64,000 nt of DNA. Origin: Trifolium pratense (taxonomy: Eukaryota > Streptophyta > Magnoliopsida > Fabales > Fabaceae). The DNA lies in contig NC_060060.1 of NCBI RefSeq assembly GCF_020283565.1, positions 2,852,001 to 2,916,000 of the forward strand. The letters run 5' to 3'. The translations under genes and the position numbers were made by a program. Positions 1 to 64,000 of the stretch are shown in pieces; within the stretch, counting starts at the first letter, position 1, and each line of letters starts with the position of its first letter. The notes below the pieces were generated by a model. It saw nothing but the letters and a program-made list of their open reading frames with translations. It was not told the DNA's origin and did no database searches.

Positions 1-544
1 TCATCTCATCCAAATTCACTACCAGAAGTTTCTGACATTTTCGACATTCACACATTATACATCAACCACTCGCACTTGACATCGATGTTATAGCTTCTAT
101 CATATCATAAGTGCTTAAATTCAATAAGTTATGAGACAACCAACATAGTCACATGCATTTGACTCCAATGTATAGTACCTATCATATCATAAGTGCTTAA
201 ATTCATTAAGTTATGACACAAACAATAGTCATACAATTGTAACCAGAATAACAAATGAAAATGTGAAACCTCAGAAAATTGAAATCATGAGGTCCTCCCA
301 TGTTTAAAACAACATAATAAATCACCACAATACACTTTCAAAAACACAAAAAAAAAAAATGTAAAATTGTGAACAGTCTTCAAGAACCTGCATGCTCAAA
401 TTTAGTGGTCACAAAAATCTGTCATTATTTTTCTACAGTGTATACATATACGTATACATAAATATAAATAAATATAAAAGCAAGACCTCTCAACATTTTT
501 ACTTCTATTTTACTTCTCGAGTAAAGTCATGGTTTGCATGCAAG

Positions 545-640
545 TCAAAGGTTTAGATGTCAGCTCAGTGTTACGAGTTTGATCTTATAATCGTAAAGGA
601 CGGGGTTCAAATTCCCTCGAGGACCGTTGCAAAATGACAA
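545..640 (+). repeat. tRNA-like (SINE-type) fragment downstream of TRM1
   Basis: A box-B-like sequence (GGGGTTCAAATTCCC, around 602-617) sits about 45 bases after a weak box-A-like stretch (GTCAGCTCAGTG). No complete cloverleaf with a matching acceptor stem can be drawn, so this is a tRNA-derived repeat fragment rather than a tRNA gene. The rest of 1-1032 is AT-rich intergenic DNA that probably includes the TRM1 3' UTR next to the stop codon at 1033. I see no other gene in it. Confidence 0.45.
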
Positions 641-1032
641 TTAGTAACATTGTAATTAATCATCATTTCATTATTCTCAAATCTTAAAAAAAAAAAATGC
701 ATATCAAAAGTTGAAACACAGCTATATGAAACACCAAATCAAAATTCAATTAAAAAACAACTAATGTTTAACAAAATACAAATTTTCAAAATACAATTAA
801 AATAAAAATAAAAAGAACAGATTTAAATATCAAATTTGATGCTATATGCCTTAATCTTGCTCCAAAATTTAACTTAATTATTCATTGAGCAAAGAGGCAC
901 ATTAACTAGAAGATATCTTAGCTCAGCTCACTCTGCAAAATTTGATGAAAACAAATAGGCTTTCTTTAGTAACCAAAAAATGTAGACTTTTTTTTCTCGT
1001 GAAAATTGATTTCAAGAATCTGATTTTATGAG

Positions 1033-4000
1033 CTAAGAAGTGGAAGTATTTTCTTCAGTCTTTGGCTTCTTACTTTTGGGTTCTTCTTCATTATTTTCTT
1101 CATGGTTGAGAACTCCATTAAGTGCTGCTTCACCTAAGAGGGAGATATGCTTGCTAGTGATTGTGCGTCCCGCCCTTAATTTTGGACCCCAATGTTTTTC
1201 AGGATTTGGAAGAAACCTCGCAACTTTCTTTGCTTGCGCCTTGCTGAGAGACGCTACAGCTCGAGCAAAATTAGCCTGAAAAGGACATAAGACAAGAAAA
1301 ATTTTACTACGCGAGACCATAAGTCGGGACAAAATCGGACCAAGTCCAAACATGTTCAAAGGTAATAATATTATATATGCCACATTTGGATAAACAACTT
1401 AATTTCATATAAGTGCGTAGGTATTTCTGTAACAAAAGTTAAGTAAAGTTAGGCCATTTTCATATAAGTTATAAATATGTCATACAATGTTTCATAAACT
1501 CTCTTAAACATTCTCACAAGTGCTTATGTCATTTGAGGACCCGTTTGGTAACCCAGCTCAAATTCAGGATAAGAATTTTAACTATAGAGACAGGATAGGA
1601 TAAGCTTCAGGATTAACTTATCATATCTTGTTGTGTCACCAAACACTGGATTGAGACAGGATATGATACAGTTATCAAATAAGTCAATCTAAACAGACCT
1701 TCATTAATAAATATAAATTATAAAAAAGAAATCATATTTTAAGGCATTTGCTTGAATTAAGCACTTGTTCGATATGCGCATATCATATGAGAGTTATGCA
1801 TAAGAGAATTATGTGTAAGTTGTTTCTGTAATCTAAGAGATGATGGGGATAACTCCACAGTAACACTATAAAAGCTATTTCTATAACCTATCTTTGGAGA
1901 GCATATAAAAATGAGTTGAAACTGAAACAGCCTTTTTGACACATCATAAGCTAGTTTTATAAACTCTTCCAAACATGTATACCAAAGTTTATATCATAAG
2001 ATGAACTAACATAAAAATTGAATGGATTAAATATACCTGCAGAACAGGTTCCTTTGCAAGTATGACACTTCCTGGTTGATCTGCTGGCTGACCTTTAATA
2101 GGATGATTTTTTACCTACAGTGAAATAGAATTAGTGAGTAAATACTAATAAATATACTATAGAGTACCCTAGAATCATGAAATGAGACAGCGCATTATTT
2201 TATGCGGTAGTTAAAAGAGACGGCGCATTGTTTTATATACACGTGACGTAAGCCTAATGCAAGAAAGCCGAGTATGTGATCCCTTACCCAGCAGCGCATT
2301 ATATCCCAAATAACATCCATTGGTGCATCTGATTTAAGCCCTAATGCACAAACATGAGTTCTAGAGATACGATATCCAGCATTGATCACAGCCGAACGGA
2401 ACAGAACTGCCGATGGAGATGTGCATTTAAGGGTTGAAGAAAGGCTGTGCAGACTCAAAAATAGAGGAACATCTGGCAATTCCTGCAAGAAAAATACATT
2501 GAACATATTAGATGGAATTCCCATTAAGTTGTATCACATGAAGAAATGTGATAGGTATATTAGCTTACGGAGTTAGAGTTAACATTATGTGTGCATTTTC
2601 CTAAAAAATAGACCCTACAGAAACACGCATACCTCTGATATTGTATTCAATATAGCGGATATGTGTTCGTAAGCTGGATATTTGGATTTCATACGGTTTA
2701 CGTCTGCTATAATAGAAGCTACCCATTCTTGATCATGGATAGGAGCAGACCATATAGGGCCACCCATAACAAATTTTTTCCCACAATCAGTGCATTCTTG
2801 AGGAACAACAGGACCGAATCCGGGCAAATGTCTGACACTAGTATTCTGAAATAAAAATTAAAATGAAACCTTCACTGAAGACATATGGCACCAATAGTAA
2901 CAAATATGATTTTAAGTGTACTTGTGTTGAATATGGCGCCAATAACAGCCTAGAACATGGTATATACCTTGGTAATGGACCTCCCAAGGGGTTGAAGGTG
3001 GAAAGAATCGCAACCAGTGCACTGATAAACATATGAAAGCTTTAACGGAGTGTCTTTCATAGCACTTGCAGAACTGCAATCAAGTATTTCATCTTTCAGT
3101 TAGAAACAAAATTATATGATATGATATTACGGAACCGTTATTTGATAAAGATACTAACAAAATATATGCTAAAAGACATAACTGCAAAACTAAGAGAACT
3201 TACGTGTATACACGAACAAAAACACGAAGATAGAAGTCCTTTTGAAAAGATAGCACAGGAACAATATACCGCTTGTATCGGTTAGCATGGCTCTACATTA
3301 CATTAAGAAAATATCGTAACTATATTAAAAAATTTAAAGACGTTCATTATGATTAGATTAAAAATTCTAAATAACAAATTGAGCAGTAACTCTCTTGGAA
3401 CTTCTATAAATCTTCATTAATATTCTTATGTAGGAACTCAAATCAAATTAAACTATATCTGATTTCAGTATAAAGTGATTCAGATATATACCTCAATGGA
3501 AGCAAGAACAATCCTCAAGGCCATTTCATGGATATATTTCCCTCTCGTCGGGTACGATCCATACCTAGAAGATAAAAAAAATCAGTCATAAGAAGGTTGG
3601 TTCACCAAACAACTGTGCGATGAAAGTTCATAGCGAACAAGAGTATTAACATTACTTTGAATAGCAGACCTCCCCGTTTCCTCCGCAGAGTACAGCCATA
3701 TCTGTTGCGGTACACATCAGTATACCTCCATCAGCAACAGATTGAACTGCTGAATCGAGAAACACAGAAGGTGAACCATATGGATCAAGATCAACCTGGA
3801 AAATAGAAAACATATAGACTAATGACCGTGAAAAATGTGTTTTCTTATATTAAAAGGTGAATAAAAAAGCATAATAGTAGCAAGCATCGACTTACCACAT
3901 CAAATTTGTTAGGGTTTTCTAGCATATACACGCGAGCATCAGCAAGATGAGACTCCACTTTGGAAACTGCAACTGAACCGTTGAATTTAATGTTCCTTCT

Positions 4001-6133
4001 GCAAGCTTCGACAGATGCTGCAAGAAGACAAAATCAAGAGTAAGCATGCAAATGCATAAGCTTAATAATCAAATAAGAAGAACTTATCTCAAACAAAAGT
4101 AGCAATTACAAGTGCCCAAGTAGCATAACAACCACTATGGGCCAGATGCCGGTTTATAAGAGACAAAAAAAAAGAAAGTGATTTTGACATTAAATAATTT
4201 ATTGATTATTAAGAAAAGCAAAAATTACTGTGTTTGTTACCATACTGAAAAAAGCTTTTTGAAAAAATCGTCTATCAAAACAATTTTTCAATAGAAGCTT
4301 CTCAAAACAGCCTCTCATTTTAGGCAATTTTTTTCATTTCTTTATAAGTTGTGACAGACTCCTAAAAGTTAATATTTTTTAAAAAATATTGATTTTTTAA
4401 ATAAAGGTTGTAATAAACAGGCCTTAAATTTTAAAACAATGGAACAAAATTCAAAGATAATGTAAACTCATGAATCCGTAAAGCACCTGGATCGTTGTCC
4501 AGAGCAATAACCTGACCGATCCCTTCTATTTCGCGAGCATATCTGAGAGCCCTTAACCCAGAAGCTGACAAGGCCTATATGCAGACAAATAAAAGAGCAA
4601 TTATACACATGACCCTAGTTTCGGATTCAAGTTATAGAGAAAGCAAAAAAATGAAAATCAGGTATCGAATGAAGAATAGTGAAGGTGATGCTTGAATGAC
4701 TTAAATGAGTTCTATAAAAGGGCATCTAAAGGGACAATCAAAACCTCAAGAACTATCGGTGGCTTCAGCTCCTTTGGTCCTTTTAATTCCGACTGATCAA
4801 TTTTCTCTTCGTCAGCATCACATTCTTCATCGATCTTGACAGAACCTTCCATTGTAGTGCATGATTCCACAGGAGATGCCTCTTCCACTGATTCACATTT
4901 GCCATTTGTTTTATGATCTTCTGGTGGAGTTTTGTTATCAACTTCCTCCACAGCTGATTCAGAAGAATCATTTTCAGATGCTTTCTTTGCCCTATTTGCT
5001 ATCTTCAACAAATGTGCTTCATATTCTTGCTTCCTTTTCGATATAAATGCCCTCAAAACAGCAATGGATAAATCCCTGTTATTAACCTGATAATCGCAAA
5101 ACCAGAACGAATATAGGATCAATCTAAACTAAACAAAAGTTAGCTTTTTTTTCCTTTCTTTTCACACAGAAAAAAAGGTATAATAAACAGCGGAATTACA
5201 TAGAAACATATATAAGCCAGATACATTAGATTTTCGATGAATCTAAAAAAACAAACTTTCTCTTATATTAAGAACCGGAGGGAGTAATAAATATAAATGC
5301 ATGTTTGGATTGGAAATGAGTTTAGCAGAATCATGGTGTCATGCTACCATGATTTTAGCAAAAAATTACACTTTTGAGACCGTAATTTTGTCAAACTCAT
5401 TAAAGCTAATAAAACCTAACCAAAACAACTTCTTAATAATTCAATTAAGAATCAGAAATCATCAATAAACCCCATCTAAGTCAATTCACAAAACCTCCAA
5501 AATCAACATCACCCCATTATTCATGTTTCAATTTTGTTAACAACCCATCACTTTTTTCATCATCATGGACAAAACCTCAGATTAAAATTAAAAATTAGGG
5601 TTTTTCATCACAAGCATAATTTCAAAGCCAAGAAACCCCCATCTCAATAAATTCACAAAACCTCCAAAATCAACATCACCCCATTACTCAAGTTTCAATT
5701 TTGTTCCCAACCCATCAATTTTTTCATCATGAACCAAACATCAGATTAAAAAAAATTAAAATTTTCAACTAGGGTTTTCATCAAAACCATAAATTCAAAG
5801 CCAATTATAACAAAAAAGGAATAAAAAAGTAAACTTTATTGTTACCTGAGCGTTGTTATAAAAGACTGTATTCTTCTTATGCATAAGAATCTCAGCTTCA
5901 CCTTCCTTAATAACTGTATAATCATCCAAATTTGTTGCCATTTTTTTGCTTAAATCTTGCAAAAACAAATTATGGGTTTGTTGAATCTTATTCTCCTCTT
6001 CTAGATTTTGAGAGCAGGTAGAAGTACAAAGAGAGTTGAACAGAGAAAATGGGTTTGCTGCTGCAATAGCAGTTGTTGCACGAACAAGCTTCAGTTGCAG
6101 TTTAAGAGTGCGAGATTCTGAAACCAACCACAT
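1033..6133 (-). CDS. TRM1: tRNA (guanine(26)-N2)-dimethyltransferase, TRM1 family
   Basis: Transfers methyl groups from S-adenosylmethionine to G26 of tRNAs. Coding exons from GT..AG sites: 6133-5846, 5086-4745, 4574-4487, 4017-3896, 3795-3656, 3564-3492, 3292-3204, 3073-2968, 2845-2633, 2482-2288, 2114-2037, 1275-1033. They sum to 1977 nt, a frame of 658 residues. A second in-frame ATG at 5941 ([10 protein letters not shown]) gives 594 residues, near the usual plant length; the extra 64 residues are Ser/Thr/Arg-rich and could be an organelle-targeting leader. Visible motifs: [14 protein letters not shown], the SAM-binding loop (exon 3); DLDPYGSP at about 282-289, the catalytic motif; CTGC (399-402) and CTDC (434-437), a likely zinc site. 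Exon 2 carries an acidic Ser/Glu-rich insert. The tail is Lys/Glu-rich (SKKPKTEEN). The TRM1 assignment is firm; which start is used is open. Confidence 0.93.
1542..1700. repeat. Possible MITE in the last TRM1 intron
   Basis: A block opening with GGACCCGTTTGG and closing with TAAACAGACC, roughly inverted ends of the common plant GTTTGG type, lies in the intron 1276-2036. The match between ends is short and no target duplication is clear, so the call is weak. Confidence 0.3.
5466..5797. repeat. Two-copy tandem duplication in TRM1 intron 1
   Basis: About 165 bp is repeated once with a 167-bp offset: the phrase CACAAAACCTCCAAAATC near 5487 recurs near 5654, followed in both by a CATCACCCCATTA block, a CATCA-rich block and a TAGGGTTTT block. 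The copies differ by a few substitutions and small indels. Both lie in the intron between coding exons 1 and 2. Confidence 0.8.
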
Positions 6134-6738
6134 AAGAAACCGTTTTTATACATAGCTTTTAAAATATCTAAATTAAAAACCCTACTCTCAATTTTTAAAA
6201 TTTATCATTTGTAAAAATAAAACGATTTTTTTTTATTATTTGTATCAAATTATGAAATCAAAACGTGTTTTACCATAAACCCTAATAATGGTTACTTCTA
6301 TTTTTATTTTTATTTTTTTATTTTTATTTTATCTATAGGTTGAACTTTAGATTATTGATTTGTCTAAATCGAATTTAGATTACTTGATAGTTTTTTTTTT
6401 CTTTTCTGGAATTATAATTATAATCTAGAAAATTTTGACAGCCTAGTTATAATTGATTGTCTTGCAAGTAGAATTACCAAATTAATTTTAATTTTTTTAA
6501 AGAATGTAGTAATTGTTTTTGTCATGTGTGTTAGAATTTATTAGGTGATTTGACAATAAAATACCATATTTAATTAATATCACGCCCATGGATGATTTAT
6601 GTATGTCATACAATTTTATTTTGATACAAGCCACTAGGTTTTGTCTGGTGTGAGGAGTTTAGATAGAATGTTTGTTATAGGTTATGCGTTCGATTCTCAC
6701 TTATTGTAAACCGAAAAAAAAATTATTTTCATACCAAT

Positions 6739-6893
6739 CGTTAGTTGGTTCAGTGGTGATTGACGCTGAACTTGATAGAAAAGACCACGGTTCGATCCCC
6801 ACAACTGCAATCGGGAGGATGCTGAAATCACTTGATGCTAGAACTGACCCCCGAACCAGATTAAACTGATGGTGAAAGCAAAAATAATAAATA
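6739..6893 (+). repeat. SINE-like tRNA-derived repeat, copy 1
   Basis: An A-box-like TTGGTTCAGTGGTGA (about 6745) is followed by a B-box GGTTCGATCCC (6789-6799) and a conserved tail (AGAACTGACCCCCGAACC, then AAACTGATGGTGAAAG). The same sequence recurs at 37097-37225 and, truncated, at 7567-7675. This fits a Pol III-derived SINE family; similar repeats are, as I recall, common in Medicago. Confidence 0.6.
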
Positions 6894-7566
6894 ATTTCCA
6901 TGGCTAGATCTAATAAGTCGATGTTGGATAGAGTATGTCATATATCAAACAAGTGGCGTTGATCGAAGCTTTTGGAGCAAAGTTAGGGATGAAACTCGTG
7001 AGAGATTCAGGGTGTCATTGTAGGTGGCATTCAAGGTGAACCATCCTATGAAGTCCCGATACGTGACACGATACCGATGCGATACGACGTCGATATGGCG
7101 ATACGGAAAAATTTTCAAAATTCGCGATACTATACGGTCCCGATATGGTATTTAAAAATTAAATTTAAAATTAAATATATATATTTTTCCATAAACCCTA
7201 ATAATGGTTACTTCTATTTTTATTTTTATTTTATCTATAGGTTGAACTTTAGATTATTGATTTGTCTAAGTCAAATTTAGATTACTTGATAGTTTTTTTT
7301 TTCTGGAATTATAATCTAGAAAATTTTGACAGCCTAGTTATAATTGATTGTCTTGCAAGTAGAATTACTAAATTAATTATAAAAAAAAAAAAAAGAATTA
7401 CTAAGTTTTTTTAAGAATATAGTAATTGTTTTTGTCATGTGTGTTAGAATTTTTTTTTTTGTACAAGTCATTTGTGTTAGAATTTATTAGGTGATTTGAC
7501 AATAAAATAGCATATTTAATTAATATCACGCCCATTGGAATGATTTATGTATGTCATAAAATTTGA

Positions 7567-7675
7567 TGGGAAAGACCATGTTTCGATCCCCGCAACTACG
7601 ATTGGGAGGGATTGAAACCACTTGATGTCAGAACTGACCCTCGAACCAGATTAAACTGGTGGTGAAAACCAAAAA
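7567..7675 (+). repeat. SINE-like repeat, 5'-truncated copy 2
   Basis: Retains the B-box region (GTTTCGATCCCC) and the downstream AGAACTGACCCTCGAACC tail but lacks the A-box segment. It is part of the second arm of the surrounding segmental duplication, so the truncation happened within that duplicate. Confidence 0.6.
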
Positions 7676-7994
7676 GAAAAAAATTTCATGACTAGATCTA
7701 GGTCGATGTTGGATAGAGTATGTCATATATATCAAACAAGTGGTCGAAGCTTTTGGAGCAAAGTTGGAGATGAAACTCGTGAGAGATTCACGGTGTCATT
7801 ATAGGTGGCATCTAAGGTGAACCATCAAACATGTGGTTCACCAATGTACCACTTATATACACCATTAGATTTATTTAAAAAATAATTAAAGGTTTAGATG
7901 AATTAAAAATAAATATAAGAATGTGTGTATCTTTCACACATATATAATTCCTAACATCTCTCTTCCATTGTCATATTTCTGGCATTTGTTCCAT

Positions 7995-8682
7995 GGCGGA
8001 TTCTAGGGTGGGAGACCTTAATAGGTCTCTCACCAATGCACCATATCTTTTATAGATTGGATGGAGTGGATTGAATGAGATGCATGATATTATGGTGTAC
8101 TGTCAGTATTATATAATTTTCTTTTTTTCACACTATTTTGTATCAGCAATATTGATGGATTATCGCAACCAAATTTTATATCCCGTAAAAAATCGAGAAC
8201 ATTTTTAAATTTATATTAATTTTTCCTGAAAAATCAAGAACATTTTTTCCCCGTAAAAATCGAGAACTTTTTTTCCAAAAAAAATTTCCGAATAAAATAT
8301 CGGAACTTTTCCCAGAAAAAAAGATAAAAAAAATTTCCTGGAAAATATCCGAAATTTTTTTCCGAATAAAATATCGGAGCTTCTTTCCAAAAAAAAACTC
8401 CGGAATTGTTTTTATTTGAAATCGAAAAAATTTTCCCCCAAAAACCGGGAACTTTTTTCCAGAAAAATCGGGAACTTTTTTTCCCAAAAAAAAATCAAAA
8501 ATTTTTTTCAAAAAAAATATCGGAAACTTTTTTCGGGAATTTTATTTTATTTTTATGGAAATTATATAATACTGACAGTGACCATAATATCATGCATCTC
8601 ATTCAATCAATTTCATCCAATGAATAAAAAATACGGTGCATTGGTGAGAGACCTATTAAGGTCTCCCACCCTAGAATCCGCC
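7995..8682. mobile_element. Foldback Mutator-type MITE with 9-bp TSD
   Basis: 688-bp element flanked by the perfect 9-bp direct repeat TTGTTCCAT (7986-7994 and 8683-8691). Its ends are inverted (GGCGGATTCTAGGGTGGGAG), and the inverted arms run on for about 125 bp: AGACCTTAATAGGTCTC and TGAGATGCATGATATTATGG recur in reverse complement on the right. Between the arms lies an imperfectly repeated 25-35 bp motif built on CCGAATAAAATATCGGA and AATCGAGAAC. Long inverted arms with a 9-bp TSD are typical of Mutator-like elements. The open frames across the core (repeated GKK-type peptides) are by-products of the repeat, not genes. Confidence 0.85.
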
Positions 8683-8691
8683 TTGTTCCAT

Positions 8692-9785
8692 AACCGCTAC
8701 TCTCCTAAAGATTCATGGAAAGATATATTAATAGAACCTTTTAATTTCATAAATCTAGTCTAGCAATGATTTGTAATTAAAAAAAAAAAAGAGAGATTTC
8801 CATCATAATTTTAATTTTTAATTGGTATGAATAGGAAAACTTGAAAATTCCTATTTCTGCCACAATTTAACACATACCCTCTTACTATCCTTGTTGTTCT
8901 TTTTTCAAACGAGAGAGAAATTAAAAATGACTTGGATGTAAATCATGTTTGTAAAATATTGTAAATCATGTTTTTTTTGTCAAATATTCAAATTTTATGT
9001 TTGAAGTTTGAGTGAGGGATTCAGAGTTATGGTTTAGATGAGTTTGTGAATAAAACATGAGGAAGAGACAAAAGGTAGTTAATTAAAAAAATAATTAAAA
9101 AGTGTGATCTAGTGTATAATATATGCGAAGTTGATTAATCTAACGACTCTCGTTCATTTTATGAAGTGGTCCACCAATGAGAGAATTGATAGAGCTCTCA
9201 CTTTAAAAGTCACGGTCATTGTAGTTCAAAATATCAATAGTGTGGCAAAAGTGATTAAATGTCTTAAAAAGTTAAATAAACTACATCGATACAATTATAA
9301 ATAATTGACGGGCTTTGAGAAAAAAATCTTGTCAATTACTTTTTCTATCTTTCATTTAAAACTTGTACGTTTTTCCAAAACTTTTCTCATTTAGGTGATG
9401 ATGATTTGATGAAAAATTAAAGTGCAGAGTGGAAATGATCCAGCGAAGCCGGTCTATCAAACAGGAGTAATAGAAAATTTAGAACATTAGAAAATTCAAA
9501 TACTTCAATTGAATTCTTTTGATTTATATATATTTTTGTTGCGCTATAATGATTATAATTTTCCATTCTTTAAAATGAGTATTGAATTTTCGCAACTTTT
9601 TAACCTAGCTATTAGGTCGAAGGAGGGCGTTGGTCGGTCAAGATCAAATCTGTTTGTCAAGTTTTCTTAGGCACTTTCCCTAATAAAATATTCATACATA
9701 CATCAAAAGATAAGAGAATCTAACCTAATAGGGAAATTGTTTTTTTTTTTCCTTTCTACATACATCAAATATTCATACATACATC
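8692..9785. other. Gene-free AT-rich stretch
   Basis: No coding exon, RNA gene or element with definable ends was recognised. A fragment around 9160-9215 (GTGGTCCACCAATGAGAG) resembles the ends of local MITEs, and the sequence is otherwise AT-rich with poly-A/T runs. Confidence 0.5.
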
Positions 9786-9789
9786 AAAA

Positions 9790-10368
9790 CTAGAACTTTG
9801 ACCCATGCGGTCCATGGGTCTAATTAGCTGTAATATGTAATAATAAAAAATAAAATATAAAAATTTTAAGAGCATTTTCAATAAGAGTATTGTAGGGAAT
9901 TTCATGAACTAATTATTCTATATTTTTTTATGTGCTTATTTTATATTTTATATATTTTTAAAATAATTTTGGAACCCCATCATTTTGTTTACTTATTAAA
10001 AAAAATTGCTGATAACTAAAGGTTAAAATATTAATGGTAATTAAAGGTTAAAAAAAAATTAAAGACACAATCAAGAACATAAACTTAAGTAGACATCCAT
10101 AAATAAATAAAAATTGTGATTAATTCCGCCGTTCAAATTTATTGAAAACATGGTTAACATATTAGGATTCCTAAATTCTTTCATAATTGAAGCACATGTT
10201 TTAGCGGTTAAAATGTTTTATTGTAAGTAAGGGATGCAGGTTCGATTCTTATCGTAAACAAATCTGTATTTTTTTAATATAAAGCTGCAATAAAAAGAAA
10301 GAGAAAATGAGAGCGGAAAAAATTCGGTTTAGGGTTAACTTATGTTAGCAAGCTTATAATATAAGAGA
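9790..10368 (-). mobile_element. Non-autonomous Helitron-like element
   Basis: Read on the minus strand it starts with TCTCTTATATTATAAGC after an A (10369 is T on the plus strand) and ends with a GC-rich hairpin (ACCCATG..CATGGGT) a few bases before CTAG, which is followed by T. This is the standard Helitron layout: 5' TC, 3' hairpin then CTRR, insertion between A and T, no TIR and no TSD. Inside is a B-box-like GGTTCGATTC (10229-10238). No Rep/helicase gene is present. Confidence 0.6.
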
Positions 10369-10839
10369 TAAGAGATTATCGGTTTTAAATTGTTTAAATT
10401 GTGCAATGAAAATTGTTGGTGCTTAATTGTCGTATGAAATCTTTCCTATGAAAGTTGATGGAGCTTAACACTTTGTGGACATAATTTAAATCACAATTGG
10501 TCTGTTAGTGCATATTGTATCAATTGATCATCGGTTAATATTAAATCTGCAATGTTAAAATCAAAATAAATAATGTGATTAGTGACATGACCATGGTTGT
10601 GTTTGGTTGTATTGCAAAAAAAATTGATTTAGCTGAATTGAGTTTGATAATAACTTGCCAAATTACACGTGATAATAACTTTTCAAATCTCACATGATAA
10701 TTATTCTCTAAATTTATGATCCAGTAAAAAAAATCATTGATCAGAAAAGACATAAAAATATTTCGTGATAAATAATATAGTTAACAATAATTTTAATATG
10801 ATATACTTTTAAAATTGATGGTGCTTATCAATTATTGCA

Positions 10840-11040
10840 CATAATTTTAATCATAATTGGTATACTTGCCATAATGGTTGGAAATATTGTCTTGCATTGA
10901 AGGGTTGTAGGTTCGATTCCTAGTCAAGACAAAATTGTATTATTTTTTAATAAAAATTGCAAGATAAAATGGAGGGAAAATAGAGAAAACAAATTAGGAT
11001 TTAGGATTTGCTTGTGTATACAAGCTTATAATATAAAAGA
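10840..11040 (-). mobile_element. Second Helitron-like terminus of the same family
   Basis: The minus-strand start TCTTTTATATTATAAGC (ending at plus position 11040, next base T) and the internal order (B-box-like GGTTCGATTCC, TATTTTTTAATA, GGATTTAGG) parallel the right half of the 9790-10368 element. A matching hairpin/CTAG end was not located, so its left limit is uncertain. Confidence 0.45.
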
Positions 11041-11099
11041 TTGCTTATTTTCTACATCCTATTGTAGAAAATAACAAGAGAATCTAACCTAACACGCCT

Positions 11100-11390
11100 A
11101 TTTTAAACAAGTAAATAAATAAGTTAGTTCTTGAATTTTTATCCATTAATCAATTTAGCCTATAATTTATCGACATAGCTAATATCCCTTAATTTATATT
11201 AAATCAGTCCCTAAGCAATTGATTGAGGGTTGATTCAGGGACTAAATTGAGATAACATATGATAATTCAATGATACAATTGATTGAAAAAGACTAATTTA
11301 ATATAAATTTTAGAAATTAACGAATATTTAACTATTTTGATAAATTGAAAAATAAAATTGATTGATAAGTAAAATTTAAAGCCACAACTC
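11100..11390. repeat. Palindromic repeat (CAGTCCCTAA..AGGGACT type)
   Basis: A foldback-like stretch with TAAATCAGTCCCTAAG and CAGGGACTAAATTGA on either side of a short centre (about 11200-11245), and looser inverted similarity further out. I cannot fix ends or a target duplication. Confidence 0.4.
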
Positions 11391-11860
11391 ACTTTCACTC
11401 ACTCATTCATCCATTTCTTCTTCTTCCATTCAAGGTTCAACTACTGAGCTTCATATTCATATCCTTTTCTACATTTATATATATCTTTGTTTTTGAGGTT
11501 CTAAAATGCAGTTTTTATTAAATACTTTGTGCTCTGTACTCAACATTTTTGTTGATCTATGAAGTGTTAAAATGTGACAAATAATTTTTTTATTTTTATC
11601 TAAGTTTTGGGGTTATATATCCAGATTGATGTATTTTCTCTTATATTTTTTATGTTTTGGGAAATGCTATAGTATGTTTCAGTTTCTGGATTAGAGTAGA
11701 CTATGATGCTTTCTAACACCAAATAGATGAAATAATATAGCATGTTGTAACATTGAAATAATTTAGGCTTATTTTTGTTGTTTTTAATATGCATATCTAT
11801 CAAGAATTTTTCTTCCTCTCTATTATAGATGCTATTTTGCTAGTTCATACATAATACTAG

Positions 11861-11899
11861 GATCTACTTATGTTCAAAGTGCAGTTGCAAAAGGAGCTG
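11861..11899 (+). pseudogene. Possible pectin-acetylesterase exon relic
   Basis: A 39-base stretch bounded by AG and GTAAGG reads STYVQSAVAKGA in one frame. This resembles the segment just before the conserved Cys-Leu-Asp-Gly region of plant pectin acetylesterases. No neighbouring exons of that family were found, so this is at most a stranded fragment and may be chance. Confidence 0.22.
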
Positions 11900-12173
11900 G
11901 TAAGGAAGTACTTCTGTGCTTGATAATGGAAAATATAACTTTATGTGTTCTTCATATTTTGCTTACTATTTTTTGGTATTAACCCTCTGATTCCCAGCGG
12001 AAGGGGGTCTGGTAATCTAGAGTTCGGCCGTGAGGTTAGAAAAGTCTGACAAAAAATTGTTCCCACCAGAATCGAACTCGGATTCTCGCGAATAATCCGT
12101 CCTAGGAGGAGCTTATTAAGCCCAATTTCTTAGTTTCTACGTTGTAAAACAGAAACCTCCATTGTAAAACAGA

Positions 12174-12477
12174 ATGGCAATTAACATCAATCCTCTACGT
12201 TTTTCATTGTTATTTGTGTTCATTGTTTCGATCATGGTTGGTATACTCCAAGGACCCAAGCCAACCACTAGACCAACCCCAAGTGGGTTTATTGGATAAT
12301 ATTTTTAATGTAGTTTCATTGATTTTTTTTGCTGATGTGGTGAATTCGACAAATAAGATCTGCGCTTTTATGCCACAATGTATTGGCCTTACTCAACCTT
12401 CTGGTCGTTGTATCAATTATTGTGGCTCATACGTAGGTGCACATTGTTCTCCAAATGGAACATGTTGTTGCCAGGGG
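12174..12477 (+). pseudogene. Defensin-like (DEFL/LCR) cysteine-rich peptide relic
   Basis: Two parts of a small secreted cysteine-rich peptide gene. The first (12174-12240) encodes a hydrophobic signal-peptide-like start (MAININPLRFSLLFVF). The second (about 12334-12474) has Cys spacing C-x5-C-x9-C-x3-C-x7-C-x5-CCC, like plant defensin-like peptides, which usually have a signal exon, one phase-1 intron and a Cys-rich exon. Here the donor is good (G before GTATAC), but the phase-matching acceptor reads TG instead of AG after its T-run. The intron holds a tRNA-like fragment (ACTCCAAGGACCCAAGCC). After the last Cys triplet the sequence runs straight into a GGGGCGGAG-type repeat rather than a stop. 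I infer a decayed gene; a sequencing difference at the acceptor is the alternative. Confidence 0.55.
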
Positions 12478-12600
12478 CGGAGGACCATGTTGGCTGGGCC
12501 AGGGGCGGAGCCAAGTAGTGGTGAGGGGGTTCAACTGAATCCCCTTAACTTGAAAAAATTATGTGTATATCTTGTATATTTTGCACTTTGATTCCCCTGA
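12475..12600 (+). repeat. GGGGCGGAGCC-headed repeat fused to the defensin-like relic
   Basis: Two nearby copies of the head motif (GGGGCGGAGGACC at 12474 and GGGGCGGAGCCAAG near 12503) followed by GGGGGTTCAACTGAATCCCC, a form often seen at the start of plant MITEs. It abuts the last cysteine codons of the upstream relic. Confidence 0.45.
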
Positions 12601-13025
12601 AATTTTACCTTTGCACCCACTAAAGAGAAGAATAAAACATAAGACAAAGAAAATAGAGAAGAGGAAGGTTGATGAGAAGATACATGGCAAAAAAAAAAAA
12701 TGAAAACAGAAGTAAGAACTCGCGCAGAAAGATGTTACAACGGCGGCCAGGAAGATAGAAGGAGATTTGTTGTATTTAGGTTTTCTTTAATTCATTCAAT
12801 TTGGGCTTTTTAGGAGAAAGAAAGAAGACAAAGTTGTTTACAAGGATGAAGAGAAGAGAAGCTCAATTGATAAGCATAAATAAAAGAATAAAATAGAGGG
12901 AGTGTTAGGATTTGAGTCCTAAATCTGAATATGTAATACTACTATTAAAGATTTCTAGATCAATAAGTTGTTTTTGAAGTTTAAGCTGCTGCAAATTTAG
13001 GACTCAATGTGTATGATGATGCATA

Positions 13026-13117
13026 TAGTGAATGAAAGTGAATTTTGAGACACATCAAAATTTTCAAACTCAAGTTGAATGAAAGTGAATTTTGAGACAC
13101 ATCAAAATTTTCAATTT
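13026..13117. repeat. Tandem duplication of about 50 bp
   Basis: The phrase GAATGAAAGTGAATTTTGAG followed by ACACATCAAAATTTTCAA occurs twice in a row. The copies are almost identical, so the duplication is recent. Confidence 0.85.
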
Positions 13118-13254
13118 AGAAAAGTTTGATAGATGATTTTCTTTAATGGCACCTTTAAACCACTTTAATTCTTGATCAAGAATATGATGCTTATAGCTGT
13201 TGGTACTAAATTATGTGTAGTTAATTACCTGAATGTAATTTCAATGAGAAATAG

Positions 13255-13795
13255 AAAGTTCATAACAACATACTATTACCCAAGTTTATTAGGTATACTT
13301 GAGAAATTTTCCTATGGAAGCATTCAAGATGCATGAAGCTGTTAAGTCTGTAATTTTTTTCATTTGGTAAGAAATTAAGAACTCACTACCTGTCCCTAAG
13401 TTGCTTGCTTGTTTCAAACTCTTTTTCAATGACTCAATACATAAGCTTTTATGATATTAGTCACTTTTGTTAAAAAGTGAAATATTCTTAAATGGTACAT
13501 GATGAAGAAATTTATATTTAGTCGCATTCACAAAAAAAATTATATTATTTAATGATTTGAAAGGCAAATATCATTTTTCTTTTTTTTTCAAATACTTATT
13601 TATCTTTTTGTGAGTGTTAATAAATGTAAAATTTTTTGGTCATGTGACCATCCAAAAATATCTATAGTCTATAGATAAGTTCCACATAATAGACCATGTT
13701 GTTGAGTGACACATGAAAATAATTATTCCATTATGATATTAGTCACTTTTGAGACGCATAATCTGTATAAACTATTATATAAGATAGTCTCCAAC
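13255..13795 (+). repeat. Segmental duplication, left copy (partner at 16625-16985)
   Basis: Shares with 16625-16985, in the same orientation, the blocks GAACTCACTACCTGTCCCTA, TTTCAAACTCTTTTTCAATG, TAATAGACCATG and GAGACGCATAATCTGTATA. The offset is about 3.2-3.4 kb. It lies downstream of the defensin-like relic, so it may be a trace of tandem duplication of that small-peptide locus; that is inference. No coding region is visible in either copy. Confidence 0.75.
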
Positions 13796-14029
13796 TATTC
13801 AAGACCCTGCTTAAATATTAAAAATAGTCTTGTTCAAAAAAAATATTAAAAATAGTCTCTAATAATAGATGCAAAAAACAAAAAAAAATAAAAAATCATT
13901 TTCTATTTACATTATAAATAACATTAAAAAACACATAAAAAAATAATTATAATTGAATATAACATCAAAAGAAAGATATCATAATCAATGATTTTATTTT
14001 AATAGCCAAAATTAGTAATTAGTTGTTAA

Positions 14030-14130
14030 TGTTAGTATTTCTCACATTTGTTAGGAATTAGGAATTGAACCCTAGACCTTTACCAAAACTCATTTTAACC
14101 CTTAGTTTAAACCAATCGAACTACCCACCC
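14030..14130 (-). repeat. tRNA-like fragment, minus orientation
   Basis: Contains GGAATTGAACCCTAGACC, the reverse complement of a B-box context, followed by AACCAATCGAACTACCCACC, resembling a degenerate D-arm in reverse. No full cloverleaf forms. Confidence 0.35.
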
Positions 14131-14262
14131 TATCCTATATCATAATTTTTTAGAAGGGTGCTTCAGAAAACCAGTAGGTTACTAAAAGAAAATCTCTTAA
14201 TAAAATTTGTGAGCAACCAAAGCTGAAGTCCAATGACCCAATCCCAATATCCAAATGCGTAA

Positions 14263-14513
14263 AGATTTATTTTTGTCACCTTACTAGTTTTTCGCGCGCT
14301 CTACGATTTTTCGGTTTTACCTTTTTGCTATTTAAGTAGAGGACATTATAAAAATGAGAAATTTTTGAAAAATGTCGTCCCGCTACTTAAGTAGCGCGGA
14401 CGTTATAAAGGTAGGATTTTTTTGGGATATCCGCTACCTAAGTAGCGGACGAGAGTATTTTGGTAAATTCATAGGGTGCGCAAGAAAATGAGTAGTGTGG
14501 CAAAAGTAAATCT
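14263..14513. mobile_element. MITE with ~35-bp terminal inverted repeats
   Basis: Left end AGATTTATTTTTGTCACC and right end (reverse complement) AGATTTACTTTTGCCACA start a ~35-bp inverted match that continues through a TTTTCG/CTTGCGCGC-type stretch. Flanks AAATGCGTA and CAATGTGTA match at 7 of 9 bases, a possible old 9-bp target duplication. The core holds CGCTACTTAAGTAGCG and similar palindromes, also seen at 37649-37667. Confidence 0.55.
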
Positions 14514-14639
14514 CAATGTGTAATGTTTGGATTGACTTTGAAAGTTTTTTTTTTGGACCAAAACAGAAGAAGTTTTTTACATTAACAAATTTTATTTTAT
14601 TTTTGTCAAATAGCCTATTGACTATAAATTCCACCCATA

Positions 14640-14725
14640 AAGCGGATACATGGGATGACTGGAATTCAAATCCCGATCCCCTGCATATATAATGGAATGT
14701 CGCTGCCAACTGAACTAATAATATT
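14640..14725 (-). repeat. tRNA-like repeat fragment, minus orientation
   Basis: The reverse complement has TTAGTTCAGTTGGCAGCGAC (A-box-like) and GGGATTTGAATTCC (B-box-like). It resembles a tRNA-derived repeat, but the arms do not give a functional tRNA. Confidence 0.4.
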
Positions 14726-15068
14726 TGACTATGTAATTTCTTTTTGTGCTTAGACCCTCCTTTTGATAAAAAAATATTAATAAAATTTATTGTTTTCCTA
14801 AAATTATTAATCTTTTCTTACTAATAAAATTATGAGTCTTTTTTCACCAAAATATAAATAAAAAATTATTATTCTTTTGTTTTTTTTTTTTTATTTGAAT
14901 CAACAGTCTTTCAATTATTATTATCTTGATATTTCATTTCGAGTTATCTCTCTGCAAACTAAAAAAATCTCTCTGCAATAATTTGTCAAGAGGGAAATTG
15001 AAATAAAAAATTAAAACGACAAATTTTGAAAATGACATATAAATAGTATTTATTTTTTAATAAATAAA

Positions 15069-15165
15069 ATAGACCATAAGATATCAATTTCGTTTGTATT
15101 ATTTTAAATATTGATAGACCATAAGATATCAATTTCGTTTGTATTATTTTAAATATTGACATTTT
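15069..15165. repeat. Tandem 45-bp duplication
   Basis: ATAGACCATAAGATATCAAT followed by TTCGTTTGTATTATTTTAAA occurs twice in direct succession with essentially no differences. Confidence 0.9.
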
Positions 15166-15484
15166 AAAATTTTCACATTAAACACAAAGCAAACAAATTT
15201 AACTTTTTTATACTCGTGTTATACCAATAATATTACTATCGTTGTTTAATATATATTGATTAAACTCTGTCAGCGAATTTTTGGTCACATAAAGTTAATT
15301 CTCTCCTCGTAACAATATTTTCTTCATACACAAGTGAAAGTAATTGAATATTTAATCATCTACTTAAAGTGGAAATAGTTTGAACATTTGCTTGTACTCA
15401 AAGTCACACATACGAAAAATATTCTCCTTCTGAAACAAATATTTCTTTAAGGAAGAATCCAAATTTAAATCTCAGACCATTTGA

Positions 15485-16413
15485 AAGAATCCAAATTTAA
15501 GTCTTTGGTGGTGGTGAGGTGATGAGGTGGTGGTGCTGTTTGTGGTGGTCACGGTGGGTGGCAGATTGGTGGGCGTTGGTGATGAGGTGTTGTTGTGGTG
15601 GTTGTGACGGTTCTAAGTTGGGATGGTGGTGGCTGCGTCATATCTGAGATAGGGGTGGTGTCGCGGCGACTGCGACGGTTCTGAGTTGGAGGTGTTGCGA
15701 GGGTGTGGTGGTGAGGGGTGGTTGTGACGGTTCTAAGTTGGGATGGTGGTGGCTAGGTCAGATCTGAGAAGGGGGTGGTGTGGCGGCGACTGCGACGGTT
15801 CTGAGTTGGAGGTGTTGCGAGGGTGTGGTGGTGAGGTGTTCACGTAGAGGTGTTGGATTTGGTGTCGCCGCTGTGTGTGACTGGGTTTCCTCGATACGGG
15901 ATTCTCTTACCGCTTACAAATCTGTTGAGATTTGCAGGATTCGTTTTTGAGTCTCTGATGGTTTCCGAATATGCTGAGATTTGCAGGTTTCTTTGTATCT
16001 GGTCGGCCTTTTCCGCATCGGTGTTGACTATTTGGAACGAAGTGCGAGCTGAGACTTAGCTACCTAGAATTTCATTTTACTGTTGCCCAATTAATTTTTG
16101 GCGCGCGAAGCTGCTTTTTGTATTCTGATCGGCCGATCACTTTTGATTCGAGATCGGAAGTTAGATTATTAGGACATCTTTTTGGGTCGGGTTGATGGTC
16201 ATCTTTAGTGGTTTGGTGTTTGTGGTATGTGCTCTAGGTGGTCTGATGACTGTGGAGTATGTACCAGATAGTGTCCGTCTTCTAGTTTTCTCTTTAGTGT
16301 TCCGTTTATATATGGCGCCTCTATTTTGTATTTCCATTTATCCCGATCTCTGTTCGTCTCGTGCAGACCAGTTATTATTAATAATATTTTGCTCTTTAAA
16401 ACAAAAAAAAAAA
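15485..16413 (+). mobile_element. LINE-type 3' fragment with poly-A tail
   Basis: A GC-rich, gene-like segment ending in TTTTGCTCTTTAAAAC and a poly-A run (about 16402-16413). The sequence after the tail (CTCAGGCCATTT) matches the sequence before the insert (CTCAGACCATTT, 15471-15482) with one difference, a likely target duplication. This suggests a 5'-truncated non-LTR retrotransposon. No reverse transcriptase motif is present; open frames at 15850-16059 and 16192-16515 are not recognisable proteins. Confidence 0.5.
15598..15838 (+). repeat. Two-copy ~120-bp minisatellite inside the LINE fragment
   Basis: GTGACGGTTCTAAGTTGGGA .. GGCGACTGCGACGGTTCTGA .. GGTGTTGCGAGGGTGTGG occurs twice with an offset of 120 bp and few substitutions. 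The segment is strongly G/T-biased (GTGGTGG runs). Confidence 0.85.
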
Positions 16414-16624
16414 ACTCAGGCCATTTATTTGAAGTGTTACATCTCTTACCACTTGAACCCGTCACATGAATCAGAACTAAACAAATATAAATCTGTACAA
16501 ACACAGTACGGTTAAACATCAGCGACCGTATGATCAAAATCACACGATGAAAAATGTTATGACTACATGAAAAAGCCACTACGTGTAATTCAATTTCCAG
16601 TTATATGCTGCTTCCAGGTTTATA

Positions 16625-16985
16625 GATTATATAACAACTGGCAAATGGCTACAAGTTATTAAGTACTTGAGAAAATTTTCTATTGAAGCATTCAATTTGA
16701 AGCTGTTAGTTTGTCATTTTTTCATTTGATAAGAACTCACTACCTGTCCCTACTTTGCTTGCTTGTTTCAAACTCTTTTTCAATGACTCAACACATGGAA
16801 AAAAAAAGAGTAAACGTTCCCAAATTTGTTAGGTAAGTTCCAAAAAGACTAAATTAAAATCTTGTACATAATAGACCATGCATGTTGTTGTTGTCACATG
16901 AGAATAATCATTCCATATTATGATATTAGTAACCTTTGAGACGCATAATCTGTATATAAGCTTTTATAGTAGTTAATATCAATAA
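16625..16985 (+). repeat. Segmental duplication, right copy (partner at 13255-13795)
   Basis: Blocks described for the left copy recur here in the same order, with several short deletions relative to it. The LINE fragment lies between the two copies. Confidence 0.75.
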
Positions 16986-17224
16986 TCATTTCAGTTAGTT
17001 GTTTGATCCTTTCATACATAATTTATATCTATCTCAATTTTTTTAATTAATATCCATTTAAAATGAAAGTGTGAGAACACCATTTTATTTCATCTCATGG
17101 CAAATTCATTCAACAATTTCTATTTCAATCACCCTCAAGAAAAAAAAAATCAAAGTTCGGTTTAATCTGCAAAATATAAATACCGGACAAAATAATATAT
17201 GATAATACAAATAGAATAGCATAA

Positions 17225-17480
17225 GACATAGTTTAAGGTGTTGAACAAATTTTGTCTTTGTACGATGTTTGGTGGACAAAAGGTTATTTTGGTTTAGACA
17301 ACTAGTGCATAGGACAAAAAGTTATCTCGTGGTTTAGCGGGAGACAAAAATTTAGGTTTTTGTCTAGTCTTGGCCCTCAGTTTTTCCAATCCCAAGAACC
17401 GTTTTTAAATAAAACACAGTAAAGCTGAAGCTGTCTTGTCCAGATCCTTATTTTTAACAGATCAAACGTATATAATGAGA
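17225..17480. mobile_element. Degenerate MITE related to the 27544-27826 element
   Basis: Shares with the 27.6-kb element the run GGACAAAAAGTTATC-CGTGGTTTAG-GGGACAAAAAT and a later CTTGTCCAG block. Its own termini are too eroded to fix; the right end ATCAAACGTAT corresponds to the better preserved ATCAAACACACTC. No gene is seen between here and 18427. Confidence 0.5.
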
Positions 17481-18426
17481 AAGTTGGGTCCGCCAACAAT
17501 GAAGAGAAAAGGATATTAAAGAAACTGAAAAAAGCTAAGATTTTATTTCTCTTTTTCATTTTAAAGCGATCAATATTAACCGTGAGGTTAATATTTTTTT
17601 TATCTTTTACCATGATTTAAACTCGGATCTTAAATTTTTTTTAATCCTTAACTCAAAATAATTGAGCTTCACATCCCTCCCACAATTGTTTTCTTTCCTA
17701 TCTTAATAAATCTAAAATTCAGTAGAGATATAGACGCTTCAATAGAGATGTAGATGCAAGTTTGAAGCCGCAATATGCTTCTTGTCTATATTTAAATGTG
17801 TGTGAGTTTTACCGTTATGTTACATGAGGCAAAGGAAAAAGTTTGGTCCAAGTATAAGAATAATTTGTTTTATATTCTTATTTTCTATTTTCAATTACAA
17901 TTACAAAATGTCACATTATTATTTTTTAATATTTTCAAATATTTGCATCAAGCTAAAAACTTTTTTTTTTTTAAAAAAAAAAAACCGACATTGCCTCCCA
18001 CATTTTTCAAATATATATATCTTAATTTTCTTTTTCATTTTTGTTGAACTTTGTTAAGTTTCTTAATCAAAGAACTTTTCAGTTTTCATCCCCATTCAAA
18101 CCCAACAGTTGAAGTGTTATGTTCACCTTTACACATCCCTTCTGTTCTTGTATGTAGCGGTTGCTTTAAGATGTGGAAACTTTAACTGAAATCTTAAGTA
18201 TAAGATAGTGATATGTAGTAACAAAAATGTATCGTTTTCTAACAACCATTAGGTGAGTCATATACATAACTAGAACCACTAGAGAATTCCCTAGAATCCT
18301 TTTTTCTATACTAAACTATACATTCAATGTGCATTGCATTTTTCCTCTACATACATAACTCTTAATCTCAATAATTTTTTTCATTGAGCTAAAGATTGAT
18401 CATAATATCAAACACACTATTCAACA

Positions 18427-21315
18427 ATGAGGCTTATTTTTTCATTTCTTTGTGTTCTTGTGCTATCTTCTTATGCAAGTAAGATATAAAGTTTATTTCA
18501 TTGATTATTTTATGTATTGGTTTTTTTCACTTGTATATATACATGCATTTTCAAATTTCAATTAATATATTTTTTTTTTTTATGTTTGATTTTTTTTCTA
18601 ATAGTTGCTTATGATCCTTTGGATCCAAATGGAAACATAACAATAAAATGGGATGTTATGTCTTGGACACCAGATGGTTATTTGGTAAGTATAGAATTTA
18701 TTGCTGATTGTTTTATATTTTCTATGAAAATTAAAATTCCAACATATACTAGCTAGAGAAATATTTTATTATTCACTTGAGAAAAAGCAATTACAATGTT
18801 CATAGGTACTTTTGCTTTGAAAAAAGTTAAATGAGATAGTTTCTGAAGTTGAGATGAGAAGTTAATTACAACTTACATGATAAGCTATTATAGAAAAGAC
18901 ATATAACTATCATTTTAGAGAGTTTTGATGCCCTTGCCGCTTTACTCGGCTTAAATAGCTTAATCAAGTTTATCTCTACTACTTGTTTGGATTGACTTAT
19001 TTTTGAGCTTATGTAAAACAACTTATGCAAATAAATAAGTTTTTATGTATTATTATAAGTTTGTCAATGTAGTTTATGAAAAAATAACTTATGAAAGTAC
19101 ATTTTTTGTTAGTGAAAACTTATGAATTAACATAAAGCTTTTTTATTTGCATAAGCTATTTTTCATAAGTTCAAAAATAAGTCAATCCAAACGGGGCCTA
19201 AGACCATGATTGTTGGATAAATACCTTAATCAAGTGCTTATCATGTAAGTGCTTATGAGTAAGCTATTTTTATAGTAAAAGATAAATAAATTTAGTTTTT
19301 TTCATATAAGCTATTTAAAAAATTTATCCTCGAGAGCTTATAGAAATAAGCTGAAAATAGTTTTTTGAACATGTCAAAAGCTCTCACAAACGGTCTAACA
19401 GGCGTTTGTTTGCACATTTTTTATCAGGCGACAGTAACAATCAACAACTTCCAAACGTTTCGACACATAATGAATCCGGGCTGGACCTTAGGCTGGACAT
19501 GGGCTAAGAAAGAAGTGATATGGTCAATGGTAGGAGCTCAAACAACAGAACAAGGTGATTGTTCTAAGTTCAAAGGAAACATACCGCATTGCTGCAAGAA
19601 AATCCCTACGGTTGTAGACCTTCTCCCCGGTGTACCTTACAATCAGCAATTCACAAACTGTTGTAAAGGCGGAGTTGTTTCAGCGTGGGGACAAGATCCT
19701 ACACAATCAGTATCGGCTTTTCAAGTTAGTGTAGGACAAGCTGGAACCTCGAACAAAACAGTTAAACTTCCGAAGAATTTCACTCTTTTGGCTCCTGGAC
19801 CTGGATATACTTGTGGCCGTGCCAAGATTGTTCCTCCTACCAATTTTCTTACTCCTGATAGGCGCCGCAAGACTCAAGCTTTGAGTAAGTTCTCTAACTA
19901 TAGTAAAATCTCAATTTCCTGATCGTTTTCCACACAGCGTTGTAAATCGTAGATAGCAGAAAATAGTGTTAGAATAGAAATATTTTCCGCAATCTGCTAT
20001 TGATAACACAGTTTTGTAGTCAATAGCATATCGCGTAAATAGAATTATTTTCAAATTCATTTACATTCACGAGTTACATCCCCGTTATTTAGCAAAAATG
20101 TTTCAACACTGACAATTATATTATCATTTATCATTATGCAGTGACATGGAATGTTACGTGTACTTACTCGCAGTTTCTAGCAAGCAAGAATCCAAGTTGT
20201 TGTTTATCTTTATCTTCCTTCTACAATGAAACCATTACACCTTGTCCTCATTGTGCATGTGGCTGCCAAAAGAAGAAGAATTGTGTGAAGTAAGTCTTAT
20301 AATCAAAACAACTTATAACCTTAAACATGCGCCGAAAAAATTTCAAAATATTCAATTTCTGCTGGTTTTGTTATGCAGGAATGAAGCTAAGATTCTGAGT
20401 ATGGTAGGAGTTCACACTCCAAAGAAAGACAATGAACCATTGATGCAATGCACTCATCATATGTGCCCAATTAGAGTTCACTGGCATGTGAAGAATAACT
20501 ATAAGGACTATTGGCGAGTCAAAATCGCGATAACGAATTTTAATTACAGGATGAATTACTCTCTATGGAGTCTTGCTATTCAACATCCAAATCTCAACAA
20601 TATCACTCAAGTTTTCAGTTTTAATTATAAGCCACTTCAACCCTATGGATCCATAAGTGAGTATCAACATATAGATATCAAGTTTGTTTATATTTAAATG
20701 CACTTTTAGTCCTTTTAGTTTTGTTGATTCACGATTTTAGTTCCCGTATATCTAAATCCAAAAATATAGTTTCAGCTTATTTTTTCGGATGTGTCAAGTT
20801 GAATAAAGAGCAGTCAAAAGTCACAGGTGGTGTGGCTATGCGTTGCCACATCACAAAACTTGTTAGCTCATTATTCAACATGACATCGCAAAGTGCGGCT
20901 ATATTTTTGGATTTACAAATGAAGTGACCAATATTGCAAAGTAGCGAAAATAGAGGGACCAATAGTATAGTTAAGTCTTTTGATTATGATTTGATAACTT
21001 CAAGAATGAGCATATATTGTCATTATGCATGCAGATGACACCGGAATGTTCTATGGAATGAAATACTTCAATGATCTACTAATGGAAGCTGGAGCAAAGG
21101 GAAATATTCAATCAGAGGTATTGCTTCAGAAAAACCAAGAAACCTTCACATTCAAGCAAGGATGGGCATTTCCTCACAAGGTTTACTTTAATGGCGATGA
21201 ATGCAGGCTTCCTCCACCTGATACGTACCCTTTTCTCCCTAACTCTGCGCCTACGAGCTTAGTTAACTTCAAGGCACTCATATTTTCATTATTTTTACTG
21301 CTAGCACTTTTGTGA
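18427..21315 (+). CDS. COBL4: COBRA-like GPI-anchored protein, COBL4 type
   Basis: Extracellular GPI-anchored protein of the COBRA family; COBL4-type members act in cellulose deposition in secondary walls. Exons: 18427-18478, 18605-18684, 19428-19884, 20142-20289, 20379-20656, 21035-21315 (1296 nt, 431 residues), all with GT..AG introns. Features: a signal peptide (MRLIFSFLCVLVLSSYA); the N-terminal YDPLDPNGNITIKWDV block; a Cys-rich core with the family CCVS site written CCLS here (216-219); VHWHVKNNYKDYWRVK; and a hydrophobic C-terminal tail after PNSAPTSL, the expected GPI-attachment region. The pairs GMFYGMKYFNDLL and QHPNLNNITQ favour COBL4 over COBRA/COBL1; the exact orthologue is inferred. 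Intron 2 hosts a MITE. The gene converges on a second COBRA-like gene. Confidence 0.93.
18983..19198. mobile_element. Foldback MITE in COBL4 intron 2
   Basis: Left end TTGTTTGGATTGACTTATTT and right end (reverse complement GGCCCCGTTTGGATTGACTT) form inverted arms that continue through ATTTTTGA[G/A]CTTATG and an A/T-rich palindrome. The last six bases of the left arm are lost or diverged, so a target duplication cannot be named. Confidence 0.65.
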
Positions 21316-21536
21316 ATTGATGCATAGAGTGTCAAATTTTCTTTTGAAATGATAGATGTTAGTATTGCGTCAGAATTGTTTTCTGAACGTTTTGAAGCCA
21401 TGTATATCGACACAGAGATAAAGTGACAATAGATATATGAAGACTCGAATCATTCATTGAAAATGCTAAGCCAAACTCGAAGGTTATGTTTTTTGATACG
21501 AAAGTGCTACATGGATGCTAAGGGTAAATCCCAACA
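21281..21536 (+). repeat. COBL4 3' end and UTR, original copy of a duplicated segment
   Basis: From the last codons (ACTGCTAGCACTTTTGTGAA) through about 220 bp of 3' flank, this sequence recurs at 23240-23500 in the same orientation. Shared blocks include GAAGCCATGTATATCGACAC, ATGAAGACTC and GGATGCTAAGGGTAAATCCC. Confidence 0.85.
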
Positions 21537-22048
21537 ATAATTTTGTCTGTTATATGAAATCAAAATGTTGTATAATGTTATTGCAATGCCACAATTGATA
21601 ATTCATCGCGCTTTTAGTATGTTTCTTTGGACAATGTTGAGGATAATACAAACAACAATAAACCAAAACATTTTTCACTAGATATGGTGTCATGAGTTTA
21701 ACCTCAAATGGAAACTAAATCTCAAATTACTGAAATGATAGTTCTATTTCTTCAAGTCCTGCAGTAGTTATCACAGTGACCCACCAAACATGACTTTAGC
21801 AATATAAGATATCACAGTTTTGCTTAATGCGAAAGAAAATGTTTTTTTGATTATTTTGGTGGCCATATATATTGAGACTATGCTAGATTGTATTCGTTAT
21901 AGGTTAGTTTTGTTAGTTATATAACCTGTAACTTGTAATGCAAGTTACTAGCTTAGTTGTCATTTGTTATAGTTTTTTTAAAAAACAAAACTTGGTATCC
22001 GGTCTTAGGACCGACTAATCCAAGGGGACCAATCTCACCGTCCACTTG

Positions 22049-22049
<1 letters not shown>

Positions 22050-22082
<33 letters not shown>
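22050..22082 (+). repeat. 33-base poly-G tract
   Basis: An unbroken run of 33 G. Such runs are rare in AT-rich plant DNA, can form G-quadruplexes, and are a frequent place for length errors. Confidence 0.95.
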
Positions 22083-22084
<2 letters not shown>

Positions 22085-22217
22085 TTTAAAGCCAGAGTTT
22101 TTTTTTTGCTCTGTATGGACATAGCCCACCGAAATTGGCACCAGGGGAATCGAACCCGAGACCTTGAGAGAAGCATACTCCAAGGACCCAAGCCAATGCC
22201 ACTAGACCACCAATTGT
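22085..22217 (-). repeat. tRNA-like repeat, minus orientation
   Basis: Read in reverse it gives TGGTGGTCTAGTGGCATTGG (A-box-like) and GGTTCGATTCCCC (B-box), with CTTGGGTCCTTGGAGTATG between. The CTCCAAGGACCCAAGCCAA phrase is shared with the intron of the defensin-like relic (12241-12266), so both belong to one family. Confidence 0.55.
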
Positions 22218-23239
22218 AACTTGGAAGTTAGTTACTTTGTTAGTTCTCTTCATGGTCATATCTAGCTCTAGTTAGATCACCAATCGGAGGATCGGATATT
22301 GTCTCAACCAACTTCATCATTCACCACTGCCATCGTCGGTACCACTCACTTGATTCACAACTTCAACATGAGAACTGATAAAAGCAACTCAGCCCCATAT
22401 TTCAATTCAACGCTATCAATCAAGTCACGAGTGTTTTTAGAAAACAAATTATGGGCTACTTCAATTTCAGAAGAAAACAAACTGTTTGGTGTGTTATTAA
22501 GCAAACCAAATTAGCAGAAAATTGGGAGTCAATAATTGAACCTGGAAGTGAGCTTCAAAATTAGCAGAAAATTTGGTTGGTAGTTTGATATTCTTGCGAC
22601 CTACTATGGCCATTCTAGAGGAATTAAGATGATGATTATTTGTGTTGGGTGCAACTAACCAAAAAAATGGCATATCCGGCATCAATTGAAACAGAACTTA
22701 CTCGGTTTGTTTTCTTTGTTATGGCGAGACCAATGAAGGCCTCAGGTAGTGTGAGCGGTGATATGTCTGGGGGTTTAGCTGTTGGTAGATTGGTTGAAAT
22801 ATGAAGAATCTCTTTTCTGCTTTCCCTCTTTCTGCACCGTGAGGGACATTTTCTTGTCTATGTTTATCAGCACCGAAGAGGTGTCCACCACCGCCACCGT
22901 CGCCCAAGGGTGCGGCTTCTCAACCATTCGATAATCTTTCAGCTTCATCAGCGTGCGAGTTACCTCCATGCAAGGAAGAACATCTACAAAAAGGAGAACG
23001 TCAAGCGACGAAATGATGGGTACAGATTCTTAAATGTCTATGTCCTCGTCCTGAGATTTGCTGAGGTGGTCATTAATTTCACTCTGAGCCACCACAATGT
23101 TGCGATTGCAACAACCAAACGATTCAATGGTGAGGGGCAATTCGACCAGATCAACACAATTCCTGCTGCATGGAAACAACACCGTAGTGCTGGTGATTGT
23201 CGTCGTTGCTGTTGGGAGATTCATATTCACTCATCTTTT

Positions 23240-23500
23240 CATTACTTATACTGCTAGCACTTTGGTGAATTGATGCATAGTGTCGGATTTTCTTTTAAAA
23301 CGATAAATGTTAGTATTGCTCAGAATTCTTATCTGATCATTTTGAAGCCATGTATATCGACACAGAGATAATGTGACGATAGACATATGAAGACTCAAAT
23401 CATTCATTGGAAACGCTAAGCCAAACTCAAAGGCGGTGTTTTTTGATACAAAAGTGCTATATGGATGCTAAGGGTAAATCCCAACAATAATTTTGAGGAT
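23240..23500 (+). pseudogene. Duplicated 3' end of COBL4 (gene remnant)
   Basis: Begins with a diverged copy of the last COBL4 codons (ATACTGCTAGCACTTTGGTG AATTGA) and continues with its 3' flank. The rest of the gene is absent upstream, so this is a stub of a former tandem copy or of a partial duplication. Confidence 0.75.
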
Positions 23501-23842
23501 GATATTAAAAAGAAACCTGATTCCAATTAGCAGCAAAAGATCCAACCAATATCATGATTCAGTTTGTCTTCTATATATTTCTTACAATTACTTCACAAAA
23601 TACACCAAGGATATATAAAACCAATAAATACATCATTACAAAGTTAGAACAGTGATGACTAACAATCCAACCCTTATGTTGGACCTAAGAAACAAATCAT
23701 AGGGCAAATGTATCTTTGAATTTTTAATCGATGTCATACTCCAGCTAGGTTTGAATTCCAAATTTGTATCACAAAATCGAGTCAAAACTGTTAGGGACGC
23801 AAATTTTAGATAGCAGAATCGCGTGTACCATGGATCCGAACA

Positions 23843-26800
23843 TTAACAATATGCGTGAAGTACCAAGACTACCAACGAAGCAATCATCAAAGTAAGGTAG
23901 GAAACCAAGGAAACCTCGAGCTTCGAACCAGCATTGGGTAACCATGGATAAGCATCAGGTGGTGGCATGACACAGTTATCACCATTGAAATAGATCCTCC
24001 GAGGAAATCCCCAACCCTTGTCAAACATAAAAGAATCATCTTTTCGGAAAAGTAGCTCTGATTGCACATTACCATTAGGGCCAGCTTGGTTGAGGAAATC
24101 GTTGTAGAATTTAACGCCCCAAAGCATTGCTGTATCATCTGTTAAAAGAAACATAATGTTCACAAAGTGATTAGGATGAAAATTTAGAATATCACAAAGA
24201 AATTAACTGCTCGAGAAATTTGAAAAGCCCTTCATAATCTCTATATAATTGGCTTATTTGGGTCATCTACCAATATAAGTACTTGTGAGAGTGTGAGACT
24301 GTTTGGCATAGGTTATGAAAATGATTTATGACCTAACTATAAGTTGTGTTCAGCTTATCGCCATTAGCTGTCCATAATAGTGTTACCAAATATCAGCCAT
24401 GGCAGGTATCAGTGGCGGTTTTTGGACTCTCTGCCATGGTCAATTTTGGCCGATATTGCGAAGTTTCCATCATACTCTGATATGAAGGCGCCACATGGCG
24501 TTCTCCAACACAGTTCGGCATTGACAACACTGCTACATCAGCTTTTATGTGATAATTGTGTGATAAGAGTTTATATTATAAATGTTTAACCAAGTTATTT
24601 ATCCAAACAGGACATAAGAATGGTTGTCAAGTATACTACTAATAACTACACTTGATCTAAAATCGTACACTATATTCAATTAAAAGAAACAGTGATACTT
24701 ATTTTATGTCGATAATAAGATAGGAAATCCTTGAAAAATTTTACACAAACTTACTTATCGACCCGTATGGATTTATTGATTTGTAGTTGAAACTGAACAG
24801 TTGGGTCAGATTGTCAAAGTTTGGATGTTGCACGACCAAGTTCCAATCTGAGTAATTCATCCTGTAATTGAAATTAGTAACAGTAACCTTCACCCTCCAA
24901 TACTCCTTGTAGTTAACTTTAATGTGCCAGTGAACTCGTATCGGACACATATGACTTGTACATTGAACCAAAGGAGTAATACTTTTATTTCCGGCGCCTT
25001 TAACAACTGAAGCTAAACGTGGTGCTCTTGGACTGTAACCACACAAAAAAAAAAAAAACGAAATGCATGAGTGTACAATACTAATTTCTATTATGAAATT
25101 ATAGTGTTACGAGTGACGAAAACATACTCTACACAGCTTCCTGATTGAGCTGAGTTGCCTTGGCATCCGCACGAACATGTCGGACAGGGTACAATAGTAT
25201 CATTATAGAAAGACGAGAGGGAGACACAGCAAGTTGGAGTTTTCTGAGCAAGAAATTGTGAGTATGTGCATGTCACATTCCATGTCACTGCAAAAAATCA
25301 GAGTAGTGTTAAGGTATAAGTTAATCATAATATATTCCTGATATGAAGTGGAAACTGATACAATAAGTGCTTAAGCTATAAGCGTTGTATTAAATTGTTT
25401 ACCCAAACAAGGTTCTGAATTCCGATAATTCTACCGACAACTTAAGAAATTAACATAAAAAAGGTGATTAACTTACTAAGTGCTTGAGTCACTCTCCTTT
25501 TGTCCGGTGTTGTAAATTTAGTAGGAGTCACGGTTTTTGCTGGTCCGCATGTATAGCCTGGTCCTGGTGCTTTCAAGGTAAAATTTAGCGGTAGTCTGAC
25601 CGTTTTGTTAGTAGTGCCAGCACTACCGACACTGACTTGAAACGCCGAAACTGCATTTGTTGGATCTTGTGCCCATGAGCTGAGTACACCACCTCTACAA
25701 CAATTCGCAATTTGCTGATTATATGGCGTCCCAGGAAGTAAATCTACAACCGTTGGATCTTTTTTACAGCAATGTGGGGTGTTTCCCTTAAACTTTGAAC
25801 AGTCTCCTTGTTCAGTTGTCTGTCCTCCCATCACTTGCCATATTACCTCCTTCTTAGCCCAGGTCCATCCTAAGGACCATCCTGGTGCCGATATATGACG
25901 ATATTGCTGGAAATTGTTCATCGTAACAACAGCCTGTCCATATGAATTGTTTCTTAGAGATCAAAGTAATACAAATTTGCAAAAAGCTATAACAAGTGTA
26001 TAGCATATGAGAGAAACTGGTGTGAACATACATGCAACTCTATCATGAAAAATGTGTTTCCATTAAATAGTAAAATCATATGAACTTTATGTAAAATTAA
26101 TATTAAAAGGTACAGTGAAAGAATTTACTCACAACATAACCATCAGGTGTCCATTCTCTAATATCCCATTTGATTGTGATATTTCCAAATGGGTCAAGTG
26201 GATCGTATGCTTCTGAAAGAAATAAAAGCCACAAAATGAACTAGTTAAGTGAACAGAAAAGAAAATTCAAGCAAGAAAATATGAATTTCACTGGCAAAAC
26301 GATGTAGACAAGCAAGAAAATATAAAAAATATAGAAAACAAACAAAGCTGAACATCGTGTTTCTTACAAAAAAAAACATTGAATCGTCACCACGAGCTGC
26401 CATAACCTAATAAAAGGAAAAATATCTAAATTTTGCATATAAATCACCAAGGTTTTAGATCACACTCGAGGTCACGGTTCAGTCACATTCGTGATCCTTT
26501 GACAGGGTTTTGTACTGTCAATACAACCCTAATCATGGTGACCTTAGACATAGTTTTAAATAAAGGTCTGCAACCGCAATCTGGGCTGCAACATAACAAT
26601 TTTTTATGTTGCCGAAACCGCAACAGTACAACAATTGAGGCCACATTTGAACACAATTCTATGCAATATCAAAGATTGTGACGCGACAGAAACCATTACT
26701 GCGACCGCTATTTAAACCCTCACCTGACCTTTTAGGGTCATGAAGACATAAAAAATACCATGTGGGCCATCCCTAACTATGGCCATTGAGAGACATCGAA

Positions 26801-27183
26801 AATCATAACATCACAATCACAATTGACCCTTTTAAGAAAAACCCTTATTCACCAAATTTTTCAACAACATGAAAGAACAAAACTTCACATCAATCTCAAA
26901 CAAACATTAAGGTTCACATTCACACCATTAAAATAAAACACAAAGAACATAAAAGTAAACAATTGGTACTACCAATAAAAATTAAAACAGAACAAACCCA
27001 TGAACCAAAAACATAAGAGGAATCAAAAAGTTGAAAACTTTAAAGAAAAACATTAAAAATAAAATCAGCATTACATAAACGTAAGAAGGAGAAAAAATAA
27101 GAACCTGTTGAAGTGTAGAACAGCGTAAAGAAGAGGAAGAAAAGCATGCATGGACAAGGTTTAAGGAAAGGGAAGAACAACAT
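23843..27183 (-). CDS. COBRA-like GPI-anchored protein, COBRA/COBL1 type
   Basis: Second COBRA-family gene, facing the first. Exons: 27183-27105, 26212-26133, 25933-25477, 25287-25128, 25032-24755, 24138-23843 (1350 nt, 449 residues). All five introns sit at the same positions and phases as in the plus-strand COBL4-like gene, and exons 2, 3 and 5 are exactly the same size. Features: a hydrophobic N-terminal signal region, AYDPLDPFGNITIKWDI, CCVS (225-228), VHWHIKVNYKEYWRVK, and a hydrophobic tail ending VVLVLHAYC for GPI processing. LWGVKFYNDFL and QHPNFDNLTQ match the COBRA/COBL1 branch, whose Arabidopsis members guide oriented cellulose deposition in expanding cells; branch is inferred from recalled family patterns. 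A (GA)n tract lies in its likely 5' UTR. Intron 1 contains diverged repeats at 26440-26830. Confidence 0.93.
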
Positions 27184-27288
27184 TGTTTACTCTTTTTTTT
27201 GTTTGTCGGAGTTGTGATAGTTTCTTACACAGAATCAGGATTTTTGTCTGATCAAAATAAATAAATAAATTTAATAAATAAAGGAATT

Positions 27289-27290
<2 letters not shown>

Positions 27291-27321
<31 letters not shown>
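27291..27321. repeat. (GA)n microsatellite in the COBRA-like 5' leader
   Basis: About 15 GA units on the plus strand (CT on the coding strand), some 110 bases upstream of the minus-strand ATG at 27183. CT-rich leaders are common near plant transcription starts, so it may sit in the core promoter or 5' UTR. Confidence 0.9.
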
Positions 27322-27323
<2 letters not shown>

Positions 27324-27543
27324 TATGTATTGTTGTGTACAGTTGGCAATGTGATGATTTGAATGAAAATGGTATGAAAATATGCTGTGAGCAAAGAATA
27401 CCCATTGGAAGGGACTTACTTGGTTTGGCAAAGGCTCTCAGAAATTTTCCTTTAAGTTCATAGTTTTTGGTTCCTATGTGTAAAGTGACAACTTTTGCTT
27501 TTTTCTTCTTATATAGACGAATAATTGACTCCGAATATTTTTA

Positions 27544-27826
27544 GGGTGCGTTTGATTCGTAAAACAGTAAGAATTGAACAGAACAACACAAGTGATATAG
27601 GGCGATAATATTTTTATATTCGAAAATAAAAGGGGAATTATTGTATTTTTTATAGTTTTACTATGGACAAAAAGTTGTCACGTGGTTTAGTAAGGGACAA
27701 AAATCTTGTTTTGTCCTGTTCCTTGCTACCTAATTTGTCCAGTCCCATAACTAGTTTCAAATCAAACAGGGTATAACAAAAGTTGTCCAGTTCAATCCCC
27801 CGTTTTTTAGCAAATCAAACACACTC
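27544..27826. mobile_element. Tourist-like (PIF/Harbinger) MITE, TSD TTA
   Basis: Ends GGGTGCGTTTGATTCG and (reverse complement) GAGTGTGTTTGATTTG form an inverted pair. Both are flanked by TTA (27541-27543 and 27827-27829), the 3-bp target duplication of PIF/Harbinger elements. The core has GGACAAAAAGTTGTCACGTG and TGTCCAGTTC blocks shared with 17225-17480. Confidence 0.75.
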
Positions 27827-28004
27827 TTAATCTGATTATGAAGTCAGTTCTAGGATCAAGTGTGATTTCCACCCCTTGAATTTTTTATAAGAATTATTTT
27901 TAATTAGATTTTATTTATTTCGTGGTTGAACTTTGGATTATTACAATCGCTTCTTTCCTGAGAAATTAGAAAGTTAATACCAAAATAAATATAAACATTG
28001 TGAG

Positions 28005-28100
28005 GTACTCCTTCCGGTCCTTTTTATAAGAAACACTTAGGGCAAAAAATTTGATCCTTTTTATAAGAAACTTTGACCAATTTTCAAATGTTTTAAATGT
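28005..28100. repeat. Fragment of a TCCTTCCGGTCC-type MITE
   Basis: TACTCCTTCCGGTCCTTTTT followed by ATAAGAAAC twice resembles the terminal repeat of Stowaway-like plant MITEs. A similar end in the opposite direction (AACCGGAGGGAGTAAT) occurs at 5274-5290. The other end was not found. Confidence 0.4.
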
Positions 28101-28577
28101 TCAATTTCACTTATACCCTTATTTATTATGAGAGAGAAATTTTACCATAAATAAGTGAGAACTTTATTTGGGTCACATGAAAAATTAATCTGAAATCACT
28201 CTTTAAATTAAATTGGATTGTGAAGTTAAACATGGTAAATGATATCAGTTATTAATTTAACTTTTTTTTTTTTGTACATATTTAAGATTTTTTTTCTAGT
28301 AACACCCCAAAAATAACTAGTTACACCCACATTTATTTAAAATTTAATTATAATACCAAATTTAGTTCAGAAGCCCCTTTTTTCATCTCTCACTCTAAAT
28401 ATAATATTTGATCTCTTTCACAAACACTCATGAATATGTGACCAAACTTGATGAATGATTAAAGATTGAATCACAAGTTCCATCCACGACTTCCATCAAT
28501 ATTCTACGTTTTCCTTTTATTTATTTTTTTCCTATCATCGTTCGTTGTGAACTTAATTCACGTACCTCTCTTTAATG

Positions 28578-28697
28578 GTCCGTTTTGGTTTGAACGAAAA
28601 GAAAGAAAAAGGAAAAAAAATTACGGATTTCAATGCATGAACCAATTGAAATCCGTAATTTTTTTTTCCTCTTTCTTTCTGCTCAACCAAACAGAGG
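28578..28697. repeat. Compact perfect-looking hairpin (foldback element)
   Basis: Arms of more than 30 bases (ATTACGGATTTCAAT preceded by GAAAGAAAAAGGAAAAAAA, and its reverse complement) enclose a ~10-base loop at 28635-28644. Outer GTTTTGGTTTGAAC and GCTCAACCAAACAG extend the pairing. It could be a short MITE. Confidence 0.75.
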
Positions 28698-28699
28698 AT

Positions 28700-30136
28700 A
28701 AAATTTCTAAGTTTAAGTTGTATATGAACTAAATTCTTGTATGCCTAAGCAAATTTAATTCACGTAAGTGACGTAACACACAAAAAATGTTAGAAATAAG
28801 ATCACGTGATTTCGTGAACTACGATTACGGACTTTGTTTCAGCTTTAAAAAATATAGATTTTTTCTTTGTATTTTTGAAAATAGATTTTCTAAAATCGAT
28901 TTTCAAAATATTACAAGTTTTTTTATATTTGTTTTTTCTAAATTGAAACACTAATTTTGACATCATATAACATAAACACACACATTATTGAAGATCAAAA
29001 CATAGTCAAAATTATAATTTTTTTCAAAAAGTTGTATTTCAGAAATGATTTTTATGAAAATCTATGAAATAGCTTCAAAATTAAGTGATTTTTTGAAATT
29101 TTGATATTCAAAAAAAGTTTCAATAAAATGATCAAATACCTAAAATAACATTTTAAGAATAATTATTCAAACCAAATTTCCATTTGAAGCTTTTATAAAA
29201 AGTTTCTTTGTAAATTTTTTTTACACAAATTTATGTACCATTACAAAAATCTATTTTAAAAAAATCTATAACAAACAGACCCTACATCTTACAAAAATTA
29301 TGAGAAATAAAAGTATTGAAAGAACATGAGAAAGAGGCAATAGTGCATAAACGAAGATGACAAACTGGTGTTAAACAAAAGGAAGAAGGCATGTGAGTGG
29401 GAAACTGAAGAGATCATGAGAGGGAATTAGGTTTTGAAAATTTAATTTTAAACCAAAATAAAATAAAAAGTTTATCTTATTATAAAATAAAAAGCATCAA
29501 CAATACAATTTGGCATTAACTCTAACACATGAGGAACTACTTTAACTTGCCTCCTAGAAAACTCAACCAATGAATTTGACAAAAATTATTTAGACTACTA
29601 ATATAATATTTAATAATAAAACCAAAGTAAGAAGGTCATTGGAAGACATATATTAAAAATGTCAATGACAATCTTTGCATCCAATTCAAAAAGACATTGG
29701 TCATGTTTGGGAAGGCGGATAAGCTAGGTTTTGACTTATAAGCTAAAAGTTTTGTTTGGTAACGGTCTTTAAAAATGAGCTTATAGCTTAATTTATTAGC
29801 TCATAGCTTATTTTTCAAACGCTATTTCAAGTAGCTTATGAGTTTATACCTTATTATATTTTCTTCGAATTTTACCCCTACAATTTTACTTGAAAAAAAT
29901 TAAATATTAAATAAACATATCTTTTTTATATCATTTCATACTTATAAGCTAGTTCAACCGTTAATTTTACCAAACACTACAAATTCAATCAGCTAACTTA
30001 TTCGCTATAAGCTAGCTTATAAATTAACCGCTATAAACTCATCCACTATAAATTAGCTTATCAGTTATCCACTATTTTTTACCAAAAAGAGTCATTGTCT
30101 AATTGCATATTGTCCATCTGTCGAATAGCTTGTAAC
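28700..30136. other. Gene-free AT-rich stretch with a weak foldback
   Basis: No coding region recognised. Around 29700-30075 there are repeated inverted AGCTTATA/TATAAGCT motifs from AAGGCGGATAAGCTAGG to CTTATCAGTTATCCACT, suggesting an old foldback MITE whose ends I cannot fix. Confidence 0.4.
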
Positions 30137-30148
30137 AACCAAATAGCA

Positions 30149-30721
30149 AAAAAAAAAAAAAAAAAACCTTTCTTCTCCTTTTCTTCATAGCCGCCGCCCC
30201 CACATTAACCTAGTTTTTTTTCTTCTTGATCTATCAAGGAGGGGTGGTTTTAGGGTCAATTTTTGACCCAAAATCACCCCTCATATTTGTTTTTCCTTTT
30301 CTTCTTTGTTTAAATAAGTGATCTTCACATTGATCAAGTTTTTTTTTGTGATTTCGCCGTCTGAGTGCGGCGTTGTGTTGTTCGTCGTCTTGTGCGACGT
30401 TTTTGTTGTCCCGTATTGTGCGGTGTTCATTTGATTTCTATTGAAAAGATCGGCTTCAGTCAATTACAGTTTCAACCAATGATTTGGGCTTCAACGCTGC
30501 AGATCCGGAGGCATGGATACTTCGGTGACTTTAACTTTATCATATTATTTGTTGTAGGCATTTTGCCGTTGTATGCTATTAACTCGGATGCTGTGAGTTT
30601 TGTTCGCAGATTCATCCTTTATGTTTTTAGCGATGTTGATTATGTGGTTGTATTTGATGTAATCTATCAATTTGAATGAATGAATATCATTTTGTTATTG
30701 TCAAAAAAAAAAAAAAAAAAA
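30149..30721 (+). mobile_element. Truncated LINE-like retroelement with TSD and poly-A
   Basis: The 12-bp direct repeat AACCAAATAGCA (30137-30148 and 30722-30733) flanks a segment that ends in GAATGAATATCATTTTGTT and a ~21-base poly-A run. This is the signature of target-primed insertion of a non-LTR element. The left end is also A-rich (about 18 A), which is unusual. The open frame at 30365-30679 has no recognisable domain. Confidence 0.7.
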
Positions 30722-30854
30722 AACCAAATAGCATCACCTTCTTTTACACTAAAGAATAGATTGTGTTATTGATAATTACATTTATATCTTAACTTTCCAC
30801 AATTGTTAAATCAAAAATATTAAATAGTGATTTCGGGATACTCTTTATTTATTT

Positions 30855-31220
30855 ATTTTCTCAAAAACTTAGAATCTAACCTAAAAATCTAACAATCGAT
30901 TAATATGTTGGGACAATTCTACCATCCACTAATATGTTGTTGATTTTTCTCCATATCATATTTGTTTATTAATTGTTTATATATTCATAATTGGTTTCTC
31001 TTTTGCTATTATTTGTACACGTCAGTATATTGGATATATTGTGTAGGTTTATATATGTATTATTCAATCAAATAAAAAATGTGTTGCTACAACACCCGTG
31101 TAATATCCGTGCATCGCATGGGTGAAATATCTAGTTTTCTCAAAAACTTAGAATCTAACCTAAAAATCTAAAAATCGATTAATATGTTGGGACAATTTTA
31201 TCGTCCACTAATAAGAGGAT
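30855..31220. repeat. Direct repeats flanking a Helitron-like 3' end
   Basis: TTTTCTCAAAAACTTAGAAT, TAACCTAAAAATCTAA and ATTAATATGTTGGGACAATT occur at about 30858-30940 and again at 31135-31218. The second copy starts right after a hairpin plus CTAG (31131-31134), the form of a Helitron 3' terminus followed by T. The 5' end of that element was not identified. Confidence 0.6.
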
Positions 31221-32111
31221 CAATTAAAAGTAGAATAATATTATTTTTGTTTTTGTTTTTTTTTTCCCATCATCAGTATTAAGTGGTTTCAGTTCTCTCC
31301 CGATTACAGTTGTGAGAGTTGAATTGTGGTCCTCCATACCAAATCCACTGACAATCACCACTTGACCAACCAACGATTGCTAGAACAATATTATATTTGT
31401 ATGTTTGAGCAAAATATAATCTTAATTATACTTGAAATTTATCGTATGATCATGAACATATTTCTATGTTTTCAATTATGTTATGGTGAAATAGTAAAAT
31501 ATTTTTTTTGGATATAATAGTTTTTAGTGGTGGTAATGATAGCAATCACTATTAAGAAACTTTCAATAATGTGTTCTCATGTGGATATAATAGTTTTTGG
31601 ATATAAAATGGTGAGAAGGTGGTCAGTTTCTTAAAATACTTACCATTATTTTATTTTTTTACAATGAAGACAATAAAGTTTTAGTCTATCATTTTATATT
31701 GTCTATTTTTGCTTATTAAGTTATTGCTTAACTAATATTTGAGAAATTCAGTTCCTCCGTTTGTGATTTTTTTTAGTTGTCTATATTTATTTTCTATTGA
31801 TAAAAAAATACTAAACTTTTGTCAAAATACATAAATAATAAGCTATACAAAACAAAATTTAAAGAGGAAATAAAATTTCTCACTAATTGTAATGGAATTA
31901 GAGACGAAATAATGTTTCTTTCATTAAAATCAAATTGGCTAATATTAGTGATGAAAAATGTAGTCACCAACAAGCAAAGCAACAACACATCCTCATCGAT
32001 CATCACATTCTCTTGAAGAACATAGCTAGGCCCAACACATGACATATTGCTTCTTACACCCTCCCTTAAAACAACCTGCCACTTTAAAAGATAATGGCAT
32101 AATGCTCCTTC

Positions 32112-32363
32112 GATGTTTTCTCTTTAGGCCCTCATGGTTCTTTTCCCCTTTGAAATTTACTTTTTTGCCCTTCAATAAAAACTTCGGTCACTACGAACCG
32201 AATTTTTTTTGCCTTGAAAAAAAAATTGGTTTCTGTTAACCGAATTTTCCCTGACTTTGAACTAGAAAAAACTTCAGTTTCTGCGAACCGAAGTTTTTAG
32301 CAAGAGCAAAATTGGAATATTTGGGGTATAAAAGATACATGGGAGGCCTAGAGAGAAAACATT
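32112..32363. mobile_element. Small MULE derivative related to the 12-kb element
   Basis: 252 bp. The left end (GATGTTTTCTCTTTAGGCC) and the right end in reverse complement (AATGTTTTCTCTCTAGGCC) are inverted copies and resemble the composite element's GAAGTTTTCTCTCCCGACC; both then run into CTTTTATACCCC/CTTTTCCCC, TTTTGCCC/TTTTGCTC and AAAAACTTCGG blocks. The interior holds three palindromes of the TTCGGT..ACCGAA kind (near 32191, 32230 and 32275). No clear target duplication was found, so the outer limits are approximate. It contains no gene. Confidence 0.7.
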
Positions 32364-32960
32364 TCATTCATTAGCTCTTGTAAGTGAGACTGGATCCTCT
32401 CCTGTTTAAATTCCACCGGAGGGGATAAAGTTTAATCCACACCTTTTAAAAAAAATATATTTGAATGAACAGTAGACAGCAAAAAATAAATGAAAGGTTG
32501 GGATTCAACATGAGGTGAATTTGACTGGAGAGGATCTCCTCTCCTTGTAAGTGCATATCTCAATATTTTAATAAATATAATATGTCGATGTAAATTAACT
32601 TCACATTAAAATTCAATCGAAAACAAACATTTCTCTAGTGTATAATATATTTTTCTGGTAAATTAAAAATATTAAGACATCAAAATGATTAGTAGATATT
32701 AAAGTGATATCTAAAATTATCGACGAACACCATGAAAATATCCCGAGCTTCATCTCCAAAGTTGCCGCAAGAGCTTTTGTCGCCGTTGCTTCTTATACGC
32801 ACAACCTATTCTATGCAGCATCGACTGAGATCTCACCATGGTAATAAAACTTCATGAAGTACATAAATCTTCTCATTGGAGTATATATTAATGCAATATC
32901 TCATCTCATCTCATACTAATAGTAATAATAACAAACAAAAATAAATAATATTAAAATGTA

Positions 32961-33741
32961 GAGTAGTGCTAGATGGAACGACATGTTTCCACCGACGAAT
33001 GGCACGACAAGCCAAATCCAAGTTCCTTTGGCCTATCCAGACCCGTCAGATTCATCGTACGCTCCGGATTATGCCACACATATTTTTCTTAATTTCTCTA
33101 AAACAAATATAAAAAAAAATCAAAAGATCCATTCCTGTTTCCTTGCCTGACCCATTCCCATATGACCGATCCACCATCTCCTTTTTACTGTCGGACGGTG
33201 TTCCTTTCACCGCTATTCAGAGCATCGCCGCATTCGTTCTTCACAGCGTAAAACGACAATACTTATCAGCAGTAGTTTTGGGGTTTCTTATTTTACATCC
33301 AGCAATAACAATTTCATTATCAACTATTTAGTGACATTTGGTACAGAAATTAAAATTAGAAAACAATAAAATACATGAATAAATTAGAAAACATGGTGCA
33401 CTTAATTCTTCGCTCATGAGTTGCTGCAACTGCTCCCAGGACCGTGACGGCAGCCACTACGAGGATTGATAAATACAACCACAGGTGAACTCCGGCGGCT
33501 TCCTCTTCATCAAGTCCTCCTTGTCAATACTCCGGTGGCGAGGACGACGGCGGAGGATTGGTCAGGAATGAATGGGGTTGGTGAGAAGAGAAACAGAAGC
33601 ATAACTACTTTGAAATGGAGTTGGTGATTGAAGGCTCAGGAAAAAAACTCAAATCGTGAAGAGAGAGAAAAAGAAGGGTGATGACCACGTCATGTCGTTG
33701 GATTTGTACGACAACTGTTGTCGTGCTTACTAGCATTTTCC
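32961..33741. mobile_element. Candidate Pack-MULE with 9-bp TSD
   Basis: Flanked by the perfect 9-bp repeat TAAAATGTA (32952-32960 and 33742-33750). Ends GAGTAGTGCTAG and, in reverse complement, GGAAAATGCTAG are short inverted repeats with the TGCTAG core seen in some legume MULEs. The ~780-bp interior is GC-richer than its surroundings and looks gene-derived: 33130-33260 and 33420-33600 have codon-like composition, and an open frame at 33143-33331 encodes 62 residues I cannot identify. That suggests captured host gene fragments; the source is unknown. Confidence 0.6.
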
Positions 33742-33984
33742 TAAAATGTATGCTTCCAATTTGATTCGGTTTAAAAAAAAAAAAAGTTTATCCTTGTTGG
33801 GCTCTTCTATGTATTTCTTGCACATAGTTTTTGAGTCTCTTAATATATTTTGCTGTTTCAAAAAAAAAAAAAAAAGTTTGGATATAAACGCTCCTACTTA
33901 TAATATTATTATAAAAAATAATATTGAATTTTGTAGTTTTATATCTCTGTTTTTATGTAAGTTCTCAACCATTCAATCTTCTAT

Positions 33985-33985
33985 A

Positions 33986-34015
<30 letters not shown>
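33985..34015. repeat. (ATT)n microsatellite
   Basis: About ten ATT units in a row. Confidence 0.9.
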
Positions 34016-34023
<8 letters not shown>

Positions 34024-34268
34024 GACTTTATCTCTCTTTTTATGTCTCATGTTTACGGTAAATATATAACAATCGAAAAAAATTGAGAGAAATTCAATGA
34101 AGATAAATCATTTTCCTTAACTCTATGTGGGGCTTTGAGTGTTTCTTATTACAGAAGGAGTAATTTGTCAATTTGTTAAGTACTAGTGTACTACCATTTT
34201 CCCTTAACTCTATGTCCTTTTTTGTATTCAGCCTCCGACACACAAGGACAGACAGCAACTATCAGTTA

Positions 34269-35184
34269 GTGTGTGTTTGGTTTAGCGGTGGCTAAAATTG
34301 AGTTTGGTAGAATTAAGTTTGACAGAATTGATTTTGGTTAAAAGTGAGTTGAGTAGAATTGGTTTATGTTTGGATATATTAATGTAAAAGTGATTTTCAA
34401 TATTTGATGTTGTTTGGATGATTTGAATTAAAATTACTTTTGAATATGTAAATTACCAAAAGGGTCTTTCACATTTATGAAAATAAAAATTATACCGTAA
34501 GTAATAATGTAAATAGTATTATATAAAAATCAGAATATTCCATTCCATATGTTAAAAGGGTAAAATTTTTGTTTATTGAATAAAAATCACAATATCCATA
34601 TTCAATAAAATTTGACAGTGTACCCAAAAAAAAGTCTGATATTTATTATTTTAAATGTATTATATATAAATATTTATGTTTGTTGAACACATAATATTTT
34701 TTTATGCATTTTTTGACTAAAAATTAAGCCTACTTTATAGTAAAAATCCTGATAGGCAAATAACTCCAATTAAATAACAACTTAAGTGGGCTAGGTATTG
34801 TAAAAACATAAATGGGCTATCAGGTCAAATTTATTAAAGCCCAAATGTTTGTCTGTTCAACAAAAACATAATTAGCACTGTTTATCTTCTTCAATCTGCA
34901 GTGCTGATTATCCTCTTTAATAATCACCATCGTTGCAGAAAATCATTGAGGAGTTGAGGGTAATAGAGGGATATGTAAAAAAATTTAGTTTAAGGCTTGG
35001 ATCCACATTTGATTTAACGCAGAAGCTTGGAATTGTAGCTTCACGTGAACTCGCGTTTGGGTATGTTATCACGTTGCAAATAATCGCGTTTGGTTTTAAC
35101 CAAACAACCCAGAAATCGAAGAAATCGCGTTTCGAGGTGGTAAACTCGCGTTTGGAGCTGCCCAACGTATAACCAAACAGACGC
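34269..35184. mobile_element. Tourist-like element, TSD TTA
   Basis: Ends GTGTGTGTTTGGTTTAGC and (reverse complement) GCGTCTGTTTGGTTATACG are inverted and bounded by TTA on both sides (34266-34268 and 35185-35187), as for PIF/Harbinger elements. At ~916 bp it is larger than a simple MITE, and the GC-richer right third (34930-35165) may be a nested or captured piece. No transposase is recognisable. Confidence 0.5.
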
Positions 35185-35237
35185 TTAGTTGGACCATCCG
35201 TTAATTCTTGTGGATACTTTGAATAGTATAATAGAAT

Positions 35238-35322
35238 GAGAAGTGTGGTGTAATTTAAATGGTAGTTATCAGAGATATTATTACAGTGATCGGGGTTCGA
35301 ATCCCGAATTCCACACTTCTAC
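35238..35322 (+). repeat. tRNA-like element closed by a 10-bp inverted repeat
   Basis: AGAAGTGTGG and CCACACTTCT pair across ~75 bases that contain a textbook B-box stem-loop (CGGGGTTCGAATCCCG, about 35289-35304) and a weak A-box-like region (GTAATTTAAATGGTAG). The size and B-box position are tRNA-like, but the D-arm does not pair well, so I do not call a functional tRNA. Confidence 0.5.
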
Positions 35323-35968
35323 ATATTTAAATGTGTGAGAGTCTAGCCACTAACCTAAGGCTCAGGAGGTCTACCTAAAATAAATCCAGATAATTATTGT
35401 GTGATACACTTATTTATATGTTATGTAATTGACGAATGAATATGATGCTACATATGAAATGATCAACCGTTAGTTTGTTCCTCTTAATTACTAACTCAAT
35501 AGGTAAATGAAACTACTGAGACGAAGTGACTGTCTCACCCCCCACATTTTATTTTAGATAGACAGGTTGATCGAGGTGTCGAGGCCTTAAAGCATGAAGT
35601 TCAGATATGTGAATTACACTATTAAGCTGATGTTAAGATTTTCTTATATGTTGTATAAGACTCGGTTAGATTGTGTATTTAGAAGTTAGCTCAATTTTGT
35701 ATTCACTTGGATTTTGTAATCCTATTCATGTGTTTCTAATGTAATTAATGTTTTCCGATTCAGTTGAGTACACTCTTGTTGATATTCTAGATAAATTGAC
35801 ATGGGGTGTTACAATTGGTAGACAAAAAAATAAATGAGAATTGTGGTTGTACCAAAAAAAAAGACAAAGAATGACAAGTGTGGTTGATTGGTGGTTAATG
35901 TATAAAAGTAGAAGACTCTTTGTTTTAGATCGAGAGATCAAAGTGTGTCACATGTAGGCTAATGTTAT

Positions 35969-36270
35969 GGTGATCCACCATGGACAAATGATCTATTGAA
36001 TATGAATTTTATAAAATTTATAGTTAGATTGAAAATTTATATCATATAAATCATCTATAAAAAAATTTACAAAAATTGAAAATCATTTGATATGTTATTG
36101 AGACCCATCAAGATTTACGGTATTTAATAAACCGTTAATCTTGATGGGTCTCAATAACATATATGATTTTCAATTTTTCTATGGATGATATAAATTTTCA
36201 ATTCAACGGTGAATTTTGTAAAATTTGTATTCATTATAATGTTATTCATGACTGGTCCACCATGGACCAC
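35969..36270. mobile_element. Foldback MITE with near-complete palindrome
   Basis: Ends GTGATCCACCATGGAC and (reverse complement) GTGGTCCATGGTGGACC begin arms that pair through TGAAAATTTATATCAT, AAAATTGAAAATCAT and a highly conserved centre (TTGAGACCCATCAAGATT, mirrored within 36090-36165). Virtually the whole element could fold back on itself. No clear target duplication. Confidence 0.75.
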
Positions 36271-36420
36271 TTGATGAAGTGGTCCATATTAGAATTTATC
36301 GTCACATGTATTGTGAAGTTAATCGGTATGCGGAAGCTTTGACAAATATGAGATGTTGTTAAGATGATGAATTGATTTATTATGAGCATTGTCCGGCTAA
36401 AGCGGATGTCACTAAAGATT

Positions 36421-36965
36421 GTTTAAAATTTTTTAATCTTTTCTAACCTACTCCTTTCAGTTGACGATCACTATTATAAATAAAAAAAATATTTTTTTTT
36501 TATGTTTATTATTTTTTAATAACTTTTTTAAAAAATTACTTATTATAATGATCGAAAAAAATTAATTGGTATATCACGTTTTGAATTTAACTTCAATCAT
36601 TTCATCCACCCACCACCAGTTTCTTCTTCCTACACTCTAGTGAGTCACTTCCAGGGACATCACAAAATGTGGCAAGTGTGCCATACATGAGCAAACTAAA
36701 TATTGTTTTCAATTTTTTAATTTTTTCTAACCTACTCCTTTCAATTGACGGTCATGATTATAAATTAAAAAAAAATTTATTAATTGTTTAATAAATAATT
36801 TCTTTTTTACTTATTATAATGATCGAAAAAAATAATTGGTATATCACATTTTCAATTTAACTTCAATCTTTTCTTCCACCCACCAGTCTCTTCTTCCTAC
36901 ACTCTAGTCGGTCACTTCCAGGATTTCACAATTCACAAGAGGTGGCAAGTGTGCGATACATGAGT
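36421..36965. repeat. Two-copy tandem duplication of about 270 bp
   Basis: CTAACCTACTCCTTTCA..TTGACG, TTATAATGATCGAAAAAAA, TTGGTATATCAC, CTTCTTCCTACACTCTAG and GTGGCAAGTGTG occur in the same order in 36421-36690 and 36708-36965, with minor indels. Confidence 0.85.
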
Positions 36966-37096
36966 CTTGTTCCTCTTATAACACAATTCAAAAATCTAAC
37001 TACCTAACAATTCAAACTGCAATTGTAAAAAAAAAAAAAAAATCAAAATGTAATTCAACAACATCATCAAGATTCAAAATACGCAACATTCACCAA

Positions 37097-37225
37097 TTGT
37101 TAGTTGGTTCAGTGGTGATTGACGCTGAACTTGGTAGGAAGGACTACGGTTCAATCACCCGTAACTGCGATCGAGAAGGACTGAAATCACTTGATGCCAG
37201 AACTGGTCCCGAACCAGAACATTGA
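37097..37225 (+). repeat. SINE-like repeat, copy 3
   Basis: Same A-box (TTGGTTCAGTGGTGATTG) and a B-box (GGTTCAATCACC) slightly diverged from the 6739-6893 copy, with the shared AGAACTGGTCCCGAACC tail. Confidence 0.6.
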
Positions 37226-37334
37226 TCTACCAAAGAGGGAATGAAATCCCCAACAATTATCATAACATTGAAAATATTATCATAATAAGCAATAAAATTA
37301 CCTTCAATTTGCTCATTATTTTTTATTTTTTTTT

Positions 37335-37412
37335 ACAATTAGTTGGGAATCAAACCCAGAACCTATAACGTACTACTCAAACCCCTCACCACTAAACCAA
37401 ACTCGATGGCTT
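37335..37412 (-). repeat. tRNA-like fragment, minus orientation
   Basis: GGGAATCAAACCCAGAACC (reversed B-box context) followed by CTCACCACTAAACCAAACTC (reversed A-box-like). Degenerate; no cloverleaf. Confidence 0.4.
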
Positions 37413-37644
37413 AATTTCCTCATTATTATATGTATCCAAATGTCATTCACAAGAAGTCTTGAAAATCCTAGCCCGAATTATTTCCGGGCTTTTTAGCCCG
37501 GCTCGATAAAGCCCGGCTAAAATATGGGCTAGCCCGAATGGGCCACGGGCGGCCCGCAAGCCCGAAAAACTTAAAATTAAAAGTAAATATAAATAATTTG
37601 TTTTGGATGATTTGAACTTAGTTCGTAATATAAATCATAAAACA

Positions 37645-37850
37645 CCTCCGCTACTTAAGTAGCGGATGAGTAAAAATAAGGCACCCGAGAAACTCGTAGG
37701 TAGCGGATAAGTTAGAATAGGACGCGCGAGAAACTCGTACGTGTAAAAATAGGGCGCGCGAGAAACTCGTAAATATCAGATGAGTAAAAATAGGCGCGCA
37801 AGAAACTTATAAGTAGCGGACGACTAAAAATAGGACGCGCAAGAAATTCA
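37645..37850. repeat. Degenerate minisatellite with GTAGCGGA / CGCGAGAAACTCGTA units
   Basis: Five or so imperfect units built from GTAGCGGATGAGTAAAAATA and GGCGCGCGAGAAACTCGTA, headed by the palindrome CCGCTACTTAAGTAGCGG (37648-37665). The palindrome links it to the MITE at 14263-14513. Immediately upstream (37470-37565) is a run of AGCCCG/GGGCT motifs. Confidence 0.7.
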
Positions 37851-38714
37851 AACCAATTTTAGGTCAATCATTAAAGGGAGTGTTGAAATTCAAACCAATC
37901 CACATAAAAATTGTAAATTGGTCTAAAAAGTTAAAAACTGCAAGAAAAAAAAGATCTTTGAGAATCAAAATCATTCCCATCTTCATTTTTGTCATTCCTA
38001 AAGTTTTAGGAATATAAATGCAATTATGTGACACTTGATGAGTCCAATTAATTTTTTAACTGGGTGAAGAAAATAGCGGGCATTAAAGGATCTTTAGGCA
38101 TACCAATTCGGTTGGCACGCCCAAGCATCTTCATCGTATGTCATATTATCATAATAATATAATATTTTTTTTTCCTAAACGAAGATCATCTAGACATCAA
38201 AAGACAAAACAGACTTTACCTCCATTCTTTGCCTATAACCCCTTAGTATGTTATTAAAAAGAAAAAAGAAATATATACAAAAGCTGAAGGGACATAAAGC
38301 TAACTCGGTGAGTCTACACAAAAGCGCGTAGGACAACTAAACATACCCACTTCTAGTTAATCCTAAAAGAAAATAAATAGAAGTCCTAGAAATTTGAGGC
38401 GAATGAACCGACCGTCAAGCGATGATGACCTTTTCAAGCTAAAAGATCCGAAATAATGGAATGATACATATACTAAAACAGACTCGACACAATAACTCTC
38501 TATCAACCTCTGACGAAACAAGTTTTGTTGAAAATCCAAAGCAACCCAAAACAAATCGAAAACTAGATCGATGGATGGTCAATCAACGGGACTGAGTAAG
38601 CACCACGAGTACAAGAATCACCAAAAAACCAACAAACTCATTAGCACGACGAACGACCACAACCATCAACACGCAGAACCTAGCCCTTTTGCACATTATC
38701 AGGCTGAATCAGGT
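37851..38714. other. Left flank of the composite MULE; no gene seen
   Basis: No recognisable coding region. This flank and the right flank after 50836 would have been continuous before the insertion; both are modestly GC-richer than typical intergenic DNA here and may be an older retroelement. Confidence 0.4.
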
Positions 38715-38723
38715 CTAGATGAA

Positions 38724-38770
38724 GAAGTTTTCTCTCCCGACCCCCCCCATTTCTTTTATACCCCCCGAAA
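38724..38770 (+). repeat. Left terminal inverted repeat of the composite MULE
   Basis: Pairs with 50781-50827. The first 23 bases are identical to the reverse complement of the right end, after which scattered differences appear in the C-run and the AAATCCC stretch. Confidence 0.9.
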
Positions 38771-38815
38771 ATCCCATTTTGCCCTTTGCGGTATAAAAAA
38801 ATTTTGTCAAGAGAC

Positions 38816-39218
38816 TTCGGTTTTTACGAACCGCAGGCCATGGACTTCGGTTTTTACGAACCGCAGGCCATGGACTTCGGTTTATATAAACCACTCGCTG
38901 AATTACTTCGGTTAATGTTAACCGAAGTGTTTCTATATATAAATACTCTGCTGTCAGTTCTTATTATTCACAAAACGAGAATTTGAAAATCTTACGGAAA
39001 GAAGATCAACTTTTGACGCATTTGAGGCTTGAAATCGAGATTGAAGCATCATCTAATGGATTCAACACGCACCAAAGCACAAAACTCAGGTAACCACCGA
39101 TTTAAATTCGTTTTTTCTTGCTATCATAGACTCTGTTCTCGCAAGGTTTCTGACAGTATTCCTTCGGGGAATATAAACCGAAGTCAGGTTATGTGACCTT
39201 CGGTTTATACGAACCGAA
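38816..39218. repeat. Palindrome cluster A (6 units)
   Basis: Six 20-nt imperfect palindromes starting at 38816, 38846, 38876, 38907, 39163 and 39199. Each has a TTCGG arm and a CCG-type arm around an 8-nt spacer. The first two are exact 30-bp tandem copies including the GGCCATGGAC linker. The last two lie in intron 1 of the transposase gene, the others upstream of its TATA-like box, so none is coding. Confidence 0.88.
38933..38945 (+). promoter_or_regulatory. TATA-like box of the transposase gene
   Basis: TATATATAAATA lies about 110 bases before the predicted start codon at 39056 and directly after palindrome unit 4, a spacing compatible with a core promoter. Inferred from sequence only. 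Confidence 0.5.
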
Positions 39219-39794
39219 ATGTTGATCCTCTGCGTTAGGCTTAGGCTTGGCTTGACTTGACTTTATATTGACTTATAAACTGTACTTCATATTGACTTGG
39301 CTTTATTTTGGCTTCATATTGACTTCATAGTGTCCTATGTGTTTAATTAGTGTTGTAATAGGATTGTAAATATTATGTGTGGTTGATTGATTGTTTTTTC
39401 ATTTGCGTATGCTGTAGTTACGGAAGGCGAAATTAACGAAGTTGTCGAAGTTAGGCGACCTGTTGTGCTTGGCCTTTTTGCAACGGGCATTGTTCCAGCT
39501 GGTCAACCAAGAAGTCCTCCTAATGTGCCGCAGCCGATAGAAATTGACACATCGTCTCATTTTGCGACTGATAGGGAAGAGAACGACAGAGATGAGTTGA
39601 TCAAATGGGCTCGAAGCGTGTCGCAAAGTTTAAGGTTCGCAATTATAGTTAGGCGATCCGATTCGGGCGAGAAGAGAAAGGCTCAATTGGTGTTAGAGTG
39701 TGAACGTAGTGGGAAGTATGTTCCAGCCAAGAAGAAGTTGAAATCCGATACCTCCGGAACAAGAAAATGCGAATGTCCTTTCATACTGTGCTGA
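39056..39794 (+). pseudogene. N-terminal part of the MULE transposase gene, interrupted
   Basis: Predicted exon 1 39056-39089 (MDSTRTKAQNS) joins by a GT..AG intron to 39418. Exon 2 reads through EGEINEVVEVRRP to RFAIIVRRSDSGEKRKAQLV and TRKCECPF, the start of a FAR1/MULE-type zinc DNA-binding domain. The frame then stops at 39792. In related transposases that domain continues with a His-containing half and a linker of roughly 100-150 residues before the catalytic core; here the core begins almost at once in another frame (39779). So a deletion with frameshift removed the domain's second half. The join point is read directly; the missing length is inferred from family knowledge. Confidence 0.75.
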
Positions 39795-41957
39795 TGATGG
39801 ACTCCACATACAAAACCAGCAAGTACAAAATGCCGCTGTTTGAAATAGTCGGATACACTTCGACCGAGAAGACATTCAACGTTGCTTTTGCCTGGCTCAG
39901 TAACGAAAAGGAAGACAACTTTATATGGGCTCTGCAACAACTACGTTGTTTGTTAAGGCGTGAGACAAATTTGCCGAAGGTTATCTTGACGGATCGAGAT
40001 TTAGCTTTGATGAATGCTATTCCGGCTGTGTTTCCAGAAGCGGCGGCGTTGGTTTGTCGGTTCCATGTTAAGAAGAATGTGAGGACCAAGGCAGCCGAGC
40101 TGGTCAAGGTGAGGGATGGGGAAAAGGTCAAGGCGGCGGACATGAGGGAAAGAGTCTGTTTGGCGTTCGAGGATGTGTTAGATTCGTCTACTGAGGCTGA
40201 GTATACTGAAAATGTTATGGCTTTTAGGAAGTTATGTGAGAGGTGGCCAAAATTTGTTCGGTACGTTGAAGAGACAATTTTGGACACCGACAAAGAGAAG
40301 CTCGTGAGTGCATGGGTGGACAAGTATATGCACATGGGCAACAATACGACAAATAGAGCTGAAAGCGCACACGGTGTTTTGAAAAGTTACTTGACCGACG
40401 GTCTCGGTGATTTGGTGAAGGGTTGGGAATCGATTCACAGAATGTTAGGCAATCAATTCACCCAAGTGCAAACTGAATTTGGCCAGAACATGTCTGTGTA
40501 TGGACACACATACCGGAAGAAAACACTTTACTCGACTTTGATGTTTAAAGTCTCTAGACGTGCAATGAGATACATCCACACTGAATCAAAAAGAGTCGAG
40601 TTTACTGGTATGGATAGCATGAAGTGTGGTTGTCTGATGAGGACTAACTACGGGCTGCCATGTGCGTGTTTGATTGCCAAGAAACTGCACCACAATAGGC
40701 CTATTAGACTCGATGAGGTTTACAAACATTGGAAGATAATTTGTTTCCAAGATGAAGAAGTTGGTGGCGACGTCGAGGACGATTATGCGTGCACGGCAGA
40801 GTGGCAAGCAATTCAGGTGCGTGTTTATTAAAGGCATAATACACTTATTTTACGATTTTACGATCATTATGCGTTGGTTTTTAATTTTTAATGGCATATT
40901 TTTTTTTTTTTGTTTGTTTTAGGAACGATTGAGGACAGCTGATGTAAGCATGAAAAATGAGATCCGAGATCAACTCCGCAAGATTGCGTATCCTACAACC
41001 ACCGATGTGGAGCCTCCGACCACAAATGTAAAATCAAAAGGGGCTAAAAAGAAAAAGGTGGTCCGTGGAACAAGATCCACCAGCAGAGATAAGTCTCGAT
41101 GGGAGCATGTTGAAGAATATTTCACGGAGACACAAGCGTCGCAATCGTCAAAGCCGTCTCCGTCAATTCCGTCCCACTCAAGGCCATCATCATCACAACC
41201 TACCGCATCAAACCCTATGCCTACGGTGTCTGAAGCTCCGCTCACTGTGTCCAACCCATTGCCACTAACCTCATCATCTAAAATTTTTGGAATTAACCAC
41301 ATGCCAAAATTCATGCATCCCTTCATTGAAGATATCATCAACGTGGACGGCGACGGCTATTGTGGTTACCGTGCCGTTGCATTGGCTCAGAGAGGCAACG
41401 AAGATGATTTTGAACTGATACGGTGCAACATGAGCAGGGAGTTGCGATTGAATAAGGATATGTATGTTGCTATATTTGGTTGCGAGGAGCGTTACCAATA
41501 TATCTGTGATGCACTACTCCCACCCCCGAGGACGAGACAACGTACTAGTATTAGGAATAGTGTTGCACCGATGGATAAATGGTTCACGTTGCCGGATATG
41601 GGACATATCGTGGCCACCATATTGGATAGAGTAGTTGTTCAGCTCTCCATACTTCAAAATGGGCCTTGTGAAACTTTTTTCCCATTGCGTTCCATTCCGT
41701 CACCAAACCCGTCTTCAAGGGTTATTTGCCTTGGCGCGTTACCGGATCACTATGTTTTGGTAAAGCTTAAAGTTGGGTGTCCGATACCCAAATCAAACAA
41801 GTCGTGGAAGCAATATTGTGCTAAACAAAGTTTGGGTTGGGAAGATTCATTCATAGCTGCGCAACATAGGTTCGAGGAGATGATGAGCACCGAGAACGTT
41901 GTCCCCATCCAAATAGTTGGTGCAGGCAGTAGAGAAACTCCGTTGGTGATTGACTGA
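39767..41957 (+). CDS. MULE transposase catalytic domain fused to an OTU-type cysteine protease domain
   Basis: Exons 39767-40816 and 40923-41957 (CAG/GTGCGT donor, TTTTAG acceptor), an open frame of 694 residues counted from the first in-frame ATG; the true start is lost with the upstream deletion. Residues 1-270: MULE transposase core with likely catalytic acids D12 (MDSTYKT), D76 (LTDRD) and E199 (TNRAES). Around 285-310: a CGC..GLPCAC SWIM-like zinc motif. A basic Ser/Pro-rich linker (KSKGAKKKKVVRGTR) follows. From about 475: an OTU-like domain with GDGYCGYRA (nucleophile C497) and PDHYVLV (H626), the residues expected of a deubiquitinase-type cysteine protease. Transposases bind and cut element ends; the OTU part may process ubiquitin or a ubiquitin-like protein (inference). 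Its neighbours are two small MULE-derived genes downstream. Confidence 0.87.
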
Positions 41958-42271
41958 TCATTTGGCCTATTTTAATGTATTTTACGTTGTTATATATTTT
42001 GATGTAAAGAACATCCATTTTGTAATGATATGAATCGAGATGTAATGACATCCATTTTGTAATGAAATATATTGAAGTGATTTGGTGTTGTGTAATTGTT
42101 TGTGTCAATATAATGATATTGGTTGAAGTAATCTTGATGTTGTGTAATTGTATGAATAATTTTTCCAATATGAATGTGTCTGGATGAACAGCATTAACAG
42201 TGGATTTCGCGTGGATGTCATTCCATGGAAGGTCGTGAGTTACAATATCATTGGTTGTCATGAAAATATAT

Positions 42272-42553
42272 TTCGGTAACTATGTACCGGAATTTACCCA
42301 GATTTCGGTAAATATCTGCCGAACCAGCCTATTTCCAGTGAACAACCGAAATTTTCGGTAGATTGGTACCGAAGTATGCTGTTATTTCGGCAAATAGGTA
42401 CCGAACTATAATTTCGGTACACATCTGCCGAATCCTACATATTCCAGTGAACCACTGAAATTTTCGGTAGCTTGGTACCGAAATAAGGGGGTATGACAGT
42501 CAACTTCGGTGAATATTAACCGAACTCATAAACTTCGGGGAATGCGAACCGAA
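42272..42553. repeat. Palindrome cluster B (8 units, inverted order)
   Basis: Eight TTCGG..CCGAA-type palindromes between the transposase stop and the next gene. The linker CCAGTGAAC appears here in the opposite direction to the GTTCACTGG of clusters C and D, so this cluster is inverted relative to them. Confidence 0.88.
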
Positions 42554-42845
42554 ATGTGTTTAAATTTACAACTGTTTACTGGGGGGTATAAAAGAAAACT
42601 GGGGGGTAGAAAAGATGTAAGCATATGCCTGAAAACTTGTTAAAAATCATATAAATAACTTAATCGATACGAACCCGTCAAATAATTTATATTTGAGATT
42701 ACACCGACACTTTTTGTGGTTGAGATTGGACCGACAATTTTTATTTTTATTTAATTTTTTTTTTTTGTGGTCAAGATTACACCGACATTTAGTTGTGGTT
42801 AAAATTACACCGACGAAATTATGTGGCCGTAATTAGATTGAATGT

Positions 42846-42854
42846 AGTATAAAA
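42846..42854 (+). promoter_or_regulatory. TATA-like box before the first small gene
   Basis: AGTATAAAA sits about 55 bases upstream of the ATG at 42904, placing a plausible transcription start some 25 bases before it. Confidence 0.5.
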
Positions 42855-42903
42855 CCGCCGTATGTGTATAGTTGTGAAAAACACGTTTGAACAATTTCAC
42901 AAA

Positions 42904-43275
42904 ATGAGTGCTTCAAATCGGTCTGTTAATAACAATAGGGCGACATCTCATGCATTTTCAGTTAAGTTTCGCGGTAACAACGAGTTGTTCTGCGTTGACC
43001 TGTCGAACAATTTGACGACTATTCAAGCTCTTAAACGCCAGATCGAAGTCATGTATCGCTTCAAATACGGCAGACAAATCAAAATAGAAAAAATTGCGTA
43101 TTACGAATCGACAATCGATCTGGCCAGTGATAATGTCGGTGGATATGATGAGCAACCCCGAAAATACGAGTGGAAGGAGTTGAAAAATGATGACGATGTG
43201 AACGACATGTTCAATGGGGTAGAAGTTGATCCGAAGTATCCACGTTTGTATGCTACCTTAGTAGTTACAAACTGA
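42904..43275 (+). CDS. Small MULE-borne protein 1 (transposase N-terminal-domain-like)
   Basis: Single exon, 123 residues from the ATG at 42904 (MSASNRSVNNN). It opens with a beta-strand-like FSVKFRGNNELFCVDL, has a basic middle (FKYGRQIKIEKIAYY) and ends with KNDDDVNDMFNGVEV..RLYATLVVTN. The final acidic DDDV-x2-MF block followed by a hydrophobic strand resembles the poorly characterised PB1-like N-terminal segment of many plant MULE transposases. It shares this block with its neighbour at 43600-43992, so the two are probably old paralogues. A TATA-like box lies upstream. Function unknown; a role as a separate transposase subunit is speculation. Confidence 0.7.
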   Translation: MSASNRSVNNNRATSHAFSVKFRGNNELFCVDLSNNLTTIQALKRQIEVMYRFKYGRQIKIEKIAYYESTIDLASDNVGGYDEQPRKYEWKELKNDDDVNDMFNGVEVDPKYPRLYATLVVTN

Positions 43276-43599
43276 AATTTGGTTACTCATGTTGTTGAAT
43301 TCTCAGTTATGTTGTCGTTGCATTTTCGTTTACGTTATCGCTTATTTTTCAGTTATGTTGATGTGACCTTTTAATTAATGAATGCTTTTATGTTGCACGT
43401 TTTTTATGCTCCATCTAAATTTTCTAAACGCTCGCCAAACGAATCAACACCCACCTACCGCATTTAAGCCCACCTAACTCCGCTAACTACCAATCCACCT
43501 CATTAACGCTCACCTACCGCCATAATGTGCACCAAACCCATCTTTAAATTCACGTGTTTTGTTGAATTCAACACTCGACAGAAAAAAAATAACGGGAAA

Positions 43600-43992
43600 A
43601 TGGATGTCTCACTCACACAACGAATGAGATCTACTCTTGCGGCAGTTTACTTCGGCGATGGAAAACCGCATTTGTTTCGAATCAATGACGGTGAAACGTT
43701 CGAAGGTCTGAAACAGCAGCTGTACCAACTGAATCGCACCGTCAACAACCCGAACGACAATAGAACGGTATCAAATCTCCTGTATCGAAAGCCATCAATT
43801 GGTTCTGACGGACGCGTTGCTTTCACTCGTATGGCTGTTGAAAACAACGATGATGTTGAAACTATGTTTTCAATCTTCGAGCAGTACTCCTCCACGGGAC
43901 CTATCGAGCTAGATGCGACACTGACAAGATCAGTTGAAGCCATCCTTGCTTGTCTTGTTGGGCCGGAAGACCCAAATAGGCAAACTAAGTGA
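43600..43992 (+). CDS. Small MULE-borne protein 2 (paralogue of protein 1)
   Basis: Single exon, 130 residues from the ATG at 43600 (MDVSLTQRMRS). The frame stays open back to an ATG at 43525 (155 residues), but the inner start aligns better with protein 1. It has LAAVYFGDGKPHLFRINDGETFEGLKQQ split by text here as two strands and a helix-like run, then ENNDDVETMFSIFEQYSS and PIELDATLTRS, the same acidic-MF-hydrophobic plan as protein 1. Cluster C palindromes begin about 120 bases after its stop, and the next gene converges on it. No enzyme motif is seen; function unknown. Confidence 0.7.
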   Translation: MDVSLTQRMRSTLAAVYFGDGKPHLFRINDGETFEGLKQQLYQLNRTVNNPNDNRTVSNLLYRKPSIGSDGRVAFTRMAVENNDDVETMFSIFEQYSSTGPIELDATLTRSVEAILACLVGPEDPNRQTK

Positions 43993-44115
43993 TGCGACCG
44001 TGTTGTTATCGTTTTGTTTTTTAATTTGCCTAAGTGTGTTTTCCTTTTCATCTTTGTTGTGATTTTTAGTTTGCCTAAGTGTGTTTCATTTTCTTGAAGT
44101 TATAATTAATACTAT

Positions 44116-44326
44116 TTCGGTAAAAGCTTACCAAAGTTTTCCCAGATTTCGGTATTTAGGTACCGGAATTTTGACTCGGTCACTGGAAATAGGTAATTTC
44201 GGCAAAACTTTACCGAACTAGTAATTTCGGTAACTGCAACCCGAATATTACCCAGATTTCGGTAATATCCTCCCGAATTTTTGTCTGGCTCACTGTTTTA
44301 GTATGTTTCGGCAAAGTTTTACCGAA
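44116..44326. repeat. Palindrome cluster C (6 units)
   Basis: Six palindromes between the convergent 3' ends of small gene 2 and PMD gene 1. CCCAGATTTCGGTA recurs here as in cluster D, and TCACTGGAAATAGG marks the same orientation as D. Several arms carry single mismatches, so this cluster is somewhat eroded. Confidence 0.85.
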
Positions 44327-44599
44327 ATATATCTTTTCCCAACAAATGACTTTAAACTATGTATCACCCGTGGGATCATATCCACGCGAAATCACCTGTT
44401 CGGATATAATCGTATTTCAAATGAAATTCATACATTCCAATCCAAATCCAATAAAAAAACAAATTAAATGGAAACCGCATTCAATATAAATCCATGTTCA
44501 TACATCCCAAGCAAAACGAAATTATACGGACAAGTTGTTCCATTGTACACGGCAGGATTTAAAAAAAAATAAAACATAGCGAAAACAAAAAATAAAAAA

Positions 44600-46816
44600 C
44601 TACAAGCTGCTTGTTCCGGCATCTTCAGTTGTTGTCTTCTTCTTCTTCTTCCTCTTCTTTGTTCCTTCACCCGAGTCTCTTTTCCTCTTCCGTCGCACCA
44701 AATATGCATCTACAGGCTCCAAATCAGTGTAGGCTTTTTCAATAACCACCAAAGCATCGGCCAAATTGAGTTGACCATCGAGCGCTTTCCTCAAATCCGC
44801 TCGAACCTTCTTAGTCACTTCAGACACGTCGCATTCACCACTCACGTTGTCCTCCTCAAGGTTAGCATGTGTTGGTGGATCCGCTTCAACCGGTGGCAAT
44901 ATCTTCGGATGAGAAACACGGTATAACCATGGAATGTATCCGGGTACGGTATCAAATGCACGCACAACTTTTGGTCCTCGCATCTCCTCTGTCACATAGT
45001 TGGCAGTCAGGTAGGAAGCAAATGCATCAGCAATCGTAAACCGATTCATACCAGCCTTTGCAGATACATCAGGGTGCCTAGGGATAGACTGGACATGTCC
45101 AAATTGTCGGAGGACACGTTCTGGCAAGTGTGGATTGATAATAGCACTTCCACACATAATCCAACCAGTGTACCAACTGATATCTTGAAAGGGTCTGGTT
45201 TGCCGGTGCTCCTCATATGGGCAAAACACCACTTCATCCATGCGCATTGTATCCAATGCGGACCTATGCTGCCCTGGAAATTTTGGTCCTTTTAAAGGCA
45301 AAAATCTTGCCGCATAGGGATTGTCGTGGGTGTATCTCTCATCAACAAAACGTCCACCAAAAGTTTTGAAATGCGCCATAATCCAGGCCTATTGAAAACA
45401 CATGATATGGGTAAGCAAAATATTTAATTATAACAACCGACATTCAGTTAAAAGGCAAAACGCATTTTGAGTTTGTATGTATACCTGAAATAGACAGTTA
45501 TAACCACCATGATTTCCACATCTCGGGCGGCTTGCAGCATCCAAGTAGTTGTACAGATATGCCAGCCCAGAAGCACCCCAATTCCACGTGTTAACTAAAC
45601 TGAGGTCTCGCAAGTAGGTAAGAAAAATGACGTCCACGTACTGCATACTTTTGTTGGTGAAAATGGTTGCACCGATCAAGTAGAGCAAATAGCATCTAAT
45701 GGTGCATTCCCTGAGGAATTCCACATCTTCAGCAGGCTTCTTTAACCTTTCAGCTTTCAAGGCATCCTTCAAATTATCGAGATACAAATCCTTCAACGCC
45801 TTAAACCCTATATGTGCTCCTTTCATTTTTTGAAACTCTTTCTTGCACTTACTAATAGGGAAGTTCAGATACTCTACGCACATCTCTTCACCATCTTCCT
45901 TTGTACATGACGTTCCGTTGTGGTCGAGCATTTTTCCGGTAATCGGAATATGAAGCAATGAGGACACGTCGTCCAAGGTTATAGTCATCTCACCAATAGG
46001 AAGATGGAAAGTTCCGGTCTCAGGATGCCATCGCTCTGCAAATGCCGTCAACAGACCCCAATCGGTGTGATTGTAATTTGTCCGCCGCAGAGTTTCGAGT
46101 CCGGACGCATTAACGACATTCCAAAACCACGAGTACTCTTTCGGACATATCTTGAAATTGTTGATTTTTTTCCCGTTGTTCATTACCCTCAAATACCGGG
46201 ATTGGAGCTGCAAAACATTACACTTCATTACACTTCATAACAATCGACATCGAAAATAAATAGTGTTATATGAATCGTAACTTACCTCTCCTTTCCACAA
46301 CGGTACAGCAACATGTTTTCCAAATCCCGGCAACAAAGACAAGTCAGACGGACCACCATCATAACATGTAACTGGTGGTGGTTTAACTCGTGGTGGGTTC
46401 CTTCCTTGTGTTACTCGTGTAACCTTTTTCCGTGGTTTTTTAGGTTCTGGTGGTGGTTGTTCAGCCTCCTCTTCCTCCTCCATTTCCTCTTCCGCTTCCT
46501 CATCAACTTCTTCTTCCCCATCATCATCCCCCTCTTCATCCGCTTCCTCATCCGCTTCCTCCGCTTCCTCATCCACTCCTTCCTCCCCTTCCTCCCCTTC
46601 CTCTTCCCCTTCTTCAGAAATATTTTCTTCCACGTCTTCATTCTCCTCTTGCGATTCTGCATCCTCCGGTCGAGGCTCATCCATCGTGGTTGAAACTGCT
46701 TTCCCTTTAGCTCGACTTGGAATTTTATCTACATTGACCGCAGCCTGTCTACGTGCAGAGCTATGTGCTTTGCTTGCACCGCCACGTCTTGTTCGGCCAA
46801 CTTTGTCGTCCGTCAT
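44600..46816 (-). CDS. Plant mobile domain (PMD) protein 1
   Basis: Exons 46816-46286, 46207-45485, 45388-44600, all phase-0 introns, 2043 nt, 680 residues. The ATG at 46816 (MTDDKVGRTRRGG) is chosen because the frame upstream runs into non-coding leader. N-terminus: a basic RRGGASKAHSSARRQ segment, then a Glu-rich acidic tract (about 50-110) and a Pro/Lys stretch. Exons 2-3 carry the PMD (aminotransferase-like, PF10536) hallmarks: WFWNVVNASGLETL, LLTAFAERWHPETGTFHLP, GEMTITLDDVSSLLHIPI, WNWGASGLAYLY, LPERVLRQFGHVQSIPR. The C-terminus is Lys-rich (KKRKKKKKTTT), a probable nuclear signal. PMD proteins occur in plant transposons and in host MAIN/MAIL genes that silence transposons. Function inside the element is unknown. 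Confidence 0.88.
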
Positions 46817-47312
46817 GATTCCTACAAGAAAACAGTCACCATAAGTATCTACGAAATCAATATTCATCGGTTACTCATTCAAACAATTTTTATACATAAA
46901 TCAATACTCATACAAGCATTTTGTCAAACACTTGGTGCACATAAACAAGAATACAAATCCAATTCATATGCCCTAAAATAAATTACCCTATACAAGTCCA
47001 ATCATATACCCTAAATTAAAATACAACCCCAAATTTAGTGGAATCAAAACAATAATCACGAGCATTAACAAATCAAAATAAAAAAATTAAAAAAAAAGCA
47101 AGAAAATGAGAGTTGAGTTTGAAAACTTACTTGTAGAGATGAGCTTGGTGATTATCAGGGAGAAATTGAATGTTTAGAAGAGAGAAATTGTCGTTCTACT
47201 GGTGAAACCTTAAATTTGCGATTGAAACCTCCAAAATCGCCCTAGCCTCTGTTGCAAACCGTTTTGGCGGAAATGGTGAACGTTTAAAGTTTTTCCTAAT
47301 ATATTAGTTAAT

Positions 47313-47692
47313 TTCGGTACATGCGAACCGAACTATAGCGTTTTCGGCGTTTGTGTACCGAATATCACCCAGATTTCGGTAATTAGCCCCCGGAATTTTC
47401 ATTGGTTCACTGGACAGGACGTATTCGGCATAAATATACCGAAAGTGATTTCGGTTACCAGGTACCGAAATTTACCCAGATATCGGTACGTGGATACCGA
47501 AATTTTGTTTCGTTCACTGGAATATGATCTATTCGGCAGAAATTTACCGAAATGTATATTCGGTTATCAGGTACCGAAAGTTACCCATATATCGGTGCCT
47601 GGATACCGAAATTTTCTTTGGTTCACTGGAATTAGGTCGTTTCGGCATATATCTACCGAAATGTACCCAGATTTCGGTAACTGGATACCGAA
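47313..47692. repeat. Palindrome cluster D (11 units, ~108-bp higher-order repeat)
   Basis: Units start at 47313, 47343, 47375, 47424, 47450, 47482, 47532, 47559, 47591, 47641 and 47673. The spacing pattern 26-27, 32, 49-50 repeats, so the array is a three-palindrome cassette with a period of 107-109 bp (47424/47532/47641; 47375/47482/47591). Each cassette carries GGTTCACTGGA before a TTCGGC-headed unit and ACCCAGAT or ACCCATAT before the third. It lies between PMD gene 1 (its upstream side) and the 3' end of PMD gene 2. Confidence 0.92.
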
Positions 47693-47933
47693 ATGAATTG
47701 CATAATTTTCTTTTTTTTTTTTTTTTGGGTCTTGCACGTTTATGTAACATCATAAACTATCATAACATAGCTGAGTATTAAACACATCACGTTAACGGAA
47801 ATTTAAAAAAGGTAACGGGTAATTAAACGTAGTCAAATACACCAAATTGTTTGAATCAGACTACATCCAAATTCGACAAATTCAAATAATAAAATTACAT
47901 TAAACAACAACTGAGTTACAATATTAGCTAAGC

Positions 47934-50084
47934 CTACTCTCGAGTGTTGTACCGTCTCCCTCTACCCCGCTTAAGTCGCCGACACGTCAAAACAGGGTTA
48001 AGCAAATTCAAAATCCTCCGCAAAGTACCATGAACAGGAGTTCCTTCCACCGCCTCACCTTCGCGAAGTGACCTCTCCACCTCATCCCTAACACCACGGC
48101 ATACCTGAAGCATGTTAGGGTCATTCCTTGCTTCCGCGGCCTCTATCAACACCTCTAAGTTAGGTGGCCTTGGTGGTGACACCGGAGCTTGTACGGGTCG
48201 CATAACTGGATGCGACACTTTGTAAAACCATGTCATGTATCCAGGTTCATGGTCCCATGCGCTAACCACAGCCTGACCCCTCATCTCTTCAGCAATCATC
48301 CTCAAATCCAACTCCTCCATAAAAACACGATCAATCTCACATAGGCTCATCCCCGGAGTCGCAGACAAATCCGGTTTTCTAGGAATGCCTTGGACATGTT
48401 TAAATTGTCTAAGCACGCGTTCAGGCAAATGCTTTGCTTTCAAATTACCACATCTCAACCATCCAGAAAACCAGCATGAATTTATCAAAGGGCGGACGTG
48501 TCGGTGATCATCATATGGACTGAATACGCAGTCATACGTCTGAATATTATCCAAACTGTTTCTATAGCTACTTGGTTCCCTATGTCCAGCTCCGGGAACA
48601 AACTTTGCATTTCGAGGCATGCCCTCAGAATAGATAGGATCCTGCGCCCACACGCTAAGTCCCGGAAAATGAGAAATTATCCAGCCCTGAAAGCATGACA
48701 AACAAGTTTCATTATATTGACGGACGTTACGTATCATACATGTTGAATAATTTTCGTAAGCGCACGTTTATGTTACCTGAAGCAAAGACATGTACCCAGC
48801 CATCTGATTCACTGTCACCAAACACGCATCATCCAGATAATGTTGCAAATGAACCAGAGCAGCAGCACCCCAATTCCATTCACGGACAGCCGACAAATCC
48901 TGAAAATACTGCAGGTATACTACGTCCACGTAGTAACTGCTTTTGTTGCTAAATATGGTACAACAGACCAAAAATAGCAAGAAAGCCCGTATGGACCTGT
49001 CCCTATACAGCTTAATCTCATGCGCCGACTTACCTTCAGCAACAGCTTTATCAGCTAATCCGTGGTTAACACTATAGATATCCTCCACGTCAGAATGCTT
49101 CAGATGGAGCCCGTTCATTTTGGCAAAATGACCCATAACAACATTCCGATCAACTCCTAGAAATGAATTAACCATGTCAGCCGCTTCATCCCTTGACATT
49201 TTGCCATGGTTCAGAAACTTTCCCTCGATCGGAATATGCAACAGACACTGGACATCGTCCAATGTGATGGCCAGCTCACCCAATGGAATGTGGAATGAAC
49301 TCGTCTCCGTATGCCATCTTTCAACAAATGCCCAGAGGAGCCCGTAGTCAAGCACGCTAAAATTAGTCCGGGTAAGCGGCTCCAAACCCGATGCTTCAAC
49401 CACATCCCAAAACCATCTGTCCGTGCGGCGCGACGGTTTTTGTATATTAATAACTTTTTTTCCGCTGGCGATGCAACGTAAATTTACCGCTAAAATCTGA
49501 AAAATTCAAATAACACAAAAAATTATCGAGCTAACGTAATCACAACATTTTTAATAAAATAATCGTCGTATTTTAAATTGGTTTACCTCTTTGTCATTTG
49601 GGTCTGCATACCATATCGGAATAGCCATATGCTTATCGTACTCCGTTAACAAGGACAAATCCGTCGGTCCTCCTCCAAAACCTACTTCATCATCATTACG
49701 TGAACACTTTGGTGGTTTTCGGCGTACTGGTTTGCGCCGTTGTTGTCGAGGTGGTTGTTGCGGTGGGTCTTGCGGTTCATCTTGCGGTGAGTGTTGCGGT
49801 GAGACTTGTGGTGAGACTTGTGGTGATCCAAGATCATCATAATCAAAACACGCATTTAAAAATTGGTCGGCATCAAATTCATCTTGCACCACCAATGATT
49901 GTCCTAGACGTGTCCGTCCACGTGTATGCGACCCACCCGCCTCGGCATCATGTGTACCTTGCCCCGGAGTTGGTCCTTTGCGACGACCTCGTTTGGACGG
50001 ATGATTTGCAGCAAGCTCTCTACGAGCGGAAGCATGTGCATTGATTGCCTTTCCATGCCTACCCCTAGGTAGATTTTCTTCCAT
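47934..50084 (-). CDS. Plant mobile domain (PMD) protein 2
   Basis: Exons 50084-49587, 49496-48777, 48686-47934, phase-0 introns, 1971 nt, 656 residues. Intron positions and exon sizes parallel PMD gene 1, so the pair arose by duplication. The N-terminus shares the basic start (GRHGKAINAHASARRE), then diverges: instead of the Glu tract it has a Pro/Gln run (SPQVSPQVSPQHSPQDEP) and KPVRRKPPK. PMD hallmarks: WFWDVVEASGLEPL, LLWAFVERWHTETSSFHIP, GELAITLDDVQCLLHIPI, EWNWGAAALVHLQHYLDD, LPERVLRQFKHVQGIPRKP. It ends in a basic CRRLKRGRGRRYN tail. The frame is intact with no stops, which suggests recent constraint or recent insertion. Function unknown. Confidence 0.88.
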
Positions 50085-50599
50085 ATCTATACATAGATAA
50101 ATAAATTCACAGTCAATACAATACTTATAATTCAATCGAACACATGATTCTTGCAACAATGGAAACATAATTCAAATGGAAACATGCATTCATATTCACT
50201 CGTACATTTTGACAAACACTTAGAGTACACTATAACTCAATTAGCTTCATATTCACATTTAACTCAATTAGCAACATTCATTCATGCTAGTATGTAACCA
50301 ATCTAACAACTAACCAATAATCAACGATTCAAACAACATAATCAACAATTTAACTCAATAATCAGATATTGAAATTTTGGAATTTTTATACGGAAGAACA
50401 AAAAATGAATTTGAAATGTCATGGTCATGAGGAATGCATAGAATGACAAATAAAGGAAAGAAACTTACTTGATGAAATGTGATTTGAAGTTGGATGTTGA
50501 AGTTGGCCGCAAATGTGTAGAAGAAAGGAAGAGAGGAGTTTTGTGGTTTGTTTTTCAAAATAAAACGAACTTACTGAAATTGTTCATATGTAAGACAAC

Positions 50600-50755
50600 T
50601 TCGGTTAATATTAACCGAATCAACCCTTCGGTTAATATCCACCGAAGCAACCCTACATTCGGTTCGTGGATACCGAACGATGCCAACACCACGTTCGGTT
50701 CGCAGTTACCGAAATGTTTCAAGATGTCAAAAGACTTCGGTTTTTATAAACCGCA
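50600..50755. repeat. Palindrome cluster E (5 units)
   Basis: Five palindromes between the PMD gene 2 leader and the right TIR. The outermost (TTCGGTTTTTATAAACCGCA, 50736-50755) mirrors the outermost unit of cluster A, so the element is symmetrical beyond its TIRs. Confidence 0.88.
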
Positions 50756-50780
50756 GTACCCCCCAAGGGTAAAAACGGAA

Positions 50781-50827
50781 ATTCAGGGGGTATAAAAGAA
50801 ATGAGGGGGGTCGGGAGAGAAAACTTC
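50781..50827 (-). repeat. Right terminal inverted repeat of the composite MULE
   Basis: Pairs with 38724-38770 and is followed directly by the CTAGATGAA target copy. Confidence 0.9.
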
Positions 50828-50836
50828 CTAGATGAA

Positions 50837-51738
50837 TCCAGATCGTGGGAAGCTTCCAACAAAACAACGCACAAAGATGAACAACCTAAGTAGGCACAAA
50901 AATCACCACTTATGTTCTACGCTTAGCAGTGTGATGGATTTTTATATCGAAGCCACCAAACAATAATCTCGGAACTCCTTGCCGGTCCAAAAACAAGCCA
51001 ATAATATTGAATCAAATCATGAGATCATGTTTGCCCCTCTTGGAATCTCTGTATATCATCGACTGATTGCAAATTTTGAAACGTTATATCACTGACCGAT
51101 TGCAGCTCTATGATGAATGTGACTGCACTGATCAACAGTTCGTTTGGTGAAATACACCAATCAACCATTTCTGTCGATAAACAGAATTCTGTACGTGACC
51201 ATGTATGGTCCAGAGCAACAAGCAGAACCGTCAGCGTCTACTAGAAACAACCCCAAAAGGGGTGTAAGGATGGTGGGATCGCGACTCCAAAAGAATCCAT
51301 CGCACCATCGCGAGACTATGGTTACATTGTGACAGGAGAGTTTGGAATTAAATTTTTTTACAAGAGAAACAAAAACTCGGGGTAATGCAAACATAACTAA
51401 GTGTCCAAACTGGTGAAATTATCAACTGTCAATACAAAACAAGTTCAAGAACTAACAACTCTCTGCAATAACAACAAACATATGACTCTTTCGAGCCAAA
51501 TAAGTTCAATGTCAAACTCGAGAATTACGAAGATAGTGAAAACAGTTTGAAATCAATGATGATATACATATAAGTAGTGCTTAAATATATAAGATGTTTG
51601 TGGATCAACTTGCACTGTTTTTATTTTAAGTGGCAAGGGCAACCGACTTTAAAAACTTTTCTATAAAGGTATTTTTGTACTAGTGACAGCCCAATAAGTA
51701 ATAATATAAAAAAATAATATTGAATTTCCTCCTATCGT
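50837..51738. other. Right flank of the composite MULE; no gene seen
   Basis: No recognisable coding region. Short open frames near 51144-51394 lack domain features. The 3' end of this stretch leads into the BAHD promoter. Confidence 0.45.
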
Positions 51739-51751
51739 GTATATATATAAT
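51739..51751 (+). promoter_or_regulatory. TATA-like box of the BAHD gene
   Basis: TATATATATAA lies about 55 bases upstream of the ATG at 51801. The region from here to the ATG is closely repeated before the second BAHD copy (CTTGGACATTGGTTTCTTTG), so the promoter was duplicated with the gene. Confidence 0.6.
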
Positions 51752-51800
51752 TGCTTGGACATTGGTTTCTTTGCTATAAACCTTTCTTTCTTGTTCAACC

Positions 51801-53192
51801 ATGGCACAACAAGAAGAACAATTCAATGTTGTTGAAGTTTGCAATGTTGAACCATTTCATGAACCAACAAAACCTTCTCAGTCACCAACCTCACTTCCAC
51901 TAACTTTCTTTGATCTTCTATGGCTAAGATTTCCACCAGTTGAACGTCTCTTCTTCTATGAATTCACAAACTCAACCAATTTTTTTTATGAAACTTTTCT
52001 TCCAAATCTCAAACACTCACTTTCACTCACACTTCAACACTTTCTCCCTTTCGCCGGAAACATAGTTTGGCCTATTGGTTCATCGAAACCAATCATAAAC
52101 TATGTTCCCGGTGATTTTGTTTCCTTCACGGTTGTTGAATCAAACTCAAGTTTCAAAGATCTTTCTTCTAATCATTGTGAAGCTTCAAAAAGACATCATT
52201 TGATACCCCTTTTGAAAACTTCACATGAAAAAGCTTCTTTGGTTTCGTTTCAAGTCACTTTGTTTCCAAACAATGGTTTTTGCATTGGAATAACAACACA
52301 TCATGCTGGTTTTGATGGAAAATCTTCAACAAATTTCATGAAATCATGGTCCTATATTACATCTTCTATTTCTAACCTTGATTCATCTTTTTTATCTTTA
52401 CCTGAAAATCTAACACCTTTTTTTGATAGATCATTGATACAAGATCATAATAATGGAATTGGAATCAGTGAAGCATATGTTATTGATATTATGAAACAAG
52501 GTGGACCAAACAATAAAAGTGTCAAGGTTATAGATTTTCCTAGTACATTGAAAAATGATGCAATTAAAAGCTTCTTTGAATTAACACCTTCAAATATTCA
52601 AAAGCTTAAGCAACATGCAAAAAATGAGATGAAGATGAATGTTACTAATTTGTCAACATTTTCAGTTACATGTGCTTATGTGTTATCATGTTTAGCAAAA
52701 GCAGAAAAACCAAAGGATGAAAAAGTGATTTTAATATTTGCTGTTGATTGTAGAACAAGATTGGACCCTCCAATTTCTTCTATGTATATTGGAAATTGTA
52801 TTGCAGGACAAAAGGTTAAGCTTGAGCCAAAGAAATTAGTTGAAAAAGATGGATTTTTAAGTGCTTTAGAAGGGATGAGTGAAGGTTTGAATAAGGTGAA
52901 AAATGATGGAGTGTTGAATGGAGCTGAAAACTGGTTAAGTCATATGGTAAATGCTAATGAGAGTATTAAAATATATTCTATTGCTGGATCACCAAGGTTT
53001 GAAGTTTATAGTATTGATTTTGGATTTGGAAAGCCTAAAAAAGTGGATACTACTTCAACTGATAAAACAGGAGCATTTTCTATTAGTGAAACTAGGAATA
53101 ATGATGGTGGAGTTGAGATTGGTTTGGCTTTAAACAAGCAAGAGATGGAAACTTTTTCTACCCTTTTTGTTCAAGGACTTGAATGCATTTAA
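51801..53192 (+). CDS. BAHD acyltransferase, (iso)flavonoid glucoside malonyltransferase type
   Basis: Single exon, 463 residues, the normal BAHD length. BAHD enzymes move acyl groups from CoA thioesters to hydroxyls or amines in the cytosol. The catalytic HxxxD is HHAGFDG (H168, D172). The structural DFGWG motif reads DFGFG (406-410, VYSIDFGFGKPKKV), the YxxDFGxGxPxK context of the clade that malonylates anthocyanin and isoflavone glucosides. The N-terminal LPLTFFDLLWLRFPPVERLFFYEF, HSLSLTLQHFLPFAGNIVWP and MYIGNCIAG segments also match this clade. Substrate cannot be decided from sequence; legume relatives use malonyl-CoA and isoflavone glucosides. A tandem copy lies at 55437. A hAT MITE sits about 450 bases downstream. 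Confidence 0.92.
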   Translation: MAQQEEQFNVVEVCNVEPFHEPTKPSQSPTSLPLTFFDLLWLRFPPVERLFFYEFTNSTNFFYETFLPNLKHSLSLTLQHFLPFAGNIVWPIGSSKPIINYVPGDFVSFTVVESNSSFKDLSSNHCEASKRHHLIPLLKTSHEKASLVSFQVTLFPNNGFCIGITTHHAGFDGKSSTNFMKSWSYITSSISNLDSSFLSLPENLTPFFDRSLIQDHNNGIGISEAYVIDIMKQGGPNNKSVKVIDFPSTLKNDAIKSFFELTPSNIQKLKQHAKNEMKMNVTNLSTFSVTCAYVLSCLAKAEKPKDEKVILIFAVDCRTRLDPPISSMYIGNCIAGQKVKLEPKKLVEKDGFLSALEGMSEGLNKVKNDGVLNGAENWLSHMVNANESIKIYSIAGSPRFEVYSIDFGFGKPKKVDTTSTDKTGAFSISETRNNDGGVEIGLALNKQEMETFSTLFVQGLECI

Positions 53193-53643
53193 AGTTTCAA
53201 ACTTTACTACTAGTTTGAAGAAAACACAATTGTTTGAATATATGTTTCAGGCAATTTGTTTTGGTATGAATAAATGTAATTTTGTTATTGTTGTTATCGA
53301 TTGCTCTGCACTCTTTTTTCCTTGTCAGGCTTTTTCCCACTGGATTTTCTTGACAAGGTTTTTAATGAGGCAGAGACTGAGTTCTCTTGATCTTTTGGCT
53401 TGGTTTTGGTCTAGTCCCCCAAGTGCTATGTAACTTTATCTTTTTTAATATTATTTTGGGAGTTTAAAAAAAAAATTTAAATTTGTATTCAATGTGCAAC
53501 ATCAGCATTATTTTTATTATGATTGCAATAATGCAATCTTCTATAGACTGCATAGCCAGAGTACCCTTTGGAAGATGTATTCAATGTATGTCTGTACTTT
53601 TTTCAATTCATCCTTGCTTTAATTTCTGGCTATCCATCCTTTG
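53193..53643 (+). other. BAHD 3' flank
   Basis: Probable 3' UTR with AATAAA near 53269, then 3' flank; parts match the 3' flank of the second copy (TTGCTTTAATTTCT, TCAAGGTTGTCTTTT). A block at 53310-53440 is absent from copy 2 and is not coding. Confidence 0.6.
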
Positions 53644-54225
53644 CTAGGAAGCACCGACACCTCTATGATTAGGTGTGTCGCGGTGTCCGACACGTGTCGG
53701 TGTCCGACACTCTTATGACACTCGTCCGACACGTGTCGGATAGCTCATATCGGTGTCGGGAAAAATTCAATTTTTCCTTTAGTTTGACACTCCTTTGATC
53801 GGTATCCGACACCTGTAAGACACTCGTATGACACGTGTCGGACAAGTGTCCCAAAAAAAATATTTTTCTTTGCTTATACTCTCCTTAGGCACATATTAGA
53901 CATATCTACAAGAGTTAAAGATGTGTAGAAATAACAATATTGATCAATTAGGAATTGAAGACATTACATTTTGATTACGATATTTTTAGTTTTTTCGATC
54001 GTAGATGGATAAATAAAGGTAAAATACTATCATATCTTGTTTTAAAACTTTTTTAAAAAAATAACTTGCTCAAATTAGATTTACATGTATATATTTTGAT
54101 TCTCAATTTATATGTTTTATAAATATGTAGCGGTGTCGGTGTCCTATATTTTTTACATTAGCGGTGTCGTGGTGTCCGTGTCCGTGTCGTGTCGCGGTGT
54201 CCGTGTCGGAGTCCGTGCTTCATAG
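53644..54225. mobile_element. hAT-type MITE with 8-bp TSD
   Basis: 582 bp bounded by the perfect 8-bp repeat ATCCTTTG (53636-53643, 54226-54233), the size made by hAT transposases. Ends CTAGGAAGCACCGACAC and (reverse complement) CTATGAAGCACGGACTC are inverted. Subterminal regions are packed with GTGTCCGACACGTGTCGG-like palindromes. The equivalent site in the second BAHD copy (CTACCCTTTGTATCAAGG, about 56760-56777) lacks the element. No coding capacity. Confidence 0.85.
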
Positions 54226-54379
54226 ATCCTTTGTACCAAGGTTGTCTTTTAATTCAATAAAATTGTGACTATGTTCAGTGGTGCATATCTAGAAAAGTTT
54301 ATTATACATACTGAGAAACATGAAATACAGAAAAAAATAAAGTCAAACATTGCATGGTCAAAGTGAACCTTGATCTTGG

Positions 54380-54880
54380 CATCAACCTACACTTGCTTCT
54401 AACAACCATTGCCAGTTCCAAAAGATTCACCTTCACCTCTTCAACCGTTATAATGCCTTCTACCCTCTTGAAGATCTTGTCTCCAACTACCATAGAAATT
54501 TTAGGTAGCTCCACAAGTTTCCACCATAACATCTTCGGCCCCAGAGTGTTCCTCTTTGTCCTTCCGAAGAAACGCTTGCCTCCAACTATCCTTGAATTTT
54601 AGGATAGCCCTACAAGCTACACCATAACCTCTTCAGCCCCCAAATTGTTCCTTTTCGTCCTCCTGAAGAACTGCTTACCTCTAACTATCCTTGAATTTTT
54701 AGGATAGCCCTACAAGCTGCACCATACCCTCTTCAACCTCTGGAACGGCTTTCGTACTCTTGAAGAACTCTCATCCAACTACCTTTGGATTTTGAGGTTG
54801 AGGTAGTTTCACAAGCTGCAAAATCGAACTCTCCTTGCATCCCACTACCTCTAGTAGTCCCACAAGTTTCAAAGTTTGTT
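54380..54880. repeat. Tandem array of ~100-bp units
   Basis: About four diverged units, each with a TCCAACTA[T/C]CCTTGAATTTT .. AGCCCTACAAGCTGCACC .. CCTCTTCAGCC .. GAAGAACTG order; the two central units (54603-54800) are the closest. It lies between the two BAHD copies. No gene is recognised in 54880-55370. Confidence 0.75.
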
Positions 54881-55374
54881 TATCGTTGTTCCTAATTGCT
54901 TCCCTGAAGATCTTTGATGCCAAGTTTTGCACTTCTTCAGCCTAATTTGAACATAACACACAAGGTCTCCATAGCCATACTTCTTTGGTGCAACAATATC
55001 ACTCCCTTCCCTATCCATCTCCTACTAGATAGCTAGGAGCTAATGTTGATTGTCTTCTTCTGGTCCCACTAGTAAAAGACTCTACCTCAAACCGAGTTTT
55101 CTCCTCCAAAGACTTAAAACAAGTATATCAAGTTATCAACTATATATGCTTTCCACCTTTTAACCGGCAAAACTTTTCGAACAGGCCATTGATAGTTTCA
55201 AACAATTCCAATTCAATTCCATTACCTAGTAAACCTTGTTTCACTAGTCCAACTAAACCCATGACACTAACAAATTCCAACTCAACTTTTACAGTTTTTA
55301 TTTGAATTGATTTGAATATTAACATCCCTATATATAATAATATTATAAAAAGTAATATTGAATTTCATCCAACC

Positions 55375-55387
55375 CTTATATATAATT
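55375..55387 (+). promoter_or_regulatory. TATA-like box of BAHD copy 2
   Basis: TTATATATAATT, aligned with the TATA-like box of copy 1 and about 55 bases before the ATG at 55437. Confidence 0.5.
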
Positions 55388-55436
55388 GCCTTGGACATTG
55401 GTTTCTTTGCTATAAACCTTTCTTTCTTGTTGAACC

Positions 55437-56492
55437 ATGGTACAACCAGAAGAACCATTCAAAGTTGTTGAAGTTTGCAATGTTGAACCATTTCATGGAC
55501 CAACAAAACCTTCTCAATCAGCACCAACATTACTTCCCCTCACTTTCTTTGATCTTTTATGTTTAAGATCACCACCTGTTGAATGTCTCTACTTCTATGA
55601 ACTCACAAACTCAACCACTTTTTTCTATAAAACTATTCTTCCAAATCTCAAACACTCACTTTCACTCACACTTCAACACTTCCTCCCTCTTGCCGGAAAC
55701 ATAACATGGCCTATTGATTCATCCAAACCATTCATAAACTATGTTTGCGACGATTCTGTTTCCTTTACTGTTGTTGAGTCTAAAGCAAGTTTCAAAGATA
55801 TTTCTTCTCATTATTGCGAAGCTTCAAAAAGACATAACTTGATACCACTTTTGGAAACTTGTCATGAAAAAGCTTCTTTGATTTCAATTCAAGTCACTTT
55901 GTTTCCAAACAATGGTTTTTGCCTTGGAATAACAACACACCATGCTGCTTTTGATGGAAAGACTGCTTCACATTTTATGAAATCATGGTCCTATATTACA
56001 TGTTCTAATTATAACCTTGATTCATCTTTTTTATCTTTACCTGAAAACCTAACACCTTTTTTTGATAGATCATTGATACAAGATCATGATAATGGAATTG
56101 GAATCAGTGAAGCATATGTTGTTGATTATATGAAACAAGGTGGACCAAATAATAATAGTGTCAAGGTTATAGATTTTCCTAGTACATTGAAAAATGATGC
56201 AATTAAAAGCTTATTTGAATTATCACCTTCAAATATTCAAAAGCTTAAGCAACATGCAAAAAATGAGATGAAAATGAATGTTATAAATTTGTCAAGGCTT
56301 GAAATGTATAGTATTGATTTTGGATTTGGAAAGCCAAAAAAAGTTGATATAGCTTCAACTGATAAAACAGGAGCATTTTCTCACTGTGAAACTAGGTATA
56401 ATGATGGTGGAGTTGAGATTGGTTTGGCTTTAAACAAGCAAGAGATGGAAACTTTTTCCACCCTTTTTGTTCAAGAACTTGAATCCATTTGA
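55437..56492 (+). pseudogene. BAHD acyltransferase copy 2 with an in-frame 113-codon deletion
   Basis: 351-residue open frame closely matching the 463-residue neighbour from start to stop, including HHAAFDG (catalytic H and D kept) and DFGFGKPKKV. It lacks the stretch corresponding to 52657-52995 of copy 1, exactly 339 bp, which includes SVTCAYVLSCLAKA, FAVDCRTRLDPP and MYIGNCIAG. The junction is at a shared CAA, fitting deletion between short direct repeats. The lost segment forms part of the second BAHD domain, so the product is unlikely to be active although the frame is open. The promoter is retained. Confidence 0.85.
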
Positions 56493-56819
56493 AGTTTCAA
56501 ACTTTACTACTAAATTGAAGGAAATACAATTGTTTGAATGTATTTCAGGCAATTTGTGTTATAGTTTGAAGGAAAATTTTTCTACTCTTTTTTTGTGGTA
56601 TGAATAAATATAAATTTGTAAGCATTAGCTTATAAAAATTTGTAACATCAACATAATTATTATTACAATAATGCAATCTTCTAGAGACTCTTTTTCATCT
56701 GTACTTGTTTCAATTCTTTTGTACTTGTTTCAATTCATCATTGCTTTAATTTCTTGCTATCTACCCTTTGTATCAAGGTTGTCTTTTAATTCAATAAAAT
56801 TGTGAGTGTTGTGAGTGGT

Positions 56820-57080
56820 GTTTTTTAATAACAGCAAGTTGCACATTCAGGGACTAAAATGGTTGTTTCCCCGTCCCTCGTGCCAACTCAGCAAGCTGAC
56901 GTGTGTCCAAAAAAATGCCACGTCAGCTTTTTTGTTGAGTTAACCGTCAAACTTAACAACAGGGACCAAACTGACTAACAAAATGCATATTCAGGGACTA
57001 TTCTATAGTTTTTCCTCGGTGAAGAACCAAAATGACAGCGAATTACACATTGAGGGACTAAAATGACTATTTCCCAAAAT
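56820..57080. repeat. Repeat with CACGTCAGC palindrome
   Basis: AGCTGACGTG and CACGTCAGCT (about 56894-56928) form a stem across ~15 bases. CATTCAGGGACTAAAATGG and CATTGAGGGACTAAAATGAC open and close the segment as direct repeats. This arrangement is common in plant intergenic DNA. No ends with a target duplication were found. No gene is seen up to 57676. Confidence 0.5.
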
Positions 57081-57676
57081 TTTATTACACATACCGAGAA
57101 ACATGAAATATGAAATTTCATTGAAGTTTTATTTTTTGATAGGCAAATATTAAAAGTTAGAGGTTATGTAAGATTCCGAAATCAAATTCGGGATTGTTGA
57201 GGTCAAAAACTTTTTTGATGTGTTTAATAAGTTTATTACACATCTGAACCTTTGAGAGTGTCCTTCATATTAAGGTTCAGTGCAGGTAAATCCATGAGGC
57301 AGAAAAGGCAGCCATTTACTTTGATAATAAACCATAGTCATTCTCAGCAGAAAAGATTAGGAATCAACTAGTATGAGTGGCTTAAAAAACAATAATAATA
57401 ACTGTTATAACTTCAAAAGTTAAAAACACTGAAAAATAGCTACTACTCATAGTTGAACAATAACATAACATATTTCATACAAATCTCTTAAGTGTAACAT
57501 GACATCTATTTTGGTTACGTTTAGGTTGACAGAACAATGATAAAATCCAAAATTTGTATTCGGCAAAAAAAGAATCACCCAAAATCTAGTAATAAATATT
57601 CCAAAAACAAACTGCAAAGAAGTGAGTATGCCTACAATGTAATTTCTGCAAAATTGACATACTGAAATATCCTTGA

Positions 57677-60082
57677 TCATTCCTTCTTGGCATCCGTTTG
57701 ATCTGCAACTTTCTCATCGTTGTCTTTGTCATCCTCATCACAATCTTCATCCGGACTGTCATTATCATCTTCGTCATCATAAACTTCCTCCTCACTTTCA
57801 TCATCATTATCATGTTTACTATCACAACCATCATTACGTTTCCCGACAACTCCATTCTTTTTGGCATAATCTTCCAGGGAAGAATTTGGAAATAATTGTC
57901 CTACTTTGTTGTCTTTTGTATCTGTCGGAGTATCAGTTGAACTCTTAGATTTTCCTTTGTTGTTCATCTGATAATGTAAGTAGAAAGAACGATTAGAAAC
58001 ATGCATACCGAACAGGACATTATGCCAAACATGATATTGCCTTTATCACAAAAAAGGAAATGAATCATGCCTATCACCATCAAATATATAGACTTTGATT
58101 TACTCTTACATTATCAGTATAAGCTCGAAAGGAAACTATGTGATTACATGTGTATGCAACAATGTTAAAGAGTTGTACAGGCATTAACAACAGTTAAAAG
58201 TTACAAGAATTCATATCAACTTGGGAGAAAGGATTTTCAAGTAATAAATCAATAGACATTTTTTTTTTCAAATTCTGTTATGATTAGATTAAACAAGTTA
58301 GGACAAAAGAGACTGGATATGCTGTAGAAAAATGAATAGCGTTGATATTAGTATCTTACAGCACGCAATAGGGATCTCCTTTCTCTCTCGCTAGCATTCT
58401 TAATGGCCTGCAACAAAAATACCAATATTATTTTGAGTTTCAATTATGCACAAATGTACAAGTCTAACATTCAAAAGGTACATAAAAGGACAACGAAAAA
58501 ATATGGAAAAGGGGGTGGGAAACAAAAGGTAACCTCCTCAAGCATCTTTTGCTCAGCCTCAACTTCTGAAACATCCCTACAAGAAACAAAATCAACCAAG
58601 ATTCATCTTTTAATAAGTTTTATATCATATCAACAAAGATTCATCTTTTCGTTTATTGAGTGTTTAATGTTACAAACAAACTGAATTGGTGAATCTTTCA
58701 TCAACTGTGAAAGACAGCAATTATGAAAATAAAATGTGAAAGACAACCTTCCAACTATACGCTCCACACGGCAACAACACTTTGCGCAAACACGATGCTC
58801 CTTGGCACAAGCTACACTAACATAAAAGCCAATCAGTAAAGTACACATAAAGTACAGATAATCAGAACGGAAATTCCATTTTCAGTTTTTTACTAATTTT
58901 ATCTAGGCTAGACACTATAAGTTTAATAACTACTCACTCACACCTTAACCCCAAAACATGTTTTATCTAGACGTCCAATCATATTTTCACCATCTTATAA
59001 CAACATTGTGTTACTTGTTCAAATCTATTGGTTTACACCCTCGCTGTTTTTATATATGTCCTAAAATCACTTTACACACGCTCACAAGCTCCAACTAATT
59101 GAACTCGCACCCTTTTTCTGTTTCCACCTCAACACTCCCAAAAATCCATTATTTTCTTCCATATCATACTAAATTACTAATACTAATATGTTGTTTGTCA
59201 TGGTGTGTTGAGGTGGAAACAGAAAAAGGGTGCGAGTTCAATTAGTTGGAGCTTGTGAGAGTGGATGCTACAATTTGTAGCGTCTGTAAATCACAGTCAA
59301 AATTGCATTGAGACGTGATTTGAGATGTGCAACAGCTAAACCAAACATATACTAATTCTGCAGATCTCTCCTAAAAGCACTTTTCAGAACACATTCCATT
59401 TCAAAATTCAAACTCCAACTTTTTCTCTTTCAAAACCTCCATGCTCCCAAACATCCAATATTTTTTTCCACATTCAATTAATAATTCAGAAAATGCCCAT
59501 ATAACCAAGTCCCAAAGGGAAAAATAAAAAAATTAAACAACTTAAATGTAAATAATACCACTAACCAAAACACAGATTATGGTAAGCTTGGCGAACAGCC
59601 CGCTTTGAACATCTTTGACTGCAAAAAACCAAACAACAAAAAGGACAACCCATCAATCAATGAAATGCCAAAAAAATGAGAACAAACAAAAAATTAGTTT
59701 TACTACTGTACAATATAAAATAAGAGCAAAGAGAAGACATAGATATTACCATTTAGCAGGTTCCTGAAGAGGCTTGTATTTTCCATAACGTCGTTTCCAA
59801 TCAATTTGTTCCTTACAGCGAGGGCACACTCCAGTTATCTCTGATAAAGGTCTAAATCTTCCTCCAACTTCCTGTATTGTATGTGAGTGATTCGATATTA
59901 GATATATCTATATACATGTATATATTTAATATTTAAAACTATATTTAATATTAGAAGAAAAAAGGGTGATTTAAGGGGAAGAAAGAGTTATATACAGTTT
60001 CGTTGATCTTGATACCAGCATTAGGTTTCCAAGCAATTTTGTTCTGATGTTTGGGAGGACCAGTTTTCTTGCCGCTGCTCAT
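57677..60082 (-). CDS. C9orf85-like / DUF2039 zinc-ribbon-type protein
   Basis: Conserved eukaryotic protein of unknown function. Coding exons: 60082-59996, 59871-59750, 59618-59566, 58811-58748, 58576-58534, 58407-58360, 57967-57677 (708 nt, 235 residues), all GT..AG. N-terminal MSSGKKTGPPKHQNKIAWKP is the family signature. It is followed by CPRC (45-48), CQRC (70-73), CFAC (86-89) and CAKC (96-99), four CxxC pairs likely to bind two zinc ions, then EEAIKNASERERRSLLRA (a charged helix). The C-terminus is a long Asp/Glu-rich tail (DDNDSPDEDCDEDDKDND). The start is the first ATG after a likely 5'-UTR intron (donor near 60720, acceptor near 60105). Intron 3 contains a 55-bp perfect inverted repeat. 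Family assignment is strong; the role is unknown. Confidence 0.9.
59081..59259. repeat. Perfect 55-bp inverted repeat in the DUF2039 gene intron
   Basis: 59081-59135 and 59205-59259 are exact reverse complements over 55 bases, separated by 69 bases. The arms contain CAAGCTCCAACTAATTGAAC and GGGTGCGAG. It lies in the intron between exons at 59566 and 58811, so the pre-mRNA can form a long hairpin. Confidence 0.92.
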
Positions 60083-60840
60083 CTTCACTACTTCTACGTA
60101 TCTGTAACAAGGACCCTGCGTCAAGGGGGTGCAAATTATTTACTAACCTTTATATCATGAAATCCCATAATTTGGAATCACGTTTACTAACAACCTCTTA
60201 ATTTTAAAAAATCACTACTGAAAAAGGATAAACTTCAACAAACTAAAACTAATCCCATGTTGCATACAAATCTAAATATATACTAAATCAATCCTAGAAA
60301 AGTTGAAACACCTTTTTTTTGAAGAAGAAAGTTGAAACACCTTAAAAGCAAACTTATTCATATGAATATACTCAACTAAACAAGAAATAATTCATTCTCA
60401 ACAAATAATATCTACTTGCAAACATTTTAAAATCATTAAAAACATGTTCATCACAAAACCAACATAACCAAACTCATTGTGACATTTCAACAAACACCTG
60501 GTTTGCAAAATCAAGCCTATAACAAAAGACTAACTCTAAACCCATCAAAACCACATGAAACGCTGTCAAGAGAAAAAATTCAAGCAGAAAAATCAGTTGA
60601 ACATAGAAAAATTTTACTCCCCAAGCAAAATCCCCAATTTTGGATGTAACCAAAACCCTAAAAATTGAGTTTTTACTAACAAAAAAACAAAAAATATGAA
60701 ATATGGTGGATGTGGTTTACCTCCTAACAGGTATCTACAGGAAGAGGGAATGAGAGTGATTTAGAAAGGCGCAGCGATGCGGTGCTGCTGCTGCTGTCGG
60801 CGGAGCTGGATAACGGATTCGACGGAGAGAGAGAGAGAGT
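60083..60840 (-). promoter_or_regulatory. 5' leader and likely promoter-proximal region of the DUF2039 gene
   Basis: A leader intron is suggested by AGGAG/GTAAAC near 60720 and TTACAG/ATACG near 60105 on the minus strand. The upstream leader exon (about 60720-60840) is GC-richer, with CTGCTG and GA/CT microsatellite repeats (60823-60840), typical of a plant 5' UTR. Confidence 0.55.
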
Positions 60841-61173
60841 GTGAGAGTATCTATTCCTTTTGTTGTATTTTGAAAATAGTATATTACTATTTTGCCCTTT
60901 AAAATTCTAAGAATACAAATGAAGTAATAAAATACAGTAAATTTGTATTTATTGAGAATTTTGACAAAAGAATTTTATCGTATCATCAATATCTATTATT
61001 TATATATTTAGGAGTTTCTCTCTCTTGATCACTTTCATATGTGGCATGCTCTCATTTATCATAATTTATGTGGCAACTTGTGAGAGCATGTTTTCCTATG
61101 TGGCAACCTTTGAGAACTTCAATAGAAATAGAAATTATGTAATGTATGTACTCATATAAGGAATTTTTTTTTT

Positions 61174-61391
61174 GGTATCATTCTCAATCAAAATTTAATG
61201 CTAATTCAAAAATAATCATTCAAAAGGAAACAATTGAATACATTTCAATTTTTTTAATGACAATGTCAATTTTTACTTTTTTTTGGTGTCATTCTCAATC
61301 AAAATTTAATGTTAATTCAAAAATAATCATTCAAAAGGAAACAATTGAATACATTTCAATTTTTTTTAATGACAATGTCAATTTTTACTTC
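61174..61391. repeat. Tandem ~111-bp duplication
   Basis: CATTCTCAATCAAAATTTAA, TCATTCAAAAGGAAACAATT and GACAATGTCAATTTTTACTT occur twice with a 111-bp offset and only two or three differences. Confidence 0.9.
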
Positions 61392-61417
61392 TAATTTGAT
61401 TATTTGATATTTTATTC

Positions 61418-61456
61418 ATTATTATTATTATTATTATTATTACATTATTATTATTA
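61418..61456. repeat. (ATT)n microsatellite
   Basis: Interrupted run of about a dozen ATT units. Confidence 0.9.
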
Positions 61457-61619
61457 TATTATATTTTAGAAACAAAGTCATTTTGTCCCATAATCTGTCA
61501 ATTAGATAATTGTTATTAAATGACATTTATAATTTCGACCGATTTCACACACTATTGCAATTCAAAATTATACTTTTTGCAATCTTTTATCTCTATTCTT
61601 TTTTTGGGTGATTTCACTC

Positions 61620-61840
61620 TCATTTCCTTCAACTTTTTCGTTGTTCTATTTTCTTCTTTCCATGTTTTTTTTTTCAAGTTTAATATTATATAGTATATTT
61701 TTGTATTTTGATGCTATCCTTTTTTGTGCCTACAAGGAGATAATCTTCTTTTCTTATTTTACAGCAGGTGCCCGTCTTTTTTGTGCTTACAAGGAGATAA
61801 TCTTCAACTTTTTCGTTGTTCTATTTTCTTATTTTCGAAG
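61620..61840. repeat. Local duplication with two interleaved repeats
   Basis: CTTCAACTTTTTCGTTGTTC appears near 61627 and 61802, and TTTTGTG[C]CTACAAGGAGATAA near 61722 and 61779. The repeats overlap in order, giving short spurious open frames. I see no gene. Confidence 0.75.
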
Positions 61841-63550
61841 ATGTTATATGCATTTTTTTTATATATATAAGCTTTGTATTTAAATGATGTTTATGATTAA
61901 TCATAATTATACTAATTTTGAGCTATAATTTTTTATTAGCAGGTCTATACGGAAGAACATATTGTTCATTATTCAAATTAGGATTAGGTATTATCAACTG
62001 ATGTTAGAGTTTTAAGTATTTATTTATATTTTTTTTTATATTTTATTGTCATTTTTTTTAATCATGTTTACTTATTAAAAAACACTTTTTGTTCATATTA
62101 TTTTTTATTGGTGTAAATCATGCTTATAAATGTTTTTTTTTTACTATTATTAATAAATGTTGTACTCTTTTTTTTACTCATTATTTTTTTGTCTATCTAA
62201 TTTTTCATGTGATATTTAACAAATATACTGATAAAATAATAGAAACTCCTCGAAGGACTATACTATAGAACGAATTGCTTATAAAAAAAAATTATATAGA
62301 ACGAATTGGCCAAATGTGGAACTGAGAAATTGAAGGCTTAATATGTTTCAAAACAAAATTGAAGGCTTAAGAATCTCTGAACAAAAATACTCACCTTAAA
62401 AGGAATATAAAAAAAAAATAGTAATTTAATTGTTCACAAAAAAAATTATTCTTAAACTTCATACTTATCGAACAGAGAAAATTGTGTGATTGTCTGAAAT
62501 ATAAAAGGAATGAAGTAATTGACTTCATAGATTATTTTTCTATTTTATTTTATTATTTTATTAATTTTATTACTAAAAAAAAGTTACATAGTGATTTATA
62601 CCAAACATAATATTACAATAGGGATATTGATAAAAAAAATAATCTACATGGAGGTATTAAGCAAAAAATAACTTACACGGGGTGGGACATACATTTGTAG
62701 ATTTTATTATATAAAAAATACGATAAATATCAATTGAAAGTAAGGAAAGTAACAATGATTTTATATATAAAAAAAGAAAGAATTAAAAGTAATAATATCA
62801 TGTATTACTTTGATTTTATTTTCCAAACATATAAACAAATAGATAAATTTTTTAAAATTTGCACCATTAACAAATGAGATATGCATAAAAAAATGATATA
62901 ATTTTTTTTTGTGTCAAGCAAATGACAAATAATTCTACTGTTCATTACACAAATGTGAAATTTTTTCACACGGGGACATGAGCTAAAATACTCCAGAAGA
63001 AAACAAATGTCTAAAGGAGAGAGATGACGATTAAGAACTAATATATATTAACCGTTAGATTAGTTTTTGCTTAATGACCTTTTTTTATGAAAATAAAAGA
63101 ACAAATATACGAACATGTGGGTTGGGAACGGGGAGTGGAGTATCACTCTCCGTTCTACCATTTCTCCTTAAAATCTCCAAAATTTGGATTATTTATCATA
63201 TTTAAATAAATTATTACATTAAATCTAAAATTAATTTTACAAATAATTAAAAAAACCTCAAAATATTAAAAATTTAATAATTCATATTTTTCATGTGTCA
63301 AAAAAATATCTATATTTTTCATTGAACATTAACCCGTGCATTTGCACGGGTAAGTTATACTATATAATTGTAAAGCAAACTTTTTTTTGCTGATGTGGCA
63401 GCCTAACAAAGCTTCCCATTTTTTCCTTTTTCTAAACAATAGTTGATGCTTATGTGTCACATTGCTTTTATTATAAAAAAATAAAATAAAATTATTGCCC
63501 TCCATGTAATTCACCACTATTAACTTGAATTCAATACATCATGAGATAAG
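61841..63550. other. AT-rich gene-free stretch
   Basis: Long A/T runs and no recognisable coding region. A hairpin ACCCGTGCATTTGCACGGGT (about 63330-63350) resembles a Helitron 3' hairpin, but no CTRR follows at the right distance. Confidence 0.5.
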
Positions 63551-63557
63551 GCCTTTT

Positions 63558-63750
63558 GCTAAGACTGATCGGTTGCATTTTTTGTGAATTGCTACCTACG
63601 TTATGTATGTTGTGGTTCATATTCATAACAGTCAAGTATACTAATTGGTGTTTTTCAATTTATGTAAATTTTGATTGTTAAGACTGATCGGTTGCATTTT
63701 TGGTGAATTGCTACCTACGTTATGTAAATTTTGATTCATATTCCTAACTA
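63558..63750. repeat. Direct duplication of ~70 bp, offset 120
   Basis: AAGACTGATCGGTTGCATTT, GAATTGCTACCTACGTTATG and GATTCATATTC occur at about 63560-63628 and 63680-63748 with few changes. Nothing else is recognised to the end of the window. Confidence 0.85.
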
Positions 63751-64000
63751 TCTATTATGCTATTAAATAGATTTAAATTTATGCATCTCTATCACTATAG
63801 CCAAGCATATAAAAGTTAGCAAAGGTGCATGCAAACCGTATATTGTTTCTTCCCCTTTATTTTTTAATACCTTTTCATATATATCTTCTTCTAATATTTT
63901 GTAATTTTTTATGGTTAACCTTTCTTTAAACTAACATAAGCAGGTTTTTGAAATAAGAGAATTTTATTGAAAGGATACTTCCTATATGAAAAGGTAATTT

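Follow-up and report, generated by a model that had tools for sequence, protein, structure and literature searches.

Palindrome arrays in a Trifolium pratense MULE with two PMD genes: probable landing sites of a self-activating system

A 12-kb MULE of Trifolium pratense carries its own arrays of a 20-nt palindrome together with two intact PMD (plant mobile domain) reading frames. Its 36 rigid copies share the element with two intact genes whose products are predicted to adopt the fold of VANC21, the protein by which an Arabidopsis transposon binds its own DNA and reverses silencing, so the palindrome probably marks where a self-activating system of this type lands. The literature calls the action of PMD proteins largely unclear and the role of their domain undetermined. 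Since one element combines the frames, the candidate targets and a fold predicted to match that of an anti-silencer bound to DNA, PMD-DNA recognition becomes testable with a single oligonucleotide. If the reading is true, sequence-specific anti-silencing by MULEs reaches beyond the DUF1985 VANCs, and the same DNA-binding fold serves silencing by the host in one pathway and its reversal by a transposon in another.

The element and its genes

The DNA analysed (the window) is the 64,000 nt of NC_060060.1 (GCF_020283565.1), positions 2,852,001-2,916,000, forward strand. The features are as follows, in positions of the window.

32113..32362: small decayed MULE-like element with ends related to those of the MULE (TIR 56/77) and palindromes at 32183, 32225 and 32273
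38715..38723: left TSD copy, 9 bp, CTAGATGAA, adjoining the left TIR (letters checked)
38724..38786, + strand: left TIR, matching the reverse complement of 50765-50827 at 56/63 positions
38816..38926: the first four palindromes of cluster A, at 38816, 38846, 38876 and 38907; a TATA-like stretch begins at 38934, 8 bp past the last of them
39056..41957, + strand: MULE transposase gene with a C-terminal extension (PF10551; exons 39056-39089, 39418-40815, 40923-41957)
39163..39218: cluster A, two further palindromes (39163, 39199), within intron 1 (39090-39417) of the transposase gene
42272..42553: cluster B, with eight palindromes, of which the first six make up the D-type composite repeat in inverted form
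42904..43275, + strand: ORF1, 123 aa; the single relative found, 98% identical, is from Trifolium pratense
43525..43992, + strand: ORF2, 155 aa
44116..44326: cluster C, six palindromes flanked by the 3' ends of ORF2 and PMD1
44600..46816, - strand: PMD1, 680 aa, intact ORF (coding exons 46816-46286, 46207-45485, 45388-44600)
47313..47692: cluster D, eleven palindromes, upstream of PMD1 and downstream of PMD2, in a ~109-bp tandem repeat
47934..50084, - strand: PMD2, 656 aa, intact ORF (coding exons 50084-49587, 49496-48777, 48686-47934)
50600..50755: cluster E, five palindromes lying upstream of PMD2, with 72 bp between the last of them and the right end of the element
50765..50827, - strand: right TIR, partner of the left TIR
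50828..50836: right TSD copy, 9 bp, CTAGATGAA (letters checked)

The MULE measures 12,104 bp (38724-50827), and its ends are those of the class, with 63-bp TIRs of 89% identity flanked on both sides by a perfect 9-bp TSD. One full-size copy was seen. The transposase domain is recognised at an E of 1.6e-28. Upstream of this domain the gene is damaged in this copy: an internal deletion in exon 2 breaks the frame near 39788, and part of the N-terminal, DNA-binding domain is lost. The exon 1/exon 2 junction is identical in the annotated protein P0147; the exon 2/3 junction is our own reading of the sequence. ORF1, ORF2 and the C-terminal exon of the transposase gave no useful match against Pfam, nor did ORF1 and that exon against PDB sequences. 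High CpG may merely reflect youth.

PF10536, the PMD profile, has matches in exons of the two - strand genes that the TIRs enclose, and the spliced model of PMD1 is 100% identical to the protein P0001. Both genes are separate from the transposase, lie on the opposite strand and have their own start and stop, so they do not show the fusion known from grasses and Amborella. The mini-element at 32113..32362 holds little besides TIRs and palindromes, and no clear TSD was found when its sequence was inspected by eye.

A rigid 20-nt dyad

The initial annotation had counted about 36 palindromes of the form TTCGGT-N8-ACCGAA with a constant length of 20 nt, in clusters of six (A), eight (B), six (C), eleven (D) and five (E). 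All of these numbers hold, with 36 units of exactly 20 nt. Over the 12 arm positions, 13 units are exact, 21 have one mismatch, one has two, and one (at 38876) has three. A mismatch scan of the element returns 13, 34 and 36 sites at up to zero, one and two mismatches, the last set omitting 38876 and taking in a look-alike at 43651, and the corresponding means over 200 first-order Markov simulations of the element are 0, 0.05 and 0.66. At up to three mismatches the signal is diluted (41 sites inside the element and 24 outside, with a simulated mean of 5.8). Not every unit has the proposed arms: their sixth letter is T in 27 of the 36 units, C in 7 and G in 2. The core is strict: TCGG and CC are invariant (36/36), and the half-sites number 36 TCGG and 28 CCGA.

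The constant spacer length and the variable spacer sequence in that description are both borne out. When one mismatch per arm is allowed, 35 matches fall at N8 and 0-1 at every other length from 2 to 16, and TTCGG-Nn-CCGAA, with n from 0 to 35, is found solely at n=10, 26 times. The spacers comprise 35 distinct sequences among the 36 units. Neighbouring sites showed no significant helical phasing (R 0.40 over distinct distances at 10.5 bp, P 0.23), and a scan of viral contigs for paired palindromes returned 0.

Equal density in unrelated DNA, which had been named as grounds for dropping the idea, is not what the window contains. Outside the MULE only three sites lie within two mismatches, all of them in the mini-element at ~32.1-32.4 kb, and the remaining flanking DNA of about 51.6 kb has none. 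The placement had been overstated, as palindromes in every non-coding interval; by our own gene models, units occupy 6 of 12 such intervals, the six empty ones spanning 78-249 bp. None of the 36 lies in a coding exon, as had been said, although the two-mismatch look-alike at 43651-43670, for which the chance expectation is about 0.7, is within the predicted coding ORF at 43525-43992.

Clusters B, C and D are diverged versions (B inverted) of a single ~109-bp composite repeat, so the 36 units are not 36 independent events. In C and most of D the sites follow a 32/50/27-bp order, read by eye, in which no expected position is vacant; a fused step occurs once at the end of D (47692) and once at the start of B (42272), and the first site of D (47313) falls outside the order. 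Within the repeat units the arms are more conserved than linkers and spacers, a comparison that covers a small number of aligned units (six) and is favoured by the method, because the units were recognised via their palindromes.

Candidate binders and rival explanations

As read from the sequence, the palindrome is well supported as a dyad protein-binding site, because N8 is fixed, the half-site cores are invariant and the arms are more conserved than the linkers. The initial annotation had left the choice between such a site and a hairpin, and only the former has stood up. That the units work as hairpins of RNA or DNA, giving rise for example to small RNAs or triggering silencing, is very improbable. 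The arms are capable of pairing, and inner pairing exceeds shuffles at 7/14 (23 vs 15.9, P 0.007) and 9/12 (17 vs 11.1, P 0.013), with a slight excess of inner pairs among distinct spacers (1.83 vs 1.48, P 0.008); however, this inner symmetry is equally allowed by a dimer site, and no excess is seen at 8/13 and 10/11. At 6/15, pairing is below shuffles (22 vs 23.8) and mismatches go uncompensated, the A at 15 being retained in 7/7 units with C at 6. With arm changes non-compensatory and loop length invariant, the hairpin reading was rejected. The same outcome befell the equally improbable idea that the palindromes are functionless, neutral by-products of tandem duplication. That B, C and D are one composite repeat and that TRF reports arrays of 109 bp and 30 bp are in its favour, but in a BLAST comparison the array types have no block in common beyond the palindromes, and the better conservation of the arms decided against it.

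Which protein would bind such a dyad is the remaining choice. A FAR1/AFT-type N-terminal domain of the transposase could bind palindromes for end pairing or excision, and the relatives P0121 and P0147 match AFT above the cut-off and FAR1 below it. The outermost palindromes are 92 bp from one end of the MULE and 72 bp from the other, and in the mini-element they adjoin the TIRs that make up most of the rest of it. End pairing, however, needs none of the 25 of 36 units in the internal arrays B, C and D, nor the two in the intron, and the palindromes are intact though this copy's transposase has lost part of its domain and its frame, a loss that service in trans could cover; transposase sites are an unlikely reading. 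A comparably small chance falls to sites for a host transcription factor that would activate the element's genes from upstream. Clusters A, B, D and E do lie upstream of the coding starts of the transposase, ORF1, PMD1 and PMD2 (two A units being intronic), and one unit has the TATA-like stretch 8 bp downstream. Cluster C, by contrast, sits between convergent gene ends, the flanking DNA outside the two elements lacks sites within two mismatches, and 36 copies at one exact spacing are denser than usual promoters.

The rather likely reading is that a dimeric protein encoded by the element, most likely PMD1 and/or PMD2, binds the 20-mers in a VANC-like, sequence-specific anti-silencing system. 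Of the two binders that the initial annotation had suggested, PMD is favoured over the transposase, because the PMD models match DNA-bound VANC21 and the damage to this copy's transposase falls in its DNA-binding region. The predicted folds of PMD1 and of P0023 (a homologue 67% identical to PMD2, whose model stands in for the window's own protein) both match the DNA-bound VANC21 structure (9lnj), with modest Foldseek TM-scores of 0.53 and 0.45 by target length and 0.30 and 0.28 by query length, at a sequence identity of 8-9%. PMD1 and VANC21 are thus predicted to share a fold. At the sequence level, P0001 and P0023 have no DUF1985 match even at E<=10, and the PMD profile recovered no VANC among PDB sequences. 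Among PMD proteins, 27 of 74 match DUF1985 at E<=0.1 (best 4.2e-6, P0028), the strongest scores seen being 27.2 (P0028) and 28.0 bits (P0047) against a Pfam cut-off of 35.1.

Three points of this reading are inferred: binding of PMD to these sites, dimerisation of PMD and an anti-silencing outcome. The TCGG/CCGA half-sites at their fixed distance would be read by PMD as a homo- or heterodimer. With sites densely arrayed in promoters, the first intron and further non-coding parts, PMD would be loaded onto copies of this family only. Loaded PMD would counter DNA methylation and silencing, keeping the element's genes expressible, and small non-autonomous relatives that have kept their palindromes would benefit in trans.

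Comparison with known systems

The nearest parallel is found in Arabidopsis, where VANDAL21 and VANDAL6 work with VANC21 and VANC6 (Hosaka 2017, PMC5735166; Sasaki 2023, PMC10398659). Shared with these are a short motif that is dense in the non-coding regions and has been multiplied in tandem repeats, and, in the models, the VANC21 fold. The VANDALs have a DUF1985/DUF287 VANC and degenerate TIRs, whereas the clover MULE has PMD, in two paralogous genes, and clear TIRs. The target of VANC21 is a non-palindromic motif of 9 bp whose copies all point the same way; in contrast, the clover sites are 20-bp rigid dyads, and array B is inverted relative to D. A 2022 study by Sasaki in EMBO J is said to deal with VANC diversification in eudicots.

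MULEs with a captured PMD-C have also been described. In those of Ikeda 2017 (PMC5418596), from several grasses and Amborella, PMD forms a fusion with the transposase, and an anti-silencing role is speculated for MULE-borne PMD. The clover element, also a MULE carrying a PMD protein, differs from what is described there in being from a eudicot, in having two stand-alone PMD genes and in a visible candidate target sequence. A literature search found no paper joining "Trifolium pratense" with "plant mobile domain".

Arabidopsis MAIN, MAIL1 and PP7L are PMD proteins whose loss lowers genes sharing a promoter motif (PMC7156037, PMC9899485); they are host genes promoting silencing, unlike the element-borne clover PMDs. 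The "DOWN" motif of MAIN/MAIL1 (CATGCAGTTT, MORC1 promoter) was rejected by eye as a match to the palindrome. It is a tentative proposal, a little short of even odds, that PMD proteins (MAIN/MAIL1 included) and VANCs form one superfamily of sequence-specific DNA-binding chromatin regulators, with clover MULEs using a palindromic PMD anti-silencing code. Host PMD proteins would then act by recognising DNA motifs directly.

En/Spm TNPA and the subterminal repeats of CACTA elements such as soybean Tgmt* (PMC2613891) offer another likeness, that of an element-encoded DNA-binding protein acting on repeated motifs. The Tgmt* motifs are able to form stem-loops (PMC2613891), and TnpA is associated with demethylation (discussion of PMC10398659). 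These elements belong to a different superfamily, and their motifs are described in subterminal regions. In place of CACTA termini and a 3-bp TSD, the ends of the clover MULE begin GAAGTTTTCTC and its TSD is 9 bp.

Geometry and placement of the palindromes

All 36 palindromic units of the form TTCGGT-N8-ACCGAA listed in the initial annotation are present, six in cluster A, eight in B, six in C, 11 in D and five in E. Thirteen of them are exact, and in 34 the twelve arm positions show no more than one mismatch; simulated elements average 0.05 palindromes at that threshold. Positions 2-5 (TCGG) and 16-17 (CC) are invariant in 36/36 units, position 18 is constant in 34/36, and 35 of the 36 spacer sequences are distinct. 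The striking part of the palindromes is the spacer length: with one mismatch allowed per arm, a spacer of eight gives 35 hits (34 of the 36 units plus a coding look-alike at 43651), and any other length from 2 to 16 gives at most one. The palindromes contain 36 TCGG and 28 CCGA tetramers, compared to 13 such tetramers, the two kinds counted together, outside them over the twelve non-coding intervals.

The earlier statement that units occupy every non-coding interval proved too broad, as they occur in six of the twelve, and the six without them are 78-249 bp long. The coding starts of the transposase, ORF1, PMD1 and PMD2 each have a cluster upstream (A, B, D and E, respectively, with two units of A placed in the first transposase intron), and cluster C lies between two gene ends.

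Transposase features (window positions)
39056, + strand: start of the MULE transposase gene (PF10551, E 1.6e-28)
39090-39417, + strand: first transposase intron, with two palindromes inside
40923-41957, + strand: further transposase exon, by our own reading of the splice sites

Clusters B (inverted), C and D descend from one unit of ~109 bp, in which three palindromes are set at steps of ~32, 50 and 27 bp. The terminal clusters A and E, plus the end of B, belong to a second kind that has flanks of its own, and BLAST self-comparison (E<=0.001) found no block joining the two kinds. Subterminal repeats of CACTA elements are described in PMC2613891. Over six aligned units, mean identity is 92% in the arms, 64% in the linkers and 47% in the spacers, with 30/36, 15/42 and 4/24 invariant columns, respectively (arms vs linkers, Fisher P 2.7e-5). 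The conservation of the arms is notable because they carry CpG (one in each arm in 34/36 units), the kind of site eroded by methylation. A second conserved block, TCACTG, sits between palindromes two and three of the composite repeat in all six aligned units (47343-47660, 44116-44326, 42304-42405), possibly as the site of another factor.

The initial annotation had left the choice between a dyad protein site and a hairpin. A hairpin would be favored by the inner positions 7/14 and 9/12, which pair above shuffles (P 0.007 and 0.013; no excess at 8/13 and 10/11), and by the distinct spacers, which taken together are slightly symmetric (P 0.008), but a dimer site allows such pairing and symmetry too. 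Selection for pairing would be expected to couple positions 6 and 15, and no such coupling is seen: all seven C6 units retain A15, and pairing is seen in 22/36 units, below the 23.8 of shuffles. The loop length is also constant across units. On the sequence evidence, the better of the two readings is a rigid dyad serving a protein dimer, and the hairpin loses ground.

The large element and a small relative

An inverted repeat of 63 bp (56/63 identical) delimits 38724-50827, and comparison of the letters shows the same 9 bases, CTAGATGAA, on both flanks; the element is therefore a MULE of 12,104 bp, whose insertion is recent enough for the perfect duplication to persist. In this single full-size copy examined, the observed/expected ratio of CpG stands at 0.96 for the element's other non-coding DNA and 0.91 for its coding DNA, compared to 0.71 in the left flank and 0.51 in the right, and youth of the element alone might account for the high values.

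Outside the element, sites within two mismatches occur at 32183, 32225 and 32273, between degenerate inverted repeats (56/77, ~32113-32362). The ends of this stretch are 70 and 75% identical to those of the large element (E 8e-4 and 3e-3). Its appearance is that of a decayed non-autonomous MULE of small size that has little beyond ends and palindromes; arm CpG is lost in two of its three units, and no target-site duplication was clear by eye at 32113-32362.

PMD genes and a proposed anti-silencing role

Both PMD genes, on the - strand, have GT-AG introns and no internal stop (PMD1 680 aa, PMD2 656 aa). The spliced PMD1 model matches the Trifolium pratense protein "MAIN-LIKE 1-like isoform X2" (a cluster with 52 members) at 100% identity along 680 aa, which makes the window red clover or a very close relative of it. 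A tree was built from 74 proteins, PMD1's database copy among them, with PMD2 added; in it PMD1 and PMD2 belong to different clades, both made up of Trifolium sequences only (8 and 15 members, support 1.0 each); database protein P0057, which has no label in the tree, is from T. repens. The first coding exons of both PMD genes contain tandem repeats (PMD1 46467-46616, acidic; PMD2 49750-49826, Pro/Gln-rich), as has been reported for the variable regions of VANC proteins.

In the mechanism proposed, PMD1 and/or PMD2 dimers would bind the dyads in every palindrome-bearing copy and would oppose methylation and silencing locally, which would keep expression of the PMD genes and the element's other genes possible; relatives that are defective or small would benefit in trans. 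Pairing of PMD1 with PMD2 is suggested by analogy only, heterodimers having been proposed for MAIN/MAIL1 (PMC5418596). The putative link of the PMD proteins to the VANC21 structure rests on predictions; the VANC system is described in PMC5735166 and PMC10398659. Although a MULE carrying PMD genes, the element is not classed as a VANDAL: tests for DUF1985 (by Pfam), for degenerate TIRs and for one-way motifs all came out negative. It probably functions as a VANDAL does.

Published background includes fusions of PMD-C to MULE transposases, reported from several grasses and from Amborella, with the speculation that a captured PMD protein acts in anti-silencing (Ikeda et al. 2017, PMC5418596). Nicolau et al. 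2020 (PMC7156037) describe mainly genic PMD-C in eudicots and hypothesize that a MAIN/MAIL1/PP7L complex recognizes a promoter motif, directly or not.

Transposase, small ORFs and neighborhood

The spliced start of the transposase is identical in P0147, a database relative that is itself an annotation. In exon 2, at 39731-39818, an internal deletion and a frame break have removed part of the FAR1/AFT-type DNA-binding region, and both PMD reading frames are intact. Aligned with P0121, another transposase relative, the exon reads in frame 3 as far as 39788 (residues 11-106) and in frame 2 from 39731 onward (residues 228-592); alignment with P0147 shows the same break (residues 12-132 and 237-398), and the AFT and FAR1 domain matches of P0147 extend to residues 156-157. 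Since the DNA-binding region is partly missing and the frame broken, a full transposase should not be expected from this copy.

The C-terminal extension (40923-41957), where Pfam found no match, holds a stretch, DGDGYCGYRAV, that we take to be reminiscent of OTU cysteine proteases. Of the two small ORFs next on the + strand, neither ORF1 (42904-43275) nor ORF2 (43525-43992) has a Pfam match, and a protein search with ORF1 gave a single relative, 98% identical. About 1 kb to the right of the insertion is a long ORF (51801-53192), which presumably resembles a BAHD-type acyltransferase.
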